A stretch of 34,077 nt of DNA from the NCBI GenBank assembly GCA_902774275.1, contig CACYHN010000016.1, positions 1-34,077 of the forward strand, written 5' to 3'. How positions within the stretch are numbered: position 1 is the stretch's first letter; the number at the start of each line of letters is the position of its first letter. The notes beneath the pieces are model-generated. The model was not told the origin of the DNA. It searched no databases and worked only from the letters and a program-made list of their open reading frames with translations. This DNA comes from an uncultured Bacteroidales bacterium (lineage in GTDB: Bacteria > Bacteroidota > Bacteroidia > Bacteroidales > Bacteroidaceae). A program made the translations under genes and the position numbers. Positions 1-34,077 of the stretch are shown one piece after another.

Positions 1-1
1 T

Positions 2-238
<237 letters not shown>

Positions 239-262
239 TTCTGAATATTACTTTATAGAAAG

Positions 263-294
263 AAATCCTCGCAGAAATGCGGGGATTTTTTTTT
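263..294 (+). terminator. Intrinsic terminator of gap
   Basis: Arms 263-272 (AAATCCTCGC) and 279-288 (GCGGGGATTT) pair with one T-G wobble around the loop AGAAAT and run into a stretch of T up to 294. It sits directly after the GAPDH stop codon. Confidence 0.85.
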
Positions 295-301
295 ATCTTC
301 G
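294..301 (+). promoter_or_regulatory. Possible -7 element for miaA
   Basis: TATCTTCG is one mismatch from the Bacteroidota -7 consensus TAnnTTTG. It begins in the T-tail of the gap terminator and would start transcription only about 3-6 nt before the miaA ATG at 311. No good TTTG -33 box is seen, so this is tentative. Confidence 0.35.
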
Positions 302-310
302 CACTTACCT

Positions 311-1231
311 ATGCAGAACTATGACCTTATTACCATATTGGGGCCTACGGCGTGCGGTAAGACGCGTCTGGCTGTGGCGCTGGCTGACCGTATAGGCGGT
401 GAGATACTGAGCGCTGACAGCCGTCAGGTGTATCGTGGTATGGATATAGGTACCGGCAAGGATCTGGCAGATTATGAGATAAACGGTCACCATATACCGT
501 ATCACCTTATTGATATTACGGAACCGGGGAGCAAGTACAATGTGTATGAGTTCCAGGGTGATTTCCTAAAGGCATACCGTGAAGTGACGGAGCGCGGCGC
601 CCAACCGATAATGTGCGGTGGAACCGGTCTTTATCTTGAATCAGTGTTACGCGGCTACAGGCTTATACCTGTTCCGGAGAATCCGGGCCTGCGCCGTTCA
701 CTTGAAGGCAAGACACTGGCGGAACTTACTGAGATACTCAAAGGATACAAGACCTTGCATAACACTACCGATGTCGATACCTGCAAGCGTGCCATACGTG
801 CCATAGAGATAGAGGAGTGCTACCGTAACACTCCGGTAGAGGCTGGCGGATTTCCTGCCTTGAAGAGTCTTAACATAGGTGTTGACATAAGCCGTGACAT
901 GAGGCGTGAACTTATAAGCAGCCGCTTGGAGAAACGTATCAATGAGGGTATGATTGATGAGATAAAAGGCTTGCTTGACAGAGGGATATCGGCCGATGAC
1001 CTTATATATTACGGGCTTGAATACAAGTATGTTACCCTGTATGTGACGGGACAACTTGAATACAGATATCTGCTACAGGAACTGGAGGTGGCGATACACC
1101 AGTTCGCCAAGCGGCAGATGACCTGGTTCCGCGGTATGGAGCGCAGGGGTATAAAGATAGAGTGGATACCGTTTGAGTGGCCCATGGAGAAGAAAGTGGA
1201 CCGGATTATTGAACTAATGGAAAGAATATGA
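311..1231 (+). CDS. miaA: tRNA dimethylallyltransferase MiaA
   Basis: Transfers the dimethylallyl group of DMAPP to N6 of adenosine 37 in tRNAs reading UNN codons (i6A37), a cytosolic tRNA modification. The 306-residue length is normal for the family. Seen in the sequence: P-loop GPTACGKT at residues 11-18, the substrate-binding stretch SADSRQVYRGMDIGTGK, the GGTGLYLESVLRG motif, and the C-terminal KRQMTWFRG that contacts the anticodon stem in known structures. It is the first gene of a tight operon: its stop TGA overlaps the ATG of the following lipid-kinase-like gene (ATGA at 1228-1231). Bacteroidales often carry two miaA paralogues; which of the two this is cannot be told from here. Confidence 0.95.
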   Translation: MQNYDLITILGPTACGKTRLAVALADRIGGEILSADSRQVYRGMDIGTGKDLADYEINGHHIPYHLIDITEPGSKYNVYEFQGDFLKAYREVTERGAQPIMCGGTGLYLESVLRGYRLIPVPENPGLRRSLEGKTLAELTEILKGYKTLHNTTDVDTCKRAIRAIEIEECYRNTPVEAGGFPALKSLNIGVDISRDMRRELISSRLEKRINEGMIDEIKGLLDRGISADDLIYYGLEYKYVTLYVTGQLEYRYLLQELEVAIHQFAKRQMTWFRGMERRGIKIEWIPFEWPMEKKVDRIIELMERI

Positions 1232-2157
1232 TAATGACCGATGAAGAGAGGTGGGGAATAGTATATGTTCCCAGAGCCGGCGTGAGCAACTCACTTAAAA
1301 GGTGGAATCAGATAAGGGAGTATCTGGAATTCCGCAAGGTAAAGTATGATGTGGTGCAGTCCGGGGGTGAAGGTTCCATTGAGCGCATAACACGCATGCT
1401 TATCGACAGCGGTCATCAGACTATTGTGGTGGTTGGAGGAGATGAGGCATTGAATGATGCTATCAACGCCATAATGTTCTCACCCCGCGAGGTGCGCCAG
1501 AATCTGACCCTAGGTATTGTGCCCAATGGTATCGGTAATGACTTTGCCAGTTATTGGGGGCTTGAGGTGGATAACTACAAGAAAGCCATCCACAGTATAA
1601 TAGAGGCCAAGACCAAGAAGATTGACGTGGGTTACTGTTCTTATCAGGAGAACGGCCTGGAACGTGTCCGCTACTTCCTTATGTCAGTAAATATAGGTCT
1701 TGGCGCCCAGGCAATACGCCTTTCAGATATTTGCAAGAGGTTCGGTAAGAAGAATCCTGCATATTTGCTGGCCATATTCAGTCTGTTTAAGGAGCGCAAG
1801 CAGTACAAGATGCGCATCAAGGTAAACAGTGAGGAGATTAACGATAAGATCATGACTCTCTGTATTGGTAACTCACGCGGTTACGGTATGACTCCGAGCG
1901 CTGTTCCTTATAATGGTTGGCTTGATATGTCTATAGTCTATAGGCCTAAGTTCTGGCAGACCATACGCGGACTCTACATGATTCTGCATAATCAGTTCCT
2001 CAACCACGAGCAGGTACGCCCGTACCGTACCAAGCAGATTGAGATTCTGGATGCAGACGGTACTCTGACCTGCATTGACGGTCGTACTCTGAACAATACA
2101 TTCCCGCTCAAGGTATCACTTGAGCCGGCAGTCATCAACTTTATAATTCCCGGATAA
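1228..2157 (+). CDS. Diacylglycerol kinase-family (lipid kinase-like) protein
   Basis: A 309-residue protein of the DAGK_cat/YegS/LCB5 superfamily, which phosphorylates lipid hydroxyls with ATP. The fold is recognisable from VVVGGDEALNDAINA at residues 67-81 and the second glycine-rich motif PNGIGNDFA at 99-107, plus the late segment with DGWLDMSIV-like spacing (NGWLDMSIV). Both nucleotide motifs are altered: the usual GGDGTxNE reads GGDEALND, and PxGTGND reads PNGIGND. This may be a lineage variant or a protein with changed activity. The start ATG 1228 overlaps the miaA stop; an in-frame ATG at 1234 is a close alternative. kdsA starts one base after its stop, so it is co-transcribed with miaA and kdsA. 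The substrate is unknown. Confidence 0.8.
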   Translation: MIMTDEERWGIVYVPRAGVSNSLKRWNQIREYLEFRKVKYDVVQSGGEGSIERITRMLIDSGHQTIVVVGGDEALNDAINAIMFSPREVRQNLTLGIVPNGIGNDFASYWGLEVDNYKKAIHSIIEAKTKKIDVGYCSYQENGLERVRYFLMSVNIGLGAQAIRLSDICKRFGKKNPAYLLAIFSLFKERKQYKMRIKVNSEEINDKIMTLCIGNSRGYGMTPSAVPYNGWLDMSIVYRPKFWQTIRGLYMILHNQFLNHEQVRPYRTKQIEILDADGTLTCIDGRTLNNTFPLKVSLEPAVINFIIPG

Positions 2158-2158
2158 T

Positions 2159-2950
2159 ATGGCACTGTTTGAAAAATCAGACAATTTCTTTCTGCTGGCC
2201 GGCCCTTGTGTGATTGAGGGTGAGGAGATGGCATTGCGCATAGCTGAGAAGTGTGTTGACATTACATCGCGTCTAAGCATACCCTATGCTTTCAAGGGCT
2301 CGTTCAAGAAAGCCAACCGTTCACGCATTGATTCATTTACCGGAATAGGTGATGAAAAGGCACTCAAGATACTGGCTCGCGTGCGTAGTGAGTTCGGCAT
2401 TCCGGTAGTTACCGATATTCATAAGGAGGAGGATGCGGAGTTGGCTGCCCAGTATGTTGATATCCTGCAGATTCCGGCATTCCTGTGCCGTCAGACTGAT
2501 CTCCTGGTTGCCGCTGCACGTACCGGCAAGACTGTAAACATCAAGAAGGGGCAGTTTCTTGCTCCCGATGCCATGCAATTCGCAGCCCAGAAGGTGGTTG
2601 ATGCCGGAAACAGGAACATTATGCTTACCGAGCGTGGCACCACATTCGGCTATCAGGATCTGGTGGTTGATTTCCGCGGTATCCCTGAGATGCAGAAGAT
2701 AGGCTTTCCGGTGATAGTGGATTGTACACATTCATTGCAGCGTCCCAATCAGACAAGCGGCGTAACCGGAGGACAGCCGGAGCTTATAGAAACCATTTCA
2801 AAAGCTGCTGTTGCAGTAGGAGCAGACGGTCTTTTTATGGAAACACATGAGAATCCATCAGAGGCTAAGAGTGATGGTGCCAACATGCTTCCGCTTGATT
2901 TGCTGGAGGGCTTGCTCACCAAACTTGTCCGCATCCGCGCAGCACTGTAA
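2159..2950 (+). CDS. kdsA: 3-deoxy-8-phosphooctulonate (KDO-8-P) synthase, metal-dependent type
   Basis: Condenses phosphoenolpyruvate with arabinose 5-phosphate to KDO-8-phosphate for the inner core of lipopolysaccharide. The 263-residue protein shows the family motifs KGSFKKANRS, ILQIPAFLCRQTDLL, VNIKKGQF and TERGTTFGYQDLVVD. The metal site expected of the metallo class is complete: Cys17 in AGPCVIE, His191 in DCTHSLQ, Glu228 in METHEN and Asp239 in AKSDGAN. These keep the spacing known for the Aquifex enzyme (Cys11, His185, Glu222, Asp233). E. coli-type non-metal enzymes have Asn in place of the Cys. It is the last gene of the miaA operon. A T-rich stretch follows the stop but no convincing terminator stem is visible. 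Confidence 0.95.
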   Translation: MALFEKSDNFFLLAGPCVIEGEEMALRIAEKCVDITSRLSIPYAFKGSFKKANRSRIDSFTGIGDEKALKILARVRSEFGIPVVTDIHKEEDAELAAQYVDILQIPAFLCRQTDLLVAAARTGKTVNIKKGQFLAPDAMQFAAQKVVDAGNRNIMLTERGTTFGYQDLVVDFRGIPEMQKIGFPVIVDCTHSLQRPNQTSGVTGGQPELIETISKAAVAVGADGLFMETHENPSEAKSDGANMLPLDLLEGLLTKLVRIRAAL

Positions 2951-2969
2951 TTTTTTTTTTGTATTTTTG

Positions 2970-3001
2970 TTTGCATAATTTAAATCATATTAGTACTTTT
3001 G
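2970..3001 (+). promoter_or_regulatory. Promoter of the 3125 lipoprotein gene
   Basis: TTTG at 2970-2973 and TACTTTTG at 2994-3001 fit the Bacteroidota -33/-7 consensus exactly, with a 20-bp spacer. Transcription would start near 3006 and give a leader of about 120 nt. The -7 box lies inside the left arm of a perfect inverted repeat. Confidence 0.7.
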
Positions 3002-3020
3002 GATTTTAACAAAAGTACTA
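2991..3020 (+). repeat. Perfect 11-bp inverted repeat over the -7 box
   Basis: TAGTACTTTTG (2991-3001) and CAAAAGTACTA (3010-3020) are exact reverse complements separated by 8 bp. Because the left arm contains the -7 box and the likely start site lies in the loop, it is a candidate operator; in RNA only the right arm would be transcribed. Confidence 0.7.
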
Positions 3021-3036
3021 TTTAGGGATATATACA

Positions 3037-3056
3037 GCGAATGATTGATCATTCGC
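3037..3056 (+). repeat. Second palindrome in the lipoprotein leader
   Basis: GCGAATGAT (3037-3045) and ATCATTCGC (3048-3056) are perfect 9-bp arms around TG. In the transcript it would form a compact hairpin; as DNA it is a 20-bp palindrome. It is followed by two direct copies of AAAAGGACT (3094-3102, 3110-3118), the second at ribosome-binding distance from the ATG at 3125. Confidence 0.65.
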
Positions 3057-3124
3057 CCCTCTGAGGTATTTGTAGCCTTAGATTTTATAATATAAAAGGA
3101 CTGTTTTTTAAAAGGACTATATTA

Positions 3125-4645
3125 ATGAAGAAGAAATTTTCTTTTGTTGTGGCTCTGATTGCCACTGTGTGTTCTGTACTTGTGACCTCATGCTCCAATG
3201 AAATCAACGTGGATGCATTGCCTTCTGATCCTGAATCTGATCAGGAGATAAAACTTGTAAAAAGCCCTGAATTCAAACTTTCATCGGGTAGTCTTTTTAA
3301 TGCTACATTTAACGCTACCCAGGATGTGCAGGTGAACGTCAATTATTTTAAGATCCAGGATTTTGGTGGCGGCAAGAGTGATTGGATGAAGAATCAGTAT
3401 CCGGTTCTCTACAGTTATTTTGACAACGCCCCCTCTAAAACGGATCGCGATGAACAGGTCTCTCAGGCTGAATATCAGGCTGTGATGGCATATCTTGCAG
3501 CTCACCCCAATGAGGGTAGCACTACATGTGACCTTACTACCTACTTCATCCAGAACGTTGGTTCAAGCAAGAATCAGTATCATCTTCCATTCATGAACGG
3601 TGATAATGTTCATCACTATGCGGATATCACAGGCGGTAACCAGATGGACTATGTTGAGTTCAACAGTACTCATATTAATGATTATAATGCTGTATGGGGC
3701 CCTCGTGCACTTTGCGTGAACATTCCGTTGGTTAATCCCCGTTACCACGATTCTTACTACAATACCACACAGGAGAATCATTACCGTTTCTACGTGATAG
3801 AGTTTAACGGCAAGAAGAACCTCTATCTCTGCTTTGACTATGCTACTTACAAGTATGACAACGGTCTTTTGGATTACAAGGGAGATGGTGTCTATAATGA
3901 CTGGGTAATTAAGATTATCCCTGGTGACGGATCAGAAATTGCTCCCGATGAGCCGGATCCGGTAATTCCCGATCCAGTAATTCCCGATCCTGAAGATCCC
4001 GATCCAGAAGTTGATCCCTATGACTTCTATACCACAGATCATGTTGAGATAAATCTTTCATTGAATGACAAGCATGAGGAGGGTGATTGGATTCATACCA
4101 AACTGAGCATCCATATCCGTGCGGTGACAGACGTGGAGGTGTTCATCCCGGTTGCTTCAGAGTATTATTGTGCTCTTGATGATATGGATATCGTAATATC
4201 TCATCAACTTGACCTGGTCAAGTATATTCCTCAGCCCACAACTGAAAACTATACGATTGTGAATGCAAACAATGGTGAGTCATATCAGGTTAGTGCCACG
4301 GTGGCATTTGAGTCCAACGGCATTCGCATCACCACTCAAGGCATGACAGCTGAGCTCCAGGAGTATCTGCAGGAAACCTATGGCGACGGTCTTACTTTCG
4401 AAATTTGGAACTACTATAACGTTGATTCTACAAACCGCGAACAGCTTAAGCCGTTCCTGGATGAAAGTACAGTTACCTTTACCTCAGATCCGACACTGTA
4501 CGTGAATGCATTTGCTCCGATAGGTGATGATAACCACAAGAATCCTTTGGATTGCGTAGTTACTCCTCCGTCAGCATACTCTGTATGGTATGAGCGCACC
4601 TATGAGACATATTATGATTATAATGTCCTCTATAAGAAGCAATAA
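3125..4645 (+). CDS. Large lipoprotein of unknown function, two domains with a Pro/Asp linker
   Basis: I do not recognise a named family. The 506-residue product starts with a basic tip and hydrophobic stretch ending in the lipobox LVTSC (Cys23), so it is an exported lipoprotein. Residues about 30-270 form a first domain that ends in GDGVYNDWVIKI, which resembles the acidic YND-containing end of DUF4114-like, possibly calcium-binding, domains. Residues about 275-299 are a repetitive Pro/Asp linker (PDPVIPDPVIPDPEDPDP); its DNA repeats GTAATTCCCGATCC. A second domain of about 200 residues rich in aromatic and acidic residues follows. It is a single-gene unit with its own promoter and a strong terminator. 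Surface location is inferred; no SusC/SusD partner is nearby. Confidence 0.8.
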   Translation: MKKKFSFVVALIATVCSVLVTSCSNEINVDALPSDPESDQEIKLVKSPEFKLSSGSLFNATFNATQDVQVNVNYFKIQDFGGGKSDWMKNQYPVLYSYFDNAPSKTDRDEQVSQAEYQAVMAYLAAHPNEGSTTCDLTTYFIQNVGSSKNQYHLPFMNGDNVHHYADITGGNQMDYVEFNSTHINDYNAVWGPRALCVNIPLVNPRYHDSYYNTTQENHYRFYVIEFNGKKNLYLCFDYATYKYDNGLLDYKGDGVYNDWVIKIIPGDGSEIAPDEPDPVIPDPVIPDPEDPDPEVDPYDFYTTDHVEINLSLNDKHEEGDWIHTKLSIHIRAVTDVEVFIPVASEYYCALDDMDIVISHQLDLVKYIPQPTTENYTIVNANNGESYQVSATVAFESNGIRITTQGMTAELQEYLQETYGDGLTFEIWNYYNVDSTNREQLKPFLDESTVTFTSDPTLYVNAFAPIGDDNHKNPLDCVVTPPSAYSVWYERTYETYYDYNVLYKKQ

Positions 4646-4656
4646 GAGCTGATTTG

Positions 4657-4701
4657 AAAAAAAGAGGCCGGCTGAAGTTCATTCAGCCGGCCTCTTTTTT
4701 T
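4657..4701. terminator. Bidirectional terminator between the lipoprotein gene and serS
   Basis: Twenty-base-pair perfect arms (4657-4676 and 4682-4701) with a GC-rich core GAGGCCGGCTGAA, a 5-nt loop, and A-tract/T-tract ends, so it can stop transcription from both convergent genes. Confidence 0.92.
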
Positions 4702-4730
4702 GTGAAATTGGGGACTGTCCCCAATTTCAC
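4702..4730. repeat. REP-like palindrome, copy 1
   Basis: GTGAAATTGGGGAC (4702-4715) and GTCCCCAATTTCAC (4717-4730) are perfect 14-bp arms around a single T. The core GGGGACTGTCCCC recurs with variants at 29907-29947 and 30001-30033, which marks an interspersed repeat family rather than a second terminator. It lies immediately beside the bidirectional terminator, just after the serS stop. Confidence 0.8.
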
Positions 4731-4743
4731 ATTTTCACGTTTT

Positions 4744-6063
4744 TCAGTCGATGATATCGAAACCTGTGTAGGGAACCAAGGCCTTGGGGATGCGGATGCC
4801 CTTCTCGGTCTGGTTGTTCTCCAGGATGGCTGCTACTATACGGGGCAGAGCAAGTGCTGAGCCATTCAGTGTGTGGCAGAGCTCGGCTTTCTTCTCACCG
4901 GCCTTGCGGTAGCGGCATTTGAGGCGGTTAGCCTGATAGGTATCAAAGTTGGATACTGATGAAACCTCAAGCCAGCGACCCTGGGCCTCTGAATATACCT
5001 CAAAGTCATAGCAGATGGCCGATGTGAAGCTCTGGTCACCGCCGCAAAGACGCAGGATGCGGTAGGGGAGTTCCAGTTTCTGGAGCAGGCCCTCTACGTG
5101 AGCAAGCATCTCCTTGTGGCTCTCTGCTGAGTGCTCAGGAGTATCAATACGTACTATCTCAATCTTGGAGAACTCATGCAGGCGGTTCAGGCCGCGAACA
5201 TCCTTGCCGTATGAACCGGCCTCGCGACGGAAGCACTCTGTGTATGCGCAGTTCTTGATGGGGAGCTGCTTTTCATCCAGAATCACGTCGCGGTAGATGT
5301 TGGTTACGGGAACCTCGGCAGTAGGAATCAGATAGAGGTCATCTACCTCGCAGTGATACATCTGGCCCTCCTTGTCAGGAAGCTGGCCTGTGCCGTAACC
5401 TGATGCCTGGTTGACAACGGTTGGAGGCATGATCTCTGTGTAACCGGCCTTGTTAGCCTCAGCCAGGAAGAAGTTGATGAGTGCACGCTGCAGCTGTGCA
5501 CCTTTTCCTATATATACGGGGAAACCGGCACCTGTAATCTTGACACCCAGATCAAAGTCTATCAGGTTGTATTTCTTGGCCAGTTCCCAGTGAGGAACCT
5601 TGGCTTCACCGTTCTGCGGGTTGCATGTCCAGTTGCCTACGGTATCCTGTCCGATGACACACTCCTTGAGGTTTGACTTAACCACCCAGTTGTCCTCGGC
5701 ACATGTGCCCTCCGGAACCTCAGGGTAAGGTATGTTGGGAATTGTGCAGAGCAAGGCTGTAAGATCATTCTCGGCCTGCTCTTTCTTAGCCTCAAGTTCT
5801 GCGGCAGCCACCTTGAGCTCAGCAACCTTAGCCTTGGCCTGCTCAGCCTCATCCTTGTTACCTGCCTTCATAGCCTGTCCAATCTTGGCTGCAAGAACCT
5901 TGCCCTCAGCAAGATTGTTGTCTAACTGAGCCTGAGCCTTCTTTCTGTCATCATTCAGAGAGATAGCCTGGGCAATTGCCTCCTCAGCATTCTTGAAATG
6001 CTTCTTCTTAAGACCTGCTATAACTACATCGGTCTGTTCTGTGATCTGCTTGAGTGTTAGCAT
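4744..6063 (-). CDS. serS: Seryl-tRNA synthetase
   Basis: Class II aminoacyl-tRNA synthetase that charges tRNA-Ser (and tRNA-Sec where present) with serine. The 439-residue protein is slightly longer than the usual 420-430. Residues about 25-110 are the charged, Lys/Glu/Ala-rich coiled-coil arm that holds the tRNA long variable arm. The catalytic core shows TAEVPVTN, motif 2 (FRREAGSYGKDVRGLNRLHEF, residues about 276-296) and motif 3 (NGSALALPRIVAAILENNQ near residue 405-423). It lies downstream of rplU-rpmA in the same direction, but a hairpin terminator stands between rpmA and serS, so its expression probably depends on read-through or an unseen promoter. Confidence 0.97.
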   Translation of the reverse strand: MLTLKQITEQTDVVIAGLKKKHFKNAEEAIAQAISLNDDRKKAQAQLDNNLAEGKVLAAKIGQAMKAGNKDEAEQAKAKVAELKVAAAELEAKKEQAENDLTALLCTIPNIPYPEVPEGTCAEDNWVVKSNLKECVIGQDTVGNWTCNPQNGEAKVPHWELAKKYNLIDFDLGVKITGAGFPVYIGKGAQLQRALINFFLAEANKAGYTEIMPPTVVNQASGYGTGQLPDKEGQMYHCEVDDLYLIPTAEVPVTNIYRDVILDEKQLPIKNCAYTECFRREAGSYGKDVRGLNRLHEFSKIEIVRIDTPEHSAESHKEMLAHVEGLLQKLELPYRILRLCGGDQSFTSAICYDFEVYSEAQGRWLEVSSVSNFDTYQANRLKCRYRKAGEKKAELCHTLNGSALALPRIVAAILENNQTEKGIRIPKALVPYTGFDIID

Positions 6064-6088
6064 AGGGAATTACTCTTTGGTGGGTTAA

Positions 6089-6116
6089 TAAAAAAGGCTC
6101 ACGCTGAAGTGAGCCT
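6089..6116 (-). terminator. Hairpin terminator/attenuator between rpmA and serS
   Basis: Arms 6095-6102 and 6109-6116 (AGGCTCAC / GTGAGCCT) pair perfectly around a 6-nt loop. Read on the minus strand the stem is followed by TTTTTTATTAA. It would end the rplU-rpmA transcript 26 bp before serS, or attenuate entry into serS. Confidence 0.8.
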
Positions 6117-6136
6117 CTTTTATGTTGTTTTGTTTA

Positions 6137-6409
6137 TCAGGCCTCAGCTTTCTCCTGAACGGGGATTACTGAAACATAGCTTCTGTCCTTGCGGCCTTTC
6201 TTGAACTGAACTGTTCCGTCAACCAGAGCAAACAGGGTGTGGTCCTTACCCATACCGATGTTCTCGCCCGGATGATGCTGTGTTCCGCGCTGACGTACTA
6301 TGATGTTACCTGCTTTTGCATACTGTCCACCCCAAATCTTAACGCCAAGACGTTTGCTGGCAGACTCACGGCCGTTCTTAGAACTACCTACACCTTTTTT
6401 ATGTGCCAT
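6137..6409 (-). CDS. rpmA: 50S ribosomal protein L27
   Basis: Ribosomal protein of the large subunit near the peptidyl-transferase centre. The 90-residue sequence begins [16 protein letters not shown] and contains [29 protein letters not shown], the typical L27 core. It has the short N-terminus of Gram-negative forms and no cleavable Firmicutes-type presequence. It starts 19 bp after the rplU stop, the usual rplU-rpmA pairing. Confidence 0.98.
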
Positions 6410-6428
6410 ATCTTTTCAGTTTTTAGGG

Positions 6429-6746
6429 TTATGCTACTACTTCCTTAACCAGAAGCTCTGTGAACTGCTGGCGATGACCGTTCAGCTTACGGTATCCTTT
6501 TCTTCTTCTCTTGTGGAATACAAGAACCTTGTCACCCTTAACGAGTGCGGTCTTGACCTCACATACAACCTTTGCGCCGTCAATGGTGGGGGTACCTACG
6601 GTAACCTGACCGTCCTTATCGGCGAGAAGGATCTTCTCAAACTCTACGCTTGCACCAGCCTCAACGTCCTGAATGTGGTGCACGAACAGCTTCATTCCCT
6701 GTTCAATCTTGAACTGCTGTCCTTGAATTTCAGCAATAACGTACAT
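6429..6746 (-). CDS. rplU: 50S ribosomal protein L21
   Basis: Large-subunit ribosomal protein. The 105-residue sequence starts [15 protein letters not shown] and ends with the conserved basic stretch [23 protein letters not shown]. It is the promoter-proximal gene of rplU-rpmA(-serS). A promoter of the Bacteroidota type lies at 6834-6864 and gives a leader of about 80 nt that can fold, possibly a site of autoregulation. Confidence 0.98.
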
Positions 6747-6829
6747 TAAATCTTGCTTTTATTCGGTTTCTCCGTGAGGTGGACCGCCCACTGTGGCAGA
6801 CACTTCTCAAACCTCTGCGGCACTAATCG
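6747..6829 (-). promoter_or_regulatory. Structured 5' leader of rplU (possible L21 autoregulatory RNA)
   Basis: Read 5' to 3' on the minus strand, GAGGT pairs with ACCTC further on, enclosing a second stem in which GTCTGCC faces GGCGGTC (one U-U mismatch, one wobble) around the loop ACAGTG. The nested stems fill most of the leader between the predicted start site and the L21 ATG. Autoregulation by L21 is an inference from position. Confidence 0.5.
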
Positions 6830-6833
6830 GGCG

Positions 6834-6864
6834 CAAAATTAGTATTTTACCACGTCACCACAAA
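6834..6864 (-). promoter_or_regulatory. Promoter of rplU-rpmA
   Basis: On the minus strand TTTG (6864-6861) and TAATTTTG (6841-6834) match the Bacteroidota consensus exactly with a 19-bp spacer. The start site would be near 6829. Confidence 0.75.
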
Positions 6865-6892
6865 ATATTTTTGCAAAAAATAAGGAGGAAAA

Positions 6893-7375
6893 TCAGTAAT
6901 ACAGGAACATGTTGTTGAACAAATCTTCAATGGAATAGTAATGGATGAAATCACGGAATGGAATGTAATAATGTTCCGGTTCCGGATCCGGACCGAAGAC
7001 TATGTCCAGACCCGGAAATCCGGCAAGAGCTTCATCAATACCGGATATCTGATCCAGGTTAATATCATATTGCAAGCTTGTTATGGGCATATATACACCG
7101 GTGGATCTAGAATATGGTTCCTGCTTCTTTCTCATAAAGCATAACTCATTATCCGGATCAACCAGACGGAATGAGAAATTACCGTTTGCGTCAGTGACGG
7201 TTTGAGCCATGATTCGGTAATTGGCATTCCTTTCAATAACGGTTATTCCTGCAACAGGCCCTATGCTGTCAGTCACTGTACCATAGATGATATCGCCGGC
7301 ATTGGGCTTGCCCTGGGCTAATGCTGAAATGGCAGATACTACCGTCAGCAACAATAAAACAAATCTCTTTTTCAT
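6893..7375 (-). CDS. Small exported protein with a carboxypeptidase-regulatory-like domain
   Basis: A 160-residue protein with a clear Sec signal peptide (MKKRFVLLLLTVVSAISALAQ, cleavage likely near residue 20). Residues about 28-90 (GTVTDSIGPVAGITVIE ... TDANGNFSFRL) match the beta-sandwich CarboxypepD_reg-like repeat found at the N-terminus of many Bacteroidota outer-membrane proteins. The C-terminal 50 residues are rich in Tyr, Phe and acids and contain DIVFGPDPEPEHYY. The frame stays open 44 codons further upstream (to 7507), but the signal peptide and a promoter at 7421-7452 fix the start at 7375. It is divergent from the FtsX-type permease at 7609. Function unknown; a periplasmic or surface role is inferred. 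Confidence 0.75.
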   Translation of the reverse strand: MKKRFVLLLLTVVSAISALAQGKPNAGDIIYGTVTDSIGPVAGITVIERNANYRIMAQTVTDANGNFSFRLVDPDNELCFMRKKQEPYSRSTGVYMPITSLQYDINLDQISGIDEALAGFPGLDIVFGPDPEPEHYYIPFRDFIHYYSIEDLFNNMFLYY

Positions 7376-7420
7376 ATCTGTATAACGTGTTGGTTGTTCA
7401 AATACGTCTTTATCGGCTGA

Positions 7421-7452
7421 CAAAAGTAAGCCCTGCGGTATGCCTTTACAAG
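7421..7452 (-). promoter_or_regulatory. Promoter of the 6893-7375 exported protein gene
   Basis: On the minus strand CTTG (7452-7449) and TACTTTTG (7428-7421) are separated by 20 bp; the -7 box is a perfect TAnnTTTG. It places the start site around 7416, about 40 nt before the chosen ATG. Confidence 0.6.
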
Positions 7453-7489
7453 AAATAAGCGCTGCAAAACTGTTGCATTTGCGGTCAAC

Positions 7490-7574
7490 TGTCAAAAAAT
7501 TGGACACTTTGGGGCAGAAAAATGAGTTTTTGCTTTTTTTTCTTGGAGAATGAGTCTATGGAGGGATATATTTG
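7490..7574 (+). promoter_or_regulatory. Conserved operator/promoter block, copy 1 (permease 7609)
   Basis: A 63-bp block (7490-7552) is matched at 57 of 63 positions by 10162-10224 in front of the second permease, without gaps. It begins with the dyad TGTC-N9-GACA, continues through a pyrimidine tract and ends CTTGGAGAATG. Fifteen bp later comes the -7 box TATATTTG (7567-7574), with CTTG (7542-7545) as the -33 element, 21 bp apart. Confidence 0.7.
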
Positions 7575-7608
7575 GGCATAAAACTATTGTTTTCAAAAAG
7601 TCCTTGAT

Positions 7609-10125
7609 ATGTTCCGACATTATTTCACTATTGCAATGCGCAATATCCGCAAGTATGCTCTCCAGAATGCGGTCAGTTGCATAGGTCTTGCTGCGGGTCT
7701 TGTTTGCCTCAGTTTCTCTGCGCTTTGGATCCGTTTTGAAGAGTCATTTGACACGTTCCATAAGGATGCGGACAGGATATTTACAATATTGGAGGTATCG
7801 CCATATAGAGGTGAACCATATATACCGCAGCTCACTCCGGAAAGGTTGAACCCGTTGCTTGAGTTCAGTGAAGTGGAGTCATATACCAAGTGGAACTATC
7901 GCCATCATGGTAAGGTTACGGAACTGATAGCTGATAGCACATTCTTTGAATACTTTGACCTGAGCCTGGCCAGTGGTAACCGTAACTTCATGCGTGACAG
8001 CAATTATGTGGCCATATCACAATCGTTTGCCCAGGAGAGGTTTCCCGGCATGGACCCTATAGGACAGGAGTTGTTAGGAAAGACCGTATGTGCTGTAGTG
8101 TCTCCATTCCGTGGTCCGTCACATTTTAAGTTCGACATGCTCACAATGCATATCTTTCCTGTGATTCAACCAGGAGTGATAGCTGTGTGGGGTGATTTAC
8201 AGAAAATGGTTGTTTATGATGAGTTGGATAGAAGTCCTAATGCCTTTTTCAAGATACATAGCGGAATAGATCCGGAACAACTCTCAGATTTGTACACCGC
8301 GTCTATGAATAAGGATAAAAGATTCGATCATGACAAATTCAAATACAGATTGCTGCCAATCAGTGAAGTGCATAAGCAGGCTGCTTCCGGTGATATGTAC
8401 ATAGGATATGAACATGCCGGAATGTTTGCCTGGGCCAGCCTTCTGCTCACGCTGTGCGCCTTGGTGAATTTTCTGCTCTTTAACTTGAACAGGGTAAGGA
8501 ACAGGGAGCATGAGATGGTGCTTAGGATTGTCCACGGAGCATCCGGAAGGTCTGTCTTAGGCATGATGGCGGTTGAGTCAGGCATTGTTCTTGGGGTGGC
8601 ATCGGTATTGGGATTCATAACGGTCCTGTTCCTTAAGGAGCCTTTCCGCCGGATGGCGGATATAGGAATGAGCGGTGGATATGTGATGTGGGGAAGCCTG
8701 GCTGTGATTGCACTTGCCTTTGCTGTTTCCATGGCAGTCAGCATCATATCGGTAGGTATGGTAAGACGCCGCACGATGCAGAGTACTCTGGTAAGGAAGA
8801 CTGGAAAGACGTTCCGAAACATAAGCATAGGCATTCAGATATTTGTAAGCGTGCTGTTTGCGTTTGTGGTCTTTGCCTTTTTGCATCAGTTCCGCTTCCT
8901 GAGGAACAACAACTGGGGAATAAGGGTGAATGATACGGCTGTACTGACCATTTTTAATCCGGAAAATGATATGTTTAATGGTTTCCAAGGTTACGCTTAT
9001 ATTGATGAAGACCCAATGCCACTTCGTGGTGAAAGAGGAACAGATTTTATGGACCGGATTGACGGGTTATATGGCCTGACATCAAAGCTAAAGGGTATTC
9101 CGTGCGTAAATGATGTTTACACCGGCATAGGTGATATAGATAACATATACAGTGCTGTACATGAAGTATGGAAACAACACGGGATATGGATAAACGGAGA
9201 TGATAACATAAGGACTAATTATTTGGATCTAATAGATACTACCTTGATGAAATTCCTCTCTCTGGATGTTCTTGACGGAGCAATCCCCAACAGACCGCTC
9301 AGGGATGATGAGATTGTAATCACCAGGAATCTGCAGCGTGAACTGGGTCTAGGTGATATAGCCGATGAGCCAGTGATAACCATCCGTAGGCAGTATCGTA
9401 CTCCAGGGATGTTTGTTTGGGACAATGGCAGGCCAAGTATTATAGAGGGTGAATTAAAGGATGTGTCATACACATACCAGGTGATTGCCGTTATAAGTGA
9501 CCTGTATCTGACAGAGTTCAATATGGAACCGGAAAGCTATATACTCTGTTCGCCCGGTAACACCAATCTTATGGGTCAGACATTGGGATGGGCCGAGGCT
9601 CTGGTTACTCTTATATATAAACCCGGAACAAGGAAGGAATTGGGCAAAAGGGTTGCTGAGATAATGAACGGGACAGGGTTGGAATATGAGCTTAAGTTTA
9701 CAGAGGACACATTCTATGAGACACTCACTAATGACCGCCATCTTGCCGCATTGATTGAGGCGCTGGGCATATTGTGCCTGATAATATCACTTGCCGGAAT
9801 ATACTCCATAGTGGCGCTCTCATGCCAGGAGAAGAAACGTGAGATTGCCGTGCGCAAGGTTCATGGGGCGCGGGTCAGGGACATACTCTCCATATTTGTA
9901 CGTAACTACGGAGTGCTGTTCATGGTATCTTCTGTATCGGCATTCATGGTGGGATATCCTATAATAAAGGTATGGCAGCAGCAGTTCCGGCTTCAGGCTA
10001 CCGTCAGCTGGTGGATATATGCGGTTATATTCACTGCAATGGCATTTGTCATCTGCCTTACCGTAGGACACCGCGTGCTCAAGACTGCCCGCGAGAACCC
10101 TGCTGATGTAATCAAGAGCGAATGA
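7609..10125 (+). CDS. FtsX/MacB-type ABC permease (orphan, 8 TM)
   Basis: An 838-residue inner-membrane protein of the MacB_PCD/FtsX class. It has one TM near residues 20-41, a periplasmic domain of about 230 residues, three TMs near 275-385, then a second unit of the same build: TM near 405-428, a large periplasmic domain and three TMs near 709-735, 766-790 and 803-824. The cytoplasmic motif EKKREIAVRKVHGARVRDI before the last TMs is the FtsX-family coupling region. No ATPase, membrane-fusion protein or TolC gene is nearby, so its ATPase must be encoded elsewhere. It is a paralogue of the next gene; both begin (M)F-H-Y--IA-RNIRKY-LQNAVS and end ARENPADVIKSE. Its stop codon lies in a half REP-like sequence. 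Confidence 0.85.
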   Translation: MFRHYFTIAMRNIRKYALQNAVSCIGLAAGLVCLSFSALWIRFEESFDTFHKDADRIFTILEVSPYRGEPYIPQLTPERLNPLLEFSEVESYTKWNYRHHGKVTELIADSTFFEYFDLSLASGNRNFMRDSNYVAISQSFAQERFPGMDPIGQELLGKTVCAVVSPFRGPSHFKFDMLTMHIFPVIQPGVIAVWGDLQKMVVYDELDRSPNAFFKIHSGIDPEQLSDLYTASMNKDKRFDHDKFKYRLLPISEVHKQAASGDMYIGYEHAGMFAWASLLLTLCALVNFLLFNLNRVRNREHEMVLRIVHGASGRSVLGMMAVESGIVLGVASVLGFITVLFLKEPFRRMADIGMSGGYVMWGSLAVIALAFAVSMAVSIISVGMVRRRTMQSTLVRKTGKTFRNISIGIQIFVSVLFAFVVFAFLHQFRFLRNNNWGIRVNDTAVLTIFNPENDMFNGFQGYAYIDEDPMPLRGERGTDFMDRIDGLYGLTSKLKGIPCVNDVYTGIGDIDNIYSAVHEVWKQHGIWINGDDNIRTNYLDLIDTTLMKFLSLDVLDGAIPNRPLRDDEIVITRNLQRELGLGDIADEPVITIRRQYRTPGMFVWDNGRPSIIEGELKDVSYTYQVIAVISDLYLTEFNMEPESYILCSPGNTNLMGQTLGWAEALVTLIYKPGTRKELGKRVAEIMNGTGLEYELKFTEDTFYETLTNDRHLAALIEALGILCLIISLAGIYSIVALSCQEKKREIAVRKVHGARVRDILSIFVRNYGVLFMVSSVSAFMVGYPIIKVWQQQFRLQATVSWWIYAVIFTAMAFVICLTVGHRVLKTARENPADVIKSE

Positions 10126-10138
10126 TACAAAGGGGTCA
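10121..10138 (+). repeat. Half copy of the REP-like repeat at a stop codon
   Basis: AATGATACAAAGGGGTCA matches one arm of the full repeat at 29907-29947 (reverse-strand form AATGATACAAAAGGGGTC, one A longer). The second arm is absent. The TGA inside it (10123-10125) is the stop codon of the upstream permease. Confidence 0.5.
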
Positions 10139-10161
10139 TCTCAAAGCCCTCTTGGTGTTGG

Positions 10162-10246
10162 TGTCAAATAATTGGACACTTTAGGGCTGAAAAGTGCGTT
10201 TTTGCTTTTTTTCCTTGGAGAATGGTGGGGGAAAGGGATAATTTTG
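10162..10246 (+). promoter_or_regulatory. Conserved operator/promoter block, copy 2 (permease 10278)
   Basis: Second copy of the 63-bp block (10162-10224). Here the dyad is cleaner: GTGTCAAATAATTGGACAC (10161-10179) is a 19-bp palindrome with one mismatched pair. The -7 box TAATTTTG (10239-10246) lies 15 bp after the block, exactly as in copy 1, with CTTG at 10214-10217. It gives the second permease its own promoter. Confidence 0.7.
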
Positions 10247-10277
10247 GATCAAGAATAATAAATCAAAAGTCCAGTAT

Positions 10278-12746
10278 ATGTTTGTTCACTACCTTATTAT
10301 TGCCCTGCGCAACATACGGAAATACATTTTGCAGAATGCCGTCAGCATAGTCGGTCTGGTGGCTGGTTTTGTGGCGTTTGCACTCTCATCACTTTGGATG
10401 AGTTATGTTGATTCTTATGATTCATACCATAAGGATGCCGACAGGATATATACGTTCTCATTCAATGAGGACGGCAGAACCACGGTGGGCAATGAGAGGA
10501 CCAGAACCAATGGCGATATTTTTTACAACCTCTTCAGAACACTTGATGATAGGGGACAACTGGATGTCTTGGGGGTGGAGTCATTTATGTATTATGATGA
10601 AAACCAGGGATTCAATTATAATGACGAGGATCTGTGTCTTTGCATAGACTCGGCATTCCTTGACTTTTTCAATCCTGTGCTGCTGGCCGGTGACTGGTCT
10701 TTCATGGGGGATCCCACGAAAATAGCTGTTTCCAGGTCACGTGCAGAGCGGGAATATGGAGATGAAAGCCCTATCGGAAAGGAAATAATAAAACGGAACA
10801 ATTCATACACCATAAGCGCTGTTGTTGATGACTTTGACCATTCATACCTTAAGTATGATTATCTGAAGAAATGGAACAGCTATTCCATATACTCTTACAA
10901 ATGGCTTTTCTTCAAGTTACAGGAGGGTGTCACTCTCGATGAGATGCTTGAAAGATGCGGAAAGATCTTTGAAGCCACAGGAGGCAATATGTCATTGGAT
11001 AATGCTATGAGAGGCAAAACGATCATACCTCTTAAAAAGGTTTTCAGGGCCCTCAATGAAAATAAAGAGGAGACATTCGTAAAGTATAATGGCCTGAACA
11101 TGCTTTCCAAAGCCAGCCTTCTCATCCTGATATGCGCCATAGTGAATCATTTTACCTTCTTCCTGAACTATCTCCGTGGCAGACGCCGTGAGATAATACT
11201 GCGTAAGGTTAATGGCGCATCGACTTTGAAGATTGCCTTGCAGATGATAATAGAAAGTGCCATACCGGTGTTGATTGCACTTTTCTTCGGGTTGTTTACC
11301 GTTTTGGTGCTGAAGAACTCATATATGCAGTTGGCAGGCATCGGTATGACTGATTCCTACTACCTTAAAGGGAGCATAATCATCATGTTGGCAGTAATAA
11401 CCGTCTCAATAATTATCAGTCTGATAGAAGTGCTCATCACCAACAGGAACACCATGCAGTCCGGGTTAAGCCGACAGAGGAACGATACTTTCCGTAAGAT
11501 AAGCATCGGTATTCAGATAACATCAGGCGTGATGTTCATGTTTGCCCTGATTGTGATGTATAATCAGTTCAGCTATATGCGGAATATCAATTGGGGCACT
11601 AAGAAAAAGGATGTTGCCATCATAAATATCAAGCAGCCGGAGGTGGAGAAGGAATATTTTGGTAATGGAACTTTCAGATATGTGGGTGAGCGCCCTGAAT
11701 GGGGTGACATCTATCTAGATAAACTCCAGAACAAATACGGACTTAAGGAGAAGATTGAGGCCATACCATGTATCACGGGCGTATTTTTGAACTATGCCGA
11801 TATCTCCAGGCCGCCTTACAACAACGCCACATTCATAACTCCAACTGAGGAGATGACAGAACCTCTGTTCCCGGACGTTTTTGATCTGATATATCCGGGG
11901 ATGACTGACAGACTGGGTCTGACCATACTGCAGGGTTCCATTCCGGAGGAGGGTCTTAAGGATGACGAGATTGTCATGACCGATAACCTGTTCAAAGCAA
12001 TAGGAGGGGACAAATTGGAAGATAAGCCTGAAGTGTATCTGAGTATAGACAATACAAGTGTCAATAAGATGCCGTTCAAGGTAATGGCCGTAATCAAGAA
12101 CATACATCGCTATAACTTTGATGACATCCCTCCATACATCATTTTGTGCGGATTCCATAACAAATATCTCATAGATGAGTTCTCTTATGGTGAAAACAGG
12201 GGAGGTGGCAGTATAGACGGTGTCCTGTCAGTTAATTACCTCCACAACAGCAGGAAGGAGCTGGAGGCATCACTTAAGGAACTGTTTGACGGACTGTCTC
12301 TTAAGTATGAGATAATTTATCCTGAAGAGAGTTTCTTTGAGCATCTCTCCAAAGACAAGAACCTTTCAACCCTGCTCCTGATACTATGCATGACAAGTAT
12401 CCTAATAGCACTGTTCGGAATATGGTCACAGATAACCCTTACCTGTACCGAGCGCAAACGTGAGATTGCCATCCGCAAGGCTCACGGAGCAAAAGTCAGG
12501 GACATTCTCAGCATCTTTGCCAGAGAATACGGTGTGATATTCCTTGTGTCATCAGCCGTAGCGTTTGCATCGGGCTTCATAGTGATGCATCGCTGGCTGC
12601 AGCAGTTCTACTATCAGGCTACAATCAGCTGGTGGATATATCTCTCCGTGCTTGCCTTCACTGTTATGGTCATTGTGGCCACGGTTCTCAACCGCGTGCT
12701 CACCACCGCCCGTGAGAATCCGGCCGATGTGATCAAGAGTGAATAA
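10278..12746 (+). CDS. FtsX/MacB-type ABC permease, paralogue of the previous gene
   Basis: An 822-residue inner-membrane protein with the same two-unit, 8-TM layout as its neighbour: TM near residue 20-42, periplasmic domain, three TMs, then a second TM-periplasmic-3TM unit, with the coupling motif ERKREIAIRKAHGAKVRDI. The membrane parts are strikingly alike between the two proteins, while the periplasmic domains differ much more, which suggests a tandem duplication followed by divergence of the parts that meet substrate or partners. It has its own promoter block and ends in a bidirectional terminator. Like its paralogue it lacks an ATPase partner in this window; substrate unknown. Confidence 0.85.
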   Translation: MFVHYLIIALRNIRKYILQNAVSIVGLVAGFVAFALSSLWMSYVDSYDSYHKDADRIYTFSFNEDGRTTVGNERTRTNGDIFYNLFRTLDDRGQLDVLGVESFMYYDENQGFNYNDEDLCLCIDSAFLDFFNPVLLAGDWSFMGDPTKIAVSRSRAEREYGDESPIGKEIIKRNNSYTISAVVDDFDHSYLKYDYLKKWNSYSIYSYKWLFFKLQEGVTLDEMLERCGKIFEATGGNMSLDNAMRGKTIIPLKKVFRALNENKEETFVKYNGLNMLSKASLLILICAIVNHFTFFLNYLRGRRREIILRKVNGASTLKIALQMIIESAIPVLIALFFGLFTVLVLKNSYMQLAGIGMTDSYYLKGSIIIMLAVITVSIIISLIEVLITNRNTMQSGLSRQRNDTFRKISIGIQITSGVMFMFALIVMYNQFSYMRNINWGTKKKDVAIINIKQPEVEKEYFGNGTFRYVGERPEWGDIYLDKLQNKYGLKEKIEAIPCITGVFLNYADISRPPYNNATFITPTEEMTEPLFPDVFDLIYPGMTDRLGLTILQGSIPEEGLKDDEIVMTDNLFKAIGGDKLEDKPEVYLSIDNTSVNKMPFKVMAVIKNIHRYNFDDIPPYIILCGFHNKYLIDEFSYGENRGGGSIDGVLSVNYLHNSRKELEASLKELFDGLSLKYEIIYPEESFFEHLSKDKNLSTLLLILCMTSILIALFGIWSQITLTCTERKREIAIRKAHGAKVRDILSIFAREYGVIFLVSSAVAFASGFIVMHRWLQQFYYQATISWWIYLSVLAFTVMVIVATVLNRVLTTARENPADVIKSE

Positions 12747-12777
12747 AAAAGGGGGCGGTTCAACCGTCCCCTTTTTT
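12745..12777. terminator. Bidirectional terminator between the permease and MFS genes
   Basis: AAAAAAGGGG-GCGGTT pairs with AACCGTCCCCTTTTTT around a 3-nt loop (one wobble). A- and T-tracts at both ends serve the two convergent genes; the MFS stop codon starts at 12778. Confidence 0.88.
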
Positions 12778-13953
12778 CTATCTAAGTTTGTTGGACTCAA
12801 AATGCCGCCGGATAGAGAGGAAGTAAAAGATTACTCCAAAGAGGTTTACAATCCAGGAGGCCCAGAATGAGCTGTGATAGCCCATGTATTCAGCGCAGAG
12901 ACCGCCTATGAGCACGCCTAAGCCTACGCCTGCATCCCATGAGGTGAGGATTGAGGAGTTTGCGGTTCCGCGCTGCGAGTTGGGGGCCAGGTTGATGAAC
13001 ATGGTCTGGAAGGCGGGGTACATGTGCCCGTTGCCCAGGCCTATTATAAGTGCGGCTCCGTAATAGCCTATAGGATTGTGTAGGGCTGCAAAAAGGAAAT
13101 AGCCTACCAGTGATACGCACATACCCATGGAGGCGTTGCGTGATACCTTTCCGTCACGCAGATAGCGTGCTCCAGTAAGCCTTGACAGGATAAGGCCTAT
13201 GGCGCATAATCCAAAGAACAGGCCCGTTCCACCGGTGATGCCAAGCTCCTCCTTGCCGTAAATGGCCACGTAGGTGGAGAGTATTCCGTAGCTGAAAGCA
13301 AAGCATGCTATGCCAATGGCTTCACGCCAGCCGTCAAGCAGAAAGAAACGGTCCAGTGAGAGCACTTTCTTTTCAGGTACGAAATCACGCTTGGGCAGGC
13401 GTATTGATATTTCCAGAAGCAGTCCTATGAATGATGCGGCAAGCGAAACCCAGAACAGAGCCTTGTAGCTGCCGCCAAACGCCTCAAGCAGAATTATTGC
13501 CAAGGCCGGGCCAAGAGCCATTGCCAGGTTGTTGCTAAGTCCGTAGTAACCTATGGCCTCGCCGCGGCGTGAAGACGGTACAACATCAATGGCTACGGTG
13601 CTGGCCGCAACCGTAGTTGCACCGAACGGGGCACCGTGAATGGTACGGAATATGGCGAACGCTGCCAACGAGCCTGCTGCCAGATAGCCTGCAAATATGC
13701 TGAAAAACAGAGCCCCGCAGATGACCAATACGGTCTTCCGCGGGAAACTGTCAACCAGAAAGCCACTGAACGGACGTACCGTCAGTGCCATTATGGAGTA
13801 TCCGGTAAGCACCATACCGATGGTATCCTTGGTGGCACCGAATGTCTCGCTAAGGTAAAGAGGAAGCAGTGGAACGATAAGCATAAAGGAGAAGTGGACC
13901 AGAAAGTTTACAGTCCATATTTTTATGTAGTTTGCGTTCCAAAGCTTCTCCAT
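12778..13953 (-). CDS. Major facilitator superfamily transporter
   Basis: A 391-residue inner-membrane protein with about 12 hydrophobic segments, the usual MFS length. The loop 2-3 signature is visible as GFLVDSFPRKTVLV (Gly64, Asp68, Arg72), and a second RGEAIGYYGLSNNLAMALGP segment follows TM4-5. The overall character is of proton-driven efflux MFS proteins (YfcJ/YhhS-like), but the substrate cannot be told. It begins 6 bp after the stop of the fused TldD gene and ends the long minus-strand run that starts at ftsK, with no promoter of its own in that gap. Confidence 0.85.
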   Translation of the reverse strand: MEKLWNANYIKIWTVNFLVHFSFMLIVPLLPLYLSETFGATKDTIGMVLTGYSIMALTVRPFSGFLVDSFPRKTVLVICGALFFSIFAGYLAAGSLAAFAIFRTIHGAPFGATTVAASTVAIDVVPSSRRGEAIGYYGLSNNLAMALGPALAIILLEAFGGSYKALFWVSLAASFIGLLLEISIRLPKRDFVPEKKVLSLDRFFLLDGWREAIGIACFAFSYGILSTYVAIYGKEELGITGGTGLFFGLCAIGLILSRLTGARYLRDGKVSRNASMGMCVSLVGYFLFAALHNPIGYYGAALIIGLGNGHMYPAFQTMFINLAPNSQRGTANSSILTSWDAGVGLGVLIGGLCAEYMGYHSSFWASWIVNLFGVIFYFLSIRRHFESNKLR

Positions 13954-13959
13954 TGTTTT

Positions 13960-16900
13960 TTATCTCCAGGCCGGGTTTGTGAGCTGGAACTCCTGGGCCT
14001 TGGTGGGTTTCTTGATGTTCATCTCTACAGACTCCAGGATCATGGACTCAGGTGCAATCATTGTGGACAGGGTATTGCCGTTGAATATTGAGCTCTGAAT
14101 CTCCTCCTCCTTGGATGCAGTGATGACATGCATCAGCTCACGGCGCTCAAAGGCAGGTATATCTGCATTGATGATGGTCTCCTGGCCTGTCTTGACATCA
14201 ATGCGGGTCAGGATATAGCAGTTGTACTCTATGTTACGCAGCATGTATGTGTGGTCCAGACCGGCTTTCTTGGCCTCAGATATGAGACGTGCCTTGATCT
14301 TGGACTGCGGAATGGTCTTGCTGCAGGTAACATGCATGATGCTCATCTTGTTGTTGCCAACAGTTGAATAATCCTGGATCATTGCATGACCGGTAGCACG
14401 GGGCGCACCGGCAGCAGGATAACGTCCGCCGATGAGTCTCTTGAGCATACCGTTCTCAACCATTACAAAGTCAGGATCGGGTTTGACACCGTCAAAGTCA
14501 ACATCATAGGCTCCGGCTATCTTCTTGCCCTTGTACTCCTTGAGGTTGGAGTAGAGGTGTATGCTCAGTTTGGTATCAAGGAACCGCTTGCCAAGAAGCT
14601 GATAACCTGTAAGACTGGTTTGTGAACTTGTAGTGTAACGGTACAGGCTTGCATACAGATCCCATGTGTTGCGTGCAGTTCCGTAATTCTTGACGATGGT
14701 GTGGAATGATTCCGATACGGCCTGTTTCTCCAATAGGATGGGGCCGATGTAGAAATCGTCAACGGTCTCGGCATTGCTCTTTTTAACCATTGCATCAGCA
14801 AATTCACGGATGTTTGCGGCTATCTTGTCGGCATCATAATCCCTGGCATCAAACGGGATGTCATAGTTTTCTGTCAGTTCAACGCCGTCAGCGTTCCTGA
14901 TAGAAACAACAGTCTCTATATAGCCGGGGGTGTAAGGCATGCGTATCTTGAGGCCCTCTGAATTGAGACGGTAAACATCCGTATACTGTATGCCAAGTTC
15001 AACATTGGTCTTGTAGAGCTGAGGATAATCCAGGTAGATTGCAGACAGTTTGTTTACAAGTTCTTCAAGCTTGGCACGGTCTATCTGTACGTTCTGAACA
15101 CTCTCATATATATACTCTCCTCCGGGCAGTGAAATAATCTCGGGGAGTCCAGCCTCAGATTCGGGCTTGGGATTGTTCTTTAGGGCACCCTCTTTCTGGG
15201 TGTAGGTCCTGATGGCATTCTTATAGATGTAGTCTCCAGCCTGCCAGAGGATGTTTCTGATACCGTCATAGTCAACCCTGTTACCCATACTCATGGACAT
15301 GGTCATGGGGCTGTTGGAGCATATGCTGTCACCTACCTGCCAGTTAAGTGAACCGGTTACCACGATGGGGTTGTAGGTGCTACTTACAAGTCCGCCAAGA
15401 ACTGAGCTCAGCTCAAGTGACTTGGTTACGTTGACTCTGTAGTCAGCATAGAAGGGCGGTTCCTGGCCATCGGCCTTGAGGTCTGTCATGGAACGGTCCA
15501 TCTCATCCTTCATGGCTTTGAATATGACTTCCTGGTCACTGCCCTTGAAATTGGTGTACCCAGGTCTGTCAAGATACTGGGGTAGGTCATAACCAACCTC
15601 TGAGCGCTGTGTCTCAACCTTCTTGATATATATCATGGGTGAGATTGCGGTTACGGGAACCCAACCTGACTCTGCACCGCAGTTGCCGGTGAATACATGA
15701 GGTGTCTCACCACCTGCTGCTATGCCTGAGAACATGGCAAGAGGTGTTCCGATAAGGGTCACGCCGCGTACGAGCTCATCGGGACGACCGTCGGCATACA
15801 CGCGGTAAACCTCCACCGGGTCAACATTGAATGAGTTGATCGAGCCACCGTCACCCAGATATGTGAGGCCGCTGGTAGCTGTACGGAAATAGTATCCGTA
15901 CTCCTTTTTCTCTTCCTTGACAGCCTTGATGAGCATCTGGCGCAGTTGCTCATCAGTATAAGGGTTATTGGTTTCGATCAGCAGGTTTGACTGACGTGAT
16001 ACGGCATCATAACCGGCAGCAGCACGTCCGTGTCCGTTGCTCTTGCCGAATCCATCTATGGGAGTGCGGTCAACAAGGAAATTGGTCAGGACTCCGTCTT
16101 TTACGCACTGTACACGCTCGGCCTTGACGCCCTCGTCATCATAATTGTAATGGCCGTAGAGTGATGTACCTGCGTAGTTGTCAAGGGTGGGGTCGTCATA
16201 TACCTGGAAGCCCTCGGGCAGAACCAGCTCACCAACCAGCTTCTTGAATGTCTGGCCTCCGCTTTTCATGCGGTGAGCCTCAAGACGATGGCCGAATATC
16301 TCATGGAAGAATACGCCGCTGGCAGATCCCGACATGATGGCCGGGCCGGCATAAGGCTCGGCAATAGGTGCCTCACGCAGAGCCAGCAGACGCTGAATAA
16401 GGTCTTTTACGGTTTCAATCAGTACCTCATCGGATGGCAGGTCATCAAGTGAATATGAGAACCAGTCTTTATAGAGCGGGCAGGTCATACCGTCAGTGGC
16501 ACGTATTACGGCGTTAAGCATAAGACGTACGTTCTTTCGGTTCTGAACTACTGTAGATCCATCGGATGTGAGGACGTAGATGCGTTCTACCGTATATACT
16601 ATGTTTGCGGTACCTTGTTCAAGCTGGGGGCACTCCTTGAATACTGATGAGATGCGGTCCATGCGCTCCTCCCAGTACTTGCGGTCAAATGTATATGCTG
16701 ATTGTGGCAGCGGCTGCTCATAATACTGTTCTATGGGTGCATCACTGAAACAGGGGGCCTTATCCTCGTTGTCGGCGTTGGTCCTCATCTGTGAGAGGGC
16801 ATCGTTGTAGTTGTTTACAGCGATGCTGTAACGGTTCATGGTCTCACTCCAGATACCCTGGCGGACAGCCATGATGGCTCCGTCAGTGAACGGGACACGT

Positions 16901-17268
16901 ACGCCCTGTGTTGATGAACTGTAGCTGTTGCGGTTACGGCTCTGGCTCTCAAACTTGAAGTTGTCAACCTCAGGCGAACCAACGCGAACCTGGGGGGTAA
17001 GTACACGGCTGCGGTCCTCTGTTACGATTGAGATTCCGAAATTACTGCTAACCTGGGCCTGATAGGTGTCATTCAGCCTGATTGACATGTGATAGGCAGG
17101 AATGGGCTTTTGTTTCAGCTGCTCCAGATTGTAGTTAAGCTCCTCACGCATGGCCTTGACCAGCGGATCGGTCTCAATGGACTGTGCAAAAACTGATGTG
17201 CAAACAAACAGGACAAGCAGAGTAAGGATTGACCTGCTGCGTGTCTTAAGAAAATTTTTTTTGTTCAT
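13960..17268 (-). CDS. Exported tandem TldD/PmbA-like metallopeptidase (fusion)
   Basis: TldD and TldE/PmbA normally form a cytosolic heterodimer of about 450-480-residue subunits that cleaves peptides with a zinc site. This 1102-residue protein carries two TldD-like units in one chain behind a Sec signal peptide (residues 1-28, ending SVFA). In the first unit the zinc site is intact: HEIFGH at 322-327 and the distal Cys530 in FTGNCGAESGW. In the second unit the equivalent segment reads FHTIVKN (His856, Thr857, Asn861), so it has lost the Glu and the second His, yet keeps a PmbA-like ATGHA near its end. The layout suggests a self-contained heterodimer-like enzyme in the periplasm. A weak promoter-like box lies at 17309-17316. 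Confidence 0.85.
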   Translation of the reverse strand: MNKKNFLKTRSRSILTLLVLFVCTSVFAQSIETDPLVKAMREELNYNLEQLKQKPIPAYHMSIRLNDTYQAQVSSNFGISIVTEDRSRVLTPQVRVGSPEVDNFKFESQSRNRNSYSSSTQGVRVPFTDGAIMAVRQGIWSETMNRYSIAVNNYNDALSQMRTNADNEDKAPCFSDAPIEQYYEQPLPQSAYTFDRKYWEERMDRISSVFKECPQLEQGTANIVYTVERIYVLTSDGSTVVQNRKNVRLMLNAVIRATDGMTCPLYKDWFSYSLDDLPSDEVLIETVKDLIQRLLALREAPIAEPYAGPAIMSGSASGVFFHEIFGHRLEAHRMKSGGQTFKKLVGELVLPEGFQVYDDPTLDNYAGTSLYGHYNYDDEGVKAERVQCVKDGVLTNFLVDRTPIDGFGKSNGHGRAAAGYDAVSRQSNLLIETNNPYTDEQLRQMLIKAVKEEKKEYGYYFRTATSGLTYLGDGGSINSFNVDPVEVYRVYADGRPDELVRGVTLIGTPLAMFSGIAAGGETPHVFTGNCGAESGWVPVTAISPMIYIKKVETQRSEVGYDLPQYLDRPGYTNFKGSDQEVIFKAMKDEMDRSMTDLKADGQEPPFYADYRVNVTKSLELSSVLGGLVSSTYNPIVVTGSLNWQVGDSICSNSPMTMSMSMGNRVDYDGIRNILWQAGDYIYKNAIRTYTQKEGALKNNPKPESEAGLPEIISLPGGEYIYESVQNVQIDRAKLEELVNKLSAIYLDYPQLYKTNVELGIQYTDVYRLNSEGLKIRMPYTPGYIETVVSIRNADGVELTENYDIPFDARDYDADKIAANIREFADAMVKKSNAETVDDFYIGPILLEKQAVSESFHTIVKNYGTARNTWDLYASLYRYTTSSQTSLTGYQLLGKRFLDTKLSIHLYSNLKEYKGKKIAGAYDVDFDGVKPDPDFVMVENGMLKRLIGGRYPAAGAPRATGHAMIQDYSTVGNNKMSIMHVTCSKTIPQSKIKARLISEAKKAGLDHTYMLRNIEYNCYILTRIDVKTGQETIINADIPAFERRELMHVITASKEEEIQSSIFNGNTLSTMIAPESMILESVEMNIKKPTKAQEFQLTNPAWR

Positions 17269-17308
17269 AATGTAGGTTTATTATTAGGTGAAAAAAACTA
17301 TTGCGATG

Positions 17309-17316
17309 CAAGTATA
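17309..17316 (-). promoter_or_regulatory. Possible -7 element for the tldD-like gene
   Basis: On the minus strand TATACTTG is one mismatch from TAnnTTTG, in the 65-bp gap after metH, the longest gap in the ftsK-to-MFS run. The nearest TTTG (17343-17340) is 23 bp away, longer than usual, so an internal promoter is possible but weakly supported. Confidence 0.3.
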
Positions 17317-17333
17317 AACGTAATAGAATCAAT

Positions 17334-19685
17334 TCATTGCAAACATATCTGCTGCATGAGATGTGCTGTCTCCAACGCATCTTTTGAGTAGTAGGTGGCG
17401 CCTATGGCACTTGCTATATCGGGGGTCATCACCGCTCCGCCCACGATGATGGGACAGGTGATGCCGTTGGCACGCAGATGTTCTATGGTTTCCTTCATGG
17501 AATCCACGGTGGTGGTCATAAGGGCACTCAATCCAACGGCATTGGGCTTCTCATTCAGAGCAGCCTCAAGAACAGTCTCCTTGGGTACATCCTTGCCCAG
17601 GTCAGTTACGGTGAATCCGTGACTCTGTACCACTACTTTCACAATGTTCTTGCCTATGTCGTGGACATCACCCTTTACGGTGGCGATTACCAGATGTCCC
17701 TTGGCAGGTTCATCATCACCCTTGGTGCTGAATTGCTCGGATATTACGGCAAATGCCAGCTTGGCGGCCTCGGCTGATCGGATAAGCTGAGGCATGAATA
17801 CCTCATTGCGGGCAAACTTGGCGCCTACATCACCCAAGGCAGGTATGAGTATCTCATTTATTACACGATCCTTGCCCAACTCGGGGAGCTCACGTTCCAG
17901 ACACTCCTTGACACGGTCCTTGAGACCTTGTGCAACGGCGTTGAACAGGTTGTCAACGGTCTGTTCCTCCTGTGCCTGGGTGTTGAAGTATATGAATCCT
18001 GAACAGCCGGGGTCATTGCCTGTGAGTGCCATGCTGGCACGTACGGTTGCCACCGTATCATGGTCAAGCGGGTTCATGATAGGCATATCCAGACCACCCA
18101 TAAAGGCCATAGCCAGGAAGTTGCGGTTCAATGTGCCGCGCTCCGGCAGTCCGAACGATACGTTTGACAGACCTACGGTGGTGAGCACACCAAGTTTCTT
18201 TAGTTCTGTGAGTGTATTGATGGTTATCTTGGCGTACTGCTGGTTTGATGATATGGCCATGACAAGTCCGTCAAATACCAGCAGACGGCGGTCAATACCC
18301 ATGCTCTCGGCACGTTTGATAATGCTCTTGGCTATATCTATGCGGGATTCGGTGGTTTCAGGTACTCCGCGCTCATCAAGCGGTAGGGTAACAGACGGTG
18401 CCTGATAACGGGCTATGATGGGCAGCAGGCGTGACATGGATTCTTCTGCTCCGTTTACGGAGTTGATCATAGGTACACCGTTATAGAGGCGTATGGCCGC
18501 CTGGATGGCATCCGGATTGGATGAGTCAAGCTGCAGGGGCAGGTCACAAACCTCCTGAACCTTACGTACAGCCTGGCACAGGAGTGCCTTTTCATCAGAG
18601 TTGGGTACTCCGCAGTTCAGGTCCAGAAAATCTGCTCCGGCATCCTTCTGTGCAAGTGCCTCATGCTGCAGGTACTCAAAATTACCCTCAGCAAGGGCAG
18701 CCTTGAGCTTTTTCTTACCTGTTGGATTAAGGCGCTCACCGCATATGAGACCTTTCTCAAGGCGGAGCAGTATAGTTGATGAACATATATATGTGCCGTC
18801 CGGCTTTGAAATACCGGGTGCAGGCTGTCCTTTATAAACCGATATGGCCTTGATGGTTGAGGGCGATGAACCGCAGCATCCGCCTATGATGTCGGCACCG
18901 GCCTCAATCAGGTCCTTGGCAGCAGCGGCAAACTGCTCATCGGACCAGTTGTATACAACCTCACCGTTACGCATCTCAGGCAGGCCCTTGTTGGGCTGGG
19001 CCAGGATGGGGCAGTTGGCAAATGGTTTCATGCGGCGTACCACCTCAATCACTCCGGCAGGATTGGTTGAGCAGTTTACGCCAAGCGCATCGACACCGAG
19101 TGAGGAAAGGGTCAGGGCAACTATCTCAGGTGTGGAACCGGTGAGCGTGCGGGCCTGCTCATCAAAAGTCATGGTGGCGAATATGGGCTTACTGCATACG
19201 TCACGAATGGCCAGGATTGCGGCACGCAGTTCATAAAGGTCACTGAATGTCTCTAAGAGGAAGCCGTCAACGCGTTCCCATGTATATTCAGCCACCTGAC
19301 GGAAATTGTCATATGCCTGCTCAAAGGTGAACGGACCTACAGGCTCCATGAGTTGGCCTGATGTGGAGACATCAAACATCACCTTAGCGCGGTTGCCCAC
19401 AGCTGTACGTGCGTTTTTGATGGCTGCATCGGCTATCTCCTGCCATGTATATTCTTTTGACTGCCACTTGGCAGGGTTCAGCTCAAAAGAGTTACAGGTA
19501 ATGTATTGGGCCCCGGCCTCTAGGTAGTCAGTGTGCATCTTCTGCACACGTGCCGGGTTTGTAAGGTTGAGGACGGCCACGCCGTTGTGCTTGGGCTTGC
19601 CTTCATCTCCGGGTTCATGGGGATGAGCATCGGCAAGCACAGTACCCTGCGCTCCGTCAAATATCTGTATCTTGTCTATAATCAT
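17334..19685 (-). CDS. metH: Cobalamin-dependent methionine synthase, short form without reactivation domain
   Basis: Transfers the methyl group of 5-methyltetrahydrofolate to homocysteine through methylcobalamin. Three modules are seen: homocysteine domain (residues about 1-290, zinc ligands Cys205 in GVNCS and Cys270-Cys271 in GGCCGSSP), pterin-binding TIM barrel (about 310-565, starting ICGERLNPTGKKK), and cap plus B12 domain (about 570-783, with GDVHDIGKN; His675 is the lower axial cobalt ligand). At 783 residues it lacks the C-terminal AdoMet-dependent reactivation module of the 1227-residue E. coli protein and resembles the Thermotoga arrangement, in which that module is a separate protein. 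It starts 16 bp after metF, which supplies its methyl-folate substrate. No cobalamin or SAM riboswitch is seen next to it. Confidence 0.93.
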   Translation of the reverse strand: MIIDKIQIFDGAQGTVLADAHPHEPGDEGKPKHNGVAVLNLTNPARVQKMHTDYLEAGAQYITCNSFELNPAKWQSKEYTWQEIADAAIKNARTAVGNRAKVMFDVSTSGQLMEPVGPFTFEQAYDNFRQVAEYTWERVDGFLLETFSDLYELRAAILAIRDVCSKPIFATMTFDEQARTLTGSTPEIVALTLSSLGVDALGVNCSTNPAGVIEVVRRMKPFANCPILAQPNKGLPEMRNGEVVYNWSDEQFAAAAKDLIEAGADIIGGCCGSSPSTIKAISVYKGQPAPGISKPDGTYICSSTILLRLEKGLICGERLNPTGKKKLKAALAEGNFEYLQHEALAQKDAGADFLDLNCGVPNSDEKALLCQAVRKVQEVCDLPLQLDSSNPDAIQAAIRLYNGVPMINSVNGAEESMSRLLPIIARYQAPSVTLPLDERGVPETTESRIDIAKSIIKRAESMGIDRRLLVFDGLVMAISSNQQYAKITINTLTELKKLGVLTTVGLSNVSFGLPERGTLNRNFLAMAFMGGLDMPIMNPLDHDTVATVRASMALTGNDPGCSGFIYFNTQAQEEQTVDNLFNAVAQGLKDRVKECLERELPELGKDRVINEILIPALGDVGAKFARNEVFMPQLIRSAEAAKLAFAVISEQFSTKGDDEPAKGHLVIATVKGDVHDIGKNIVKVVVQSHGFTVTDLGKDVPKETVLEAALNEKPNAVGLSALMTTTVDSMKETIEHLRANGITCPIIVGGAVMTPDIASAIGATYYSKDALETAHLMQQICLQ

Positions 19686-19701
19686 TCTGCAGTTTTCGTG
19701 G

Positions 19702-20586
19702 TTATTTAAAGAATCCTGATGCTACGTAGCCTATGTTGTCCATAAGCTTGCTTATGAATCCGCTCTTGTTCATGGAGTAGATGTGTATTCCGTCAACGTC
19801 ATTGGCCATAAGGTCAAGAATCTGATAGCTTGTAAAGATGAGGCCTATCTCCTCAATGGCTGCCTTGTCATCCTTGTAGCGGTCAAACTGGTTGAGCAGC
19901 TTGAGAGGTACCTTGCAACCGGTAACCTGCATCATGCGGTCTATCTGAGAGTAACTTGTTACAGGCATGATACCCGGAATGATGGGTGCGGTGATGCCGG
20001 CCTTGCGGGCTTTGAGAAGAAAGTGGTAGAATACCTCATTGTCAAAGAAGAGCTGGCTGTCAAAGAACTCCATGCCGGAATCCTGCTTGATCTTCATGAA
20101 CTCGATGTCTGTAGATATGCTGTCTGCCTCAGGATGTTTCTCGGGGTAGCAGGCTCCTGCCATTCCGAACTTACCGTTATACTTGGCCTTTATGTATGAT
20201 GCCAGGTCACTGGCATGCTTGAAATCTGAGAATATGGGGGTAGTGGTGTCCTTGGGTATGTCACCGCGCAGGGTGAGTATGTTCTCCACACCGTATGAAC
20301 TGAGCTCATCGCAAACGCTGTCAACTTTTTCACAGGTGGATGCCACGCAGGTGAGGTGGGCCAAGGGCTGTGCGTCAGTGTTCTCCTTGATGGTCTTGGC
20401 TATCATGGCGGTGTTGCTGAGGGTATTGCCCAGAGCTCCGTAGGTGACACTCATATAGTCTGGCTTGTAACTTGCCAGCTTCTTGATAGTCTTGTCAATA
20501 AGAGTGAAAGTATCTTCCTCTCTCTTGGGAGGGAAAATCTCAAATGATAAGGTCTTCTTCTTGGCAAGAATCTCTGAAATCTTCAT
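19702..20586 (-). CDS. metF: 5,10-methylenetetrahydrofolate reductase
   Basis: Flavoprotein that reduces methylene-THF to methyl-THF, the substrate of the adjacent MetH. The 294-residue single-domain bacterial form shows FEIFPPK near the N-terminus (Glu16 matches the catalytic Glu), NILTLRGDIP, ACYPEKHPEA and the folate/FAD segment DSQLFFDNEVFY with its conserved Gln. It sits between trxB (27-bp gap) and metH (16-bp gap) and is clearly part of the same transcript. Confidence 0.96.
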   Translation of the reverse strand: MKISEILAKKKTLSFEIFPPKREEDTFTLIDKTIKKLASYKPDYMSVTYGALGNTLSNTAMIAKTIKENTDAQPLAHLTCVASTCEKVDSVCDELSSYGVENILTLRGDIPKDTTTPIFSDFKHASDLASYIKAKYNGKFGMAGACYPEKHPEADSISTDIEFMKIKQDSGMEFFDSQLFFDNEVFYHFLLKARKAGITAPIIPGIMPVTSYSQIDRMMQVTGCKVPLKLLNQFDRYKDDKAAIEEIGLIFTSYQILDLMANDVDGIHIYSMNKSGFISKLMDNIGYVASGFFK

Positions 20587-20613
20587 CTTGTAACTGTTAT
20601 TATCGGATTAGGG

Positions 20614-21543
20614 TTATTTGTTTAAATATTTTTCTGCCTCCATTGCGGCCTTGCATCCGCTGGCAGCGGCACAGATGGCCTGACGATATACGGGATCAGC
20701 CACATCGCCTGCGGCAAAGACGCCTGGCACATTGGTGACGGGAGTACCGTTTGCGGTCTTGATATAACCGTTTTCATCGGTCTCAACCCAGGGCTTGAAC
20801 ACATCTGAGTTAGGCTTGTGGCCTATGGCCAGGAAGAATCCGTCAATCTCACGCTCATAATGCTCCTCAGTGGGCAGGCCCAGGTCCTTGACCAGCTTGA
20901 TGCCCTGTACCTTGCTGTCACCGGTGAGGCCTTCCGTGTTATGGCCGAACAGGACCTCTATCTTGGGGTTCTCAAGTACACGTTTCTGCATTATCTCACT
21001 GGCGCGCAGGTAGTTCTTACGGACTATCAGATAGACCTTGCTGGCAAGTGTGGCCAGATATGATGCCTCCTCGCAGGCGGTATCGCCGCCGCCTACCACA
21101 GCCACAACCTTCTTGCGGAAGAAGAATCCGTCACAGGTGGCACAGGCGCTTACTCCGCGTCCGGCATATTTCTTCTCATCCTCCAGACCAAGATACTTGG
21201 CCGATGCACCTGTTGATATGATAACGGTGTCTGCCTGCAACTGTGTGCCGTCATCTATGGTGACAGTGTAGGGGGCTGCACTGAAATCAACGGCGGTGAC
21301 TATGCCCATGCGGATGGTTGCTCCAAACCGTGCGGCCTGGGCGCGCATATCCTCCATCATATCGTAGCCGCTCACACCCTGGGGATAGCCGGGGAAATTC
21401 TCCACTACTGTTGTGGTTATGAGCTGGCCGCCTGACTGCGGGCCCTCATAGAGCACCGGGCTCAGGTTGGCGCGTGACGCATAGATAGCTGCGGTGAATC
21501 CGGCAGGTCCGGATCCGATGATAAGGCATTTTACTCTTTCCAT
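20614..21543 (-). CDS. trxB: Thioredoxin-disulfide reductase
   Basis: NADPH-dependent flavoenzyme that keeps thioredoxin reduced in the cytosol. The 309-residue length is normal. Seen: FAD motif GSGPAGFTAAIYASRAN at the N-terminus, redox pair CATC at residues 134-137 followed by DGFFFRKK, NADP motif VVGGGDTACEEA, and the C-terminal FAD motif PGVFAAGDVADPVYRQ. It lies 16 bp after the lolA-like gene in the ftsK-led run. Confidence 0.97.
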   Translation of the reverse strand: MERVKCLIIGSGPAGFTAAIYASRANLSPVLYEGPQSGGQLITTTVVENFPGYPQGVSGYDMMEDMRAQAARFGATIRMGIVTAVDFSAAPYTVTIDDGTQLQADTVIISTGASAKYLGLEDEKKYAGRGVSACATCDGFFFRKKVVAVVGGGDTACEEASYLATLASKVYLIVRKNYLRASEIMQKRVLENPKIEVLFGHNTEGLTGDSKVQGIKLVKDLGLPTEEHYEREIDGFFLAIGHKPNSDVFKPWVETDENGYIKTANGTPVTNVPGVFAAGDVADPVYRQAICAAASGCKAAMEAEKYLNK

Positions 21544-21559
21544 ATATTGTTTTTCTGTT

Positions 21560-22192
21560 TTATCTCAAATCAATGATCTCAGCATCCTTGTAATCCTTGA
21601 CAGGGCAGGTGAATACCTTTTTGTCAAATTTCTGGCCGGGCTTGTATTCATTGACCATAACGGTTGCTGAGATGTTACCCAGTTCCTCTGCAAAGTCTAT
21701 GCTGATGGTCTTGAGAACGTATGTCTTAGGGTCAACCTTGGCGGTTACGGTGCGGATTCCCTCTACGCTGCGCTCGGCATTTGAGGCGGTAAGGATAAAG
21801 GTGTCTGTACCGTTGCCGCTTACGCTGAATCCCTGATGCTTGCCGAGCAGGTTGATGATATCATATCGGGCTTTCTCCTCAGGGGTGGGCTCCGTGATAT
21901 AAATCTCCTCTATCCCTGAACCGAAATCATTTCCGCGCCACAGGGTCTTGCCGTCAAACCACATCAGATTATCATCCTCCTGGACAAAGAAACTTGTACC
22001 TGACATTTTAAGAATAATGTCTATCCGGTCAGTTCCGTTGTCACTCTTTACCTCTGCATCAAGTGTCATGGATATGGCGCCGTCTTTCTCCAACTTAGAT
22101 ACGGTTTTCTGCAACAGCTTATCGGCACTGTTTTGGGCCGATAAGGGCAGTATGGTTATAAGTGCCAGTATGATAGACAGGTACCTGCGCAT
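21560..22192 (-). CDS. LolA-like periplasmic lipoprotein carrier
   Basis: A 210-residue exported protein. The signal peptide (MRRYLSIILALITILPLSAQ) is followed by a LolA-type beta-rich domain: early segment with DKLLQKTVSKLEKDGAISMTLDAEV, then FVQEDDNLMWFDGKTLW and the later KVDPKTYVLKTISIDF typical of the LolA/LppX half-barrel. LolA carries lipoproteins from the inner to the outer membrane. The start is 3 bp after the ftsK stop, and this ftsK-lolA pairing is common in Bacteroidota, which supports the call. Similarity is at fold level, so cargo is not certain. Confidence 0.8.
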   Translation of the reverse strand: MRRYLSIILALITILPLSAQNSADKLLQKTVSKLEKDGAISMTLDAEVKSDNGTDRIDIILKMSGTSFFVQEDDNLMWFDGKTLWRGNDFGSGIEEIYITEPTPEEKARYDIINLLGKHQGFSVSGNGTDTFILTASNAERSVEGIRTVTAKVDPKTYVLKTISIDFAEELGNISATVMVNEYKPGQKFDKKVFTCPVKDYKDAEIIDLR

Positions 22193-22195
22193 GAT

Positions 22196-24613
22196 TTACT
22201 GGATGTTGTAGGTTTCAAGTATGCGGTCCAGCTGGACTTCATCGGCTACCAGAACCGGGCGCGGCTTGCTGCCATCGGCCTTGCCCACTATGCCTACAGC
22301 CTCAAGCTGGTCCATAAGACGGCCTGCACGGTTGTAACCGATTGCGAACTTGCGCTGTATCAGTGATGTAGAGCCAGACTGGTTGACGACGATAAGGCGT
22401 GCGGCCTCAGCGAACATTGGGTCAAACTTGCCCATCTCAACGCCGCTGTCCATGCCTCCGCTTTCATTTTCATCAACATACTCAGGCAGCGGATAAGCCT
22501 CAGTGTATCCCTGCTGACGGCTAATGTACTGGCAGATGGCGTTCACCTCAGGGGTATCCACGAATGCGCACTGTACGCGTACCGGGTCACTGCCTGACAG
22601 GAACAGAAGGTCACCGCGACCTATCAGCTGGTTGGCGCCCGGACGGTCAAGAATGGTGCGGGAGTCAATCATGGAGCTTACGCGGAATGCCATACGTGCC
22701 GGGAAGTTGGCCTTGATGGTACCGGTTATGATATTGGTGGTAGGACGCTGTGTGGCTATTATCATGTGAATACCTACGGCGCGGGCCTTTTGGGCTATAC
22801 GTGCTATAGGCATCTCGATGTCCTTGCCTGCGGTCATGATAAGGTCACCGAACTCATCAATCACCACTACGATGTAAGGCAGGTAACGATGCCCCTTCTC
22901 CGGGTTGAGACGGCGGTCCTTGAACATGTTGTTATACTCAATGACGGAGCGTACATTGGCCTCCTTGAGCAGTTCATAGCGGCTGTCCATCTCTATGCAG
23001 AGTGACTTGAGGGTATGTATTACCTTTGTGGTATCGGTTATGATGGCATCGGTCTCATCGGGCATCTTGGCCAGGAAATGCTTGATTATGGGGGCGTAGA
23101 TGCTGAACTCAACCATTTTGGGGTCAACCATTACGAGCTTGAGTTCTGCCGGATGTTTCTTGTAGAGCAAGGATGTAATCACAGCGTTCAGACCTACTGA
23201 CTTACCCTGACCGGTGGCACCGGCTACAAGCAGGTGAGGCATCTTGGCAAGGTCAAACATGAAGACCTCATTGGTGATGGTACGGCCCAGAGCCACGGGG
23301 AGTTCCATCTTGCTCTCGGCAAACTTCTTGCTGTTGAGGATGGATTCCATGGATACCATGACGGGTTTGGCGTTCGGTACCTCTATACCTATTGTGCCCT
23401 TGCCTGGGATAGGGGCGATGATACGTATTCCTAAGGCTGCAAGGCTCAGGGCTATATCGGCCTCAAGGTTACGTATCTTTGAAATACGTACGCCGGCGGC
23501 AGGGGTTATCTCATACAGGGTGATGGTAGGGCCTACGGTGGCGTTGATTGTTTCAATCTCTATGCCGAAATCCAGCAGCACCTTGATGATGCGGTTCTTG
23601 TTGGCCTCCTGCTCTTCCTTGTCAATGGCGGGAGCGTCATTGTCATAATGCTTGAGCAGGTCCAGGGTGGGGAACTTGTAGTGTGAAAGGTCCAGACGCG
23701 GGTCATACGGCTCCTGTAGCTTGCCTTCTGCCTTCTCATCTTCCTCAGCTGTTGTTATGGTCATCTCTATATCCTCAGCAGGATCCTGCGGTTTTTCAGT
23801 TGCTACGGGTTTGGCAGGCTTCCTGGGCTTTTGCGGTTCCTCATCGGCAGCCAGGAAATCAGGAGCAGGGGCGTATGGGTCATCATCCGGCTCCTTGCTG
23901 TCAACTGCCTGCGGGGCATAAGTATCGGCTTCATCGGCATCGGCCTCATCCTGCTCAATGGGCTGTGAAACTTTTTCACGCCTGCGCATGCTGCGTTTCA
24001 TGCGGGCTGCACCGCCGCGTATCACCTCAATGGTACGGCGTGTGAGATAGATGCAGAAAATAAGCATGGTGAGTATGAGCAAAAGCAACAGTCCCGGCAC
24101 ACCGATGTAACCGCGCAGAAAATTGGTGGCGTTCATTCCGTGACATCCTCCCGGTATTATGAAGGAGTTCTGCATGATGGGAGATAGCATGAACTGCAGG
24201 AAAACAGATGTCCAGACCATCAGAAATGCGCAGCTGATAAACCATCGGAATAGCTTGAAGTGTGTTATGCGCATCATGTTCAGACCGCATACGGCCAGGA
24301 ATACAGGTATGAGCACTGATGAGAACCCGAACCATCCGTTAACGATGAATTCCGATGCCCTGGCACCCAGTACGCCGGTGCTGTTCTCAATCTCAGCGGC
24401 GCCGTTCATGACTGCGCTCTGGTCAGTCCCTCCGTTGAAAAGGAATGAAATGTATGCCACCAGAATGAAAATGGCTATGATTGTCAGCACAGCTCCGCTG
24501 GTAAAGAGGAATGTCTCGTTGCGGAACGTGTCTGATATGCTTGACAGGCTGAATTTCCATTCAGGTTTCTGGGTCCCTGTGCGGGGTTTTGTATCTTTGT
24601 TTGAGATGCTCAT
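22196..24613 (-). CDS. ftsK: DNA translocase FtsK/SpoIIIE
   Basis: Septal DNA pump that clears chromosomes at division. The 805-residue protein has four TM segments in the first 190 residues, an acidic/Pro-rich linker (about 205-310), and the motor domain. Walker A is GATGQGKS with Lys471; Walker B is IVVVIDEFGDL; ATQRPTTNIITGTIKANFPAR and DRPGANQLIGRGDLLF follow. The C-terminal winged-helix gamma domain (about 740-805) starts near SLIQRKFAIGYNRAGRLMDQLE and should read directional DNA sequences. It is the first gene of the seven-gene minus-strand run and is divergent from the DUF5063 gene; a -7 box TACCTTTG is at 24655-24648. Confidence 0.97.
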   Translation of the reverse strand: MSISNKDTKPRTGTQKPEWKFSLSSISDTFRNETFLFTSGAVLTIIAIFILVAYISFLFNGGTDQSAVMNGAAEIENSTGVLGARASEFIVNGWFGFSSVLIPVFLAVCGLNMMRITHFKLFRWFISCAFLMVWTSVFLQFMLSPIMQNSFIIPGGCHGMNATNFLRGYIGVPGLLLLLILTMLIFCIYLTRRTIEVIRGGAARMKRSMRRREKVSQPIEQDEADADEADTYAPQAVDSKEPDDDPYAPAPDFLAADEEPQKPRKPAKPVATEKPQDPAEDIEMTITTAEEDEKAEGKLQEPYDPRLDLSHYKFPTLDLLKHYDNDAPAIDKEEQEANKNRIIKVLLDFGIEIETINATVGPTITLYEITPAAGVRISKIRNLEADIALSLAALGIRIIAPIPGKGTIGIEVPNAKPVMVSMESILNSKKFAESKMELPVALGRTITNEVFMFDLAKMPHLLVAGATGQGKSVGLNAVITSLLYKKHPAELKLVMVDPKMVEFSIYAPIIKHFLAKMPDETDAIITDTTKVIHTLKSLCIEMDSRYELLKEANVRSVIEYNNMFKDRRLNPEKGHRYLPYIVVVIDEFGDLIMTAGKDIEMPIARIAQKARAVGIHMIIATQRPTTNIITGTIKANFPARMAFRVSSMIDSRTILDRPGANQLIGRGDLLFLSGSDPVRVQCAFVDTPEVNAICQYISRQQGYTEAYPLPEYVDENESGGMDSGVEMGKFDPMFAEAARLIVVNQSGSTSLIQRKFAIGYNRAGRLMDQLEAVGIVGKADGSKPRPVLVADEVQLDRILETYNIQ

Positions 24614-24647
24614 ATAGTATGAAAAAGCCGTATTTGCGCTTAATCTG

Positions 24648-24655
24648 CAAAGGTA
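24648..24655 (-). promoter_or_regulatory. -7 element for ftsK
   Basis: On the minus strand TACCTTTG matches TAnnTTTG exactly, about 35 bp before the ftsK ATG. A TTTT, three of four bases of the -33 box, lies about 20 bp upstream. Confidence 0.55.
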
Positions 24656-24714
24656 GCAACTTTTTGTTATAATAAAAAATTAAAAATAGGGCAGGCTTAT
24701 CGGCGATTTGTGAG

Positions 24715-24722
24715 TAATTTTG
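24715..24722 (+). promoter_or_regulatory. -7 element for the DUF5063-exonuclease-rlmI operon
   Basis: TAATTTTG is an exact -7 match 19 bp before the ATG at 24742, implying a leader of only about 15 nt. No clear TTTG -33 box is present. Confidence 0.5.
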
Positions 24723-24741
24723 CAATCCGTAACGGAACGAT

Positions 24742-25281
24742 ATGGGAAAACAGACGGCATTTGACAAGAATACGGTTGAATTCGTGACAGTTGCAGCTGA
24801 GTACTGCGCCTTCCTGGAACAGGTCTATGACAAGGAACCTTCAAGGGTGGTTGACGTGCTCTGCAAGTTGCTGCCATTGGTATATCTCAAGGCTGCAATG
24901 CTTGCTGAGACGGAGCCTGAGGGTCTCTATCTGGAAGAGGTGGTCACAGAGCCCGATTATGATGCCATTAGGCAGATGCTCAGTGAAAAGTTCGCTGAAA
25001 ACGATGATTATCTTGAGGTTTTTGTGGAGGATATGAAATACAGTGACACTCCGGTACGCAGGTGCATATCGGAAGATATGGCTGATATCTATCAGGCCCT
25101 CAAGAACTTTGTACATTCGTACCGCAGCGGTCTGGATGAGGTCATGGAAGAGGCTGTGGCCGTATGTGCTGAGGGCTTCCGCACTTATTGGGGGCAGACA
25201 CTGACCAATACCCTGCGTGCCGTGCACAATGTCAGATACAATATTGACCAGAATCTTGACAATCCATCACTTTATGATTGA
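24742..25281 (+). CDS. DUF5063 family protein
   Basis: A 179-residue, acidic, mostly helical cytosolic protein without signal peptide or TM. It matches my memory of the Bacteroidota family DUF5063 by length, by neighbours (3'-5' exonuclease and RlmI-type methyltransferase) and by features such as the N-terminal VEFVTVAAEYCAFLE, the mid-region EDMKYSDTPVRRCISEDMADIYQALKNFV, and the C-terminal YWGQTLTNTLRAVHNVRY. No catalytic motif is seen and no function is known to me. Its last codons overlap the exonuclease start by 8 nt, so the two are translationally coupled. Confidence 0.75.
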   Translation: MGKQTAFDKNTVEFVTVAAEYCAFLEQVYDKEPSRVVDVLCKLLPLVYLKAAMLAETEPEGLYLEEVVTEPDYDAIRQMLSEKFAENDDYLEVFVEDMKYSDTPVRRCISEDMADIYQALKNFVHSYRSGLDEVMEEAVAVCAEGFRTYWGQTLTNTLRAVHNVRYNIDQNLDNPSLYD

Positions 25282-25915
25282 AATACCTAACAAGATAGAC
25301 AAATCTGAACTGACCGACAAGCCGAGAGCGGTTTTCAATGGCATAATAGAGGAGATAGACACTGAGGATAAAGCTCAGAAAGCCATTGAAATTCTCCGTA
25401 CACATAAGATTGTGGGCTTTGATACTGAAACACGTCCTTCCTTCACTAAAGGGCTGGGTCATAAGATAGCTTTGCTACAACTCTCCACAAATGACATAGC
25501 CTATCTGTTTCGCCTTAATAAAATGGGCATTCCGGATTGTGTGGCTGATTTTCTTACGGATTCTGATATAATTAAGGTGGGGCTTTCAGTAAAGGATGAT
25601 TTCAATTCGCTTGCCAGCCGACGTGAGCTGAAACCGGCCGGTTTCGTAGAGCTGCAGGAGTTGTGCGGAGGTATGGGTATTGAAGAAAAAGGATTACAAA
25701 AGATGTATGGTCTGCTGTTCGGTGAGCGCATCTCCAAGAACCAGCAACTGAGCAACTGGGAGATAGAGAATCTTACTGAGAGCCAGAGGCAGTATGCTGC
25801 ACTCGATGCCTGGGCTTGTCTTAGGATATATCATTATGTTATGGATCTCAAGAAGTCCGGTGATTACGTGTTAATAAGGAAATATGCAGAAGAGAGTAAT
25901 ACTGAAGAAGGGTAA
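25274..25915 (+). CDS. 3'-5' exonuclease, RNase D-like DEDDy family
   Basis: A 213-residue cytosolic nuclease domain without the HRDC domain of true RNase D. The DEDDy residues are visible: Asp50 and Glu52 in VGFDTETRPSF, Asp108/Asp109 in VGLSVKDDFNSL, and Tyr174/Asp178 in QYAALDAWA. These bind two metal ions that cleave from the 3' end; RNA or DNA substrate cannot be told. The frame is open upstream to 25217, but the ATG at 25274 gives a family-like N-terminus and the typical short overlap with DUF5063. The 3' end overlaps the rlmI start by 32 nt in another frame. Confidence 0.88.
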   Translation: MIEIPNKIDKSELTDKPRAVFNGIIEEIDTEDKAQKAIEILRTHKIVGFDTETRPSFTKGLGHKIALLQLSTNDIAYLFRLNKMGIPDCVADFLTDSDIIKVGLSVKDDFNSLASRRELKPAGFVELQELCGGMGIEEKGLQKMYGLLFGERISKNQQLSNWEIENLTESQRQYAALDAWACLRIYHYVMDLKKSGDYVLIRKYAEESNTEEG

Positions 25916-27065
25916 GGAGGAGTCACTCAGACGTTTTCATCCCTGGATTTTCTCAGGTGCCATAGCCAGTATTGAAGGCTCGCCTGAGGAGGGTGACGTG
26001 GTAGAGGTCTATACCCGTGACGGTGAGTGGATAGCCGTGGGCCATATACAGGTGGGCAGCATTGCCGTGCGTGTGCTTTCTTTCAGGAATGAGCCGATTG
26101 ACCATGCTTTCTGGTTAAAAAGACTCTCTGTTGCATTTGAAATGCGCCGTTCACTTGGCCTTACGGACCGTACGGACCATAATATTTATCGTCTTGTACA
26201 CGGTGAAGGTGACAATCTGCCTGGATTGGTTATAGACATATATGGCCGCACTGCCGTAATGCAGGCCCATTCAGTAGGTATGCATTGTGACCGCGAGGCC
26301 ATAGCTGATGCTCTGCGCGAGGTTATGGGCAGCTCCATAAGCGGTATTTTCTATAAGTCAGAGACAACGCTTCCGTTCAAGGCCGATATTGACCGCGGCA
26401 ACGGATATATATGGGGCGGTCCTTCTGATGACACTCCGCTGGAATACGGCATGAAGATGCCTGTGGATTGGATCAACGGCCAGAAAACAGGTCTGTTTAT
26501 TGACCAGCGTGAGAATAGGGCGCTTCTTGAAAGATACGCTAAAGGACGCAGCGTGTTGAATATGTTCTGCTATACAGGCGGATTCTCGCTTGCGGCACTC
26601 AGAGGCGGTGCCAAACTGGTGCATTCAGTTGATAGTTCCGCACGTGCCATTGAGCTTACATCAGGTGGCGTAAAGGATAACTTTCCCGGTGATGACCGTC
26701 ACGCTGCATTTGCTGAGGATGCTTTCAAGTATCTGGACCGCATGGAGCCCATATATGACCTTATTATATTGGATCCGCCCGCATTTGCCAAGCATAAGGA
26801 TGCACTCAAGCATGCTTTGATAGGCTATCGCCGTCTTAATCAGAAGGCTTTTGAAAAGATTCAGCCCGGTGGCATACTTTTTACATTCTCCTGTTCACAG
26901 GTGGTAACCAAGGATCAGTTCCGTATGGCAGTCTTTACGGCTGCGGCTCAAGCAGGTCGTAGTGTAAAGATTCTGTATCAGTTACATCAGCCTGCCGATC
27001 ATCCAATCAATATATTCCACCCCGAAGGAGAGTATCTGAAAGGCCTTGTGCTCTCTGTGGAATAA
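25884..27065 (+). CDS. rlmI: 23S rRNA (cytosine-C5)-methyltransferase, RlmI family
   Basis: A 393-residue SAM-dependent methyltransferase of the RlmI/YccW group, which makes m5C1962 in E. coli 23S rRNA. The N-terminal PUA domain (about 1-75) starts with LKKGKEESLRRFHPWIFSGAI. The Rossmann domain shows motif I (VLNMFCYTGGFSLAALRGGA), acidic VDSS, LDPPAF and FSCSQ, which holds the catalytic Cys. The ATG at 25884 lies inside the exonuclease gene, yet the conserved LKKGKEESL follows at once, so the 32-nt overlap is real. A hairpin terminator follows at 27171-27201. The E. coli target is assumed from family membership. Confidence 0.92.
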   Translation: MQKRVILKKGKEESLRRFHPWIFSGAIASIEGSPEEGDVVEVYTRDGEWIAVGHIQVGSIAVRVLSFRNEPIDHAFWLKRLSVAFEMRRSLGLTDRTDHNIYRLVHGEGDNLPGLVIDIYGRTAVMQAHSVGMHCDREAIADALREVMGSSISGIFYKSETTLPFKADIDRGNGYIWGGPSDDTPLEYGMKMPVDWINGQKTGLFIDQRENRALLERYAKGRSVLNMFCYTGGFSLAALRGGAKLVHSVDSSARAIELTSGGVKDNFPGDDRHAAFAEDAFKYLDRMEPIYDLIILDPPAFAKHKDALKHALIGYRRLNQKAFEKIQPGGILFTFSCSQVVTKDQFRMAVFTAAAQAGRSVKILYQLHQPADHPINIFHPEGEYLKGLVLSVE

Positions 27066-27170
27066 TGTGAAAAGATGTTAAATGGCAAGATTTTTATTCT
27101 GAATAAGGAATGTATATAAATTAATCACATATCTTTGCTACGTGTTTTTCATGGTATTAGATTTAATTTG

Positions 27171-27201
27171 AAAGCGAGTTGTCGTGACGACAACTCGTTT
27201 T
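27171..27201 (+). terminator. Terminator of the DUF5063-exonuclease-rlmI operon
   Basis: CGAGTTGTCG (27175-27184) and CGACAACTCG (27188-27197) pair perfectly around TGA, extended by A-T pairs and followed by TTTTC. It separates rlmI from the nuclease gene at 27232. Confidence 0.85.
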
Positions 27202-27222
27202 CTGCGTTTGACTGCTTTTTAG

Positions 27223-27230
27223 TATTTTTG
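27223..27230 (+). promoter_or_regulatory. -7 element abutting the start codon of the nuclease gene
   Basis: TATTTTTG is an exact TAnnTTTG and ends one base before the first ATG (27232). The normal start site, 5-8 bp downstream, would fall at or near the second ATG (27238), which predicts a leaderless mRNA. The -33 position is occupied by TTTT (27198-27201), in the tail of the preceding terminator. Confidence 0.5.
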
Positions 27231-27231
27231 C

Positions 27232-27819
27232 ATGAGTATGGAGAAGAAATCCAAGATAGAGATGGAGGTGGGCGAGATTCTGAACAGGTTGCCGTCAGAT
27301 TTCGCACTTGTGACATTGCTCCGCGAGAAAGGGGGTACACGTTGCCTGCCGGTGCTTGTGGGGCCGCTTGAGGCACAGGCCATAGCCATAAGCCTTTATC
27401 ACCACAAGATGCCCCGTCCGGGTATTTATGACCTTTATCTTAAGACACTTAAATCATTTGACGGGTCCCTTATAGAGGTTGACATATATAGGATTAAAGG
27501 CGGTATTTTCTACTCACATATTTATATTGAGCGTGACGGAAACGTTACGTATGTTGACAGCCGCACATCGGATGCGCTTGCCCTGGCGGTACGTACGGGC
27601 GTGCCTGTTTACATAGAGGAGGAACTGCTGGAACGTAACTGCGTTCGCCTGGAGTCAAACGGTGCATACTCACTTCCCATTGCAACGGCCAGCACCAAGG
27701 TGCTTAAGGAGGCTATGGCTCAGGCGGTTGCCAATGAGAACTATGAGTTTGCTGCAAGGTTGAGGGATGAGATAAACAGCCGCAGCCATAGTGATGAAAC
27801 GGATTCTGACCTTATCTGA
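27232..27819 (+). CDS. Bifunctional nuclease (BFN/DUF151) family protein with UVR motif
   Basis: A 195-residue cytosolic protein. Residues about 5-135 are the BFN/DUF151 domain: LPVLVGPLEAQAIAISL, DLYLKTLKSF and the strongly conserved DSRTSDALALAVRTGVPVYIEEELL. Members have been reported to have DNase and RNase activity. Residues about 155-190 (EAMAQAVANENYEFAARLRDEI) form a UVR helix-turn-helix motif as in UvrB/UvrC, probably a protein-contact element. The start is either ATG 27232 or ATG 27238; the position of the -7 box favours 27238. It opens an operon with rsmE, truA and DUF3256. Confidence 0.87.
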   Translation: MSMEKKSKIEMEVGEILNRLPSDFALVTLLREKGGTRCLPVLVGPLEAQAIAISLYHHKMPRPGIYDLYLKTLKSFDGSLIEVDIYRIKGGIFYSHIYIERDGNVTYVDSRTSDALALAVRTGVPVYIEEELLERNCVRLESNGAYSLPIATASTKVLKEAMAQAVANENYEFAARLRDEINSRSHSDETDSDLI

Positions 27820-27825
27820 ACCATT

Positions 27826-28530
27826 ATGTGGTTATTCTACTGTCCTGACATAAAGAGTGATATGGAACTGCCTCAGGAGGAGGCGGGGCATTGCCTGCGT
27901 GTGTTGCGCATGAAAGAGGGTGACAGCCTGCGCATTACAGACGGAAAGGGTTCGTTCTATAATGCGGTTATAAGTGCGGCACAGGGCAAAAGATGTATAG
28001 TCCATATCGAGAGTGAGGAGCATCAGGAGCCTTTGTGGAACGGACATCTGCATATTGCAATGGCTCCCACCAAACTGATGGACCGCAATGAATGGTTTGT
28101 GGAGAAGGCCGTTGAGATAGGTGTTGATGAGATTACATTCCTTAAGACAGAACACTCTGAGCGTGATGTCATCAAGATGGAACGCATAGAGAAGATAGCC
28201 GTATCGGCTATGAAACAGTCACAGAAGGCTACCCTCCCGGTCCTTAACGGAATGACCTCTTTCCGCACGTTTATAGAGAGTGGTTTGAGGGGTGACAAAT
28301 TTATTGCTCATTGTGAGCCTGGCAGTAAAGTGCTGTTGCAGGACGCCGTGGTTCCGGGGCATGATGCTGTCGTGCTGATAGGTCCGGAGGGTGATTTCAG
28401 CCCTGCTGAGATAGATATGGCTCTGAAAGCTGGTTTCAAGCCAATCTCATTGGGCCCGTCGCGCCTGCGTACTGAGACCGCCGCGCTTGTATCGGTACAT
28501 ATTATGAATCTGGCTGGACAGAAACGTTGA
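27826..28530 (+). CDS. rsmE: 16S rRNA (uracil-N3)-methyltransferase RsmE
   Basis: SPOUT-class enzyme that methylates N3 of U1498 in 16S rRNA. The 234-residue protein has an N-terminal PUA-like region with HCLRVLRMKEGD and the knot domain with AMAPTKLMDRNEWFVEKAVEIGV, LIGPEGDFSPAEID and the C-terminal LGPSRLRTETAAL that bind SAM. It starts 6 bp after the nuclease gene and its TGA overlaps the truA ATG. Confidence 0.96.
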   Translation: MWLFYCPDIKSDMELPQEEAGHCLRVLRMKEGDSLRITDGKGSFYNAVISAAQGKRCIVHIESEEHQEPLWNGHLHIAMAPTKLMDRNEWFVEKAVEIGVDEITFLKTEHSERDVIKMERIEKIAVSAMKQSQKATLPVLNGMTSFRTFIESGLRGDKFIAHCEPGSKVLLQDAVVPGHDAVVLIGPEGDFSPAEIDMALKAGFKPISLGPSRLRTETAALVSVHIMNLAGQKR

Positions 28531-29282
28531 TGAGATACTTTGCTGACATAGAGTTTGACGGTACTGCCTACAGCGGATGGCAGATTCAGCCGCATTCGCC
28601 TTCAGTGCAGCAGACCTTGGAGGAGGCTCTGGCTCTGTTCCTGCGCCAAAAGGTTGACGTGACCGGCGCCGGACGTACTGATGCCGGCGTTCATGCTGCC
28701 CAGATGATAGCGCATTTTGACCTGGAGGAATGTCAGGATTGTGAATGGATCAAGCATAAGCTTAACGGAATACTTCCGCCTGATATAGCTGTACACGGCG
28801 TTTATCCTGTCAGGCCCGATGCTCATGCCCGTTTTGATGCCGTTTCAAGGACATACAAATACTACGTGACACTTGACAAAAGCGCGTTCCAAAGAAACTA
28901 TTCCTGGTATCTGCTTAATGAGCCGGACTTTGAGCTGATGAACAGCGCGGCAAAGCTGTTGCTTTCAACAGTTGACTTTACCAGTTTCAGCAAGCTTCAT
29001 ACTGATACCAAGACCAATGACTGTCATGTTACGGAAGCCGGGTGGGAGAGAGTGTCTGACGTGCGATGGGTGTTTACTATCACGGCTGACCGTTTTCTCA
29101 GGAATATGGTACGCGCCATAGTGGGGACACTGATGGAGGTGGGGCGTCACCGTATGACTGTTGATGAGTTCAAATCCGTAATACTCAGTAAGGATCGCTG
29201 CCAGGCTGGCGACTCGGCTCCTGCTCAGGGGTTGTTCCTAAATAAGATAGAGTATCCTGATGACATTTATCTGAAAGACTGA
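28530..29282 (+). CDS. truA: tRNA pseudouridine(38-40) synthase TruA
   Basis: Converts U38, U39 and U40 in the tRNA anticodon stem to pseudouridine. The 250-residue protein shows IEFDGTAYSGWQ near the start, the catalytic motif GAGRTDAGVHA with Asp51, and FLRNMVRAIVGTLMEVGR near the end. I chose ATG 28530, which overlaps the rsmE stop (TGATG), over the in-frame TTG at 28527. It is followed after one base by the DUF3256 gene. Confidence 0.97.
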   Translation: MRYFADIEFDGTAYSGWQIQPHSPSVQQTLEEALALFLRQKVDVTGAGRTDAGVHAAQMIAHFDLEECQDCEWIKHKLNGILPPDIAVHGVYPVRPDAHARFDAVSRTYKYYVTLDKSAFQRNYSWYLLNEPDFELMNSAAKLLLSTVDFTSFSKLHTDTKTNDCHVTEAGWERVSDVRWVFTITADRFLRNMVRAIVGTLMEVGRHRMTVDEFKSVILSKDRCQAGDSAPAQGLFLNKIEYPDDIYLKD

Positions 29283-29283
29283 T

Positions 29284-29913
29284 ATGAAAAGAATTACTGT
29301 CATATTACTGCTGGTTCTTGGTTACACGATGGCAAGTGCGGCTGATTTGAGGACGTTGTTCATAAACATGCCTGATTCCATTATGCCTACTATCACCAAG
29401 AGTGAACGTATGGACTTTCTGGATTTCATGGACTATGGGATGAAAGCCGTAGTGAAAAACAGGCTGGGTGGTGAGTGTGAAATGACTGTACTGAAGGAAA
29501 ATATGCTTACTGTCAAGACTTCACAGTCAGGACAACTGGATATGGCGCTTTTCAGGAAGAAGGACGGCAAGAATCTTATCTGCATAGTGCGCACGGTAAC
29601 AGCCCGTTATCCTGATTCGCGCATAGTGTTCTATACAGAAGAGTGGAAGCCTGTTCCGATCAAGGGGTTGATTGAAATGCCTGAGTTTGATGACTATCTC
29701 ACCAAGGAGGCTCTTAAGGCTGACTCTTTGGATTATTTCAAGAAACTGTCCATGCTCAGGCTACAGTCTGTGACCCCTGTTGAAGGTGCGCTTGAGTTCC
29801 GTTACACCTCATTGGACTATATCGGTGAGGATGCGGAGCGCTACAAGACCTGGATCAAGCCTGAACCTCTGCGTTACACCTGGACCGGCAAACGCTTCAA
29901 AATGGTAAAATGA
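29284..29913 (+). CDS. DUF3256 family exported protein
   Basis: A 209-residue protein with a signal peptide (MKRITVILLLVLGYTMASA). The mature part begins ADLRTLFINMPDSIMPTIT and continues SERMDFLDFMDYGMKAVVKNRLGG, which fits the Bacteroidota family DUF3256 as I remember it, including its place beside truA. It is presumably periplasmic; no function is known and no catalytic motif is visible. It ends the operon, and its TGA stop (29911-29913) lies inside a REP-like palindrome. Confidence 0.75.
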   Translation: MKRITVILLLVLGYTMASAADLRTLFINMPDSIMPTITKSERMDFLDFMDYGMKAVVKNRLGGECEMTVLKENMLTVKTSQSGQLDMALFRKKDGKNLICIVRTVTARYPDSRIVFYTEEWKPVPIKGLIEMPEFDDYLTKEALKADSLDYFKKLSMLRLQSVTPVEGALEFRYTSLDYIGEDAERYKTWIKPEPLRYTWTGKRFKMVK

Positions 29914-29947
29914 TACAATTGGGGTCAGACCCCTTTTGTATCATTTT
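29907..29947. repeat. REP-like palindrome, copy 2
   Basis: Arms 29907-29926 and 29928-29947 are reverse complements except for two TT/TT positions, centred on A29927. The core is GGGGTCAGACCCC flanked by ATGATACAA / TTGTATCAT. The left arm supplies the stop codon of the DUF3256 gene. The T-run at its end could also help termination. Confidence 0.82.
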
Positions 29948-29958
29948 TGCGAAAAAAG

Positions 29959-29987
29959 AAAGGTTCGGATGCTTTGTCCGAACCTTT
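29959..29987. terminator. Terminator between DUF3256 and rpmE2
   Basis: AAAGGTTCGGA (29959-29969) and TCCGAACCTTT (29977-29987) are perfect 11-bp arms around a 7-nt loop, with an A-tract on the left and a short T-tract on the right. It lies between two REP-like copies and serves the convergent genes. Confidence 0.8.
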
Positions 29988-30000
29988 TATCTTGAAAACA

Positions 30001-30033
30001 GTACCAAAGGGGTCTGTCCCCAATGGTATCATT
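30001..30033. repeat. REP-like palindrome, copy 3
   Basis: On the minus strand it reads AATGATACCATTGGGGACAG followed by ACCCCTTTGGTAC. The arms pair with three internal mismatches, and the core is GGGGTCTGTCCCC on the plus strand. Its TGA is the stop codon of rpmE2 (complement of 30029-30031), the same relation as copy 2 has to DUF3256. Confidence 0.78.
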
Positions 30034-30286
30034 TGCCTCCGCGGCTCTTTGCGTAACGGCTCATGAACTTGTCCACGCGTCCTGCGGTATCTACCAGCTT
30101 TGACTTACCGGTAAAGAACGGGTGAGAAGTGTTTGAAATTTCAATCTTGATCAGGGGATAGGTCTGACCTTCAAACTCGATTGTCTCCTTGGTAGCGCAG
30201 GTAGAGCGTGACAGGAAGCAATCACCGTTTGACATGTCCTTGAATACTACAGGACGATAGCTCTCGGGATGAATACCTTTTTTCAT
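30029..30286 (-). CDS. rpmE2: 50S ribosomal protein L31 type B
   Basis: Large-subunit ribosomal protein. The 85-residue sequence starts [15 protein letters not shown] and ends with [24 protein letters not shown], the type B pattern. The two Cys (23 and 30) are not in the CxxC pairs of zinc-binding type A L31, so this is the zinc-independent form. It is a single-gene unit with its own promoter. Confidence 0.97.
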
Positions 30287-30364
30287 AACTTATTTTGTTT
30301 TTAATTACTCCATTAAATGTCCGCCGGAATATAAGCGGAACTATGCTATGGGGGTTTCAGCGCG

Positions 30365-30395
30365 CAAAGGTATGATTATTTGTTGTAATGGCAAA
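30365..30395 (-). promoter_or_regulatory. Promoter of rpmE2
   Basis: On the minus strand TTTG (30395-30392) and TACCTTTG (30372-30365) match the consensus with a 19-bp spacer. The leader of about 75 nt contains a small hairpin (TCCGC ... GCGGA) before a run of A and T. Confidence 0.7.
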
Positions 30396-30470
30396 ATGTT
30401 TGCGGGAGTTTTTGCGTGACATATACAAGCAGGCGATATAAATGCTAACTTAGCGGATATTGAATGTGTT

Positions 30471-31151
30471 ATGTCAGGAATTAGGGAGAGCATATATTCA
30501 AACCTTCTGTATGAGGACCGTTGGATGATGATGACTGACGGCCTGGTCAATACCCTGAAGGTCTCTTTGTGGTCAATCCTGCTCGCAACCTTAATGGGCG
30601 CACTCCTTTGTGCCATAAGAATGAGATCCCGGAACTGGGCCAAGACTTCAGTAAAATGGTATGTGGAGCTGATGCGTGCCATCCCGTTGCTGGTTTTGCT
30701 GCTGCTTTTGTTCTATGTGGTTCTGGCTGACGTGGCATTGTCTCCCTTATGGATCGCCATTGTATGTTTTACTCTCTATTTCAGCGCATATTTCTGTGAA
30801 ATATTCCGATCAGGCATAGAGGGGGTGAATCGTGGGCAGTGGGAGGCAGGTTTTGCGCTGGGACTCACCCCGTGGCGCACATTCATAAAAGTGATTCTGC
30901 CGCAAGCGTTGAAAAAGATAATCCCTGTCTATAAAGGTCAGATGGTAACATTGGTCAAGAGTACCTCAATTATAGGTTATGTGGCTATTGTGGATCTGAC
31001 CAAGGCCGGTGACCTTATCCGTTCACGTACTTTTGATGCGTTTTTCCCGCTGATTCTTGTGGCTGCGGTCTATCTCTTGCTTACATTGATTCTGGGAGCA
31101 TTGCTTGACCTGTTTGAGAAGAGAATCACCCCTAAAAGCCGTAAGATATGA
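30471..31151 (+). CDS. Amino-acid-type ABC transporter permease (HisM/GlnP family)
   Basis: A 226-residue inner-membrane permease of the polar amino acid class with about five TMs. The EAA loop that docks on the ATPase is clear: GQWEAGFALGLTPWRTFIKVILPQA. The N-terminal tail (MSGIRESIYSNLLYEDRW) is close to the linker that precedes the permease part of the next gene, so the two permeases are paralogues, with this one lacking a binding domain. Its stop overlaps the start of the next gene (ATGA at 31148-31151). No good promoter was found; TAACTTAG at 30446-30453 is a weak -7 candidate. Substrate is not determinable, likely a polar amino acid. Confidence 0.88.
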   Translation: MSGIRESIYSNLLYEDRWMMMTDGLVNTLKVSLWSILLATLMGALLCAIRMRSRNWAKTSVKWYVELMRAIPLLVLLLLLFYVVLADVALSPLWIAIVCFTLYFSAYFCEIFRSGIEGVNRGQWEAGFALGLTPWRTFIKVILPQALKKIIPVYKGQMVTLVKSTSIIGYVAIVDLTKAGDLIRSRTFDAFFPLILVAAVYLLLTLILGALLDLFEKRITPKSRKI

Positions 31152-32644
31152 GAAGATGGCACTTGATTATGATTGCGGCAATACTGTGTCTTGTTTCCTG
31201 TACCGGGCGCAAGGCTCATGACCTGTCAGGGGTAAACGGCGTTGAGGATCTTAAGGGGTACAGAGTGGCAGTGTCAATGGGCAGCTCTTATGATCTCATG
31301 CTTTCAGAGATTGACGGCGTTGATGTAATCAGGCTTGGAGTGGGTGAGCTTCTGGTGGCAGTGGAGAAGGGAAGGGCTGATTTCTGTATCATAGACCAGT
31401 TTCAGGCCAGAATGCTGAGCCTTGAATCTCGCGGTCTGGAAATAAAGTTCGACAATATACTTAAGGGAACTGCCTGCGCCGGATTCCGAAAGGATGATTC
31501 CCTGCTTTGCTCCCGGTTCAACGGTTATCTGAGAGACGCAAAGTCTTCAGGAGAGTATGACAGATGGCTCAATGAATGGAAAACGGCCTCTGATTCTATG
31601 GCCGATGCTTCATTGCTTGTCCATAGACATGAAAAACAATCCGGCAGAAGATCGCTTCACGTTGGAATTACCATTACCTATCCGTATCTGTTCCTCAAGG
31701 AAAATTATCTCACAGGTATAGAGGTGGATATGTTCAACAGGTTCTGTGATGCGGCCGGATATTCTGTGGATTATGAGATATATGATTTCAGCGCCCTTAT
31801 CCCTGCATTAAACTCCGGTAAGATCGATGTCATACTGTCTCACATGCGCAGGACGGAGGAGCGTGCCAGGCAAGTCCTTTTTTCTGATCCGTATGTAGAA
31901 GGTGGAGGCGCAGCCGTATGTAGGAGTAACGGTGGCATTGGCATGACTGAACGTGCCGGCTTGTGGGATCGCATTAAAGAGAGTTTCAAGAATAATCTGG
32001 TGGTGGAACAACGTTGGAAACTGATGGCAGACGGGCTGTGGGTGACCATTCAGATTTCAGTTCTCTCGTTATTGGCTGCGGTTATGGCAGGTGTGCTGAT
32101 GTGCAGAATGCGCATGAGCAGAAAACGGGTGGTAAGTTCACCTATGGGAATAGTGATTGACCTGTTGCGCGGAATCCCGTTGCTGGTTCTTCTGATGCTT
32201 ATGTTCTATGTGATATTCGCTTCATCCAGGATTACCGGAACCTGGGTTACAGTAATGAGTTTCGGGCTATATTATGGAGCATATTTCAGTGAGGTGTTCC
32301 GTACCGGAATGGAGGGTGTAGAGAGGGGGCAATGGGAGGCCGGGTTTGCCTTGGGATTAGGAAAATTCCAGACATTCCGCAAGGTTGTCCTGCCTCAGGC
32401 CCTGAACAGGATAATACCGGTATTGAAAGGCGAGGTGATAGCGCTTATAAAAATGACGTCGGTGGTAGGTTATGTGGCGGTGGTTGACTTGACCAAGGCG
32501 AGCGATATAATAAGGGCACGTACGCTTGATGCGTTCTTTCCGCTCATTCTTGTATCTGTGGTTTACATTGTTTTGTCATGGCTGACAGGCTGGGGACTTA
32601 ATGCTCTTGAAAGGCGGCTTACTCCAAAAAGCAGAGATTTATGA
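31148..32644 (+). CDS. Lipoprotein-anchored, circularly permuted binding protein fused to an amino-acid ABC permease
   Basis: A 498-residue chain. Residues 1-18 are a lipoprotein signal (lipobox LVSC, Cys18). Residues about 31-145 match the C-terminal part of an SBP_bac_3 binding protein (GVEDLKGYRVAVSMGSS ... SSGEYDRWLNEW). After a linker, residues about 169-262 match the N-terminal part (LHVGITITYPYLF ... SALIPALNSGKIDVILS ... VLFSDPYVEGGGAAV). So the two halves of one binding domain are in swapped order. From about residue 298 a HisM/GlnP-type permease follows with EAA loop QWEAGFALGLGKFQTFRKVVLPQA. The gene sits between a bare permease and the ATPase (ATPase ATG overlaps the stop). Each part is clear; the permuted reading is my inference from their order. 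Confidence 0.85.
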   Translation: MRRWHLIMIAAILCLVSCTGRKAHDLSGVNGVEDLKGYRVAVSMGSSYDLMLSEIDGVDVIRLGVGELLVAVEKGRADFCIIDQFQARMLSLESRGLEIKFDNILKGTACAGFRKDDSLLCSRFNGYLRDAKSSGEYDRWLNEWKTASDSMADASLLVHRHEKQSGRRSLHVGITITYPYLFLKENYLTGIEVDMFNRFCDAAGYSVDYEIYDFSALIPALNSGKIDVILSHMRRTEERARQVLFSDPYVEGGGAAVCRSNGGIGMTERAGLWDRIKESFKNNLVVEQRWKLMADGLWVTIQISVLSLLAAVMAGVLMCRMRMSRKRVVSSPMGIVIDLLRGIPLLVLLMLMFYVIFASSRITGTWVTVMSFGLYYGAYFSEVFRTGMEGVERGQWEAGFALGLGKFQTFRKVVLPQALNRIIPVLKGEVIALIKMTSVVGYVAVVDLTKASDIIRARTLDAFFPLILVSVVYIVLSWLTGWGLNALERRLTPKSRDL

Positions 32645-33726
32645 TTAAGGTAAAGCATCTTAAGAAAGTGTTCAGAACGCCAGGCGGTGATGAACTGACG
32701 GTGTTGAGGGATATAAACTGTGATATAGAGAAAGGTGAGGTGGTATCCATAATCGGCCCTTCCGGTACAGGTAAGAGTACACTGCTGCGTTGCCTGAATC
32801 GCTTGGAGGAGCCTACGTCGGGAGTGATTGAAGTGGACGGAACGGATATTCTGGACCGCAGGACCGATATAAGCCTCATCCGGCGCAGGATGGGTATGGT
32901 GTTCCAGAACTTCAACCTGTTTGAGCACCTTACAATTCTGGATAACCTTACCTTGTGTCCCATGACCCTGCTCGGGAAAAACCGTGAGGAGGCCGAAAAA
33001 AGGGGCATGGAGCTGCTTGGAATGGTGGGTCTTCATGACAAGGCGGGTTGCCTGCCGGGAGAACTGTCAGGCGGTCAGAAACAGCGTGCGGCAATAGCCC
33101 GCTGTCTGGCAATGGAACCTGAGATAATACTGTTTGATGAGCCTACATCGGCCTTGGACCCTACTATGGTAAGTGAAGTCCTTGCCGTTATCAGACATCT
33201 GGCAAACCAGGGGATGACCATGTGCATTGTGAGTCATGAGATGCAGTTCGTACGTGATGTGAGTACGCGGATCCTGTTCCTGAATGACGGCATCGTCTAT
33301 GAGGAGGGTACTCCTGAACAGATCTTTGAGAATCCCCGTAAACCTGCTACAAGGGCTTTCATAAACAGGATACGCTCTCTTGAGTCAGTATTTGAAAACA
33401 GATATTTTGACCTGTATGGGTTGTTTGGAAAAATCCATACATTCTGCAGCAAATACGGGCTCGGCACAAAGGTTACCGATAAGGTTGAGCATATAACAGA
33501 AGAGATGCTTTGCGGGATAATGCCGTTCGGCAGTCCTGTAAAGATGACATTGGAGTACAGTGAGAAAACATCCGGAATTACCATGTTTTTCCGTGAGGAG
33601 AATACTGAAGGCTGCATACTTGACGCTACAGGTGAGGATTCACTTTCACTCATGATGGTAAGGGGCATGAGCAGTTCCGTCACGGAACCGGAAAAGGGTA
33701 CTGTCTTTATAGAAATTCAAGGATGA
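32641..33726 (+). CDS. Amino-acid-type ABC transporter ATPase with HATPase-like C-terminal extension
   Basis: Residues 1-244 are a standard GlnQ/HisP-type ATPase: Walker A GPSGTGKST, Q-loop MVFQNFNLF, signature LSGGQKQRAAIARCL, Walker B IILFDEPTSALDP and switch His in CIVSHEM. The family is normally about 240 residues; this protein has 361. Residues about 245-361 resemble an RsbW/HATPase_c-type anti-sigma domain in order of segments: FGKIHTFCSKYGLGTKV, TEEMLCGIM where the N-box lies, then DSLSLMMVRGMSSSV near the end where GLGL-type motif is expected. The ATP-binding Asn and Gly residues are missing, so it is probably not an active kinase. It ends the three-gene transporter operon. ATPase role certain; extension identity tentative. 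Confidence 0.88.
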   Translation: MIKVKHLKKVFRTPGGDELTVLRDINCDIEKGEVVSIIGPSGTGKSTLLRCLNRLEEPTSGVIEVDGTDILDRRTDISLIRRRMGMVFQNFNLFEHLTILDNLTLCPMTLLGKNREEAEKRGMELLGMVGLHDKAGCLPGELSGGQKQRAAIARCLAMEPEIILFDEPTSALDPTMVSEVLAVIRHLANQGMTMCIVSHEMQFVRDVSTRILFLNDGIVYEEGTPEQIFENPRKPATRAFINRIRSLESVFENRYFDLYGLFGKIHTFCSKYGLGTKVTDKVEHITEEMLCGIMPFGSPVKMTLEYSEKTSGITMFFREENTEGCILDATGEDSLSLMMVRGMSSSVTEPEKGTVFIEIQG

Positions 33727-33776
33727 ACAGGTCTATATTGCAATGTCTTGTTAGCAGATTCCTGCACATGTGTTTA

Positions 33777-33799
33777 AACTTTGTGAAAGTTGACTGTTT
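33777..33799 (+). terminator. Weak terminator candidate after the transporter operon
   Basis: AACTTT-GTG-AAAGTT (33777-33791) is a short A/T-rich hairpin, followed after GACTG by a run of six or more T. The stem is weak, so efficiency is doubtful. Confidence 0.35.
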
Positions 33800-33814
33800 T
33801 TTAATCTATACTTT

Positions 33815-33844
33815 TTTGATAGCTTATCAAAGAATGTAATTTTG
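33815..33844 (+). promoter_or_regulatory. Promoter of fba with an overlapping palindrome
   Basis: TTTG (33815-33818) and TAATTTTG (33837-33844) match the consensus boxes with an 18-bp spacer, slightly short. TTTGATA-GCT-TATCAAA (33815-33831) is a perfect 7-bp-arm palindrome covering the -33 box and most of the spacer, a good position for an operator. The leader would be about 50 nt. Confidence 0.6.
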
Positions 33845-33898
33845 TGTCCGATTTCTGGAAACAGAGTTTATTAATTAATCACATAATAATTTCAATTT

Positions 33899-34077
33899 AT
33901 GGTAAGCTACAAAGAACTGGGTCTTGTAAACACCCGCGCAATGTTTGCCGCAGCCGTCAAGGGCGGATATGCTATCCCGGCATTCAATTTCAACACTATG
34001 GAGCAGATGCAGGCTATCGTACAGGCTGCAGTCGAGACCAAGTCACCGGTTATCATGCAGGTATCTAAGGGTGCCCG
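33899..34077 (+). CDS. fba: Class II fructose-bisphosphate aldolase, N-terminal part (partial)
   Basis: The first 59 codons are in the window and the frame stays open to the right edge. The start MVSYKELGLVNTRAMFAAAV, then GYAIPAFNFNTMEQMQAIVQAA and SPVIMQVSKGA are the usual N-terminus of the zinc-dependent class II aldolase of Bacteroidota, which cleaves fructose 1,6-bisphosphate to glyceraldehyde 3-phosphate and dihydroxyacetone phosphate. The zinc-binding His residues and active site lie beyond the window. It has its own promoter at 33815-33844. Confidence 0.93.
   Translation, partial: MVSYKELGLVNTRAMFAAAVKGGYAIPAFNFNTMEQMQAIVQAAVETKSPVIMQVSKGA

Follow-up and report, generated by a model that had tools for sequence, protein, structure and literature searches.

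The window analysed here, a stretch of 34,077 nucleotides from an uncultured Bacteroidales bacterium, contains a gene whose product joins a family-3 substrate-binding domain to an ABC permease with the two halves of the binding domain in reversed order, and the question that it raises is whether these halves form one circularly permuted domain or are what remains of two. In the following, B denotes lobe II plus the C-terminal part, which is normally the second half of a family-3 binding domain, F the start of lobe I, P a permease and A an ATPase. The gene is as a sequence-only reading had described it: the 498-codon frame, the lipobox LVSC and Cys18 are all found in the sequence (Table 1). Its product is very probably a fused subunit of a polar-amino-acid ABC importer that carries a naturally occurring, circularly permuted binding domain of family 3 (cluster F, type II).

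The importer operon and the order of the two halves

The fused gene shares its first bases with the end of a permease gene and its last bases with the start of an ATPase gene, so the three genes form one compact importer operon. The separate permease (BPD_transp_1 of Pfam, 94.5 bits) is a paralogue of the fused permease, with 52% identity to that protein's residues 273-497. The fused permease passes the cut-offs for the PAAT/HEQRo type (HEQRo_perm_3TM 71 versus 42.2 bits, BPD_transp_1 79.5 versus 26.4 bits), and the partner ATPase gene that such a permease needs is present in the operon (32641-33726); the GlnQ model matches this ATPase over residues 1-244 with 282 bits, under its cut-off of 379. 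The ATPase gene follows in homologous loci too, and the operon order P-BFP-A recurs in L032 and L034-L037, with P and BFP fused in L033. In the host genome, which is 78% complete, the window protein is the sole SBP_bac_3 match at E up to 0.01.

Table 1. Features of the importer operon, in coordinates of the window
Feature	Coordinates	Strand	Basis or remark
Separate ABC permease, 226 aa	30471..31151	+	First operon gene; overlaps next start codon
Fused binding-domain and permease protein, 498 aa, ATG start	31148-32644	+	ORF list, translation
Lipoprotein-type signal peptide, lipobox LVSC, Cys18 predicted as lipidation site	31148..31201	+	Sequence; most homologues carry a comparable motif
B half, residues 29-145: lobe II and final lobe-I segment	31232..31582	+	TIGR01096 123-249/250; canonical profile 117-235/258
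Closure linker, residues 146-168, old C-terminus to old N-terminus	31583..31651	+	Spacing in homologues; model pLDDT
F half, residues 169-262: lobe I start, carries TEER (Arg239) and FSDPY	31652..31933	+	TIGR01096 24-119/250; SBP_bac_3 1-93/132
Fused ABC permease, residues 291-498	32018..32641	+	BPD_transp_1 2-183/184; HEQRo_perm_3TM above cut-off
ABC ATPase, 361 aa, C-terminal extension of about 115 residues	32641..33726	+	ABC_tran 127.3 bits; GlnQ model 282 bits

In the fused protein a lipoprotein-type signal is followed by B (residues about 29-145), F (about 168-262) and the permease. Scanned as a whole, the protein passes the gathering cut-off of SBP_bac_3 (Pfam, 132 positions; 87.7 versus 26.4 bits); scanned as separate fragments, residues 19-156 match model positions 90-130 (16.7 bits, short of that cut-off) and residues 157-281 match positions 1-93 (76.5 bits). 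TIGR01096 (NCBIfam, 250 positions) matches residues 29-144 at positions 123-249 (18.2 bits, E 0.0014) and residues 168-261 at positions 24-119 (54.3 bits, E 1.3e-14), so that B and F together cover the whole family-3 domain. The sequence-only reading had taken the halves to be swapped, a view that would have failed if both fragments had matched the same part of the model; they match different, complementary parts. B alone appears as a weak match to the public models; against a profile of nine canonical sequences (258 positions, the Monoglobus control left out) it matches positions 117-235 with an E of 2.1e-9.

One continuous match after doubling of the query is the mark of circular permutation. 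The doubled query gave a single unbroken best stretch against TIGR01096 (137-365 at model positions 16-249, in a total of 138.5 bits that includes the outer halves), where the single copy gave pieces. Against the canonical profile, the window domain matched in two pieces of 24.6 and 60.7 bits and, when doubled, continuously over positions 8-238 of 258 with 88.9 bits; a free B-F protein (L100) gave 62.0 and 82.9 bits and 160.9 bits doubled, and a Selenomonas protein described below gave 23.3 and 7.5 bits and 28.5 bits doubled. The canonical Monoglobus protein, used as a control, matched as one domain of 179.3 bits and, when doubled, as two complete domains of 176.1 bits each. Since the order is B then F and not the canonical F then B, the window protein is, on these matches, filed as a permuted derivative of SBP_bac_3 (cluster F) and not as a canonical member. 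The swapped order explains why such proteins appear as fragmentary domain-model matches.

The structure prediction that had been proposed as a check, made with AlphaFold2 for residues 23-281 from a 36-row alignment of the same family, has a mean pLDDT of 89.1 and a pTM of 0.82, and B and F are predicted as one confident domain, not as two complete ones. The only weak interior stretch lies at the closure linker between B and F (pLDDT 69 in model block 121-130 and 57 in block 131-140, together residues 143-162 of the window protein), and the C-terminal tail is also weak (54, 60). Foldseek, which respects chain order, matched 375 chains to the model at E up to 0.001, and among the best 50 of these the superposition is poor (TMq 0.36-0.43, TMt at most 0.52), most of them being ATP phosphoribosyltransferases at an rmsd of 7-12. 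The binding proteins 4h1x and 4g4p are among the matches with a TMq of 0.43; a canonical domain would be expected to score far higher.

A family of permuted binding domains

The window protein as a query has matches in 19 of 61 genomes searched, and a 36-row profile at a threshold of 1e-15 has matches in 65 of 395 genomes sampled across the phylum (own genome included in both counts). By reading of the hit table, 43 of the 395, in families f1, f41, f42 and f59, have collinear B-F hits over both halves, and the remaining 22 of the 65 match with one half at a time only. The sequence-only reading, which had suggested such a survey, treated the swapped domain as a single case; its homologues make up a modular family. 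Architectures were assigned by module profiles to 106 permuted unique ORFs (BFP 40, BF 37, BFBFP 6, BFPA 6, BFBFBFP 5, PBFA 5, BFBF 4, PBFP 1, PBF 1, BFBP 1) and 11 canonical ones (FBP 5, FB 6), many of them close orthologues; the loci were fetched with B-F queries and the ratio of permuted to canonical ORFs is not a prevalence, and locus ends truncate part of the ORFs (BFBF, BFBP, PBF and a few more). Judged by these profiles, the permuted domain is modular, occurring in free lipoproteins (free B-F ORFs have 256-291 aa), in BFP, BFBFP and BFBFBFP proteins and in chains with the ATPase.

Six loci (L040, L048, L049, L050, L051, L061) encode a whole importer in one chain of 888-919 aa with the order BF-P-A. 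In a genome of family f41, a 941-aa ORF (L109, 1135-3957) begins with a binding domain in canonical F-B order; we guess that this protein is possibly a sensor.

Plasmid records were searched by tblastn with two queries, the window protein (2361 records) and a tandem BFBF stretch (1893 records), and five hits were opened: H10, H2 and H21 among the 25 listed of the former and H46 and H50 among the 40 listed of the latter. The one permuted case among the five, H10, lies outside the phylum, on plasmid pSRC1 of Selenomonas ruminantium, where a free B-F protein (SELR_RS16275, annotated as a transporter substrate-binding domain-containing protein) is encoded beside a permease and an ATPase and matches the profile collinearly over residues 33-233 of 245 (E 1.5e-18). 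On three plasmids taken together, 11 profile matches comprise one collinear B-F match, eight that make up four F-then-B pairs and two single halves. Two Rhizobium plasmid hits that were collinear in tblastn turned out to have canonical F-B order, with a permease-ATPase gene behind the F-B gene, so order in tblastn alone is no proof of permutation. With a free B-F protein as query, 1332 plasmid records were matched, each of the 20 matches listed being in two pieces, and a search with the Selenomonas protein gave 11 further records, all at residues 180-270 only. No relatives were found by tblastn in viral contigs with the window protein or the free B-F protein.

The tandem members permit the question of which halves belong together. 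The linker from B to F has a median of 21 residues and a range of 16-25 in 126 units, whether the domain is alone or in a row. The alternative is that a tandem is a staggered array of canonical F1-B2 pairs, with the outermost B and F left over; in its favour, the spacer from F to B has 12-24 residues (21 cases), only a little more than the gap of 8 residues in six of 11 canonical proteins (13, 27, 27, 119 and 120 in the others). When the double domain of L106 was modelled with AlphaFold2 (16 rows), the B-F linkers had pLDDT 84-93, whereas values below 50, counted in segments from three residues upward, were confined to the F1-B2 junction (234-243) and the C-terminal end; the pTM of 0.52 is as expected for two independent domains. 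The best Foldseek chains for the tandem presumably follow the F1-B2 order (4zv1, 34% identical over 236 columns), as a staggered array would have it, yet the best 50 reach a TMt of at most 0.52 at an rmsd of 11.6-20.5, which we read as a model in which F1 and B2 are not packed together. Among 12 adjacent pairs, taken from 14 tandem proteins after reduction at a similarity ratio of 0.85, distances between F halves correlate at 0.92 with those of their own B and at 0.51 with those of the next B; agreement of nearest neighbours is weaker evidence, at just 7/12 for the own B versus 4/12 for the next. Staggering, which cannot explain the window protein with its single B and single F, is therefore highly improbable, and the sequences and the model both point to B-F as the unit in tandems.

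It is also conceivable that B and F are two degraded binding domains, either remnants or halves that complement each other between two chains by a domain swap in a dimeric transporter. ABC importers have two permease copies and two chains could stand side by side, B alone is weakly matched, and the closure linker through which a single chain would have to close is the least confident interior part of the model. Nonetheless, this alternative is very unlikely in view of the confident monomer model, the free B-F lipoproteins and the narrow range of linker length over the 126 units, and remnants would not be expected to evolve as the two halves do: in seven pairs of close orthologues (some dS values saturated or undefined), dN/dS is 0.09-0.19 for B, 0.03-0.19 for F and 0.06-0.11 for the permease, versus up to 0.82 for the signal and up to 0.49 for the second linker, values that indicate purifying selection on both halves. 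An artefact of assembly or annotation might be suspected in a host genome that is fragmented and incomplete, but it is refuted by homologues with the same B-F order, in other assemblies at 42-95% identity and in a named plasmid record, and its probability is negligible. The profiles, the doubled queries, the structure model and the homologues all support what the sequence-only reading had proposed, a circularly permuted domain that is opened where the chain crosses between the lobes and is fused to a permease.

Pocket, proposed double tether and proposed mechanism

The window protein has both residues of an amino-acid pocket, Arg239 and Asp83, which makes an amino-acid-like ligand likely; the labels of these residues (Arg of the TxxR motif, Asp of lobe II) follow LAO/HisJ, and the Asp is the contact to the ammonium group of the ligand. 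Across the family, 69 of 71 permuted units have the Arg and 70 have the Gly at the lobe II turn. The lobe II Asp is kept in only 34 of the 71, versus 10 of 11 canonical proteins, and other family members probably have changed ligand specificity.

The permuted chain would begin at the crossing between lobe I and lobe II, run through lobe II and the C-terminal segment of lobe I (B), pass through a closure linker of about 21 residues to the start of lobe I (F) and lead straight into the permease. For an engineered permutant of LAO-BP, it is reported that cutting a single inter-lobe linker leaves each lobe with one of the new termini (PMC5087393); with the cut at the inter-lobe crossing, the new termini should lie on different lobes here too. 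The lipoprotein signal (lipobox LVSC with Cys18 near the N-terminus) would export the binding domain, and Cys18 may be lipidated, in which case the domain would be held on the side of lobe II by the membrane and on the side of lobe I by the permease, each lobe having its own tether. Within one chain, B and F would fold into one domain, bind an amino acid between them (Arg239, Ser46/47, Asp83) and close on it; the ligand would then be handed to the permease pair (P0002/P0001) and the ATPase would drive import. The fused protein would thus be the binding-plus-permease subunit of a PAAT/HEQRo-type importer, and the permease and ATPase encoded next to it would be its partners.

By one rule, 97 of 106 permuted proteins (36 of the 37 free B-F lipoproteins) have a lipobox-type signal before their first B, versus 1 of 11 canonical ones before the domain, and in at least four of the nine permuted proteins missed by the rule the signal still ends in a Cys. 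These counts suggest a tether at both ends of the binding domain and link permutation with double tethering; they are not proof of the link, because the unique sequences include many close orthologues and are not independent.

In chains with P before BF (P-BF-ATPase in L041, L044, L045, L046 and L047, PBFP in L005/L062), an internal hydrophobic stretch and a lipobox-like Cys stand at the junction of permease and B. The Cys is found in six of seven unique ORFs of this kind, L060 being without it, and suggests possible cleavage of a polyprotein by lipoprotein signal peptidase.

A broader view, which we put forward as speculative and rather unlikely as a whole, is that permuted family-3 domains are a widespread natural class that serves Bacteroidota and at least one species of Bacillota as a module of their amino-acid importers, ranging from free lipoproteins through three-domain chains to single-chain transporters; with a lipid on lobe II and the permease on lobe I, ligand-driven closure would pull directly on the permease, and P-BF chains might be cut at the internal lipobox as processed polyproteins.

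Known systems, origin and neighbouring sequences

Two near parallels in one chain are canonical. GlnP/GlnPQ of Lactococcus lactis likewise has family-3 domains fused to a permease with a separate ATPase, and these domains are a tandem, SBD1-SBD2, on a flexible linker (PMC8025302). The domains of GlnP are F-B by their canonical structures, whereas those of the window family are B-F, up to three in a row and, in most cases, preceded by a lipobox-type signal. Canonical F-B-P fusions in other families of the phylum (L110, L111, L116, L117, L118) have the same three modules in one chain and an adjacent ATPase gene, but in the normal order, with a lipobox-type signal in 0/5 and an F-B gap of exactly 8 residues in 5/5. 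In ionotropic glutamate receptors (S1-pore-S2), the ligand-binding domain is family-3-like and opened between the lobes next to a membrane domain; there the pore stands between F and B, whereas the window protein has B before F and the permease after F.

Permutation as such has precedents. TpMglB-2 (Tp0684), a glucose-binding lipoprotein of Treponema pallidum, is also a natural circular permutant and probably membrane-tethered (PMC4990184), but it is a type I (cluster B) sugar binder with both termini in one lobe and an extra hinge crossing, and it differs from the binding domain described here in family and cut site; the sequence of the latter, being family 3, does not belong to its type Ic (cluster Bc). 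The engineered LAO-BP sensors are built from a cluster F protein that was cut in a single inter-lobe linker and closed by a flexible linker between its former termini, a design like that of the window family; the permutant is artificial, joined with (GGS)4 and not part of a transporter, and the sensor built on it bound lysine 36 times more weakly, for which its authors blame the permutation and the fused fluorescent proteins (PMC5087393). No report of a naturally permuted family-3 binding domain was found in the open-licence literature. Natural permutation thus being known from the cluster of TpMglB-2 and artificial permutation from LAO-BP, a natural family-3 case appears to be new, and at the level of sequence it is well supported. 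It is apparently the natural counterpart of what sensor engineers did to LAO-BP, kept by selection across genera, and the matched canonical (F-B-P) and permuted (B-F-P) transporters make the effect of chain order and tether position on Venus-flytrap closure and docking testable.

For phylogeny, 134 units were reduced at a similarity ratio of 0.85 to 82 (71 permuted and 11 canonical, the Selenomonas protein left out). A tree of concatenated B and F places all 71 permuted units in one clade versus the 11 canonical ones with a support of 0.93, and a tree of B only agrees weakly (0.72); a tree of F only, from the same 71 and 11 units, does not recover the permuted units as one clade. A single origin of the permuted domain is likely, although not settled, from these trees. 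The permuted form may plausibly have arisen by truncation of a tandem SBP-SBP-permease, an idea that fits the alignment of residues 95-252 with residues 172-322 of the GlnP tandem (6h30); none of the 11 canonical proteins examined is an FBFB-P chain.

The C-terminal extension of the ATPase (about 115 residues, 33373-33723 of the window) is common to the ATPases of the family, for which the profile has 346 positions. No Pfam family was found above chance in the extensions of three examples; by eye, we take the extension to resemble a degenerate GHKL/anti-sigma-like domain.

An Rfam scan of 28000-34077 gave no match. Just upstream of the importer operon, a small ORF on the minus strand (30029-30286) presumably, by eye, encodes a type B ribosomal protein L31. 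At 29907-30034 lies an intergenic inverted repeat with TTGGGGTCAGACCCCTTT-type cores. The TTGGGGTCAGACCCCTTT-type pattern, with at most one mismatch, has 32 copies in the host genome versus 0 for the reversed control and is a dispersed palindromic element; several of the 32 copies stand in facing pairs.
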